From positions 1 to 38,264 of the forward strand of contig CADAOB010000012.1 of the NCBI GenBank assembly GCA_902789445.1: DNA of 38,264 nt, written 5' to 3'. Position numbers and translations under genes: made by a program. Under the pieces are notes generated by a model. The model had not been told where the DNA came from and did no database searches. It saw only the letters and a program-made list of their open reading frames with translations. Every line of letters begins with the position of its first letter. The first letter of the stretch is position 1. The DNA comes from an uncultured Bacteroidia bacterium (GTDB lineage Bacteria > Bacteroidota > Bacteroidia > Bacteroidales > UBA932). Positions 1 to 38,264 of this stretch are shown one piece after another.

Positions 1-2366
1 CGAAGACCAGCGGCGATTTCGTCGTCCGTGATGCCATGACCGATGCCGAGGTCCTCCGCGGAGAGGGCAAGGCCGCCGACCCTTCCAAATGGGCGCTCCA
101 GAGCGCCTGGCGACTTGATATGAGCGCCCTGCAGACGCCGGGAAGCTACTATATCGTCGCCGGCGGCGTCAAGTCGCCGGTCTTCCGGATCGGAGAAGAC
201 GTGTATGAGGGTTTTGCCGATTTCCTGCTGACCTACCTGCGTCAGCAGCGTTGCGGGGACAATCCTTATAACAACCACGTCTGTCATGAACACGACGGCT
301 ATATCGTGGACCATCCCACCCGGACCGGCGAGCACATCGACGTGACGGGCGGCTGGCACGATGCGACCGATTACCTCCAGTATATGACGACCTCTTCCAC
401 GACCATCTACCAGATGGCATTCGCCTGGAAATATGCTGCGGACAAATCGGTCTTCAAGGATTGCTTCGACGCGACGGGCCGTCCCGGCACCAACGGCATC
501 CCCGATGTGCTGGATGAGGTGAAATGGGGACTGGACTGGCTTGACAAGATGAATCCCGCCCCGCGCGAGATGTACTACCAGATTGCGGATGACCGCGACC
601 ACGCCGGTATGCGGCTGCCGTATCTGGATTCCGTGGACTATGGCTACGGCCCCGGCAAGGGTCGCCCGGTCTATTTCGTGACGGGCAAGCCGCAGATTGC
701 CCACAAGAAGGTAAACCGGACCACCGGCGTTTCCTCTGCGGCCGGCAAGTTCGCTTCGACTTTCGCCATGGGTGCCGACGTCATCCGGACCTGGTATCCG
801 GACTTCGCCGCCAAGATCGAAGGAAAGGTGCAGGATGCCTGGGACTTCGCCCTCGAATTCCCCGGCAATACGCAGACCGCGTGCGTGATTTCCCCTTATT
901 TTTATGAAGAGGATACCTGGGTCGATGACATCGAACTGGCCGCCGCCACGCAGTATGCCCTGGGCAAAGGCGATTTCTGGAAACAGCAGGCGGCTTACTG
1001 GGGTGAACTGGAACCGGTGACGCCCTGGATGGACCGCGGACGCGGTCCGGGCAAGGAATATCACCATTATCAGTGGTATCCCTTCATCAACCTGGGCCAT
1101 TATCTCCTGGCTGAGAGTGAGGACGCCGATGTGCGGGCCGAGTTCTCGGGCTATATGAAGCAGGGACTTCAGGATATTCTCAACCGGGCCGGGAACGATC
1201 CGTTCCTGCACGGCGTGCCGTATCTGTGGTGCTCCAACAACCTGACTTCCGCCGCCGTAACGCAGGCCTGGCTGTACGAGAGGGCGACCGGCGACACCCG
1301 TTTCCGCGAGATGGAAGCGGCCCTGCGCGACTGGCTCCTGGGCTGCAACCCCTGGGGTACTTCGATGATCTGCGGCTGGCCTTCGGCCGAAATGCCGGGC
1401 TATGACACCCCTTCGGAACCGCACTCTTCCTATGTCAAGGTGAACGGCGACCTGCCGCTCGGCGGCCTGATCGACGGTCCGATCTACAATCAGCTGTTCC
1501 AGGACCGGGCGGGCGCCGCCCTGACCGGCCCCGATGCATTCGCGGCGCTCAACAACGGCATTGCCGTCTATCACGATGATATCGGCGACTATTCGAGCAA
1601 CGAACCCACGATGGACGGTACGGCCGGCCTGGTTGCCTATGCAGCCGCGCTGGAAGCGCGGGGCAAGGCCTGCAAGGCGGCACGCGATGCCTACGGCGCC
1701 ATCGTCCGGGTCAATCCCGATGAGAAAGTCGTTTACCTCTGTTTTACCGCCGACGTGAATTTCAATGGCGCCGAGACAGTCCTCAAGACCCTGAAAAAGC
1801 AGAAGGTCAAGGGCAATTTCTTCCTGACCGGCAACTGCCTCCGGGCTGCGGACAATCAGGATGTCGTCCGCCGCATCGTTGCGGAGGGACACTATGTGGG
1901 CGGCCACTCCGACGGCCATGTGCTTTATTGTGACTGGGGTGCTGGGCGGCCGACGCTCATGAGCGCCGACAGCATCATGACCGACCTGCGGGCGAATTAC
2001 GCCGAGCTGGCGAAATTCGGCGTGAAGCAGGCGGACGCCCGCTGGTACCTGCCGCCGTATGAGCACTATAACGCTTTCAGCGTAGGTATCCTTGAGTCGA
2101 TGGGCGTGAAGGTCGTCAACTATACGCCGGGCATTGGAACCCCGGCCGACTATACGACGCCCGACATGAAAAACTACCGGACGGCGCAGACGCTGATTGA
2201 CGGGCTCTGGAAGTTCGAAAAGGAACAGGGGCTTAACGGGGCGCTCGTGCTCATCCATCCGGGCATCGTCGAGAGCCGCCCGGACGGCGAACGGCTCTAC
2301 AACCGGCTGGGCGAAATCATCCGTTACTTAAAGAAGAAAGGTTATCGCTTTGACAGACTTCCTTAA
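1..2366 (+). CDS. GH9 glycoside hydrolase fused to CE4 polysaccharide deacetylase (5' end cut by window)
   Basis: The frame is open from base 3, with no stop before the first visible ATG at 36, so the gene starts left of the window; 787 residues are visible. The order is the tail of an Ig-like CelD_N domain (about 1-190), a GH9 catalytic domain (about 200-1690) and a NodB-type deacetylase domain (about 1700-2366). GH9 marks are GGWHDATDY near 348-374, holding the catalytic Asp pair, and the SSNEPTMDG motif whose Glu codon is at 1602. Deacetylase marks are the FTADVN segment with Asp at 1752 and the metal-binding HSDGH at 1905-1919. GH9 enzymes cleave beta-glucans by inversion and CE4 enzymes remove N- or O-acetyl groups, so the fusion probably trims a decorated glycan in the periplasm or at the surface. 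This is inferred; the substrate is unknown. The missing N-terminus should hold the signal peptide. Its last 17 bases overlap the next gene. Confidence 0.9.
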   Translation, partial: KTSGDFVVRDAMTDAEVLRGEGKAADPSKWALQSAWRLDMSALQTPGSYYIVAGGVKSPVFRIGEDVYEGFADFLLTYLRQQRCGDNPYNNHVCHEHDGYIVDHPTRTGEHIDVTGGWHDATDYLQYMTTSSTTIYQMAFAWKYAADKSVFKDCFDATGRPGTNGIPDVLDEVKWGLDWLDKMNPAPREMYYQIADDRDHAGMRLPYLDSVDYGYGPGKGRPVYFVTGKPQIAHKKVNRTTGVSSAAGKFASTFAMGADVIRTWYPDFAAKIEGKVQDAWDFALEFPGNTQTACVISPYFYEEDTWVDDIELAAATQYALGKGDFWKQQAAYWGELEPVTPWMDRGRGPGKEYHHYQWYPFINLGHYLLAESEDADVRAEFSGYMKQGLQDILNRAGNDPFLHGVPYLWCSNNLTSAAVTQAWLYERATGDTRFREMEAALRDWLLGCNPWGTSMICGWPSAEMPGYDTPSEPHSSYVKVNGDLPLGGLIDGPIYNQLFQDRAGAALTGPDAFAALNNGIAVYHDDIGDYSSNEPTMDGTAGLVAYAAALEARGKACKAARDAYGAIVRVNPDEKVVYLCFTADVNFNGAETVLKTLKKQKVKGNFFLTGNCLRAADNQDVVRRIVAEGHYVGGHSDGHVLYCDWGAGRPTLMSADSIMTDLRANYAELAKFGVKQADARWYLPPYEHYNAFSVGILESMGVKVVNYTPGIGTPADYTTPDMKNYRTAQTLIDGLWKFEKEQGLNGALVLIHPGIVESRPDGERLYNRLGEIIRYLKKKGYRFDRLP

Positions 2367-2811
2367 AGAGACCTTCGACATTTCGAATCTGTTTCCCTTC
2401 TGCTTCGATCTGGTGCTCGTGCTGCTGATCGGATGGCTGGTGGGCCATGAGCGCCATGAAGCCGGCAAGACGATGGGGGAACGCTCGACGATCATCCTGA
2501 TCATCGGCTCCTACCTCTTTGCCTATGCCTCGCTCCGTTGCGGTATCGACCACAGCCGGGTGATCGCCCAGATTGTCACCGGCGTCGGTTTCATCGGGGC
2601 GGGTATCATCCTCAAGCGGGGGGAGAAAGACATCATCAACCTGACGACCGCCATCCTGGTGTGGACCATCGCCGCCCTGGGCGTGCTGGTGGGCATCGGT
2701 CTGCGGGTCGAAGCGATCCTGGCTGCCGTCGTCGTCTATTTTGTGCTGCGCATCCGCCGCCGGCGCGAAACCAATCATAACAACCAAGCTGAAGAGAAAG
2801 AGCATGTTTGA
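2350..2811 (+). CDS. MgtC/SapB family inner-membrane protein
   Basis: 153 residues, strongly hydrophobic, with about four membrane segments (residues about 15-35, 45-62, 70-90 and 100-135). The central VTGVGFIGAGIILKRG is the hallmark of the MgtC/SapB N-terminal domain. The family is linked to magnesium limitation, and MgtC proper modulates F-type ATP synthase, but short members like this lack the C-terminal ACT-like domain and their role is not settled. The best start is a TTG at 2350, preceded by an AGAAAGG purine stretch; the next in-frame Met falls inside the conserved first loop. The gene overlaps the 3' end of the GH9 gene by 17 bases and the next gene by 8 bases, so translation is probably coupled. 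Family call is firm; start and function are less so. Confidence 0.85.
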   Translation: MTDFLKETFDISNLFPFCFDLVLVLLIGWLVGHERHEAGKTMGERSTIILIIGSYLFAYASLRCGIDHSRVIAQIVTGVGFIGAGIILKRGEKDIINLTTAILVWTIAALGVLVGIGLRVEAILAAVVVYFVLRIRRRRETNHNNQAEEKEHV

Positions 2812-3655
2812 GATTTGCAGAAAAGAGATGCTGACGCCGACCATCTGCCTGATGGATGTAGCGGCGCCCCGCCTCGCGGCGGCGGCACAGCCGGGCCAGT
2901 TCCTGATCGTGCGGGCCCGTCAGCAGGGAGAACGCATCCCGCTGACCATCTGTGACTATGACCGTACGAAGGGAACGGTCACCATTGTCACGCAGATTGT
3001 GGGGGCCTCCACCCGCCTGATCTGTTCCCTGGAGCAGGGCGACTGCTTCGTAGATGTGGTCGGTCCGCTCGGACGGCCCTCCGATTTCGTGGAACTGCCG
3101 GAAGCGGAACTCCGGGGCCGACGTTTCCTTTTCGTCGCCGGCGGTCTGGGAACGGCACCGGTCTATCCGCAGGTCAAGTACCTGCACGAGTGCGGGGCCA
3201 GCGTCGATGTGATTGTCGGCGCCAAGACCGCGGACCTGCTGATCCTGCGGGAACAGATGCGCGCCGTCTGCGACAATCTCTACATCTGTACGGACGATGG
3301 CTCCGAAGGACATCATGGCCTGGTGACCGAGAAAGTGAAACAGCTTCTGGACGCGGGACGGAAATATGACCAGGCCGTAGCCATCGGTCCGATGATCATG
3401 ATGAAATTCGTGACCCTGACGCTGAAGGATTCCGGTATCCCGTTGGTAGTCAGCCTCAATACGATCATGGTTGACGGGACGGGCATGTGCGGCTGCTGCC
3501 GCATCACCGTGGGCGGCAAGGTGCGTTTCGCCTGCGTGGAAGGGCCCGAATTCGACGGGTATGCCGTAGATTTCGACGAAGCGCTGCGGCGCCAGGCCAT
3601 GTACCGGCCGCAGGAGCAGGAAGCCGATCACAAATGTAAAATAGGGAGGTCATAA
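2804..3655 (+). CDS. Ferredoxin-NADP+ oxidoreductase-like subunit alpha (NfnA type), FAD and [2Fe-2S] protein
   Basis: 283 residues from ATG 2804. A ferredoxin-reductase-like FAD domain (about 1-95) contains the ERIPLTICDYD flavin motif. An NAD-binding domain follows, with FVAGGLGTAP near residue 107. The C-terminal cluster segment reads VDGTGMCGCC with a further Cys in FACVEG, matching the NfnA/PyrK class. In NfnA an Asp plus three Cys bind the [2Fe-2S], and the Asp is present here. With the NfnB-like protein encoded next it should form an NfnAB-type complex moving electrons between NADH, ferredoxin and NADPH; bifurcation is known for the family but not provable here. Proteins of this type are often labelled sulfide dehydrogenase or dihydroorotate dehydrogenase electron-transfer subunit; no pyrD lies nearby, which argues against the latter. 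Confidence 0.87.
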   Translation: MFEICRKEMLTPTICLMDVAAPRLAAAAQPGQFLIVRARQQGERIPLTICDYDRTKGTVTIVTQIVGASTRLICSLEQGDCFVDVVGPLGRPSDFVELPEAELRGRRFLFVAGGLGTAPVYPQVKYLHECGASVDVIVGAKTADLLILREQMRAVCDNLYICTDDGSEGHHGLVTEKVKQLLDAGRKYDQAVAIGPMIMMKFVTLTLKDSGIPLVVSLNTIMVDGTGMCGCCRITVGGKVRFACVEGPEFDGYAVDFDEALRRQAMYRPQEQEADHKCKIGRS

Positions 3656-3656
3656 G

Positions 3657-5042
3657 ATGGCTGAGAAGATTGGACGTGTTCCCGTCCGGGAACAGGACCC
3701 GAAGGTCCGAGCCCGCAACTTCGAGGAAGTTTGCTTTGGCTATAATGAATCGGAGGCGCTGCTCGAGGCTTCGCGCTGCCTGAACTGCCGCAATCCGCGC
3801 TGCGTGCAGCATTGCCCGGTCGGCATCCGGATTCCGGAATTCATCGCCCAGGTCAAGGCGGGCGAATTTGATGCGGCGGCCCGCGTCATCGCACGCGACA
3901 GTTCGCTGCCCGCTGTCTGCGGCCGCGTCTGTCCGCAGGAAACGCAGTGCGAAGGCAGCTGCATCCTCGGCGTGAAAGGCGAGCCGGTGGCCATCGGCAA
4001 GCTGGAACGCTTCGTGGCCGACAGGAGCCGGGAACGGGGCGGTGTCCCCGTCGAGAAGGCTGAACCCAACGGCATCAAGGTCGCCGTGGTGGGCAGCGGT
4101 CCTTCCGGACTGGCCTGCGCCAGCGACCTGGCTAAGCTGGGCTACGACGTGACCATTTTTGAGGTCCTCCATAAGGCCGGCGGCGTGCTGCAGTACGGCA
4201 TTCCGGAGTTCCGCCTTCCCAAAGAGCGGGTGGTGGAGCCCGAAATAGCCCAGGTCAAGGCTTTGGGAGTGACGATCGAGACCGATGTCGTGGTCGGCCG
4301 TACCATTACGGTCGATGAACTCCTGGACCGCGAAGGTTTCAAGGCGGTGTTCATCGGTTCGGGTGCCGGCCTGCCGCGCTTCATGAACATCCCGGGAGAG
4401 AGCCTCAACGGTGTGTTCTCGGCCAACGAGTTCCTGACACGCAGCAATCTGATGAAAGCCTACGATCCGCAGAGCGATACGCCGATCTTTGTCGGGAAGC
4501 ACGTCGTCGTCGTAGGCGGCGGCAACGTGGCGATGGATGCAGCCCGTACGGCCCTGCGCCTGGGCTCTGAAGTGACCATCGTGTACCGGCGTACCGAGAA
4601 GGAACTTCCGGCCCGGGCCGAGGAAGTCCATCACGCCAAGGAAGAGGGCATCGACTTCCGGATGCTGACCAATCCGGTCGAGGTCCTGGGCGACGAGAAA
4701 GGCTGGGTGCGCGCCCTGCGCTGCATCCGGATGGAACTCGGCGATCCCGATGCCAGCGGCCGCCGCAGCCCGGTACCCGTAGCCGGTTCTGAATTCGAGG
4801 TACCGGCCGATTGCGTGATCATGGCGCTGGGGACCTCACCCAACCCGCTGATCGCCGGTACGACGAAAGGGCTGGAAACGGAGCGGCACGGCTGTATCGT
4901 AGCCGACGAATCGGGTGCGACGACGCGCCCGGGCGTCTTCGCCGGCGGCGACGCCGTCACCGGTGCCGCCACGGTCATCCTGGCCATGGGTGCCGGCCGC
5001 CGCGCCGCCAAGGCTATCGACACCTATCTCCGCAGCGTATAA
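3657..5042 (+). CDS. gltA: NfnB / GltA-type NADPH-dependent glutamate synthase small-chain homologue
   Basis: 461 residues. The N-terminal domain carries two cysteine clusters, CLNCRNPRCVQHCP (near residue 41) and CGRVCPQETQCEGSC (near residue 88), for [4Fe-4S] centres. Then come a Rossmann FAD site, VVGSGPSGLACASDLAKLG (near 145), and a second dinucleotide site, VVVGGGNVAMDAARTALRLG (near 283). It ends with the GVFAGGDAVTGAATVI flavin motif. No large GltB subunit is encoded nearby, and the upstream gene is NfnA-like, so I read this as the NADPH-binding subunit of an NfnAB-type oxidoreductase rather than a true glutamate synthase. A strong GGGAGG ribosome-binding site lies at about 3644, and the start is one base past the upstream stop. 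It is the last gene of a plus-strand cluster; one base separates its stop from the convergent transposase gene. Confidence 0.88.
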   Translation: MAEKIGRVPVREQDPKVRARNFEEVCFGYNESEALLEASRCLNCRNPRCVQHCPVGIRIPEFIAQVKAGEFDAAARVIARDSSLPAVCGRVCPQETQCEGSCILGVKGEPVAIGKLERFVADRSRERGGVPVEKAEPNGIKVAVVGSGPSGLACASDLAKLGYDVTIFEVLHKAGGVLQYGIPEFRLPKERVVEPEIAQVKALGVTIETDVVVGRTITVDELLDREGFKAVFIGSGAGLPRFMNIPGESLNGVFSANEFLTRSNLMKAYDPQSDTPIFVGKHVVVVGGGNVAMDAARTALRLGSEVTIVYRRTEKELPARAEEVHHAKEEGIDFRMLTNPVEVLGDEKGWVRALRCIRMELGDPDASGRRSPVPVAGSEFEVPADCVIMALGTSPNPLIAGTTKGLETERHGCIVADESGATTRPGVFAGGDAVTGAATVILAMGAGRRAAKAIDTYLRSV

Positions 5043-5043
5043 G

Positions 5044-5988
5044 TCACGAAATCCGCCCCCTGCGCTTTCCGCAGGCGATATGAAGGATGTCGCTGATCTG
5101 CTGGCGTCTGAGGCCCAAGGTCCTTGCCAGTTGCGGGACGGTTGTCTTCCGGGTTCTCCACAGGTACGGAACCAGGCGGATTTTCCGGTCGATGGATAAG
5201 TCCGCCAGTTCTTGCTGATACCAGCGCAGGCTGACCTCGTTTACACTTTTGTGAAACTCACCGTCCACGAGCATGGTCCGGGGCGCTTCCACCAGCTTTG
5301 ACCGCATTTCCGCAGGATTCTGCCCTCCGATTGCTTTCAGAAAAAAGGACTGGTCGTGTTCGAAGGCCTGTTCCAGGTACTCGCAGTCGCAGAAACTTGC
5401 GGGGATCAATCGGCTTCCAGCGTCGAGTCGCCATTTGACATCCTTCAAGGAATCCCCGGTATGCATGAGCCTCCGACATTCATCTTTCGTGAGTGCCGCG
5501 ACAGGCCGGCCCTGCCCTTGACCAAGACTGGCAGGATTGAACATCGCGCGGTATCCGGACCAGGGATATTCGTTGACATTGCACCCGTTGTCCAGCGCAT
5601 TCCGGAGAATATAGGCCAGGGCGTTGCGGACATACCAATCGCTGTCAAGGCTGATTGCCTTGACGTCCGTTTTCTTCATAATCCGCTGTTCCCCATATCG
5701 TCGGCTGAACCACATTGCGTACATTCGCTTGCATTCCTGTCCGAAGGCGTGGGCGTCCTCCTGCCTGGCCGCAAGGACAGCGATATGGCTGTGGTTGGAA
5801 ACGACAGCATAGACGATGATGATCACGTTTTTGCGGCGGGCACATATGCAGAGGATCTTGACCATGGCGTCGTAGTCTTCGTCGCAGCGGCAGAGTATGG
5901 CGTTTTCCAGTCCCTCCATACTGACATGGAAGGGCTGGACGCTTCGGGCGCTGCCGTCCGGCAGTTTCCGGAAAACACAACGTCGCAT
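5044..5988 (-). CDS. RAYT: REP-associated tyrosine transposase (Y1/HUH family)
   Basis: 314 residues. The N-terminal half is a Y1 transposase domain. VVSNHSHIAV (about residues 61-70) carries the metal-binding HUH pair (HSH), and KRMYAMWFSRRYG (about 88-100) supplies the expected catalytic Tyr. DSDWYVRNALAYILRNAL and EYPWSGYRAMF are typical of RAYTs, single-domain enzymes related to IS200/IS605 TnpA that nick and rejoin single-stranded REP hairpins. The C-terminal third carries a probable helix-turn-helix (TVPQLARTLGLRRQQISDIL) that may bind DNA. No TnpB is present. The ATG at 5988 is 2 bases after the stop of the upstream small gene, so the two are one transcript. Two inverted REP-like hairpins lie just upstream at 6428-6541. 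Base composition is lower in GC than in flanking genes. All key residues seem intact. Confidence 0.88.
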   Translation of the reverse strand: MRRCVFRKLPDGSARSVQPFHVSMEGLENAILCRCDEDYDAMVKILCICARRKNVIIIVYAVVSNHSHIAVLAARQEDAHAFGQECKRMYAMWFSRRYGEQRIMKKTDVKAISLDSDWYVRNALAYILRNALDNGCNVNEYPWSGYRAMFNPASLGQGQGRPVAALTKDECRRLMHTGDSLKDVKWRLDAGSRLIPASFCDCEYLEQAFEHDQSFFLKAIGGQNPAEMRSKLVEAPRTMLVDGEFHKSVNEVSLRWYQQELADLSIDRKIRLVPYLWRTRKTTVPQLARTLGLRRQQISDILHIACGKRRGRIS

Positions 5989-5990
5989 AA

Positions 5991-6344
5991 TCAGCTGATT
6001 GTGCTGGATGGTTTGACCCCCGGCCCGAAAACCATCACCTTCCCGCCGTTCTTTTCGAACTCTTTCTTCGCATGCAGGAACGATTTTGCGAGCGCGGCGG
6101 AATCTTCATCATAATCCCGGATCATCTGCTTTCGATTGACGCTCACGGCCAGGTCGGCGATGGCCAGTGCACGGATCATGGCCAGAACGGCCATCTCATT
6201 TCCGCCCCATAACCGTGTGACCATGGCGAAAGCTGTACGGGAAATCACGTCGGGAATCACATTGGGATTTTTGACGGGGTCGAAATCCGTATTGAAACGG
6301 ATGTCGATGTCTCCATACTGGAGTACTTCAAGAATCTTTTTCAT
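5991..6344 (-). CDS. Small protein of unknown function, partner of the RAYT
   Basis: 117 residues, no signal peptide or membrane segment. The start MKKILEVLQYGDIDIRFNTD is followed by a predicted helical middle (VISRTAFAMVTRLWGGNEMAVLAMIRALAIADLAVSVNRKQ is one continuous hydrophobic-patterned stretch, split here as VISRTAFAMVTRLWGG and NEMAVLAMIRALAIADLAV) and a charged helix rich in Lys and Glu (about 78-103). I recognise no domain and assign no function. It is the first gene of a two-gene transcript: a good promoter sits at 6369-6400, and only 2 bases separate its stop from the transposase ATG. This coupling suggests a role with the RAYT, for example as a regulator, DNA-binding helper or dose control of the transposase. 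That is inference. Confidence 0.75.
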   Translation of the reverse strand: MKKILEVLQYGDIDIRFNTDFDPVKNPNVIPDVISRTAFAMVTRLWGGNEMAVLAMIRALAIADLAVSVNRKQMIRDYDEDSAALAKSFLHAKKEFEKNGGKVMVFGPGVKPSSTIS

Positions 6345-6368
6345 AACGACACATATCTATCACGTCTG

Positions 6369-6400
6369 CAAATATACAATGCGGGATACCCCTTTGTCAA
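6369..6400 (-). promoter_or_regulatory. Promoter of the RAYT operon
   Basis: On the minus strand a -7 element TATATTTG (6369-6376) matches TAnnTTTG exactly. A TTG at 6398-6400 lies 21 bases upstream as the -33 element. The ATG at 6344 follows about 24 bases downstream. Confidence 0.65.
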
Positions 6401-6427
6401 GTCTTTTCCGCAAAAAAAACGTGTAAG

Positions 6428-6466
6428 ACGGGCAGGGTCTCATTTTAGACGGGAAACCTTGCCCGT
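6428..6466 (+). repeat. REP-like hairpin, copy 1
   Basis: A 39-base element with an 11-bp stem (ACGGGCAGGGT pairing with ACCTTGCCCGT, one G-T pair) and a 17-base loop that begins CTCATTTTAG. It is the inverted counterpart of copy 2 at 6503-6541; when copy 2 is reverse-complemented, 30 of 39 positions match. Pairs of inverted REPs beside a RAYT gene form the typical BIME arrangement. Confidence 0.75.
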
Positions 6467-6502
6467 AGAAATCAATCGACAGGCGTGTTAGAGCAAGAAG
6501 AA

Positions 6503-6541
6503 GCGGGCAAGGTCCCGGGGCTTAAATGAGACCTTGCCCGC
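6503..6541 (-). repeat. REP-like hairpin, copy 2 (inverted)
   Basis: A 39-base element with a perfect 11-bp stem (GCGGGCAAGGT with ACCTTGCCCGC) and a 17-base loop, the same geometry as copy 1. On the minus strand its loop reads CTCATTTAAG, matching the loop start of copy 1. The spacer between copies is 36 bases. It ends 63 bases before the stop of the C69 peptidase gene, and could also serve as a transcription barrier for it. Confidence 0.75.
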
Positions 6542-6604
6542 CTGGGGTTCTGCGGCGGCCGTGCGGCGGCTACTGCGGGCGGCGTGGCGGTTGTTGGAGT
6601 GCAG

Positions 6605-8257
6605 CTACTGCGGACGGACGTAGCGGTCGCCGGTGGCGGCTTTGACGGCGTCGATGAAGACGGGGGAGTAGGCCGGGGCTTTGCGGCGGCCGCGGACCAC
6701 GACGCCGTTTTCGCTGGGCTGCATTGTCTGGTCGTTATGCTTGACGATGAGCAGTTTGGCCAATTTCTCCCAGCGTTTCATCATCTGGTCGGTATAGGCT
6801 TCGGTCTTGCGGGTCAGGAAAGCGGCGCGGTCGGCGGGCATCAGTTTGGCGGCCTGCTCTTCCACGGCCTTCTGGTCTTCGGCATAGAAGTCTTCCAACT
6901 CTTTCTGGGCCTCGCGCAGGTCGCCGATCATCGCGCTCCAGCGCGGATAGACCATGTTCGCCACGAAATTGTTCATCCAGAAGGCACTTTCCGTACTGAA
7001 TTCCAGGATGTCGTTGTTTTCGTAGGTGAACGGCTGCGGGACGCGGGTGATGCCGCAATAGACCGGTACGTAGGCGACCATCGTCGCATCGTCCATATTG
7101 AAATAGGTCACGCCGCCCACGGCGTCGGGCAGCCAGGAACGCATCTGGCAGACCATCGTCATGCCGCTCTGCTGGCAGCCGATGGGACGTTCGCGGAACA
7201 TGGCCGTGGAGTCGCTGCTGAAGAAGGTGGTGGACTGGTTGCGATAGGGAGATGCGTAAGGGCCGGCGCTCAGGTCGGCCGTCATATCGAGGGCGGTCCC
7301 TTCGTAGTGGTCACGCATGTCGTCCATCAGTTCCCGGACGGAAATCGGCGCGACAGGCTTGATCCACAGGGGCAGTTCGTCACAGACCTCGGTGTTTCCG
7401 TTGATGAAGGGCAGATAGGCGTCCATCTGGGCCTTGTCGCTGTGACGGCGGAAGAAACTCCAGACGCGGGCCTCGCAGAAGCGGATGGCACTGAAGTCGA
7501 GCGGGCCGTAGGCTTCGCGGAAGCTGAAATCCGCATCGCTGCCTTCATACAATCCCAGTTCGCGGGCCGTGGAGATCACATCCTTGGAATACATGCAGAC
7601 ACCTTCGATCTCGTTGAAAGCCTTCTTCTTGTCCACCTTCTTCACCTGCGGGAACCGGCGGATGCGGCTGGCGTTGGCGTAGGCCGTGATGCAGTCGTCG
7701 GGTACGCGGAGCGCTACCCAGACAGCGCCTTTGCGTCCGGGGCCCTTGCCTACGATTTCCATGATCCAGGCCTCTTCTTTGTCGCAGACGGCAAAGGATT
7801 CACCCGAGCTGTTGTAGCCGTATTCGCTTACCAGATCGTTGATCACGGCGATGGCTTCCCGCGCCGAGGTGCTGCGCTGGAGGGCGACGTGCATCAGGGT
7901 GAAGTAGTCGAAGTAGCCTTCGCGGTTGACCAACTCGCGGCGGCCGCCCCAGGTGGTTTCGACGATGCTGACCTGGTTTTCGTTCATCAGGCCGACCACA
8001 CCGTAGGTGTAGGGGGCCTGCTTGATGAAGCGGTCGGCCGCCTGGGGACCCCAGCCGTGGAGGGCAAGCATTTCGCCTTCGGCGTGGCGGCCCGGTGCCC
8101 AGAAGTCCAGCGGCTGCAGGAAGCCGAAGCTGTCGCAGTTATAGGTGCACATGACGCTTCCGTCGGCAGAAGCTTTCTTTCCGACAATCAGGTTCGTACA
8201 AGCGAACGCGGCCACCGCCGCACAGAGCAGGATGGCTGAAAGGACCAGTCGTTTCAT
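6605..8257 (-). CDS. C69 family dipeptidase (PepD-like), secreted
   Basis: 550 residues. The protein begins with a hydrophobic signal peptide ending AAFA, directly followed by CTNLIVGKKASADGS. In family C69, an Ntn-hydrolase fold, the Cys freed by cleavage is the nucleophile, here Cys20. Later family segments visible are TYGVVGLMNENQVSIVETT (about 85-103) and ESFAVCDKEEAWIMEI (about 152-167). The length fits the longer Bacteroidota C69 enzymes. It should hydrolyse dipeptides in the periplasm. The Cys could be mistaken for a lipobox Cys, but the CTN context is that of the Ntn nucleophile. The ATG lies 23 bases after the hisS stop, so the two are probably co-transcribed. Confidence 0.9.
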   Translation of the reverse strand: MKRLVLSAILLCAAVAAFACTNLIVGKKASADGSVMCTYNCDSFGFLQPLDFWAPGRHAEGEMLALHGWGPQAADRFIKQAPYTYGVVGLMNENQVSIVETTWGGRRELVNREGYFDYFTLMHVALQRSTSAREAIAVINDLVSEYGYNSSGESFAVCDKEEAWIMEIVGKGPGRKGAVWVALRVPDDCITAYANASRIRRFPQVKKVDKKKAFNEIEGVCMYSKDVISTARELGLYEGSDADFSFREAYGPLDFSAIRFCEARVWSFFRRHSDKAQMDAYLPFINGNTEVCDELPLWIKPVAPISVRELMDDMRDHYEGTALDMTADLSAGPYASPYRNQSTTFFSSDSTAMFRERPIGCQQSGMTMVCQMRSWLPDAVGGVTYFNMDDATMVAYVPVYCGITRVPQPFTYENNDILEFSTESAFWMNNFVANMVYPRWSAMIGDLREAQKELEDFYAEDQKAVEEQAAKLMPADRAAFLTRKTEAYTDQMMKRWEKLAKLLIVKHNDQTMQPSENGVVVRGRRKAPAYSPVFIDAVKAATGDRYVRPQ

Positions 8258-8280
8258 CGTTGTATGGGTGTTAAGGGTTG

Positions 8281-9591
8281 TTACTGGAAGCAGGCGGCCA
8301 GCTCCTCCTTCGGCACGGGACGCTGCTCGCCGGTCGCGAGGTTCTTGAGCGTGACAGTGCCGTCGGTGACTTCCTGGTCGCCGACGATGGCCAGGTACGG
8401 GATGCCTTTGCGGTCGGCATACTCGAACTGTTTCTTGAGTTTGGCGCTGTCCGGATAGATTTCGCAGGCGATGCCGGCTGCGCGGAGCGACGCGGCCACG
8501 GGAACGGTGTAGGCAATTTCCTTCTCGCCCATATTGGTAAAGAGCACGGACGCAGCCGTAGCGGCATCTTTCGGGAAGAGGTCCAGGCCGGCGAGGACGT
8601 CGTAGATGCGGTCGGCGCCGAAGCTGATGCCCACGCCCGACATGTTCGGCAGGCCGAAGATGCCGGTCAGGTCGTCATAGCGGCCGCCGCCGCAGATGCT
8701 GCCGATGGCAAAGTCGAGCGCCTTGACCTCGAAGATGGCACCCGTATAGTAGTTGAGGCCGCGGGCCAGTGAGAGATCCAGTTCCACCGGCTGGGCGATG
8801 CCCGCACCGGCAATCAGCGCGAAAAGCGTCTCGATCTCGTCAAGCCCTTTCATGCCGGTTTCGGAGGTGGCCAGCAGCGTCCGCATCCGGGCCAGTTTCT
8901 CCTGCGTCGAGCCCGTGAGCGTAAGCACCGGCTCGATGACGGCGACGGCTTCCTCCGTCAGGCCTTTCTCCCGGAGCTCCTGCTTGACGGCGTCCAGGCC
9001 GATCTTGTCAATCTTGTCGATGGCCACGGTAATGTCGATCAGTTTGTCGGGCTGGCCGGAAACCTCGGCCAGGCCGGAGAGGATCTTCCGGTTGTTGATC
9101 TTGATGCACACGCGCACGCCCATGCGGCCGAAGACATCGTCCACGATCTGGACCAGTTCGAGTTCATTCAGCAGCGACTTGCTTCCGATCACATCGACGT
9201 CACACTGGTAAAACTCGCGGTAACGGCCCTTCTGCGGCCGGTCGGCCCGCCATACGGGCTGGATCTGGTAGCGTTTGAAGGGGAAGGAAATCTCGTTCTG
9301 GTGCTGGACCACGAAACGGGCGAACGGCACGGTCAGGTCGTAACGGAGCCCTTTCTCCGGCGGGAGCGCCGCTTTCTCCCCGCTGTTCTGGATGCGGAAC
9401 AGCAGTTTGTCGCCCTCTTCGCCGTATTTTCCCAGCAGGGTGCTGAGATTTTCGAGGGACGGGGTTTCGATGGCCTGGTATCCGTATTTGCGGAATACCG
9501 CCTTGATTGTGTTGAAGATATAGTTGCGGCCTGCCATTTCGGAAGGTCCGAAGTCTCTGGTCCCCTTGGGAATCGACGGTTTCTGTGCCAT
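8281..9591 (-). CDS. hisS: Histidyl-tRNA synthetase
   Basis: 436 residues from the ATG at 9591; a TTG six codons upstream is possible but less likely. The N-terminus [13 protein letters not shown] is typical of class II HisRS. Motif 2 is seen in [20 protein letters not shown], the histidine-specific loop in [15 protein letters not shown], and motif 3 in [15 protein letters not shown]. The C-terminal anticodon-binding domain starts near residue 340. It charges tRNA-His in the cytoplasm. A clear -7 element lies at 9614-9621, and the C69 peptidase gene follows at a gap of 23 bases. Confidence 0.97.
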
Positions 9592-9613
9592 TTCTTTTCG
9601 TTTGATCAACTCA

Positions 9614-9646
9614 CAAAGATAACAATTTTTGATTTTTTTTGATCAA
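9614..9646 (-). promoter_or_regulatory. Promoter of hisS
   Basis: Minus-strand TATCTTTG (9614-9621) is an exact TAnnTTTG -7 element, with a TTG (9644-9646) 22 bases upstream. It lies 23 bases before the ATG at 9591. Confidence 0.6.
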
Positions 9647-9671
9647 CGAGCGCGGATTGTTGCTACTTTTG
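9638..9671 (+). promoter_or_regulatory. Promoter of the small lipoprotein gene
   Basis: Plus-strand TTTG (9638-9641) and TACTTTTG (9664-9671) are 22 bases apart, a Bacteroidota -33/-7 pair. It interleaves with the divergent hisS promoter. The ATG at 9703 is 31 bases downstream. Confidence 0.6.
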
Positions 9672-9702
9672 CGCTGCTAATAACCAACTAACAAATTGTA
9701 AC

Positions 9703-9957
9703 ATGAAAAAGATTGCTCTTTTGACTATCGTCGCCTGCATGAGCCTGCTCGCTGTTTCCTGCAAGGACCAGCAGAAGAAAGAAGAGGCTCATGCCCAGGA
9801 GGCCGCCCGCGAGGCCGTCGAGAATGTCCAGGAAGTTTCCGAAGAAGCTGCCACGACGGTTGGTGACGCCCTCAAGGATGCCGGTGAAGCCGTCAAGGAT
9901 GCTGCCGACGCCGTGAAGGACGCCGCAGACAAGGCTGCCGACGAGATCAAGAAGTAA
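9703..9957 (+). CDS. Small Ala/Lys/Asp-rich lipoprotein
   Basis: 84 residues. A signal peptide with lipobox LAVSC (Cys20) marks a lipoprotein. The mature part is nearly all charged or alanine and carries repeats of the type VKDAADAVKDAADKAADEIK, with an 11-residue periodicity expected of an amphipathic helix like YtxH- or LEA-type proteins. No catalytic motif is seen. It may coat or space the envelope, but function is unknown. It has its own promoter and a strong terminator directly downstream, so it is probably monocistronic and well expressed. Confidence 0.8.
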   Translation: MKKIALLTIVACMSLLAVSCKDQQKKEEAHAQEAAREAVENVQEVSEEAATTVGDALKDAGEAVKDAADAVKDAADKAADEIKK

Positions 9958-9983
9958 CGTACCGCTGCTTTTTGAAACAAAAA

Positions 9984-10017
9984 AGCGACTGAAGGATTTC
10001 AGCCGCTCTTTTTGTTT
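9984..10017. terminator. Bidirectional intrinsic terminator
   Basis: AGCG-A-CTGAA (9984-9993), loop GGAT, and TTCAG-C-CGCT (9998-10007) form a stem with one mismatch. It is flanked by an A-run on the left and CTTTTTGTTTT on the right, so it can end transcription of the lipoprotein gene (+) and of the convergent lipoprotein gene at 10030 (-). Confidence 0.75.
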
Positions 10018-10029
10018 TATGCCGAAGGG

Positions 10030-10602
10030 TCAGTCTTCCGGGAAGATGATCGGCGGGGTCGTCAGGTCGAAGCCCTTTTCGGAAAGCGGTTTGAAGATTT
10101 CGGGATGTTTGCTCTTGAAATATTCATACCGTTCGTAGGTCACCTTGCCGATCTTGACCACGTCGTCTTCCAGGAAGGTGAGGTCTTCGCCTTCGCCGAA
10201 TTCGCCGGTGCCTTTGCCCTGGTCATTGGCCTGCTCGAAGAAAACCTGGCCGCCCTTGACTTCGAACTTCCTGTAGCGGCTGGCCCGCATATCGCCCAGG
10301 GACTGGAGGGTTACCGTACAGAATTTCTTCTGGCTCTTGTTGAAAGAAAGCATCGGGTAGTAGCGGGTATCTTCATAGCTGAGATTCGGGTTTTTCTTGC
10401 TGACATAGGTGACGAGGATGTCGCCGTGAACGCCGAGGTTGCCGTCCCAGGTGGCGGAGAACTGGTCGTTGTCAACACTGCCGGACGCACGCACGGGCCA
10501 CCAGTCTCCATAGAGGTCTTTCTGCAACTTGAAATCGCTGCAGGAGACCAGCAAGAGCATGACGGACAACACGGTGAAGAAATAAACAGATTTGGTTTTC
10601 AT
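10030..10602 (-). CDS. Lipoprotein of unknown function, lipocalin-like size
   Basis: 190 residues from ATG 10602. A signal peptide with lipobox LLVSC (Cys20) gives a mature protein starting SDFKLQKDLYGDWWPVRASG. The opening DLYGDWWPVR and the later beta-patterned segments resemble the GxW start of small lipocalin-like or META-type lipoproteins, but no family is certain. Function unknown. A promoter lies just upstream (10624-10631) and a shared terminator just downstream, so it is probably a single-gene transcript. Confidence 0.75.
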   Translation of the reverse strand: MKTKSVYFFTVLSVMLLLVSCSDFKLQKDLYGDWWPVRASGSVDNDQFSATWDGNLGVHGDILVTYVSKKNPNLSYEDTRYYPMLSFNKSQKKFCTVTLQSLGDMRASRYRKFEVKGGQVFFEQANDQGKGTGEFGEGEDLTFLEDDVVKIGKVTYERYEYFKSKHPEIFKPLSEKGFDLTTPPIIFPED

Positions 10603-10619
10603 GATGTGCTGTGTTAGTT

Positions 10620-10653
10620 TTTGCAAATATACAAAGTTTTTTTTCTACTTTTG
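10620..10653 (+). promoter_or_regulatory. Promoter of spt
   Basis: TTTG (10620-10623) and TACTTTTG (10646-10653) with 22 bases between them. The ATG at 10678 follows 24 bases downstream. Confidence 0.6.
10624..10631 (-). promoter_or_regulatory. Promoter -7 element of the lipoprotein gene
   Basis: Minus-strand TATATTTG, an exact TAnnTTTG match, 21 bases before the ATG at 10602. It overlaps the -33 region of the divergent spt promoter. Confidence 0.6.
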
Positions 10654-10677
10654 CAAGTTAAATGATTATATGAAAGA

Positions 10678-11871
10678 ATGAAAGCAAGACTACTGAACCA
10701 AATTTGTGCTGAATATACGCTGGCCGACGAAGTCAAGGCTCAGGGAATCTATCCGTATTACCGGCCCATCGAATCGGGGCAGGATCCGGTGGTGAAGATG
10801 AATGGAAAAGATGTGTTGATGTTCGGTTCCAATTCCTATCTCGGTCTTTCCGACGACCCCCGCCTCAAGGAAGCGGCCATCGAAGCGATCCGCAAATATG
10901 GTACCAGTTGTTCCGGCTCCCGTTTCCTCAACGGCACGCTTGACATCCACCTCGCCCTGGAAGAGAAGCTCGCGAAGCTGGTCGGAAAGGAAGAGGCGGT
11001 GACCTACAGTACGGGCTTCCAGGTCAATCTGGGCGTCGTCTCGTGCCTGGGATTCAAAGACGGTTTCATCTTCCTCGACGCACTGGACCACGCCTGCATC
11101 ATCGACGGTAGCCGCCTGTCCTTCAGCCGCGTGCTGAAATTTCCCCACAACGATATGGACGCGCTGGAAAAGAAACTGCAGCTTGCGCCCGCCGACGCGC
11201 CGAAACTGATTGTCGTGGACGGCGTCTATTCGATGGAAGGGGACATCGCGCCGCTTCCCCGGATGGTGGAGTTCTGCGAACAGTACAATGCATCCCTGAT
11301 GGTGGATGATGCCCACGGCCTGGGCGTGATGGGGGAAAACGGACGCGGTACGGCAAACCACTTTGGCCTGACCGACAAGGTGGACCTGATCATGGGCACC
11401 TTCTCCAAGTCGTTCGGCTCCCTCGGCGGTTTCATCGCCGGCGACCACGAAGTGATCAATTTCCTCAAGCATAATTCCCGTTCGCTGATCTTCAGCGCCA
11501 GTATGCCGCCGGCCAACGTGGCCGCCGTGAGCCGTGCCATCGACATCATGCTCTCGGAGCCCGAGCGCATCGAACATCTGTGGGCACTGACGAACCACGC
11601 CCATGCGGAATTCCGCAAGCGCGGTTTCGACATCGGACACTCGCAGTCCCCGATCATCCCGCTCTTCGTGCGCGATTTCCAGAAGTGCCTGACGGCCGTC
11701 AAGATGGCCCTCGACGAGGGCGTGTTCATCACGCCGGTCATCCCGCCCGCCGTGCCTGAGGATTCGGTCATCGTCCGTTTCGCCCTGATGGCCACGCACA
11801 GTTTCGCGCAGCTTGACGAGGGTATCGACAAGCTGACGAAGATCTTCAAGAAGCTGGAGATTATTCCGTAG
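10678..11871 (+). CDS. spt: Serine palmitoyltransferase-type alpha-oxoamine synthase
   Basis: 397 residues, a fold-type I PLP enzyme. FGSNSYLGLSDDPRLKEA, GTSCSGSRFLNGTLDIH and VDDAHGLGVMG are alpha-oxoamine synthase segments, and the PLP lysine is Lys244 in GTFSKSFGSLGG. The N-terminal YPYYRPIESGQDPVVKMNGK resembles Bacteroides serine palmitoyltransferase more than glycine C-acetyltransferase (Kbl) or BioF. Spt condenses L-serine with palmitoyl-CoA to 3-ketosphinganine, the first step of sphingolipid synthesis, in the cytoplasm. No biotin or threonine-catabolism genes adjoin, which supports this reading. Its last 11 bases overlap the convergent DAHP synthase gene. Family is sure; substrate choice is likely but not proven. 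Confidence 0.87.
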   Translation: MKARLLNQICAEYTLADEVKAQGIYPYYRPIESGQDPVVKMNGKDVLMFGSNSYLGLSDDPRLKEAAIEAIRKYGTSCSGSRFLNGTLDIHLALEEKLAKLVGKEEAVTYSTGFQVNLGVVSCLGFKDGFIFLDALDHACIIDGSRLSFSRVLKFPHNDMDALEKKLQLAPADAPKLIVVDGVYSMEGDIAPLPRMVEFCEQYNASLMVDDAHGLGVMGENGRGTANHFGLTDKVDLIMGTFSKSFGSLGGFIAGDHEVINFLKHNSRSLIFSASMPPANVAAVSRAIDIMLSEPERIEHLWALTNHAHAEFRKRGFDIGHSQSPIIPLFVRDFQKCLTAVKMALDEGVFITPVIPPAVPEDSVIVRFALMATHSFAQLDEGIDKLTKIFKKLEIIP

Positions 11872-12973
11872 GCTCTTTCCCGCCCGAAAGCACGTCGTTC
11901 TGGATCCGGATACTCTCCTGGTGGATCACATTGAAAAGCGCCTGGAGGAAGTTTCCGTCGAGTCCTTCCGCATCTCCTTTCCGGAGCAGGCCTTCCATCA
12001 GTTCATCCCAGCGGGCTGTCTGCAGGATGGCGATGTTGTGGTCGCGCTTGTAATGGCCGATCTCCCGTGAAACCGACATCCGGGCCTTCAGCAGGGACAG
12101 GATGTTCTCGTCGATGACATCGATTCTCGCCCGCAGGGGGCCGATGTTCTCGCGGTAGTCCGCGGCCTGCGTGTCGGCGTCGCGGACGGTGAGCTGCTCG
12201 CCCAGCAGGATCCGCAGGGCTTCGGGCGTCAGCTGCTGCCGTGCGTCGCTGAGGGCGGCCTCCGGCTGGCAGTGCGATTCGATCATCAGCCCTTCCAGGC
12301 CGAGGTCCATCGCCCGCTGGCTGAGTTCCAGCAGATATTTCCGGTCTCCGCCCATGTGCGAAGGATCGGCGAAGAACGGAAGTTCCGGATAGCGTGTACG
12401 CAGTTCCACGGCAACGTGCCAGCCGGGATCGTTGCGGTAAGGCGTTTTCTGCAGGGTGGAGAAGCCCCGGTGGATGACGCCCAGTTTCCGGATGCCGGCC
12501 CGGCCCAGCCGTTCCAGGGCGCCGATCCAGAGTTCCAGGTCCGGATTGACCGGGTTCTTGACCAGGACGGGGATGTCGGTATCACGCAGGGCATCAGCGA
12601 TTTCCTGCATCAGGAACGGATTGGCCGTGGTCCGGGCGCCGACCCACACCATGTCGATGCCGTATTTGAGGCAGGCGAAGACGTGCTCTTTGCTGGCGAC
12701 TTCGGTGCAGGTGTACAGGCCGTATTCCCTTTTGGCCCGTTGCAGCCATTTGAGCCCCGGGATTCCGACGCCTTCGAAACTGCCCGGATGCGTACGGGGT
12801 TTCCAGATGCCGGCCCGGAATACATGGATGCCGAAAGCGGCGAGTCCCCGCGCCGTTTCCATCACCTGCGCTTCGCTCTCGGCGGCGCAGGGACCGGCAA
12901 TCACCATCGGGCGGGGAAGCGTGAAGAATCCCCACTCCGTGACGGGGATCAAATCCAGTTTCTCACTTGTCAT
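11861..12973 (-). CDS. Bifunctional DAHP synthase / chorismate mutase
   Basis: 370 residues. The first about 260 form a KDO8P/DAHP synthase-type barrel: MVIAGPCAAES (near residue 23), FRAGIWKPRTHPGSFEG, WVGARTTANPFLMQEIAD, and the metal-site segment FFADPSHMGGDRKY. The C-terminal about 95 residues form an AroQ chorismate mutase with LRARIDVIDENILSLLKARMS and the start of the next helix at REIGHYKR. DAHP synthase joins PEP and erythrose 4-phosphate to open the shikimate pathway, and the mutase makes prephenate at its end. The fusion gives coupled control of both steps. The ATG overlaps the tyrA stop by 4 bases; it is the last gene of a three-gene operon. The 3' end overlaps spt by 11 bases. 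Confidence 0.93.
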   Translation of the reverse strand: MTSEKLDLIPVTEWGFFTLPRPMVIAGPCAAESEAQVMETARGLAAFGIHVFRAGIWKPRTHPGSFEGVGIPGLKWLQRAKREYGLYTCTEVASKEHVFACLKYGIDMVWVGARTTANPFLMQEIADALRDTDIPVLVKNPVNPDLELWIGALERLGRAGIRKLGVIHRGFSTLQKTPYRNDPGWHVAVELRTRYPELPFFADPSHMGGDRKYLLELSQRAMDLGLEGLMIESHCQPEAALSDARQQLTPEALRILLGEQLTVRDADTQAADYRENIGPLRARIDVIDENILSLLKARMSVSREIGHYKRDHNIAILQTARWDELMEGLLRKGDAEGLDGNFLQALFNVIHQESIRIQNDVLSGGKEPTE

Positions 12974-13824
12974 CGCAGGATCTTTTTGATTCGGTTTGCT
13001 TCTTCGATGAGGCTCCGTACCTTGTCGCCGTCATAGTCGGCGATGGCATCGCGGAACGCCTGCATTTTCTGGATATAGGTGTCGATCACCTGGAGCACGT
13101 TGTCGTGGTTCTGGGTCAGGATGGGCACCCACATGTCGGCATTGCTCTTGGCCAGGCGCACCGTGGAGGAAAAGCCGCCCGAGGCCAGGTCGAAGATATG
13201 TTTCTCGTCTTTCACTTTGTCCAGGACGGTCAGGGCCAGGGCGAAGGAGGTCACGTGGGAAATGTGCGAGACATACGCCGTATGGACGTCGTGCGAGGCG
13301 GCATCCATGTAGATGGGCCGCATGTTGAGCACGTCGTAGAGCTTTTCCACCGTCTTGACGGCCTTCGGATCGGAATCCTCCGTATTGGCGAAGATGCAGG
13401 CGCGGCCGTCGAAAAGGTTGGGCATCGCGGCCCAGGGCCCACTGTACTCGGTTCCGGCCATCGGGTGCGTGGAAACATACTGGCCGCGGCAGGGGTGGTA
13501 ATGGGTGGACAGGTTGATCTGTTCCTTGGTCGAACAGACGTCGATGACGATCTTGTCACGCGCGCCGGATTCTTTATACCGGTCGAGGATGTCGCAGACC
13601 ATCTTGACGGCTGTCCCGACCGGGACGGCCACCACCACCAGGTCGCTCTGCGCGATGCAGTCTTCGTACGGGATGATCTCGTCGGCCAGCCCCATTTTCA
13701 GGGCGGCGGCTGCGTTTACGGGGTCGGATTCGACCCCCAGGATGCGGGATGCGAAGCCCCGCCGCTTCAGATCGATGGCCATGGAACCGCCGATCAGGCC
13801 CAGGCCTATGATACCTATTTGCAT
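12970..13824 (-). CDS. tyrA: Prephenate dehydrogenase
   Basis: 284 residues. The Rossmann motif IGIIGLGLIGGSMAIDLKRR opens the protein. STHPMAGTEYSGP, SHISHVTSFALALTVL and DLASGGFSSTVRLAKSNADM are TyrA segments for substrate binding and the helical dimer domain. It oxidatively decarboxylates prephenate to 4-hydroxyphenylpyruvate with NAD(P)+. No ACT domain is attached, so feedback control may act through a partner. It overlaps the aminotransferase gene by 10 bases and the DAHP synthase/chorismate mutase gene by 4, a tightly coupled tyrosine-branch operon. Confidence 0.94.
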   Translation of the reverse strand: MQIGIIGLGLIGGSMAIDLKRRGFASRILGVESDPVNAAAALKMGLADEIIPYEDCIAQSDLVVVAVPVGTAVKMVCDILDRYKESGARDKIVIDVCSTKEQINLSTHYHPCRGQYVSTHPMAGTEYSGPWAAMPNLFDGRACIFANTEDSDPKAVKTVEKLYDVLNMRPIYMDAASHDVHTAYVSHISHVTSFALALTVLDKVKDEKHIFDLASGGFSSTVRLAKSNADMWVPILTQNHDNVLQVIDTYIQKMQAFRDAIADYDGDKVRSLIEEANRIKKILR

Positions 13825-15026
13825 GTCGTTTCGATGATTTGTCGTGCTTTCTTGAGGACTTCCTCCTTGGCGCAGAGGGAGATCCTGATATAATTCTCAC
13901 CATTCTTCCCGAAAATGAATCCCGGTGTCAGGAAGATGCCCGCCCGGTAGAGCAGGGTGTCGGAGACCCTTTCACCGGGCGTTTTGCCCGGATCGGGTGT
14001 CAGGGCGGCGAAGGGATTGTCGGGCGCGACCCGTCCCCAGAGGAACAGGCCGCTCGAGGCCGGATCGTACCGCACGCCGAGTGTATCGAAGATAGCTCCG
14101 GCCAGGGCGCGCCGGCTCGCATAGCCGGCATTCAGTTCGCGGAACCATTCCGGGCCCTGGGCCAGCGCTTCAACGGCCGCCAGCTGCAGGGGCTTGAACA
14201 TCCCCGAATCCATCTGCGACTTGACCTTCAGCACCTGGGCCACCAGCTCACGGTCGCCGGCCACCATGCCGATGCGCCAGCCCGACATATTGTGGGCCTT
14301 GCTCAGGGAATTGAGCTCCAGGCAGCACGCCCGGGCCCCGGGTACGGACAGGATCGAGAGCGGATGGTCGTTGAGGATGAAGCTGTAGGGATTGTCGTTC
14401 ACCACGAGGATGCCGTGGCGGCGGGCGAAATCCACGATGCGGGCCATCTGTTCAGGGGTGGCCGATGCCCCGGTGGGCATGTGCGGATAGTTGACCCACA
14501 TAAGCTTGACACCCGAAAGGTCGCTTCGTTCGAGGGCTTCGAAATCGGGCTGCCAGTGACGTTCCTCGCGGAGGTCGTAGGTCAGGATACGGGCTTCCGC
14601 CAACCGGGAGGCCGAGGTGTAGGTCGGATAGCCCGGGTCCGGCACGAGCACGCCGTCGCCCGGGTCGAGGAAGGCCAGGGCGATGAGCAGGATGCCCTCT
14701 TTCGAGCCCACCAGCGGCTGGATTTCGCACGTGGGGTCCAGGCTGACGCCATAGTAACGGCTGTACCAGGCTGCGAACGCTTCCCGCAGGGCGTCGAGAC
14801 CGACATAGCTCTGGTAAGCGTGGACATCGCTCCGCCGTGCGCTTTCCGTCAGGGTGCGTATGGCGGCCTCGGGCGGCATTCCGTCGGGGGCGCCGATGCC
14901 CAGGTTGATGACGGGGGGCAGGCCGGCTTCCGCATTGCGGCGGTTGATGGCGGCAATCTCCTTGAGCTTGCGGGAAAAATAGTATTCCTGGACAGCTTCG
15001 GTCCTTTTGGCGGGCTGGATGATCAT
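13815..15026 (-). CDS. PLP-dependent class I/II aminotransferase of the aromatic operon
   Basis: 403 residues, fold-type I. The N-terminal VINLGIGAPDGMPPEAAI, the PLP-phosphate segment GSKEGILLIALAFLDPGD, the WVNYPHMPTGA substrate loop, and the PLP lysine Lys243 in LNSLSKAHNMSGWRIGM are visible; the C-terminal Arg in NYIRISLCA binds the substrate carboxylate. First gene of the operon with tyrA and DAHP synthase/chorismate mutase, so its likely job is transamination of 4-hydroxyphenylpyruvate or phenylpyruvate (or prephenate to arogenate). LL-diaminopimelate and aspartate aminotransferases are close relatives, so substrate is inferred from context. No prephenate dehydratase gene adjoins. Confidence 0.88.
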   Translation of the reverse strand: MIIQPAKRTEAVQEYYFSRKLKEIAAINRRNAEAGLPPVINLGIGAPDGMPPEAAIRTLTESARRSDVHAYQSYVGLDALREAFAAWYSRYYGVSLDPTCEIQPLVGSKEGILLIALAFLDPGDGVLVPDPGYPTYTSASRLAEARILTYDLREERHWQPDFEALERSDLSGVKLMWVNYPHMPTGASATPEQMARIVDFARRHGILVVNDNPYSFILNDHPLSILSVPGARACCLELNSLSKAHNMSGWRIGMVAGDRELVAQVLKVKSQMDSGMFKPLQLAAVEALAQGPEWFRELNAGYASRRALAGAIFDTLGVRYDPASSGLFLWGRVAPDNPFAALTPDPGKTPGERVSDTLLYRAGIFLTPGFIFGKNGENYIRISLCAKEEVLKKARQIIETTCK

Positions 15027-15139
15027 AAGGCGGAATAAGCGCTTAACTGGTAAAAATAGTGTAAAAACGACCGAGTACCAAAAAAAATGCAGTTTGACGA
15101 AAAAATTAAGTAACTTCGTGACAACAAAAAGCCTTGACT

Positions 15140-16501
15140 ATGAAAAAGCCGTTCTTCCTCCTGCCGCTCGCCCTGGCGGCCGTGTTTCCTTTCCTGATTG
15201 CAGCCTGCACGCAGCCGGAACCGGCGCCGGCCCGTGAGGCGGCCGACCCGCAGATCGACCGGGCGGTGTCGCTGGTCAGTGCCGATAGCATCACGGCGTA
15301 TATCAACGATCTGGTGGCCTTCCACACCCGGCATACGCTCAGCGCGCAGGATAGCCCCGACAAAGGCATCGGTGCTGCCGTCGCCTATCTTGCCGGCCGC
15401 TGCCAGGCATGGGCCCGCAAGGCGGAGGGCGTGCGTCCCGTACCGACCGTGGAGGTCATTTCCTATAAGGTGGGGGAGAAAGGCGGCCGGTACGACCGTG
15501 TCGCGATGGTCCCCGAGATCCTGGTCACGCTTCCGGGAACGAAGGCCGAACGCGAAATCCTGCTTTCGGCCCACATCGATACCCGCGTGGCCGACGTGAT
15601 GGATTCCACCGCGTTTGCGCCGGGCGCCAACGACGATGGAAGCGGCCTGGCCTGCCTGCTCGAAGTGGTGCGCATCCTGTCGGAAATTCCGTTGGAACAG
15701 ACGGTCAAGTGCGCATTCGTCTCCGGAGAGGAGCAGGGGTTGGACGGTTCCCGCTTCCTGGCGACCCGGGCCAAGGCGGAAGGCTGGCCGCTGATGGCGA
15801 TGATCAACAACGACATGATCGGCAATACGGAGGCCAGCGGCACCGGCCTGAAGGAGGACCACAAGGTCCGGCTGTTTTCGGACAGTCCCGCCGGCGTGGA
15901 CAGCGACCCGCGCCAGCTGGCACGCTATGTCCGGGAGACGGCCTGCCTGTATGTGCCGGGGCAGGAAGTGAAACTCATCTACCGGAATGACCGTTACCGC
16001 CGCAGCGGCGACCACACGCCGTTCCTGCGCGAGGGCTTCACGGCGGTCCGGATGAGTGAATACTGTGAGAATTACGACCGTACGCACCAGGATGTCCGGA
16101 CGGAAGACGGCATTGCCTACGGCGACCTCATTGCCGGTGTGGACATCCCGTACCTGGCACGCAATATACAGATCAACCTGGCGACCGTGATGAACCTGGC
16201 ACAGGCTCCGGCCCGGCCTGCGCATGCGCGTATCGCCAATGCCGGCGAGTTGGAAAACCATACCGTCATCGCCTGGGACCCTGTGCGCAGGCGTGATGGC
16301 AGCGTGGATACGGACGTCTCCTACCAGATTCTCTATCGGGAGACCGATCAGCCGGAGTGGGAGGTCCTGGGGACGGTTGCGGCCGATCCGACCCTGCTGG
16401 CCCCGAGTTTCCGCTGCCCGCTGAGCAAGGATAATTATTCCTATGCCGTCCGCAGCGTCTCGGCCGCCGGGAACCCGAGCCTGCCGGCCGTCGCCCGCTG
16501 A
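15140..16501 (+). CDS. M28 family zinc aminopeptidase, lipoprotein, with C-terminal Fn3-like domain
   Basis: 453 residues from the ATG at 15140. A signal peptide with lipobox LIAAC makes it a lipoprotein. The M28 metal ligands read in order: SAHIDTR (His), GANDDGSG (Asp), GEEQGLDGS (catalytic Glu pair), NNDMIGN (Asp) and, after YCENYDRTHQDVR, the last His. The final about 95 residues (HARIANAGELENHTVIAWDP onward) look like a fibronectin type III domain. M28 enzymes remove N-terminal residues, so this should act on peptides in the periplasm or at the surface. A variant -7 element TAACTTCG lies at 15111-15118. Confidence 0.9.
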   Translation: MKKPFFLLPLALAAVFPFLIAACTQPEPAPAREAADPQIDRAVSLVSADSITAYINDLVAFHTRHTLSAQDSPDKGIGAAVAYLAGRCQAWARKAEGVRPVPTVEVISYKVGEKGGRYDRVAMVPEILVTLPGTKAEREILLSAHIDTRVADVMDSTAFAPGANDDGSGLACLLEVVRILSEIPLEQTVKCAFVSGEEQGLDGSRFLATRAKAEGWPLMAMINNDMIGNTEASGTGLKEDHKVRLFSDSPAGVDSDPRQLARYVRETACLYVPGQEVKLIYRNDRYRRSGDHTPFLREGFTAVRMSEYCENYDRTHQDVRTEDGIAYGDLIAGVDIPYLARNIQINLATVMNLAQAPARPAHARIANAGELENHTVIAWDPVRRRDGSVDTDVSYQILYRETDQPEWEVLGTVAADPTLLAPSFRCPLSKDNYSYAVRSVSAAGNPSLPAVAR

Positions 16502-16551
16502 GTGCGCCGCTGACGCTTGCCACGTCCGTCTAAAATCCGTATCTTCGCACC

Positions 16552-17301
16552 ATGAAGTTCATCAGTTGGAATGTCAACGGCCTGCGTGCCGTCGCCGGCA
16601 AGGGATTTGCCGATATTTTCGCCCGCCTGGACGCCGATTTCTTCTGCTTGCAGGAGACCAAGTTGCAGGCCGGGCAGCTCGACCTGGAATTTCTCGGCTA
16701 TCAGTCCTTCTGGAACTATGCCGACAAGAAAGGCTATTCCGGAACCGCGGTCTATACGCGTGTGGCGCCGCTTTCCGTGGTGCGCGGCATCGGGGTCGAT
16801 GAACACGACCATGAGGGCCGCGTGCTGACGCTCGAACTGCCGGATTTCTACCTGGTCAACGTCTATACGCCCAATTCCCAGGACGGCTTGCGGCGGCTGG
16901 ACTACCGGATGCAGTGGGACGAGGCCTTCCGCAACTACGTATGCGCGCTGGCCTCGCGCAAGGGCGTGGTCATCTGTGGCGACATGAACGTGGCGCACGA
17001 GGAGATCGACCTGAAGAATCCGGCCACCAATCATTTCAATGCCGGCTTTTCCGATCAGGAGCGTGCCGGGATGACGGCGCTTCTTTCCGCCGGGTTCCGC
17101 GACACCTGGCGCGATGCGCATCCCGGAGAAGTCAAGTACTCCTGGTGGTCTTACCGGATGGCGGCCCGGGAAAGGAACGCGGGATGGCGCATCGACTATT
17201 TCCTGGTTTCCGATCCGCTGGTTCCGCAAATCCTCTCCACCGACATCCACAACGAGATCTACGGCTCCGATCACTGCCCGGTGGAGCTGGTCCTCCGATG
17301 A
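16552..17301 (+). CDS. xth: Exodeoxyribonuclease III / AP endonuclease
   Basis: 249 residues. The whole ExoIII pattern is visible: ISWNVNGLRA at the start, LQETK with the metal-binding Glu, VNVYTPNSQ, CGDMNVAHEEIDL with the catalytic Asp-Asn pair, WRIDYFLVS and the C-terminal SDHCPV with the catalytic Asp-His. The enzyme cuts at abasic sites and trims 3' ends in base-excision repair. A TATCTTCG -7-like element (16540-16547) ends only 4 bases before the ATG, so the transcript may be nearly leaderless. The stop overlaps the ATG of the acyltransferase gene. Confidence 0.96.
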   Translation: MKFISWNVNGLRAVAGKGFADIFARLDADFFCLQETKLQAGQLDLEFLGYQSFWNYADKKGYSGTAVYTRVAPLSVVRGIGVDEHDHEGRVLTLELPDFYLVNVYTPNSQDGLRRLDYRMQWDEAFRNYVCALASRKGVVICGDMNVAHEEIDLKNPATNHFNAGFSDQERAGMTALLSAGFRDTWRDAHPGEVKYSWWSYRMAARERNAGWRIDYFLVSDPLVPQILSTDIHNEIYGSDHCPVELVLR

Positions 17302-18254
17302 TGACAGGCCGGTACGGAACAGACGGGACGGCCCGGCAGAAGCGCTCTTTCGGGGCCCGGCTGCTTTGCGGCTGGCTGCGCCTGCACGGGATGCTGCCGC
17401 TCAGGGTCCACTGGTTCTGGGCAAAGATCCTGGCCTTCCTGGTGGAGAAGGTTTTCCGCTACCGGCGCGACGTGGTGATGGACAATCTCTTGGGGAGTTT
17501 CCCGGACAAGTCTCCTGAAGAGATCCGCGATATTTCCCACCGCTTCTACCTTCATTTCGCGAAAGTCCTCACTGAAGCCGTCTGGTTCGGCGGCCGGCGG
17601 GGGGAAAAGGGCAGGCAGCGGCTTCGCCGCAGCCACCTGGTGGAGTTCACCAACCCGGAGGATTTCAACCGCCTGCTGGCCCTCAAGGGGCAAGTGATGA
17701 TGATGTTCGCCCACACCGGCAACTGGGAGCTGACCCTGGGTTTCCTGAACTATTCGTACGGCGAGCCGCTGCAACTGGCTTCCTCCGGATTCGGGATGGT
17801 TTACCGGCGGCTTTCGGATCCGCTCAGCGACCAGGTCATCGGCTACAACCGGATGGCCATGCTGGAAGACCTCGCGTTCGACGGGCTGGTTGAGTCGTTC
17901 GATGTCAAGGCGTATATCGATGCACACCGGGAGCCCGGCCGGGCGTTCCTGCTGATCACCGACCAGCATCCCTATGCGGGGCGGCGGGGCATCGACGTGT
18001 CATTCATGCACCGTCAGACCACCTCGATGTCGGCGGCGGCCTCCCTGGCCGTGAAATACGATATGGCAGCCGTTTACATGCGTTTCGAATGCAGGCCGGA
18101 CGGCGGCTACCGCATCACCCTGGTCCCGCTCAGCGAGCATGCCGGCGGCGAGGATCCCCGGGACCTGATGCAGCGCTACTACAACCTGCTGGAAAAAGAC
18201 CTTGAAGCCCAGCCCTGGAACTACCTCTGGACTCACCGCCGCTGGAAAGCCTGA
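17298..18254 (+). CDS. LpxL/HtrB-type lipid A acyltransferase
   Basis: 318 residues from ATG 17298, which overlaps the xth stop by 4 bases; a second ATG follows directly. After a basic N-terminus comes one hydrophobic membrane-anchoring stretch (LPLRVHWFWAKILAFLVEKV). The acyltransferase motif is AHTGNWE, with His139 and Glu144, and a second family block is ITDQHPYAG. Family members transfer a secondary acyl chain from acyl-ACP to lipid A on the inner face of the cytoplasmic membrane. The 3' end runs 22 bases into the convergent DUF2185 gene. Confidence 0.9.
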   Translation: MMTGRYGTDGTARQKRSFGARLLCGWLRLHGMLPLRVHWFWAKILAFLVEKVFRYRRDVVMDNLLGSFPDKSPEEIRDISHRFYLHFAKVLTEAVWFGGRRGEKGRQRLRRSHLVEFTNPEDFNRLLALKGQVMMMFAHTGNWELTLGFLNYSYGEPLQLASSGFGMVYRRLSDPLSDQVIGYNRMAMLEDLAFDGLVESFDVKAYIDAHREPGRAFLLITDQHPYAGRRGIDVSFMHRQTTSMSAAASLAVKYDMAAVYMRFECRPDGGYRITLVPLSEHAGGEDPRDLMQRYYNLLEKDLEAQPWNYLWTHRRWKA

Positions 18255-18580
18255 AAACCTTCGGGAACAGCCTGAAGACCGGTGGACGTCCTTTCAAAAG
18301 CACTGCCGACGGGCGAGTCCAATAATGGAATTATCTCCCTGTCATAATTCGCGATTGTATTGACATCATATAGTCCAAAATGGCTGGGCTCATCAGCATA
18401 CTCCTGGTTTTCACTGCCTTCGAAAAATCGCCATCCGCTATCTGCCGGTTCATCACCTTCTTCGCGATACATGTATCCGACTTTTCCTCCATCGACGGTA
18501 ATCCGGTCCGACGCAATACAGTACCCCATGGGCTCAATGAGCCTTTTGATTTTGTCTGCGGCTAAGAAAAACTGTTTCAT
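18233..18580 (-). CDS. DUF2185 / Imm33-like domain protein
   Basis: 115 residues from ATG 18580. The segments MGYCIASDRITVDGGKVGYM, YREEGDEPADSGWRFFEGSE and VNTIANYDREIIPLL match my recollection of DUF2185, a domain listed among immunity proteins of polymorphic toxin systems (Imm33-like). No toxin, secretion signal or cysteine motif is nearby, so this is an orphan and its role as an immunity protein is only inferred. Base composition is clearly richer in A+T than the flanking genes, a sign of transfer. A TACCTTTG -7 element sits only 4 bases before this ATG, so the mRNA may be almost leaderless. The 3' end overlaps the acyltransferase gene by 22 bases. Confidence 0.75.
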   Translation of the reverse strand: MKQFFLAADKIKRLIEPMGYCIASDRITVDGGKVGYMYREEGDEPADSGWRFFEGSENQEYADEPSHFGLYDVNTIANYDREIIPLLDSPVGSAFERTSTGLQAVPEGFQAFQRR

Positions 18581-18584
18581 CTTA

Positions 18585-18592
18585 CAAAGGTA
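18585..18592 (-). promoter_or_regulatory. Promoter -7 element of the DUF2185 gene
   Basis: Minus-strand TACCTTTG matches TAnnTTTG exactly and lies 4 bases from the ATG. It supports the downstream ATG over an upstream in-frame start at 18694. Confidence 0.5.
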
Positions 18593-18686
18593 GTGGATTT
18601 TGCCGATTATAAGGCGCAGCTTAAAATACCAGCGCTGATTCCTCCTATGCGCCTCAATGGCAGGCAGATCTGGTAAACAAAAAGAA

Positions 18687-18720
18687 CAGGACAAATCTTG
18701 TGATTTGTCCTGGCTCTTTT
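18687..18720. terminator. Bidirectional intrinsic terminator
   Basis: An 11-bp perfect stem CAGGACAAATC / GATTTGTCCTG (18687-18697 and 18702-18712) with a TTGT loop. A T-rich run follows on the right and, on the minus strand, TTCTTTTTG follows on the left. It lies 8 bases past the minus-strand lipoprotein stop and should end that transcript. Confidence 0.8.
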
Positions 18721-18728
18721 TTCGTTTC

Positions 18729-19166
18729 CTATTTGTATCGGCGGAAGGTGTAGGTGGTTCTGCCGCCGAGGGATTCTTTCTGAATGACCAGTTTCGTCCG
18801 CGTCATTTCGAGGACTTTGAATGTGCCGGAGAGGCGCATTCCGTATTTGAGGCCCTGTGTGAGCCAGAGCGTCTTGGTGAAACTGAGCTGCTTACGGGAG
18901 GCGTTGTAAGAAAACTGGGAACCGTCGACATCCACGTCCTTGAGATCGAACTGGGTGAAACTGCCTTTCTTGGCGAGGGCGATCCGGGGCTCGCTCAGGG
19001 AAAGGTAGAAATGGACACCGGAGTAATCGACTTGATTCTTGGACTCCAACGCCCATACGCCGTAGATGGCACCCGAGAGGTCACCGGTATGACGGACCCG
19101 CGATACGCCGCAGGAGGTGAGCAGGAACAGGCAGGTCATAGCCGCCACAAACAGAAGCTTTTTCAT
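18729..19166 (-). CDS. Small lipoprotein of unknown function
   Basis: 145 residues from ATG 19166, chosen because AAGGA stands 6 bases upstream; another ATG two codons earlier lacks that spacing. Signal peptide with lipobox LLTSC (Cys18). The mature part is beta-patterned, with VRHTGDLSGAIYGVWALESK near its start and a C-terminal GRTTYTFRRYK. The GVWALESK element recalls the GxW start of small lipocalin-like lipoproteins, like the protein at 10030-10602, but no family can be named. It lies downstream of the initiator tRNA on the same strand, separated by a terminator. Confidence 0.7.
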   Translation of the reverse strand: MKKLLFVAAMTCLFLLTSCGVSRVRHTGDLSGAIYGVWALESKNQVDYSGVHFYLSLSEPRIALAKKGSFTQFDLKDVDVDGSQFSYNASRKQLSFTKTLWLTQGLKYGMRLSGTFKVLEMTRTKLVIQKESLGGRTTYTFRRYK

Positions 19167-19183
19167 GGTCATTCCTTATTAAG

Positions 19184-19211
19184 AAAAAAGCCAACCCCGA
19201 AAGGCTGGCTT
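19184..19211 (-). terminator. Intrinsic terminator of the initiator tRNA transcript
   Basis: On the minus strand AAGCCAGCC (19203-19211) pairs with GGTTGGCTT (19188-19196), 9 bp with one G-T pair, followed by TTTTTT. It begins 7 bases past the tRNA 3' end. Confidence 0.75.
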
Positions 19212-19217
19212 GCTGTG

Positions 19218-19290
<73 letters not shown>

Positions 19291-19303
19291 GTGTTGTGGA
19301 CTG

Positions 19304-19335
19304 CAAAAGTAGGATTATTTTGGCAAACGGCCAAA
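19304..19335 (-). promoter_or_regulatory. Promoter of the initiator tRNA
   Basis: Minus-strand TTTG (19332-19335), 20-base spacer, TACTTTTG (19304-19311): a full match to the Bacteroidota -33/-7 pattern. It lies 13 bases before the tRNA 5' end and directly after the tdk stop. Confidence 0.8.
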
Positions 19336-19336
19336 T

Positions 19337-19933
19337 TTATTTTTCGAAAAGCGTGCCGGCTTCAATGTCTTTTTCGCGCAACTGCTTGAAACAGTGGCGA
19401 CAGACGGGTTCGTAAATATCCTTCTCGCCCAATTCGACCAGTTTGTCGCTGCGGGAGAGGCGGTGGGAGTGGTTGGCAATGTCGCCGCAGCGGACGCAGA
19501 TGGCGTGGACCTTGGTCACATATTCGGCCGTGGCCATCAGGGCGGGCATCGGGCCGAAAGGCTTGCCGAGGTAGTCCATGTCGAGGCCGGCGACGATGAC
19601 GCGGACACCCCGCTCGGCCAACTGGCGGGCTACATCGACGATGGCTTCGTCGAAGAACTGGGCTTCATCGATGCCGACGACATCCACGCCTTCGGCTTTC
19701 TCCAGGATGGCCCGGGCGGAATCGACCGGCGTGGAAAGGATGGAGTGCCCTTCGTGCGAGACGACCGCCTCCTCGGAGTAGCGGGTGTCGATCTTCGGTT
19801 TGAAAATCTCGACTTTCAGGTTGGCAATCTTCGCCCGTTTGAGCCGGCGGATCAGTTCTTCTGTCTTGCCGGAGAACATCGAACCGCAGATGACTTCGAT
19901 GTAGCCGGGATGTTTTACGTTTTCTATGAACAT
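19337..19933 (-). CDS. tdk: Thymidine kinase
   Basis: 198 residues. The P-loop [16 protein letters not shown], the Walker B-like [12 protein letters not shown] with the catalytic Glu, and the [14 protein letters not shown] lasso are all present. Two Cys pairs, CVRC and CRHC, form the structural zinc site typical of type II thymidine kinases. It phosphorylates thymidine in the salvage pathway. A TACATTTG -7 element at 19996-20003 lies about 62 bases upstream. Monocistronic as far as can be seen. Confidence 0.97.
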
Positions 19934-19940
19934 TTTTGCT

Positions 19941-20003
19941 TATTTTTGTCGGTGGTTCGCGGGACATCCGGCCGGAACCGGACCGGACGTCTCCACAAAT
20001 GTA
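19941..20003. promoter_or_regulatory. Divergent promoter region tdk / rsmI
   Basis: A minus-strand TACATTTG (19996-20003) serves tdk and a plus-strand TATTTTTG (19941-19948) could serve rsmI. The two overlap in space, so each transcript would start past the other. The interval also contains an imperfect inverted repeat, ACATCCGGCCGG against CCGGACCGGACGT (19964-19990), of unknown meaning. Confidence 0.45.
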
Positions 20004-20011
20004 CGAAAATT

Positions 20012-20686
20012 ATGGCAAAACTCTATATCGTTCCTACGCCGGTAGGCAATCTTGAAGACATGACGCTCCGGGCCATCCGCATCCTCAAGGAGGCCGACCT
20101 GATCCTGGCGGAAGACACCCGGACCAGTTCGGTGCTGCTCAAGCACTATGAAATCACCGCCCGGATGGAGTCGCACCATAAGTTCAACGAGCACGAGAAA
20201 GTGGACAGCGTGCGCGACCGGATCCTGGCAGGCCAGACCGTCGCCCTGATCAGCGACGCCGGCACTCCCGGCATCTCCGACCCGGGCTTCCTGCTGGTGC
20301 GTACCTGCGTGGAGGCGGGCATCGAGGTGGAGACACTGCCCGGGGCCACGGCTTTCGTGCCGGCCCTCGTCAATTCGGGCTTCCCCTGCGACCGCTTCTG
20401 CTTTGAAGGATTCCTCCCGGTCAAGAAAGGCCGGCAGACGCGCCTGGCGCAGCTTGCCGGGGAGTCGCGGACGATGATTTTCTATGAATCGCCCTTCCGG
20501 CTGGTCAAGACCCTGGGCCAGTTCGTCGAGACCTTCGGGCCCGAACGCCCCGCGTCCGTTTCCCGCGAAATCTCGAAACTGCACGACACCACGCACCGCG
20601 GTACGCTGCAGGAACTTTTCGATTATTTCAGTGCGACCCCGCCGAAAGGGGAAATCGTCGTGGTGGTGCGCGGCAGTCAGGCTTGA
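20012..20686 (+). CDS. rsmI: 16S rRNA (cytidine1402-2'-O)-methyltransferase RsmI
   Basis: 224 residues from ATG 20012. The start LYIVPTPVGNLEDMTLRAI, EDTRTSSVLLKHY, ISDAGTPGISDPGF and GATAFVPALVNSG are RsmI segments of the tetrapyrrole-methylase fold. It methylates the ribose of C1402 in the decoding centre of 16S rRNA, using S-adenosylmethionine. The protein ends at the core fold with no C-terminal extension, shorter than E. coli RsmI and like many Bacteroidota forms. The frame stays open upstream on the strand opposite tdk, but that is antisense sequence. Confidence 0.95.
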   Translation: MAKLYIVPTPVGNLEDMTLRAIRILKEADLILAEDTRTSSVLLKHYEITARMESHHKFNEHEKVDSVRDRILAGQTVALISDAGTPGISDPGFLLVRTCVEAGIEVETLPGATAFVPALVNSGFPCDRFCFEGFLPVKKGRQTRLAQLAGESRTMIFYESPFRLVKTLGQFVETFGPERPASVSREISKLHDTTHRGTLQELFDYFSATPPKGEIVVVVRGSQA

Positions 20687-20733
20687 TTCTTGCAGGGCAG
20701 GAGACTTGTCCATTCTTTAAAAAACTGAGCGAT

Positions 20734-21666
20734 ATGAGGCGGGAGAATCAAGACAAATTGTCAAAAACGGCGGCGTCGGGTCTGGTGGCGCTGGTCTTTC
20801 TGGTTCTGGGATTCCAACTTGCGATTTTTGTGGTCAAGGTCGTGGAACGATCCCCGGTCGGGGTCGGGGATGACGTTGCGGTCGGGGCCGAGGACGTCAA
20901 GGTGGCCGAAGCGGCGGATGGGCCTTTGCCGAGCGAGCATTTTTCTGCGAGCGAGGTAAAGGCCCGGAGCCGCGAGGTCTCGGGCAGCGGAGCGCGGAGC
21001 CGCGAGGCTTCGCCGCAGCGGTCGCGGTATGGGGGCTACGAACGACCGTCGGTTGCCGCGGCGCGGACCTATGAGTCCTTCGTCTTCGATCCCAACACCG
21101 TATCGCTGGAAGACCTCCAGCGGCTGGGCCTGAGCCCGCGCCAGGCCGAATCCATTGAAAACTATCGGAGCAAAGGCGGCCGGTTCAGGACCAAAGCCGA
21201 TTTCCAGAAGATGTATGTCGTCTCGGATACCCTCTTCGCCCGGCTGGAATCCTTCATCGAAATCCCGAAACTGGAACTCAACGCCGCCGACAGCGCGTCG
21301 CTCGTCGCCCTGCGCGGCGTCGGCCCCTGGTATGCCCGGAAGATCCTGGATTACCGGCAGCGGCTGGGCGGATTCTTCGACAAGACGCAGTTGCTGGAGA
21401 TCGATGGCATCGATGCCGAACGCTTTGCCGGACTGGCCGATGAGGTAAGCGTCGATCCCACCCGCATCCGCCGCCTCGACATCTGGCACGCGCCCGACAG
21501 CCTCCTGGCGCGGCATCCGTACATCGGTGCCCGCGGCGCCCGCAGCCTCGTGCGCTACCGCGAATTGTACGATTCCACCCGCTGGACCCTGCCCGATCTC
21601 GCCCGCGAGCAGGTGCTGTCGCAAGAAAATATCGAAAAATTGAAAAAATATATCGAAACTCAATAA
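20734..21666 (+). CDS. Membrane-anchored helix-hairpin-helix (ComEA-like) protein
   Basis: 310 residues from ATG 20734. One membrane segment (ASGLVALVFLVLGFQLAIFV, about residues 13-32) is followed by a low-complexity linker up to residue about 115. Then come repeated helix-hairpin-helix units: FDPNTVSLEDLQRLGLSPRQ, LELNAADSASLVALRGVGPW and the C-terminal DIWHAPDSLLARHPYIGARG. Such proteins bind DNA without sequence choice; ComEA does so in DNA uptake, but Bacteroidota copies of this length are only annotated by domain. The linker DNA holds a direct repeat of CGGAGCCGCGAGG (about 20967 and 20997), which translates to variable Arg/Ser/Ala sequence. Start site uncertain; no clear ribosome-binding site. 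Confidence 0.8.
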   Translation: MRRENQDKLSKTAASGLVALVFLVLGFQLAIFVVKVVERSPVGVGDDVAVGAEDVKVAEAADGPLPSEHFSASEVKARSREVSGSGARSREASPQRSRYGGYERPSVAAARTYESFVFDPNTVSLEDLQRLGLSPRQAESIENYRSKGGRFRTKADFQKMYVVSDTLFARLESFIEIPKLELNAADSASLVALRGVGPWYARKILDYRQRLGGFFDKTQLLEIDGIDAERFAGLADEVSVDPTRIRRLDIWHAPDSLLARHPYIGARGARSLVRYRELYDSTRWTLPDLAREQVLSQENIEKLKKYIETQ

Positions 21667-21677
21667 TTATTTTTATA

Positions 21678-21709
21678 TTTGCAGAAAATATAGAATAATC
21701 TTACCTTTG
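21678..21709 (+). promoter_or_regulatory. Promoter of the ABC exporter operon / leader RNA
   Basis: TTTG (21678-21681), 20-base spacer, TACCTTTG (21702-21709): a full Bacteroidota -33/-7 match. A second -7-like TATATTTG (21674-21681) overlaps the -33 box. Transcription would start near 21715, about 250 bases before the first gene. Confidence 0.65.
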
Positions 21710-21965
21710 TAAGATTGAAAGAGAACGAAGGTCCAATGAAGTGGACCGACGCTGGCGGTGAGGGTGAACCAGCGTAGCGAACCCGAAAGGCATGACGAAA
21801 ACGGATATATTGTTTAATTTATAAAACTGCGACTCAAAAGTCCGCATCAGCGGACCGCCGGAGGCCGGTACTTTTGCAGCAAATGCGTGCATACGCAGAA
21901 AATACGCGTAGCAAAAGTACTAAGGCCGGGAGGCGCGGGGTTTGGGGCAGCGCCCCAGTAATAAT
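21710..21965 (+). ncRNA. Long structured leader or small RNA of unknown type
   Basis: About 255 bases without a credible gene. Successive hairpins are GGTCCA/TGGACC (21730-21747), CGCTGG/CCAGCG (21750-21774), GTCCGC/GCGGAC with loop ATCA (21840-21855), GTACTTTTGC/GCAAAAGTAC (21868-21920) enclosing TGCGT/ACGCA with loop GCAT (21884-21897), and GGGGC/GCCCC with loop AGC (21944-21956). The last ends 9 bases before the ATG of the ABC gene and could hide its ribosome-binding region. No known riboswitch, RNase P, SRP or tmRNA core was recognised. It may be a cis-regulatory leader or a separate RNA; the second -7-like box TACTTTTG at 21869-21876 would allow a shorter mRNA. Confidence 0.5.
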
Positions 21966-22865
21966 ATGCTAGAATGTAAAAACATTACCAAGACCTTCGG
22001 CGATTTCAAGGCGCTCGACGACGTGTCGGTGACCGTGCCGGAAGGCAAGATCTTTGGCCTGCTTGGCCCCAACGGCGCCGGCAAGACGACCCTAATCCGC
22101 ATCATCAACCGGATCACGATCCCCACGGCCGGTGAAGTGATCCTCAATGGCAAACACGTGGACGACGAAGACGTCCGTGCCATCGGATACCTGCCCGAGG
22201 AACGCGGCCTGTTCAAGAAAATGAAAGTGGGCGAACAGTCCCTGTACCTGGCCCGCCTCAAGGGAATGAGCACCGCCGCCGCCACCGCCGAACTCAAGAA
22301 ATGGTTCATCCGCTTCGGCATCCAGAGCTGGTGGGACAAGAAAGTCGAGGAACTCTCGAAAGGAATGGCCCAGAAAGTCCAGTTCATCACCACCGTCCTG
22401 CACAAGCCCCAGCTGCTGATCCTCGACGAACCCTTCTCCGGCTTCGACCCCGTGAACGCCCAGATGATCCGCGACGAGATCCTGCGCCTGCGCGACGAAG
22501 GCACCACCATCATCCTGTCCACCCACAATATGGAGTCGGTCGAGGAGCTTTGTGACAACATCGCCCTGATCAACAAATCGCATCTGGTGGTCACGGGCGG
22601 CACCGACGACATCCGCCGCCAGTACGGCTCCAACCAGGTGGAAGTCCTCTACCGCAGCGGCGAAGCCCTGGCGCCGGGCGAGGCCTATTCCATCTTCTCG
22701 GATGAGGAGCAGAAAGCCGCGCGCCGCGCCGTGCTCGACGTCGCGCCCGGCTGCAGCTCGCGGGAGGTGCTGGGCGAACTGATCCGCACGGCCGACATCG
22801 TCTCGTACCGCGAACTCATTCCGCGGATGAACGACATCTTCATCAAACTGGTAACCGGAAAATAG
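21966..22865 (+). CDS. ABC exporter ATP-binding protein (NatA-like)
   Basis: 299 residues from ATG 21966. Walker A GPNGAGKT (about residue 35), Q-loop region GYLPEERGLFKKM, signature ELSKGMAQKVQ (about 130), Walker B LLILDEPFSGFDP (about 152) and H-loop STHNM (about 186) are intact. The signature SKGMAQK and the C-terminal about 80-residue domain resemble the ABC-2/NatA class. It powers the permease encoded 12 bases downstream. Substrate is unknown; NatAB relatives export sodium or drugs, others lipids. A long structured leader precedes it. Confidence 0.93.
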   Translation: MLECKNITKTFGDFKALDDVSVTVPEGKIFGLLGPNGAGKTTLIRIINRITIPTAGEVILNGKHVDDEDVRAIGYLPEERGLFKKMKVGEQSLYLARLKGMSTAAATAELKKWFIRFGIQSWWDKKVEELSKGMAQKVQFITTVLHKPQLLILDEPFSGFDPVNAQMIRDEILRLRDEGTTIILSTHNMESVEELCDNIALINKSHLVVTGGTDDIRRQYGSNQVEVLYRSGEALAPGEAYSIFSDEEQKAARRAVLDVAPGCSSREVLGELIRTADIVSYRELIPRMNDIFIKLVTGK

Positions 22866-22877
22866 GAGGGAAAAGCC

Positions 22878-24260
22878 ATGAACTGGAAAAAAGTAGGCAT
22901 CGTCATCAGCCACGAATATACGACCCGCGTCCGCAAGAAATCCTTCATCCTGACCACGCTGCTCACCCCGCTGGGCATGGGCCTGCTCATCTGCGTCCCG
23001 ATGCTGATCATGCTGTTCAGCGGCAACGAGAAGCAGAAGGTCAAGGTTATCGACGAGTCGGGCATCGTAGCCCCGTACCTGGAAAACACCGACAACACGA
23101 CCTATGTCCCCGGCGTGGAGGGCGAAACCGTCGAACTGCTCAAGAGTATCTTCGACCAGACGGACTACTATGCCGTCGTGGGCATCTCTCCGCTCGACGA
23201 GAAGGGCGATGTGTCCATCATCTCCTATTCGAAGGAACCGCTCAACAAAGAGCTCAAGACCACCATCACCCGGGCGGCCAACAAGGCCGTCGAGGACCGC
23301 AAGCTGATGCAGTATGACATCCAGAACCTCGACGAGATCCTGGCCTCCGTCAAGACAGACGTCAAATTCAATGCGATGACCCTCACCAGCGACGGCGACG
23401 CCAAGGAAGACACGGTGGAGATCTACATGGTCCTTTCCTATCTGATGAGTTTCCTGATCTACATGTTCGTCTTCATGTTCGGCACGATGGTCATGCGCAG
23501 CGTCATCGACGAGAAGAGCAGCCGCGTGGTGGAAGTGATCGTCTCCTCGGTCAAGAGCGTGGAACTGATGATGGGCAAGATCATCGGCGTGGCCCTGGTG
23601 GCCCTGACGCAGTTCTTCATTTGGATCGCCCTGACCCTGGTCATCGTCACGGCCGTCAACGCCGTCGCCGGTCCGAAGCTGATGCAGAACATGGGTGGCG
23701 TCGAACAGATTGTCGCCATGAGCGCGGAAGACGGCAACATCAGTCCGGCCGACATGGCCGCCCTCGCCCAATCTTCCGACGAAACCTCCGACGCAGCCGG
23801 GATCGTGAAGATCCTCGGCCAGATCCGCGACCTGGACTGGTTCTACATCGTGGGTACCTTCCTCATCTACTTCCTGCTGGGCTATCTGCTCTATGCCTCG
23901 ATGTTCGCCGCCATCGGCGCGGCCGTCGACAACGAAGCCGATACCAACCAGCTGCAGCTTCCGATCACCATTCCGCTGGTTGTCGGCCTGTTCATCATGC
24001 TCCATACCTTCGAGCACCCCAACAGCGCCCTGTCGGTGTGGACGTCCATCATTCCGTGGACATCGCCGATGGTGATGCTGGCCCGCATCCCCTTCGGCGT
24101 GGTGCCGGCCTGGCAGCTGATCCTGTCGATCGTGCTGCTGCTGCTTACCTTCCTGGCCACGGCCTGGTTCTCGGCCAAGATCTACAAGATCGGCATCCTG
24201 ACCTACGGCAAGAAGTCCAGCTTCAAGGATCTGATCCGTTGGATGAAAATCAAAGACTGA
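22878..24260 (+). CDS. ABC-2 type permease (NatB-like)
   Basis: 460 residues with a strong GGAGGG ribosome-binding site 8 bases before the ATG. A first membrane helix (SFILTTLLTPLGMGLLICVP) is followed by an about 150-residue extracytoplasmic domain. Five or so helices come after it: YLMSFLIYMFVFMFGTMVMR, IIGVALVALTQFFIWIALTL, WFYIVGTFLIYFLLGYLLYA, PITIPLVVGLFIMLHTF and WQLILSIVLLLLTFLATAW. DEKSSRVVEVIVSSV is the conserved ABC2_membrane_3 block that contacts the ATPase. Together with the upstream protein it forms an exporter of unknown substrate. The nucleotidase gene starts 6 bases after its stop. Confidence 0.92.
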   Translation: MNWKKVGIVISHEYTTRVRKKSFILTTLLTPLGMGLLICVPMLIMLFSGNEKQKVKVIDESGIVAPYLENTDNTTYVPGVEGETVELLKSIFDQTDYYAVVGISPLDEKGDVSIISYSKEPLNKELKTTITRAANKAVEDRKLMQYDIQNLDEILASVKTDVKFNAMTLTSDGDAKEDTVEIYMVLSYLMSFLIYMFVFMFGTMVMRSVIDEKSSRVVEVIVSSVKSVELMMGKIIGVALVALTQFFIWIALTLVIVTAVNAVAGPKLMQNMGGVEQIVAMSAEDGNISPADMAALAQSSDETSDAAGIVKILGQIRDLDWFYIVGTFLIYFLLGYLLYASMFAAIGAAVDNEADTNQLQLPITIPLVVGLFIMLHTFEHPNSALSVWTSIIPWTSPMVMLARIPFGVVPAWQLILSIVLLLLTFLATAWFSAKIYKIGILTYGKKSSFKDLIRWMKIKD

Positions 24261-24266
24261 CAGAAT

Positions 24267-25031
24267 ATGAGCAAACGAATTCCGCTCCTTGTCGCGTGCC
24301 TGCTGCTGGTGGCGTTTCCCGCCGCTGCGCAGCAGTTTACGTACAAATGGACGCCCGTCCGGATGGACACGACCTGGGATGCGATGCGTGACTTCCGGGC
24401 CACGCGGACCATCGAAAAGTACAGCCCGCAGGTGGCTCCCCTTCAGGAGATTATCGCTTATTCCGCGGACGAATACGACAAGCAACGCCCGGAAAGCGGC
24501 CTGTCCAATTTCGCGGCCGACGTCATCAAGGCCGTCGCCGAGAAGAAGACCGGCCGGAAAGTGGACATTGCCCTGACCAATTTCGGTGGCATCCGCACCA
24601 GCCTGCCCAAGGGCGCGGTCCGGGTGTATGACATCTTCTCGATCTTTCCCTTCGACAACTCCCTCGTGGTCTTCGACATCAAGGGGTCCGACCTGCGACG
24701 CTTCCTGGACCGGATGATCTCGCGGCGGCGCGTGGAGGCGCTCAGCGGCGTGGAGATCGTCATTACGGGCAACAAGGCCGACAAGCTCAACGTGGCGGGT
24801 GCCCCGCTTGACGATGCCCGCACCTACTGCTTCGCCACCATCAACTTCCTGATGGACGGCGGCGACGGCGTGGTGCTCTCCGACGTGGCCTTCAACCGGA
24901 CTGACACGGATGTCTGGATCCGCGATGCCATCGTGGAATACCTCAAGGAAAAAACGGCCCGGGGCGAGCAGCTCGTGCTCCAGAAAGACGGCCGGGTGGT
25001 TTATACGGACTGGGAGGAAAGAAGACGATGA
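24267..25031 (+). CDS. 5'-nucleotidase C-terminal domain protein, secreted
   Basis: 254 residues. A signal peptide (LLVACLLLVAFPAAAQ) is followed by about 230 residues that match only the C-terminal, substrate-binding domain of UshA-type 5'-nucleotidases: SGLSNFAADVIKAVAEKK, LTNFGGIRTSLPKG, VYDIFSIFPFDNSLVVFDI and NFLMDGGDGVV. The catalytic metallophosphoesterase domain is encoded separately by the next gene, whose ATG overlaps this stop by 4 bases. In UshA both domains lie in one chain in the opposite order, so the two exported proteins probably assemble in the periplasm to release nucleosides from nucleotides. Co-transcribed with the ABC exporter. Confidence 0.9.
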   Translation: MSKRIPLLVACLLLVAFPAAAQQFTYKWTPVRMDTTWDAMRDFRATRTIEKYSPQVAPLQEIIAYSADEYDKQRPESGLSNFAADVIKAVAEKKTGRKVDIALTNFGGIRTSLPKGAVRVYDIFSIFPFDNSLVVFDIKGSDLRRFLDRMISRRRVEALSGVEIVITGNKADKLNVAGAPLDDARTYCFATINFLMDGGDGVVLSDVAFNRTDTDVWIRDAIVEYLKEKTARGEQLVLQKDGRVVYTDWEERRR

Positions 25032-25867
25032 AAAAGATGCTGCTTACCGCGCTTGCCGTGCTGCTCTGCACGGCCGCGCTTCCGGCGCAGGACCTGGTGA
25101 TCCTGCATACCAACGATACACACAGCCAGATCGAGCCGATCCGCGTAGGCTACAACAAAGGGCTAGGCGGTGTGGAGCGCCGTCTCCAGTACATCGACAG
25201 CGTGCGCGCCAAATACGGGAAGAGGAAAGTGCTCCTGCTCGATGCGGGCGACTTCAACCAGGGAACGCCTTATTACACGGTGGCCCACGGCGACCTGGAA
25301 GTGGAACTGGTCAATCTGATGGGCTATGATGTCTTCGCGCTCGGCAACCACGAGTTCGACAATGGCCAGGAAGACCTGGCACGGCGTCTGAAAAAGTGCC
25401 GGCACAAGACGGTGACCTGCAATTACGATTTCTCGAACACCCCGCTCAAGAAGCTGGTCAAGCCCTATACGATCGTCCGCCGCGGCGGCATGAAGATCGG
25501 TATTGTCGGCGCCACCTGCTATCTGGAAGGTGTGGTGCTCAAGTCGGCGCTCGACAATCTGGTGCGGCTCAACGCGATCGAGGAAGTGAACCGCTGGGCG
25601 GACTACCTGAAGAACAAGAAGCACTGCGACCTGGTGATCCTGCTGTCGCACCTCGGCTATGAAGGGGGAACGCTCGACCGGCCTTCCGACGTGATCATGG
25701 TGGAGAATTCCCGCAACATCGACCTGGTGATCGGCGGGCACAGCCATACCTACCTGAAGGAAGCCCGTACGGTGAAGGACCTCGACGGGAAAATCGTCCC
25801 GATCACGCAGTGCGGCGGGCAGGGGATTGCAGTGGGAACCTGGGAGATCACTCGCGTTCGACCTTGA
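25028..25867 (+). CDS. 5'-nucleotidase catalytic domain (metallophosphoesterase), secreted
   Basis: 279 residues. Signal peptide MKKMLLTALAVLLCTAALPAQ, then the full set of calcineurin-like metal motifs: LHTNDTHSQ, LLLDAGDFNQGTPYY, ALGNHEFDNG, LLSHLGYEG and IGGHSHTYL. The GNHEFD and GHSHT motifs are those of the UshA/CpdB class. It ends where the nucleotide-binding C-terminal domain would begin; that domain is the product of the gene before it. Its 3' end overlaps the convergent DUF4783 gene by 20 bases. Confidence 0.93.
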   Translation: MKKMLLTALAVLLCTAALPAQDLVILHTNDTHSQIEPIRVGYNKGLGGVERRLQYIDSVRAKYGKRKVLLLDAGDFNQGTPYYTVAHGDLEVELVNLMGYDVFALGNHEFDNGQEDLARRLKKCRHKTVTCNYDFSNTPLKKLVKPYTIVRRGGMKIGIVGATCYLEGVVLKSALDNLVRLNAIEEVNRWADYLKNKKHCDLVILLSHLGYEGGTLDRPSDVIMVENSRNIDLVIGGHSHTYLKEARTVKDLDGKIVPITQCGGQGIAVGTWEITRVRP

Positions 25868-26255
25868 GCTGCTCGATATGGCTCGCGGCGTCGGTGGTCT
25901 TGACGTAGAGGATAACCCGGAAACGTTCGCCACCGGCGCTCAGGGAGCCGACGGCATATTTCATCGGGACTTTTCCGCTTTTGTGGATGACCGAGAATTT
26001 CTTGGGCGTATAGTTGGCGAAAAAGTTCTTCATGATGAGACGTGCCTGATTGCGGGTGCAGTTGTTGACGGCCCCGAGCATGTCGAGTTCCAGGTTGTCG
26101 GCGAACCAGGCGGAAAGTTTGTCGTAGTCACCCGACTGGAGATATTTGCCGATCGGCGTAAAAACGTCCAGCCCGCTGTCCTGGGCCCGTCCCGTGGAAG
26201 GACCGGCCGTCAGCAGCACAAACAAGAAGGATGCAAGCCAAAAAACTTTCTTCAT
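25848..26255 (-). CDS. DUF4783 protein, secreted
   Basis: 135 residues from the ATG at 26255, whose MKKVFWLASFLFVLLTAG signal peptide decides the start over an upstream in-frame Met. The mature part has the NTF2-like pattern of DUF4783: FTPIGKYLQSGDYDKLSAWF, LDMLGAV, then FFANYTPKKFSVIHKSGK. The domain is known mostly from Bacteroidota and its role is unknown. It is divergent from rlmH with about 50 bases between, and its 3' end overlaps the nucleotidase gene by 20 bases. Confidence 0.85.
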   Translation of the reverse strand: MKKVFWLASFLFVLLTAGPSTGRAQDSGLDVFTPIGKYLQSGDYDKLSAWFADNLELDMLGAVNNCTRNQARLIMKNFFANYTPKKFSVIHKSGKVPMKYAVGSLSAGGERFRVILYVKTTDAASHIEQLKVERE

Positions 26256-26305
26256 CGTTAGCAGATTATTTTTGACAAGAAGCGAGATATTCAAAAACCG
26301 AGCCA

Positions 26306-26779
26306 ATGAAAGTCAAGGTGCTCTTTACCGGTAAAACCACGGAGGCGTGGATCCGTCAGGGAATCGAGGTCTATGCCGGCCGCATCCGCCACTATGTGTC
26401 GTTTGAACTGGTGGAAATCCCGGACCTGCGGCAGACGGCCTCGCTCAGCGAGGACCAGATCAGGCAGCGCGAAGGTGACATGATTCTCAAGGCGCTCAAG
26501 CCGGGCGACCATCTGGTCCTGCTGGATGAGCGCGGTGCGAGCTTCTCTTCGCTGGATTGGGCACGGAATTTGGAGCAGAAGGCCGCGCATCTCCCGAAGG
26601 ATCTTGTCTTTGTGATCGGCGGTCCGTACGGCTTTTCACAGGTGGTCTATCAGCGGTGCCAGGAGCGGCTTTCGCTTTCGCGGATGACCTTCTCCCACCA
26701 GCTGGTCCGTCTCGTCTTCCTGGAGCAGCTGTACCGCGCCTTCACCATCATCCGGGGAGAACCTTATCACCACGAATGA
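26306..26779 (+). CDS. rlmH: 23S rRNA (pseudouridine1915-N3)-methyltransferase RlmH
   Basis: 157 residues, the normal size. A SPOUT-fold protein with LVLLDERGASFSSLDWAR, the knot segment FVIGGPYGFSQVVYQR, and the C-terminal SLSRMTFSHQLVRLVFLEQLYRA (its two halves SLSRMTFSHQLVR and LVFLEQLYRAF) ending in GEPYHHE, all diagnostic. It methylates pseudouridine 1915 in helix 69 of 23S rRNA on assembled ribosomes. The stop overlaps the ATG of the sensor kinase by 4 bases. Confidence 0.97.
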   Translation: MKVKVLFTGKTTEAWIRQGIEVYAGRIRHYVSFELVEIPDLRQTASLSEDQIRQREGDMILKALKPGDHLVLLDERGASFSSLDWARNLEQKAAHLPKDLVFVIGGPYGFSQVVYQRCQERLSLSRMTFSHQLVRLVFLEQLYRAFTIIRGEPYHHE

Positions 26780-29700
26780 GCCGAGTCAAACCATATCTGC
26801 TGCGTTTGCGCCGCTTCCTGCTGCGGTACGGCAGTTTCGTCCTTTTCGGAATCGCGCTGGTCCTGCTGGGGCTCTCCGGCATCCGGCCCGACTACGAGGC
26901 GCGGCTGCGCCGGCAGAAGAACCGCGTGGAGCGTGCGCTCCACAAACGGGAGCTGCTGGCGGAGAAGTATTCCTACCGCGCGCTCCAGGCCATGGACCAG
27001 GACTGGGTGGATTTCGACGACCTGCCGGACGACATCGTGCTCTACTGCTATCAGGCCGATACGATGAAGAGCTGGACGCACCAGTTCCCCATCAGCAACG
27101 ACGAGGTGGACGTCTATCCCTATTCCTACCGGCTCCAGTTCATGAGCAACCGCAATCTCTATGCGACGCCCCTGGCCTATATCGGGATGCAGGAGAAGTA
27201 TGTCAACCTGGGCTCTGCCTGGTATGTGGTCACTACCCATTTCAAGGATGACCGGCGCGTCAAGGTGGTAACGGGCATTCTCATCAAGACGGAGTATCCC
27301 AGCAGCGCCATTCCCAATACCGTCAATCCGCACCTGCACCTGAAAGACAATTATACGACGCTGGCCATCAACGACGACGATACCGCCATCGTGTACGGCA
27401 TCGAGGACCAGCCGCTGTTCTCGGTCGTCCGGACCGTACCGCCGTCTCCGGGACACGGCAACATGAACCTGCGCTGGCTGGCTTTCATCCTGATGCTGCT
27501 GGCTGTCTTCCCGTACCATTACCGCTATCATACCTGGCGCACTTTCTGGTTCGCCGTCCTGACGTTGGCCGCAGTGCGCCTGCTGGCTTTCTATTACGTC
27601 GGGAAAGGATTTGCCTCCGGGGAACTCTTCTCGCCGGTGCTCTATGCCGACACGGCGCTCTTCAATTCGCTGGGCAGCCTGCTGTTCAACAACGTCACCG
27701 TGGCTTTCGCTTTCTATGCGCTCTTTGTGATGCGTTACCGCATCCACCGGGCGATGGAGTTCCGTCCGCCGGGGTACCGCTGGACCGTCGTGGTGCTCCT
27801 CTCCCTGGCCGGCCTTGCGCTGATGGCCTACATCCATTTCGTGATGCGTTCGCTGCTGCGCAACTCCAGCATCGTGATGGAGCCGCACCGTCTCTCGGCG
27901 ATCGGGCCGTACGCCCTCGTGACCTACCTGACCTTTGCGATGCTCTTCCTGGCGCTGCTCTACCAGATTTATATGGTGGTGATGCTTATCCGCCGCGACG
28001 CACGGGTCAACCTCTTCTCCTGGACCAACCTTGTCGCGTACACCCTGGCCATTTCGCTCTACAGCGTGCTTTCCATCAATGTGTACAGCCTCAATAAGGA
28101 ATACGAGAGCAACCGCGTCAACACCAGCAAGCTGGCTATCGAGCGGGACCTGTCGCTCGAGATGTTCCTCCGGGAGGTGGAGCCCGCCATCCAGAGCGAC
28201 CCGTTCCTGTCGGTCCTTACGTCCGTGGGCGGGGCCGAGCTCATCAAGAACCGCCTGATGGAGCGCTACTTCTACAGCGACGTGGTGCGCAAATACAACA
28301 TCACGCTCTCCACCTGCTCGCCCAGCAACCTGATCACGCTGGGGCAGGGGACCGAACCGGTGGGCTGCTTCGCTTTTTACGAGAATATGATCAAGGACTA
28401 CGGTGTCGCGCTGGCGCCCGGATCCAACATCTACTATCTGCACGACTACAACGGCTTGGCGTCCTATATCGGCATGTTCACCTATTTCGATCCGTCCAAT
28501 TATCAGGTCTCGCGCCTGTTCCTGGAGCTGGAGTCGAAATACAAGAACGATGTGGTCGCCAATCCTTTCGACGCTCTCACCACGCGCGCCGGGACGGCAG
28601 CCACCCTCTCGCGCCAGTATTCCTATGCGCGCTATTCCGACGAGCGCCTGGTCTCCTACGGCGGCAGCTACGTCTATCCCGTCGTGCCTCCGTCCGGCTA
28701 CAAGATCGGTTACACGATGGTCAACAAAGACGGCTACGTGCACTTTGTCAACCGGCTTTCGGATGAGGACATTACGGTCATTTCGCGGCCGCGTCGCCCC
28801 TTCTTCCCGCACCTGGTCTCGTTCTCCTATCTGGCCATCTTCTACGGTATCTTCCTGCTGCTGTTTACGATACGTTGGCGGAAAGACAAGCTGTTCAACC
28901 TGCCCAAGCACTCGCTCAAGCGCAAGATCACCTTGCTGATCACCTTGGCGATGGTCTTCGCCCTGGGCACGATGGGCATCGGGACCGTGGTCTATGTCAT
29001 GCGGCTCAACCGGGAGAACAACCGCGAGGCGATGGACGCCCTGATGACTTCGGCCCAGACTTCGCTGGCCGAGCCCTGCAAGTATGCGATGCGCTACAAT
29101 GAACTCAATACCCCGGAGCTCTTCAACGCGATGGAAGAATTCACCAAGGTTACGCGCTCGGAACTGAATCTCTATAATATCCACGGGGAGCTCATCCGTT
29201 CGACCAAGCCCGAGCTGTTCGACCAGTATCTGATTGGCAAGCGTATGAACAACAAGGCCTTCCGGCAGATTGTCAAACGCCGGCAGCTGCGCTTTGTCGA
29301 TCTGGAGTCCATTGCGGGCGTACGCTTCTTGTCGATTTACGAACCCGTTTTCAATGGCGACGGAACCATGGTGGCGATCGTCAACGTCCCGTATTTCAAC
29401 CGCAACGAGGACGTGACCAATGCGACCGCTTCGACCATTTCGGCCATCATCAACATCTACCTGATCCTCTTGATTGCCGCCATCGCCCTGGGCGCCATTA
29501 TCTCCAATTCGCTCTCGCGGCCGCTGGTCGAGATCAAGGAGCGCATCGACCGGCTTGCGCTCACGGGCAACCGCCGCATCCGCTACCGCAACTCGAAAGA
29601 CGAGCTTGGCGTGCTGATCGACTCGTATAACAAGATGGTGGAAGACCTCGAAGAAAGTTCCCGCCGGCTGGCGCAGACCGAGCGCGACCAGGCGTGGAAG

Positions 29701-30381
29701 GAAATGGCCCGCCATATCGCCCACGAAATCAAGAATCCGCTGACACCGATGAAACTCAGCATCCAGTACCTGATGCGGATGAAGGAGGCGGGTGTCCCGG
29801 GATGGGAGGAAAAACTGGAGAGCGTCAGCAAATCCCTGCTGGAGCAGATCGATACGCTTTCGCAGACGGCTTCGGAGTTTTCGTCCGTGAGTGCATCCGG
29901 GGAAGATATCACCCGCATCGAGCTGGATGCGCTGATTGCCGAGCAGAAAGACCTCTATGACAACCGCGAGGATATCGCCGTCAGCTATTGCCGTCAGGGA
30001 GAAGGGGATGCGCTGGTGGATGCCCGCCGCAGCCAGTTGACCCGCGTGCTGGTCAATCTGCTGACCAATTCCGTCCAGGCGATCGAAAACAGCGGAAAGG
30101 AAGGCGGACAGATCCGGATCACGCTTTCACCGGCCGTGCTGGGAGGCAAGCCGGCCTGGCAGTTTGACGTGGAGGACAACGGCCCGGGCGTCAACGAAGC
30201 GGACCGGGCCAAACTCTTTACCCTGAATTTCACCACCAAGAAGACGGGTACGGGCCTGGGGCTTGCACTCAGCCGCATGATCATCGAACAGAGCCAGGGA
30301 ACCATCGGCTACAGCCGCTCCCAGGATCTGGGCGGCGCGCGCTTCACCGTGGTTCTCCCCGCCGCGTCAGTCCCGGCCTGA
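26776..30381 (+). CDS. Very large NtrY-like sensor histidine kinase
   Basis: 1201 residues from ATG 26776 (ATGA overlap with rlmH). Order: membrane helix (about 17-35); extracytoplasmic part (about 36-230); six or so helices (about 231-430); soluble segment (about 430-675); helices at about 680 and 715; second sensor segment (about 745-890); helix at about 891-910; HAMP (SRPLVEIKERIDRL, about 911-958); HisKA with His983 in HEIKNPLTP; HATPase with NLLTNSVQAIE (N box, about 1093), VEDNGPGV and GTGLGLALSR. The HEIKNPLTPMKLS pattern is that of NtrY-type kinases, which partner NtrC-like regulators. The natural partner is the AtoC-type regulator at 35516, 5 kb away. The signal is unknown. Its stop lies inside a short palindromic repeat. 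Confidence 0.92.
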   Translation: MSRVKPYLLRLRRFLLRYGSFVLFGIALVLLGLSGIRPDYEARLRRQKNRVERALHKRELLAEKYSYRALQAMDQDWVDFDDLPDDIVLYCYQADTMKSWTHQFPISNDEVDVYPYSYRLQFMSNRNLYATPLAYIGMQEKYVNLGSAWYVVTTHFKDDRRVKVVTGILIKTEYPSSAIPNTVNPHLHLKDNYTTLAINDDDTAIVYGIEDQPLFSVVRTVPPSPGHGNMNLRWLAFILMLLAVFPYHYRYHTWRTFWFAVLTLAAVRLLAFYYVGKGFASGELFSPVLYADTALFNSLGSLLFNNVTVAFAFYALFVMRYRIHRAMEFRPPGYRWTVVVLLSLAGLALMAYIHFVMRSLLRNSSIVMEPHRLSAIGPYALVTYLTFAMLFLALLYQIYMVVMLIRRDARVNLFSWTNLVAYTLAISLYSVLSINVYSLNKEYESNRVNTSKLAIERDLSLEMFLREVEPAIQSDPFLSVLTSVGGAELIKNRLMERYFYSDVVRKYNITLSTCSPSNLITLGQGTEPVGCFAFYENMIKDYGVALAPGSNIYYLHDYNGLASYIGMFTYFDPSNYQVSRLFLELESKYKNDVVANPFDALTTRAGTAATLSRQYSYARYSDERLVSYGGSYVYPVVPPSGYKIGYTMVNKDGYVHFVNRLSDEDITVISRPRRPFFPHLVSFSYLAIFYGIFLLLFTIRWRKDKLFNLPKHSLKRKITLLITLAMVFALGTMGIGTVVYVMRLNRENNREAMDALMTSAQTSLAEPCKYAMRYNELNTPELFNAMEEFTKVTRSELNLYNIHGELIRSTKPELFDQYLIGKRMNNKAFRQIVKRRQLRFVDLESIAGVRFLSIYEPVFNGDGTMVAIVNVPYFNRNEDVTNATASTISAIINIYLILLIAAIALGAIISNSLSRPLVEIKERIDRLALTGNRRIRYRNSKDELGVLIDSYNKMVEDLEESSRRLAQTERDQAWKEMARHIAHEIKNPLTPMKLSIQYLMRMKEAGVPGWEEKLESVSKSLLEQIDTLSQTASEFSSVSASGEDITRIELDALIAEQKDLYDNREDIAVSYCRQGEGDALVDARRSQLTRVLVNLLTNSVQAIENSGKEGGQIRITLSPAVLGGKPAWQFDVEDNGPGVNEADRAKLFTLNFTTKKTGTGLGLALSRMIIEQSQGTIGYSRSQDLGGARFTVVLPAASVPA

Positions 30382-30415
30382 CCGGGTCGCCGTCATTCCC
30401 GGCCTGACCGGGAAT
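30372..30415. repeat. Two copies of a palindromic repeat CCCGGCCTGACCGGG
   Basis: The 15-base unit occurs at 30372-30386 and 30398-30412, 11 bases apart. The second is extended to ATTCCC...GGGAAT (30395-30415), similar in plan to the dRS3-type repeats of other bacteria. The first copy contains the kinase stop codon; the second abuts the der stop. Likely a dispersed intergenic palindrome, perhaps also a terminator. Confidence 0.65.
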
Positions 30416-31729
30416 CTATTTCTGACGCAGGAAGATCTGCAGCACGCAGCCCGTGTAGTCGAAATGGCTGCGGAGCTTGTTTTCCAGGAAACGTTTGTAG
30501 GGATCGCGGATGTACTGCGGCAGATTGCAGAAGAACGCGAAACTCGGCGACGGCGTAGGAAGCTGGGTGATATACTTGATCTTGATGTATTTGCCCTTCC
30601 ATGCCGGCGGCGGATAATTCTCGATTTCGGGCAGCATCGCATCGTTCAGTTGTGAGGTGGGGATGCGGCGGGAATAATTGGCATACACGTGCTCGGCCGC
30701 TTCCAGCACGTCCATGATGCGCTGCTTGTTGGTTGCCGAAGTGAAGATGATGGGGATGTCGCTCAGCGGGGCGATGCGCTTCTCGATGGCGGCTTTGTAC
30801 TCCTTCATCGTATTGGCGGTCTTGTCGGGCACCAGGTCCCATTTGTTGACCACGATGACGCAGCCTTTCCGGTTGCGGGCGATCAGGTTGAAGATCGACA
30901 TGTCCTGCGCTTCGATGCCGCTGGTGGCATCGATCATCAGGATGCAGACGTCGGAATTCTCGATGGCGCGGATCGAGCGCAGCACACTGTAGAATTCGAG
31001 GTCTTCGGTCACCTTGGCTTTCTTGCGGAGACCGGCGGTATCGACCACCAGGAATTCGTGGCCGAATTTGTTGTAGTGGGAGGAGATGGCATCGCGTGTG
31101 GTGCCGGCCACGGGTGTGACGATATTGCGTTCCTCACCCAGCAGGGCATTGGTGAGCGAGGATTTGCCGACGTTCGGCTTGCCGACGATGGTGAAGCGGG
31201 GGAGTCCCTCATAGGGATCCTGTACGTCGCGGGTCTCCTTGGGCAGGAGTTCCACCACTTTGTCGAGCAGGTCGCCGGTTCCGCTGCCGGTGGCGGCGGC
31301 GATGGCCATCGGGTCGCCGAGGCCGAGTCCATAGAACTGATAGCTGTCGTACATTTTGTCTCCGGTGTCCACCTTGTTGACGGTCAGGACGACGGGTTTC
31401 TTGCTGCGGCGCAGGATATCGGCGATTTCTTCGTCGTAGTCGGTGATGCCGGTGGCGGCTTCCACCATGAAGAGCACCAGGTCGCACTCTTCGATGGCGA
31501 TCAGTACCTGTTTGCGGATCTCGCCCTCGAACACGTCGTCGCTGTTTGAGGTGAAACCGCCGGTATCGACCACCGAGAACTCGTGGCCGCACCATTCGCA
31601 TTTGCCGTAATGGCGGTCGCGCGTCACGCCCGCCGTTTCATCGACGATGGCCTGGCGGATGCCCACCAGCCGGTTGAACAGCGTCGATTTGCCCACGTTC
31701 GGGCGTCCTACGATAGCTACCAGATTCAT
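30416..31729 (-). CDS. der: Ribosome biogenesis GTPase Der (EngA)
   Basis: 437 residues with two tandem GTPase domains. Domain 1 shows [19 protein letters not shown] and NKVD; domain 2 (from about residue 175) shows [23 protein letters not shown] and NKWD. A C-terminal KH-like domain follows (about 350-437) with [20 protein letters not shown]. Der acts in 50S subunit assembly. A full promoter stands 21 bases upstream of the ATG, after the palindrome at 31790-31910. Confidence 0.97.
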
Positions 31730-31749
31730 AAGCTTGTCTTTTTCCGCCG

Positions 31750-31780
31750 CAAAGATACCAAATATTCGGCAATCCCCAAA
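31750..31780 (-). promoter_or_regulatory. Promoter of der
   Basis: Minus-strand TTTG (31777-31780), 19-base spacer, TATCTTTG (31750-31757), a full match to the consensus; the ATG at 31729 is 20 bases downstream. Confidence 0.75.
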
Positions 31781-31789
31781 CGCCCCGCG

Positions 31790-31910
31790 CTTTCCGCTGC
31801 AACGGACACGTCAGTCAGTCAACAACTTACGCAAAGTGACCCCCTCCGAAAAAGAGGGGGTAACTTTGCGTAATCGACTGAATATCAGCTGCGTCCGTTG
31901 CAGCGGGAAG
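31790..31910. repeat. 121-base imperfect palindrome (MITE-like or large hairpin)
   Basis: Outer arms CCGCTGCAACGGAC (31794-31807) and its exact complement (31893-31906) are perfect over 14 bp and extend to 31790-31910 with one mismatch. The inner stem pairs 31827-31846 with 31854-31873, 20 bp with one mismatch, around the 7-base loop CGAAAAA. Between them only short pairing (TCAGTC / GACTGA) is seen. It fills the gap between the transglutaminase stop and the der promoter. It could end the upstream transcript, but it is far longer than a terminator and lacks a clear T-run. No protein-coding capacity. Confidence 0.7.
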
Positions 31911-31914
31911 GGGT

Positions 31915-33258
31915 CTATTTATAGTCAATCTCCTCGATCCAGCCGCTCCACTGATTGAAGTAGAGGTTGCCACCGGCCCATTCGACCTCGCCGCGCTGGA
32001 AGTCCACCGTCTCGCTCCGGATGAATTTCTTCTCCGGATAGAAGCGGCCGGAATAGTCGCTGTTGCAGATCAGGCGGTAGGCGTCAAGACCTTTCGTGTA
32101 GAAATAGTATTCGTCCTCGATGTCCGCCACGGCGTCGCGACCCCGGCCGAACGACACGTCGGTCGGTACCCAGCCGATGCCTTCGTAGTAAACCTCGCTC
32201 CAGTCGTGCATGTTGACGGCACCCGGATGCAGCATCCAGCCGCTCTGCCAGCGGGCCGGAATGCCCGCGGCGCGGCACAGCGTCACCAGCAGCAGGCCTA
32301 CCTGGCCGCAGTCGCCGTGACCGTTCTCCAGCACATACATCGGAATATTCTCGATGGTGGAATACTCACGGGCGCTGGCCCAGGGGAAGGTCTTGACAAT
32401 CCAGCCATAGATGGATTTGACCTTCAGGTACGGATTGTCGATGCCCGCCGTCAGCGAGTCGGCCAGGGCGCGGATGCGGTCGGTGAAAATGACGTGCGTC
32501 TTGCGCTGGGCCGTATAGGTCTTGTATAGCTCGGAAGCCGTATCATAGGGTTTGCAGTCTTCCGGTGCGAAGTCATACCACTCATTGCTGCCGGTAAAGG
32601 AGAAGGTGTAGCTGAAGACGGTCGGTTTGCCGGCCTCGGCCTTTTTCTCCATGTAGATGCTCTTGTGCTCAACCTCGTCCGGGGCGATGATGTAGTCCGG
32701 CTCTGAAGCGGAGATGAGTTTCACGTCGCGCTGGCTGTCCTGGTCTTCGCGCGGGAAGGGCATCCAGGCCCGGACGGTCTCGCCCGCAGGGACGGCATCC
32801 GGCTTGACGGTCAGCTCGTATTTGATGGTAAACCGGACCGGTTTGACCAGGTTCTGTCCGGTGCTGCGGACAGCCGCGATCACCTCGCGGTTGTATTCGT
32901 CCAGATAGACATCCTCCACGTCCCGGGTCACGCCGTTGACGGCCTCAAAGACCTTGCGGGCCTCGGAATCGATGCGGAAAAGGTTGCGTCCCGCATTGCG
33001 GAAATAGCGCTTCTGTCCGTCGATGAGCCTGCCTTCCAGCGCTTTGGAGTCTTCCCATGCGGCGACTTGTTCCTGCGTCAGTTCGGGATAGTAGGGCTTG
33101 AGATAGTCCACGATGTACGCGCTGTCACGCGAGAAGTCGATGGCGATGCGCGCCTGGCGCTCGGCTTCGGTGATGTCGAGGGTCGGATCGCCGGAAACAG
33201 CGCGTCCACACCCGAAGATAACGAGTGCGGACGCGATGATGAACCACGCTTTACGCAT
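31915..33258 (-). CDS. Transglutaminase-like (TgpA/YebA-type core) lipoprotein
   Basis: 447 residues. Signal peptide with a probable lipobox VIFGC (Cys17). The last about 190 residues are a transglutaminase-like cysteine protease core with the full triad: Cys in GHGDCGQVG, His in NMHDWSEV and Asp in VPTDVSFG. The N-terminal half (about 40-250) is beta-rich, with YELTVKPDAVPAGETVRAWM resembling the domain found before the core in similar secreted proteins. It may cleave or crosslink peptides or peptidoglycan in the periplasm; substrate unknown. It lies 21 bases after the efp stop and may share its promoter. Confidence 0.88.
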   Translation of the reverse strand: MRKAWFIIASALVIFGCGRAVSGDPTLDITEAERQARIAIDFSRDSAYIVDYLKPYYPELTQEQVAAWEDSKALEGRLIDGQKRYFRNAGRNLFRIDSEARKVFEAVNGVTRDVEDVYLDEYNREVIAAVRSTGQNLVKPVRFTIKYELTVKPDAVPAGETVRAWMPFPREDQDSQRDVKLISASEPDYIIAPDEVEHKSIYMEKKAEAGKPTVFSYTFSFTGSNEWYDFAPEDCKPYDTASELYKTYTAQRKTHVIFTDRIRALADSLTAGIDNPYLKVKSIYGWIVKTFPWASAREYSTIENIPMYVLENGHGDCGQVGLLLVTLCRAAGIPARWQSGWMLHPGAVNMHDWSEVYYEGIGWVPTDVSFGRGRDAVADIEDEYYFYTKGLDAYRLICNSDYSGRFYPEKKFIRSETVDFQRGEVEWAGGNLYFNQWSGWIEEIDYK

Positions 33259-33279
33259 AAGGCTCTATGGTTTTAGGTG

Positions 33280-33852
33280 TTATTTCACACGCTCGCCGTA
33301 GGAACGGTCGGTGGTGTTGACGCGGATCTTGTCGCCCTGGTTGATGAAGAGGGGAACCATGATGATGGCGCCCGTCTCGAGGGTAGCTTCCTTGAGCGCG
33401 TTGGTCGAGGCGGTGTTGCCCTTGACGGCCGGCTCGGTGTAGGTGACTTCCAGTTCGACATAGGTCGGAAGTTCGCAGGTGAGGCAGCGCTCGTCATCGC
33501 CTTCCACGTGGAACACCATCTGGACGATCTGGCCTTCCTTCATCAGGTCGGCGTTCTCGACGATGTCTTTCTCCAGTTTGATCTGGTCGAAGGTCTCGTT
33601 GTTCATGAAGTTGAAACCGTCCTCTTCCGCATAGAGGTATTGATATTCGCGGTGCTCGACCGTGATCACGTCGATCTTCTCGCCCGCATTCCAGGTTTTT
33701 TCCAGGATACGGCCGTTCTCGAGGTTGCGGAGTTTGGATTTGACGAAAGCGGGGCCTTTACCCGGTTTGACGTGCTGGAACCATACGATGGAGCAGGGTT
33801 TTCCTTCGAAATTGAGGTAGAGTCCGTTCTTAAAATCAGCTGTTGTTGCCAT
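33280..33852 (-). CDS. efp: Translation elongation factor P
   Basis: 190 residues, the usual length. The KOW-like domain 1 has FQHVKPGKGPAFVKSKLRNL with Lys32 at the tip of the loop, the site that is post-translationally modified in many bacteria. Domains 2 and 3 follow, with FMNNETFDQIKL and TGAIIMVPLFINQGDKIRV. EF-P rescues ribosomes stalled at polyproline. No epmA or epmB-like gene is nearby. A -7 element at 33896-33903 overlaps the end of ispH. Confidence 0.97.
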   Translation of the reverse strand: MATTADFKNGLYLNFEGKPCSIVWFQHVKPGKGPAFVKSKLRNLENGRILEKTWNAGEKIDVITVEHREYQYLYAEEDGFNFMNNETFDQIKLEKDIVENADLMKEGQIVQMVFHVEGDDERCLTCELPTYVELEVTYTEPAVKGNTASTNALKEATLETGAIIMVPLFINQGDKIRVNTTDRSYGERVK

Positions 33853-33874
33853 AAAGTGTGTAATATTTTGATGA

Positions 33875-34738
33875 TTATGATTTCGTTACATCCTGCAAAT
33901 ATAGGAAAATTTCTTCTAACTGCCACTTGGGGGTTGAGGTGGCGCCGCAAATACCCACCGAATCGCCGTCCCGCAGCCAGCCGAGGTCGATCTGCGCGGC
34001 ATTTTCCAGCCAGTAGGTGCGGGTATTGACGCTGCGGCACAAGTCGAAGAGGACTTTCCCGTTCGAACTCTCCCGCCCGCTGACGAAGAGGACGACGCTG
34101 TGGTCGCCGGCGAAATCGACAAGCGACTTGTGGCGCTGGGCCACCTGCTTGCAGATGGTGTCATAGACTTCGGCATCGGGGCGCCGTGCTCGGATGCGGT
34201 CTGCGACCTGCCGGAATTCGTCGGGATCCTTGGTCGTCTGCGAAAAGAGGGCGATGGGGCGGGAAAAATCCAGGCCGTCGATTTCGGCGACGCTGCCGAT
34301 CACGACGGCCTCGCCGGCAGTCTGCCCGACCAGCCCGTTGACTTCGGCGTGTCCTTTCTTGCCGAAAATCACGACCTGTCCGCCGGCCTCGTGCAGGCGC
34401 TCCCAGGTCGTGCGGACCTTTTCCTGCAGCCGGAGCACTACCGGACAGGTGCAGTCGATCACCTGCAGGTCGTTGCGGCGGGCCAGGGCATAGGTCTCGG
34501 GCGGCTCGCCGTGGGCGCGGACCAGGATCACGTCGTGCCGCAGCTGCTCCACCTCCGCGATGGAGATGATCTCAAGCCCTTTCTTCTTGAGGCGCTCCAG
34601 TTCGGCGGCATTGTGGACGATGGCTCCGAGCGAATAGAGCCTGGGGCTGAACTGCAGGTAATTCTCGGCCTGCTGGATGGCACGGACCACGCCATTGCAG
34701 AAGCCGGACCGGGGATCGATCTCGACGCTCAGCTTCAT
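33875..34738 (-). CDS. ispH: 4-hydroxy-3-methylbut-2-enyl diphosphate reductase
   Basis: 287 residues from ATG 34738, 4 bases inside the cmk stop. The three [4Fe-4S] cysteines are in SGFCNGV, DCTCPVV and DTICKQVAQRH. Conserved histidines are in GAIVHN, RAHGEPP and GKKGHAEVNG, and FVSGRESSNGK and GATSTPKWQL close the fold. It makes IPP and DMAPP in the last step of the MEP isoprenoid pathway. The cmk-ispH order recurs in Bacteroidota. Confidence 0.97.
   Translation of the reverse strand: MKLSVEIDPRSGFCNGVVRAIQQAENYLQFSPRLYSLGAIVHNAAELERLKKKGLEIISIAEVEQLRHDVILVRAHGEPPETYALARRNDLQVIDCTCPVVLRLQEKVRTTWERLHEAGGQVVIFGKKGHAEVNGLVGQTAGEAVVIGSVAEIDGLDFSRPIALFSQTTKDPDEFRQVADRIRARRPDAEVYDTICKQVAQRHKSLVDFAGDHSVVLFVSGRESSNGKVLFDLCRSVNTRTYWLENAAQIDLGWLRDGDSVGICGATSTPKWQLEEIFLYLQDVTKS
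33896..33903 (-). promoter_or_regulatory. Promoter -7 element of efp
   Basis: Minus-strand TATATTTG matches TAnnTTTG. It lies within the last codons of ispH, 43 bases before the efp ATG, so efp can be expressed apart from cmk-ispH. Confidence 0.55.
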
Positions 34739-35436
34739 AACAGACTGATGTTGAACCGCTCGCGCAGGATCCCGTCGAGCCAGACCATCTGCTCTTCCAC
34801 CGTCATGTGGCTGTTGTCCAGCACGATGGCATCGTCGGCCTTGCGCAGGGGATTCATCGCGCGGTGCGAATCGATATAGTCGCGTTCCTGCACGTTCTTG
34901 AGGATATCCTCGAAGCGGGGATGCTGCCCGGCCTCTTCCATCTGCTTGACACGCCGCTGCGCGCGGATCTCGGCGTCGGCCGTCATGAAGATCTTCAGGT
35001 CGGCGTTCGGGAAGACGGCGGTGCCGATGTCGCGCCCGTCCATCACGCAGCCTTTCGCGCCCAGGCGGTGAAGTTGTTCGTCCACGAAATTGCGGACGAA
35101 GGGCAGCGTGGCGATCGCGCTCACGTTGCGCGCCACTTCCAGTTCGCGGATCCGGGCCGAAACGTCTTCGTCGCTCAGGAAGACACGCATGGTGCCGTCG
35201 CGGCGCGGCATGACGGAAATCTCCACCCGGCCCAGCAGGATGTCTTCCTGGAGCCGGCGGTCGTGGATTTCTCCGTTCCATTCGATATGGCCGTTCTTGA
35301 GGGCATAGAGCGTGACCGTGCGGTACAGGGCGCCGCTGTCGAGGTAAAGGATGCCCAGCCGACGGGCGATTTCCACGGCAAAAGTCCCCTTCCCGGTGGA
35401 AGAGTAGCCGTCGATGGCGATGATGATGGATGTCAT
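34735..35436 (-). CDS. cmk: Cytidylate kinase
   Basis: 233 residues. P-loop DGYSSTGKGTFAVEIARRLG, YLDSGALYRTVT, the NMP-binding insert (about 70-115), DGRDIGTAVFPNADLKIFMT and RDYIDSHRAMNPLRKADDAI are CMP kinase hallmarks. It phosphorylates CMP and dCMP. First gene of the cmk-ispH pair, expressed from a divergent promoter region shared with the response regulator. Confidence 0.97.
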   Translation of the reverse strand: MTSIIIAIDGYSSTGKGTFAVEIARRLGILYLDSGALYRTVTLYALKNGHIEWNGEIHDRRLQEDILLGRVEISVMPRRDGTMRVFLSDEDVSARIRELEVARNVSAIATLPFVRNFVDEQLHRLGAKGCVMDGRDIGTAVFPNADLKIFMTADAEIRAQRRVKQMEEAGQHPRFEDILKNVQERDYIDSHRAMNPLRKADDAIVLDNSHMTVEEQMVWLDGILRERFNISLL

Positions 35437-35455
35437 AGCAGTTAAATCTCTTCCA

Positions 35456-35463
35456 CAAAAGTA
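35456..35463 (-). promoter_or_regulatory. Promoter -7 element of cmk
   Basis: Minus-strand TACTTTTG, 20 bases before the cmk ATG, with a TTG about 20 bases further upstream. It is interleaved with the plus-strand promoter of the regulator gene. Confidence 0.6.
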
Positions 35464-35475
35464 TGAAATATTGTC

Positions 35476-35483
35476 TATCTTTG
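35476..35483 (+). promoter_or_regulatory. Promoter -7 element of the response regulator gene
   Basis: Plus-strand TATCTTTG matches TAnnTTTG, 32 bases before the ATG at 35516. No clear -33 box was found. Confidence 0.55.
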
Positions 35484-35515
35484 CAATTCATACCAATTAT
35501 ATAATCGTTTCAGCC

Positions 35516-36676
35516 ATGAAGGTCCTGATCATCGACGACGAACGGAGCATCCGCAATACACTCAAGGAAATCCTGGAATTTGAAGGCCACGAGGTGGCTA
35601 CCGCCGAAGACGGCAAGCAGGGCGTGGACAAGGCCCTTGCCGACAATTTCGACGCCATTTTCTGCGACATCAAGATGCCGGTGATGGATGGCAATGAAGT
35701 GCTTGACACCCTGGTGAAAGCCGGCTGCGAGGCCTCGATCATCATGATTTCCGGTCACGGCGACATCGACACCGCCGTCAAGTGCATCAAGAAAGGCGCC
35801 TACGACTTCATCCAGAAGCCGCTCGACCTGAACCGCATCCTGATCACGCTCAAGAATGCGACCGACAAGACCTCGCTGGTCAAGGAGACCGTCAGCCTCA
35901 AGAAAAAGATTCAGAGCAAATACGAGATCGTGGGCAATTCCCCCGCCATCGAACATATCAAGGAAATCGTGGACCGCGTGGCCGCCACCGACGCCCGCGT
36001 GCTGATCATGGGCGCCAACGGCACCGGCAAGGAACTGGTCGCCCGGCGCCTGCACGACAAGAGTCCGCGCGCCGGCGCCCCCTTCGTGGAGGTCAACTGC
36101 GCCGCCATTCCGGGCGAACTCATCGAAAGCGAACTCTTCGGCCATGAAAAGGGCGCTTTCACTTCGGCCATCAAGCAGCACAAGGGCAAGTTCGAGCAGG
36201 CCGAAGGCGGCACGCTCTTCCTCGACGAGATCGGCGACATGAGCCTGGCGGCCCAGGCCAAGGTGCTCCGCGTCCTGCAGGAAAAGAAACTCTCCCGCGT
36301 GGGCAGCGACAAGGACATCACGGTCGATGTCCGCGTGGTGGCCGCCACCAACAAGAACCTGACGGAAGAAATCGCCAAGGGCACTTTCCGCGAAGACCTC
36401 TACCACCGGCTGAGCGTCATCGTCATCCACGTCCCGGCCCTGAGCGAGCGCGTCGAGGACATCCCGCTGCTGATGGACTATTTCATCGAACAGATCAGCA
36501 AGGAGACCGGCATGGCCCGGAAGACCGTCTCGCCCGAAGCGATCACCGCCCTGCAGAAACTGCCGTGGACCGGCAACATCCGCGAACTGCGCAACGTCGC
36601 CGAGCGCCTGATGATCCTCTGCGGCCCCGAAATCACCGCCGCCGACGTCGTGGCCTACGCCACCCCGTCGATCTGA
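35516..36676 (+). CDS. NtrC/AtoC-type sigma-54 response regulator lacking a Fis domain
   Basis: 386 residues from ATG 35516. Receiver domain (about 1-120) with DDE acidic pocket at 7-9, phospho-acceptor Asp51 in FCDIKMP and Lys in FIQKPLDL. Sigma-54 AAA+ domain (about 140-375) with Walker A GANGTGKE (about 165), the GAFTSA loop in HEKGAFTSA (about 212-220), LFLDEIGDM and the R-finger region RVVAATNKN. It ends right after the AAA+ lid, VAERLMILCGPEITAAD, about 70 residues short of NtrC: the Fis-type helix-turn-helix is absent. It should activate sigma-54 RNA polymerase but cannot bind an enhancer by the usual domain. The likely kinase is encoded at 26776. An intrinsic terminator follows 19 bases later. 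Confidence 0.93.
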   Translation: MKVLIIDDERSIRNTLKEILEFEGHEVATAEDGKQGVDKALADNFDAIFCDIKMPVMDGNEVLDTLVKAGCEASIIMISGHGDIDTAVKCIKKGAYDFIQKPLDLNRILITLKNATDKTSLVKETVSLKKKIQSKYEIVGNSPAIEHIKEIVDRVAATDARVLIMGANGTGKELVARRLHDKSPRAGAPFVEVNCAAIPGELIESELFGHEKGAFTSAIKQHKGKFEQAEGGTLFLDEIGDMSLAAQAKVLRVLQEKKLSRVGSDKDITVDVRVVAATNKNLTEEIAKGTFREDLYHRLSVIVIHVPALSERVEDIPLLMDYFIEQISKETGMARKTVSPEAITALQKLPWTGNIRELRNVAERLMILCGPEITAADVVAYATPSI

Positions 36677-36695
36677 GCCCCTGTTGCACGATCCC

Positions 36696-36759
36696 CCGCC
36701 ATCCTCAATCAGGGCCATCCTCAATCAGGCCGTCTGGTGAGGATGGCGGCCGTTTTTTT
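36696..36759 (+). terminator. Intrinsic terminator of the response regulator gene
   Basis: CCGCCATCCTCA (36696-36707) pairs perfectly with TGAGGATGGCGG (36738-36749); a 7-base T-run follows at 36753-36759. The loop is 30 bases and contains a second copy of the left arm, so a shorter alternative hairpin is possible. The stem overlaps the 3' end of the convergent FeoB-associated gene. Confidence 0.7.
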
Positions 36760-36797
36760 CGCTTTCCATCCTCATTTGAAGGCCTGTTTGAGGATGG
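36699..36797. repeat. Cluster of five CCATCCTCA units, direct and inverted
   Basis: The 9-mer CCATCCTCA stands at 36699, 36715 and 36766, and its complement TGAGGATGG at 36738 and 36789. Two units share one geometry: arm, 14-base gap, inverted arm (36715-36746 and 36766-36797). The gaps carry related sequence around AGGCC. A 16-base tandem duplication spans 36699-36730. Confidence 0.7.
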
Positions 36798-36976
36798 CAG
36801 CGGCGGCTGTCGAGGCTGGCGAGGTCGTAGCCACTGCAGCCGCTGCAACCGCGGCACTGGCTGCCCCGGCCGCAGCCGCAGTCGGTGAACTTGCGTTTGC
36901 CGCGCAGGAAGGGGCGCAGCGCCAGATAGAGCGCGGCGGCCACCAGCAGCAGGACGATCAGGGTCGGGAGATTCAT
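36725..36976 (-). CDS. FeoB-associated Cys-rich membrane protein
   Basis: 83 residues from ATG 36976, 13 bases after the feoB stop. One membrane helix (LPTLIVLLLVAAALYLALRP) is followed by a basic stretch and CGCGRGSQCRGCSGCSGY, the cysteine-rich tail seen in small proteins beside feoB. Such proteins are thought to assist ferrous iron uptake, but their mechanism is not known. About 30 C-terminal residues (after SGYDLASLDSRR) are encoded by the CCATCCTCA repeat cluster and are probably not part of the original protein; typical family members are about 50-60 residues. Confidence 0.82.
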   Translation of the reverse strand: MNLPTLIVLLLVAAALYLALRPFLRGKRKFTDCGCGRGSQCRGCSGCSGYDLASLDSRRCHPQTGLQMRMESEKNGRHPHQTA

Positions 36977-36989
36977 GGCTGCAAGTCGT

Positions 36990-38264
36990 TTATCCGATAA
37001 ACAGGCCGGCAAGCTGGAAGGCCAGGAAGGCGGCGATCCAGGCGACCAGGCATTGGAAGATGACCATCCAAAGGGCGAGTTTGCCGCCCAGTTCGCGTTT
37101 GACGGCGGCGATGGCGGCCACGCAAGGGGTATAGAGCAGGCAGAAGGCCAGCATCGCGATGGCGGTCACGGGCGTGAGGAATGCGGTGACATCGAGCACT
37201 TCCATCGTCGAGACCACGGCTTCCTTGGCCAGGAAGCCGGTGATGAGCGCCGTGACGATCCGCCAGTCATCCAGGCCCATCGGCGCAAAGATCGGCGCTA
37301 CGAGACCGGCGATCTGTGCCAGCATGCTGCCATCCCCGTTCTCGACCATCTGCAGGCGGAAATTGAAGGTCTGCAGCAGCCAGATGACGATCGAGGCGAT
37401 GAAAATCACCGTAAAGGCCCGCTGTAGGAAGTCTTTGGTCTTGTCCCAGAGCAGGTGCCCCACGTTCTTGGCGCCCGGCATGCGGTAGTTCGGCAACTCC
37501 ATTACGAAGGGAGCCGGATGCCGGTCCGGATGAATCCATTTGGAAAGCAGCGCCACCAGGATACCGAAGAAAATGGCCGACAGGTAGAGGATCACCAGCA
37601 CGAGTCCGCCCTTGCCCGGGAAGAAGGCCGACGTGAAGAAAGCATAAATCGGGATCTTGGCCGAGCAGCTCATATACGGCGTCAGCAGGATGGTCAGCCG
37701 GCGGTCGTGCGCCGAAGGCAGCGTCCGGGTGGACATCACGGCGGGGACCGAGCAGCCGAATCCGATCAGCAGCGGGACGATGCTGCGGCCGGTCAGGCCG
37801 AGATGCCGCAGGAGTTTGTCGCTGACAAAGGCGACGCGGGCCATGTAGCCGCTGTCTTCCAGCAGCGAGAGGAAGAAAAAGAGGATGATGATGATCGGCA
37901 CGAAACTGACCACCGTCCCCACGCCGCCGAAGATGCCGTCCACCACCAGCGACTGGACCGCCGGGCTCACGCCCCAGCGGGCCAGTCCTGCGCCGGTCAG
38001 GCCGGCCAGCCATTGGATCCCCCGGTCAAGCAGGTCCTGGAGCGGTGCGCCCAGCACGTCGATGGAGAGCCAGATGACCAGAGACATGACGGCTACGAAA
38101 ATCGGCAGCGCCGTCCATTTTCCGGTCAGGATGCGGTCGATGCGGCGGCTGCGTTTGTATTCTTTGCTCTCGTGGGGCTTGACCACGGTTTTTTCGCAGA
38201 GTTTCCGGATGAAATTGTAGCGCATGTCGGCCATGGCCGCGTTGCGGTCCAGGCCGCGCTCCTC
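36990..38264 (-). CDS. feoB: Ferrous iron transporter FeoB, C-terminal part (5' end cut by window)
   Basis: 424 residues are visible and the frame is open to the right edge, so the G-domain lies outside the window. The visible part is the FeoB membrane domain: the linker ADMRYNFIRKLCEKTV, then SRRIDRILTGKWTALPIFVA, two gate segments (LLIGFGCSVPAVMSTRTL and LAFCLLYTPCVAAIAAVKRE) with their Cys residues, and about eight membrane helices. It imports Fe2+ across the cytoplasmic membrane. The Cys-rich partner follows downstream. Confidence 0.95.
   Translation of the reverse strand, partial: EERGLDRNAAMADMRYNFIRKLCEKTVVKPHESKEYKRSRRIDRILTGKWTALPIFVAVMSLVIWLSIDVLGAPLQDLLDRGIQWLAGLTGAGLARWGVSPAVQSLVVDGIFGGVGTVVSFVPIIIILFFFLSLLEDSGYMARVAFVSDKLLRHLGLTGRSIVPLLIGFGCSVPAVMSTRTLPSAHDRRLTILLTPYMSCSAKIPIYAFFTSAFFPGKGGLVLVILYLSAIFFGILVALLSKWIHPDRHPAPFVMELPNYRMPGAKNVGHLLWDKTKDFLQRAFTVIFIASIVIWLLQTFNFRLQMVENGDGSMLAQIAGLVAPIFAPMGLDDWRIVTALITGFLAKEAVVSTMEVLDVTAFLTPVTAIAMLAFCLLYTPCVAAIAAVKRELGGKLALWMVIFQCLVAWIAAFLAFQLAGLFIG

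Follow-up and report, generated by a model that had tools for sequence, protein, structure and literature searches.

The RAYT (TnpA_REP) genes of E. coli and Pseudomonas form, together with their REPINs, the system known as the REPtron. In this system a gene of the Y1/HUH fold is located beside inverted REPs, REPIN doublets are dispersed through the genome, and several related species have the module at the same locus or close to it. Classical REPs carry a GT[AG]G foot according to the available passages of PMC2817692, PMC6006769 and PMC8266576, and in those of PMC2817692 more than 100 REPs per genome are given as usual. TnpA_REP subclass 2.6 (Bertels group 5), as described in part of PMC6006769, belongs to Bacteroidetes, and its genes are flanked by REP-like structures that have no GT[AG]G and have further copies elsewhere in the genome. 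The TIRtrons described in part of PMC3733652 comprise a RAYT-like gene flanked by repeats of a non-GTAG type, which form repeat families. The HUH/Y1 fold and hairpins are also features of the TnpA of the IS200/IS605 elements (IS608, ISDra2).

The window, the whole 38,264-nucleotide stretch of DNA that was analysed, is from an uncultured gut Bacteroidia bacterium, in which a RAYT gene, a small conserved partner gene and a pair of hairpins lie side by side; this architecture is also present in other species. The fold and the three REPtron features named above are shared by the locus. Unlike the REPtron of E. coli and Pseudomonas, it has a partner gene next to the RAYT, a conserved motif in the hairpin loop and no GT[AG]G foot. 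The RAYT is 314 aa long, compared with the 165-residue chain in 4er8, and its genome has 6 REP sites, compared with the usual number above 100 stated in the passages of PMC2817692. Relative to subclass 2.6, the window has NHSH and YILRN where the passages of PMC6006769 give NH[LIV]H and YIH[QN]NP, a longer protein, and long perfect stems where those passages describe weaker structures and mention no partner gene. TIRtrons (PMC3733652, in part) have long terminal inverted repeats, whereas in the window the REPIN doublets are compact and a partner gene is present. Features in common are, with subclass 2.6, the occurrence in Bacteroidetes and REP-like structures lacking GT[AG]G beside the gene and elsewhere in the genome; with TIRtrons, a RAYT-like gene beside non-GTAG repeats that form families; and with IS200/IS605 TnpA, the HUH/Y1 fold and hairpins. 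We consider it probable that the locus is a REPtron-like module, composed of a RAYT, its cognate REPIN and an added accessory gene. Short repeats are spread through bacterial genomes by systems of this kind, of which the module appears to be a variant that has so far gone unnoticed.

The RAYT gene and its surroundings

The RAYT, a TnpA_REP-like Y1/HUH transposase, is encoded at 5044..5988 on the minus strand, with SNHSH at residues 64-68, Tyr126, and a C-terminal helical region with an HTH-like pattern. The HUH motif and the catalytic Tyr are intact, as the original prediction had stated, and residues S64, N65, H66, H68, Y126 and N130 are invariant across 36 sequences. The predicted fold is nearer to TnpA_REP than to IS200/IS605 TnpA, with 4er8 as the closest structure. 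The protein scored below the curated family cut-offs (Pfam Y1_Tnp, 18.4 bits against 23; NCBIfam REP_Tyr_transpos, 12.2 against 80), and Y1_Tnp was matched at E ≤ 0.01 by 13 of 14 aligned members. A score cut-off is not a mechanism, and the window RAYT is a divergent RAYT/TnpA_REP member. With this protein as the query, RAYT matches were present in 30 of the 40 genomes of the genus. RAYT-like Y1 proteins are abundant in the genus, with up to 11 matches in one genome.

The partner gene, at 5991..6344 on the minus strand, encodes 117 aa, and its stop is separated from the RAYT ATG by 2 bases (ORF coordinates), which agrees with the small upstream gene of the original prediction. A promoter-like site, TTGACA-18-TATATT(TG), lies at 6371..6400 (minus strand), matches the consensus at 11 of 12 positions and runs on as TATATTTG. 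The region 4900-6700 holds five promoter-like sites, compared with a mean of 0.7 in shuffles. All five close relatives examined (L085, L086, L087, L088, L097) have the layout TTGACA...TATNTTTG ahead of their partner gene. The sequence TAnnTTTG, which we take to be the Bacteroidetes -7 element, is present within 110 nt upstream of 26/61 partners, compared with a mean of 3.2 in base-composition shuffles. A site corresponding to the predicted consensus promoter is present.

Upstream of the promoter lies a 112-nt doublet (the REPIN, 6429..6540, without assigned strand) with a start-to-start spacing of 75 nt. REP 1 (6428..6466, plus strand) is a 39-base hairpin of 11 bp, one of them G.T, with a 17-nt loop CTCATTTTA..., and REP 2 (6503..6541, minus strand) is its inverted copy, a 39-base hairpin of 11 bp with a 17-nt loop CTCATTTAA..., so that the predicted geometry was recovered with the G.T pair as a detail. 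The window module has one inverted REP pair, on one side only. The left edge of the module site is formed by an oxidoreductase gene (3657..5042, plus strand), presumably gltA-like, which ends 1 nt before the RAYT stop, and the right edge by a peptidase C69 gene (6605..8257, minus strand).

Hairpin doublets and their distribution

In 708 kb, comprising the window and the fetched loci, 34 REP doublets were found, with spacings of 75 (21 doublets), 63 (7), 73 (4) and 84 nt (2). The difference between the 75- and 63-nt classes is 12 nt, about one helical turn. Information content was calculated for 44 REPs from 22 distinct doublets, selected on the stem and unselected in loop and flanks. The DNA 5' of the REP foot carries at most 0.04 bits at positions -12 to -3, 0.38 at -2 and 0.12 at -1, and no conserved tetranucleotide of the GT[AG]G type was found in these 44 flanks. 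Loop positions 14-17 and 19 (ATTT.A) carry 0.87-1.95 bits, and the inner flank is weakly conserved, with a peak at +5 and +6 (1.03 and 0.70 bits). Eight of the 11 stem pairs vary on both sides among 32 REPs of several stem types, nearly all picked for good pairing, which inflates the paired percentage.

Two inverted REPs around a short, variable spacer, dispersed through the genome, correspond to a REPIN. In the window's own genome, inverted doublets are present on contigs C7, C12 (the window) and C29, those on C7 and C29 have the same loop start as the window hairpins, and the two-arm pattern gives 6 sites, compared with 0 in the reversed control. The further hairpins for which the original prediction had called are thus present. 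Because of their dispersal, conservation and covariation, the hairpins, as far as the sequences tell, behave like a REPIN family but, unlike classical REPs, have no GT[AG]G foot. The name REP is applied by analogy, as for subclass 2.6.

With up to 2 mismatches, the two-arm pattern gave sites in 15 of 40 genus genomes; the reversed control gave at most one site per strand, and by eye a few of the 2-mismatch sites appeared chance-like. The seven genomes with a close RAYT (65% identity or more) and the partner have 3-16 REP sites (G000 6, G003 16, G004 6, G011 7, G018 12, G028 4, G033 3). Among the other 33, five have at least 3 (G036 14, G039 10, G008 7, G007 3, G001 3) and 28 have 0-2; G013 and G016, with the partner and a divergent RAYT, have none. 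REP sites are correlated with a close RAYT (Fisher p 4e-5, uncorrected for relatedness), and a putative RAYT-dependent mobilisation of REPINs would be compatible with this correlation. The five genomes with REPs and without a close RAYT are compatible with RAYT loss or with incomplete MAGs. One of them, G036, contains four REPINs within 3.4 kb (L224:1910-5304).

REP-like sites were also concentrated around the module, with 79 in 120 kb near partner loci versus 10 in 536 kb elsewhere. They were present at 35/43 loci with the RAYT downstream of the partner, 0/2 with the RAYT upstream and 2/15 without a RAYT; at the 43 loci, REPs lay upstream in 25, downstream in 23 and on both sides in 13. The 8/43 and 2/2 negative loci were scored by a strict regex that needs the GGT/ACC core and misses other REP types (e.g., L123, L133, L138). 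Some of the negative loci have hairpins of different sequence, and L134 and L142 have none. A tandem array of ~8 hairpin units of ~52 nt is located directly 3' of a divergent partner-bearing RAYT (L068:7174-7590).

The three nearest partnerless RAYTs (L069, L070, L071; ~50% identical) showed no partner in the fetched DNA. Each has one hairpin of the type GGGGTAGGTC...GACCTACCCC, in which a stem of 12-14 bp closes a 15-nt loop, and no doublet was seen there. This type was found in these 3 of the 10 partnerless RAYT loci scanned; the others have different hairpins, except L075, which has none. The nearest homologues therefore lack the partner yet have repeats, while the original prediction would have been contradicted by homologues that regularly lacked both. 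Fold, the catalytic residues, the dispersal of the doublets and covariation all support the RAYT-REP reading.

The partner gene and its linkage to RAYTs

The AlphaFold model of the partner is a beta-hairpin followed by three helices (pLDDT 89, pTM 0.74); no convincing structural match to the model and no family were found. No RAYT partner gene was found in the literature searched, mostly outside subscription journals, or in the passages of PMC6006769, PMC3733652, PMC2817692, PMC8266576 and PMC8049555. The dN/dS values were 0.08-0.17 beside a RAYT and 0.09-0.21 for orphans (2/15 pairs yielded no estimate), and by this measure the partner is under purifying selection in both settings.

A single-sequence search found the partner in 9/40 genomes of the genus and 0/60 genomes of other genera. 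By profile search it was present in 50/398 genomes of the family (3/25 genera), and across the order in 1/393, the window's own genome. All of the related genomes are MAGs of uneven completeness. A scan of genome contigs, which relies on conserved peptides and missed divergent copies of genus g21, gave 60 partner loci, all in MAGs labelled Bacteroidales or Bacteroidia, one of them as Candidatus Cryptobacteroides.

A RAYT is adjacent on the same strand at 45/60 of these loci, downstream of the partner in 43 and upstream in 2 (L135, L139). At 34/42 loci (L143 left out), 1-4 nt separate the partner stop from the point where the RAYT ORF or match begins. Of 17 further stretches, some at the same places as the 60 loci, 14 have an adjacent RAYT and 3 do not (L181, L183, L184), and in the four stretches of genus g21 the RAYT comes first and the partner second. 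The coupled partner gene of the original prediction is thus supported. In a RAYT tree of 73 rows, some long-branched, with 22 partnerless rows retained from 27 tried, 9 label changes are required to place the 51 partner-bearing RAYTs, and well-supported branches force 6 of these, which ties the partner to several RAYT lineages. In the poorly resolved partner tree, partners are not grouped by RAYT lineage.

Fifteen of the 60 partners have no adjacent RAYT (L093 is cut by a contig end, and L140 and L141 are identical in sequence). RAYTs were found elsewhere in 9 of the 10 orphan-partner genomes searched, representing 10/15 orphan loci; the tenth, G794 (via L140), had no RAYT match. These orphans, together with the presence of a RAYT in 30/40 but the partner in only 9/40 genus genomes, and the partnerless L069-L071 with a REP-like hairpin of similar geometry, show that the original prediction of a two-component system for REP mobilisation went too far.

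Locus history and the part played by the partner

The window, G004 and G018 have the module between gltA and the gene for the C69 peptidase. In G011 it adjoins gltA (C69 was not seen in that stretch), and in G003 and G028 it adjoins C69. In G026 and G033 no module separates gltA from C69, which follows within ~80 nt, and the G033 module is on another contig. A different hairpin type, GATGTCCC...GGGACATC, is present in the empty gltA-C69 intergenic site of L240. In G004 (L097), identical 129-bp stretches with a REPIN flank the module on both sides, and shorter identical flanks occur in L138 (83 bp), L094 (72 bp), L101 (41 bp) and L099 (37 bp). At a second site, bordered by a C69-like gene and by a downstream gene that the loci share, the partner stands without a RAYT in L107, L110 and L136, while L113 and L115 have a RAYT and a REPIN there, plus what appear by eye to be remnants of a second partner copy; L106 has only the upstream DNA in common. 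By eye, the 3' end of the partner is duplicated behind the REPIN in L113, and L115 retains remnants of a promoter and start ahead of the module. The identical flanking stretches, the occupied and empty sites and the sites with and without a RAYT argue for REPIN-bounded insertion or recombination, as judged from these comparisons.

The promoter between REPIN and partner would give a two-gene transcript, from which the partner would be translated first, with RAYT translation coupled to it. The RAYT may bind single-stranded REP hairpins through the stem (GGT/ACC core) and the loop motif ATTT.A, and would cut via Tyr126, with REPINs moved or copied at a low rate. The partner, small and near-neutral, would most likely bind the basic RAYT and set its amount or activity in cis, and orphan copies may act on RAYTs in trans. 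An accessory regulator of the RAYT is the most likely role of the partner, given the close spacing, the conserved linkage, its dispensability, the orphans mostly with RAYTs elsewhere, and the near-neutral charge opposite a basic RAYT. The fuller proposal, that a protein of a new family, possibly of a new fold, controls several RAYT lineages in cis and as orphans in trans, with a class of REPs recognised by a motif in the loop and not at the foot, so that one family of Bacteroidales would have a two-component RAYT system, is put forward tentatively.

The partner might instead be a required co-factor of the reaction, which replaces the missing 5' guide tetranucleotide by helping the RAYT to read the loop motif or bridges both REPs of a REPIN. 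The nearly information-free DNA 5' of the foot beside a strongly conserved loop would suit such a role, as would the few fixed REP spacings, mainly 75 nt, and the linkage in either gene order. However, the three nearest partnerless RAYTs have a hairpin with the same 15-nt loop and a similar stem, so that the partner is not needed for this geometry, and the partner is near-neutral rather than basic; we regard a co-factor as somewhat unlikely. An antitoxin-like inhibitor or antidote, of which orphan copies would restrain other RAYTs in trans, is in keeping with the partner-first order and tight spacing at most loci, the selection on orphan pairs and the RAYTs elsewhere in most of the orphan genomes searched. 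The many RAYTs without any partner, which also argue against a strict toxin-antitoxin pair, the reversed order in the g21 stretches, L135 and L139, and the G794 partner with no RAYT match make this doubtful.

A cargo role, in which the partner would be a host gene with a separate function that RAYT modules repeatedly land beside and that is kept for co-expression only, is unlikely. Orphans under selection at one shared site, the presence of a RAYT, a REPIN and apparent second-partner remnants at that site in L113 and L115, and the partner tree would be expected of cargo, but the adjacency at 45/60 loci, with several RAYT lineages and in both orders, and the 1-4 nt spacing would not. Ordinary transcription terminators or attenuators unrelated to the RAYT are a very improbable explanation of the hairpins, which occupy the intergenic space between the 3' end of the C69 gene and the module promoter, but at which a terminator scan found none; they occur, moreover, as two inverted copies at fixed spacing, have a conserved motif at one side of the loop, and are dispersed and enriched with the cognate RAYT.

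As a RAYT and REPIN with a probable accessory regulator, the module bears on the question of how single-copy RAYTs are retained and controlled over the long term. It suggests that REPs may be recognised by a loop motif, without a GTAG foot. The control of REPIN mobility would become testable with a partner that is conserved, a locus found both with the RAYT and without it, and relatives of the RAYT that either have or lack the partner.
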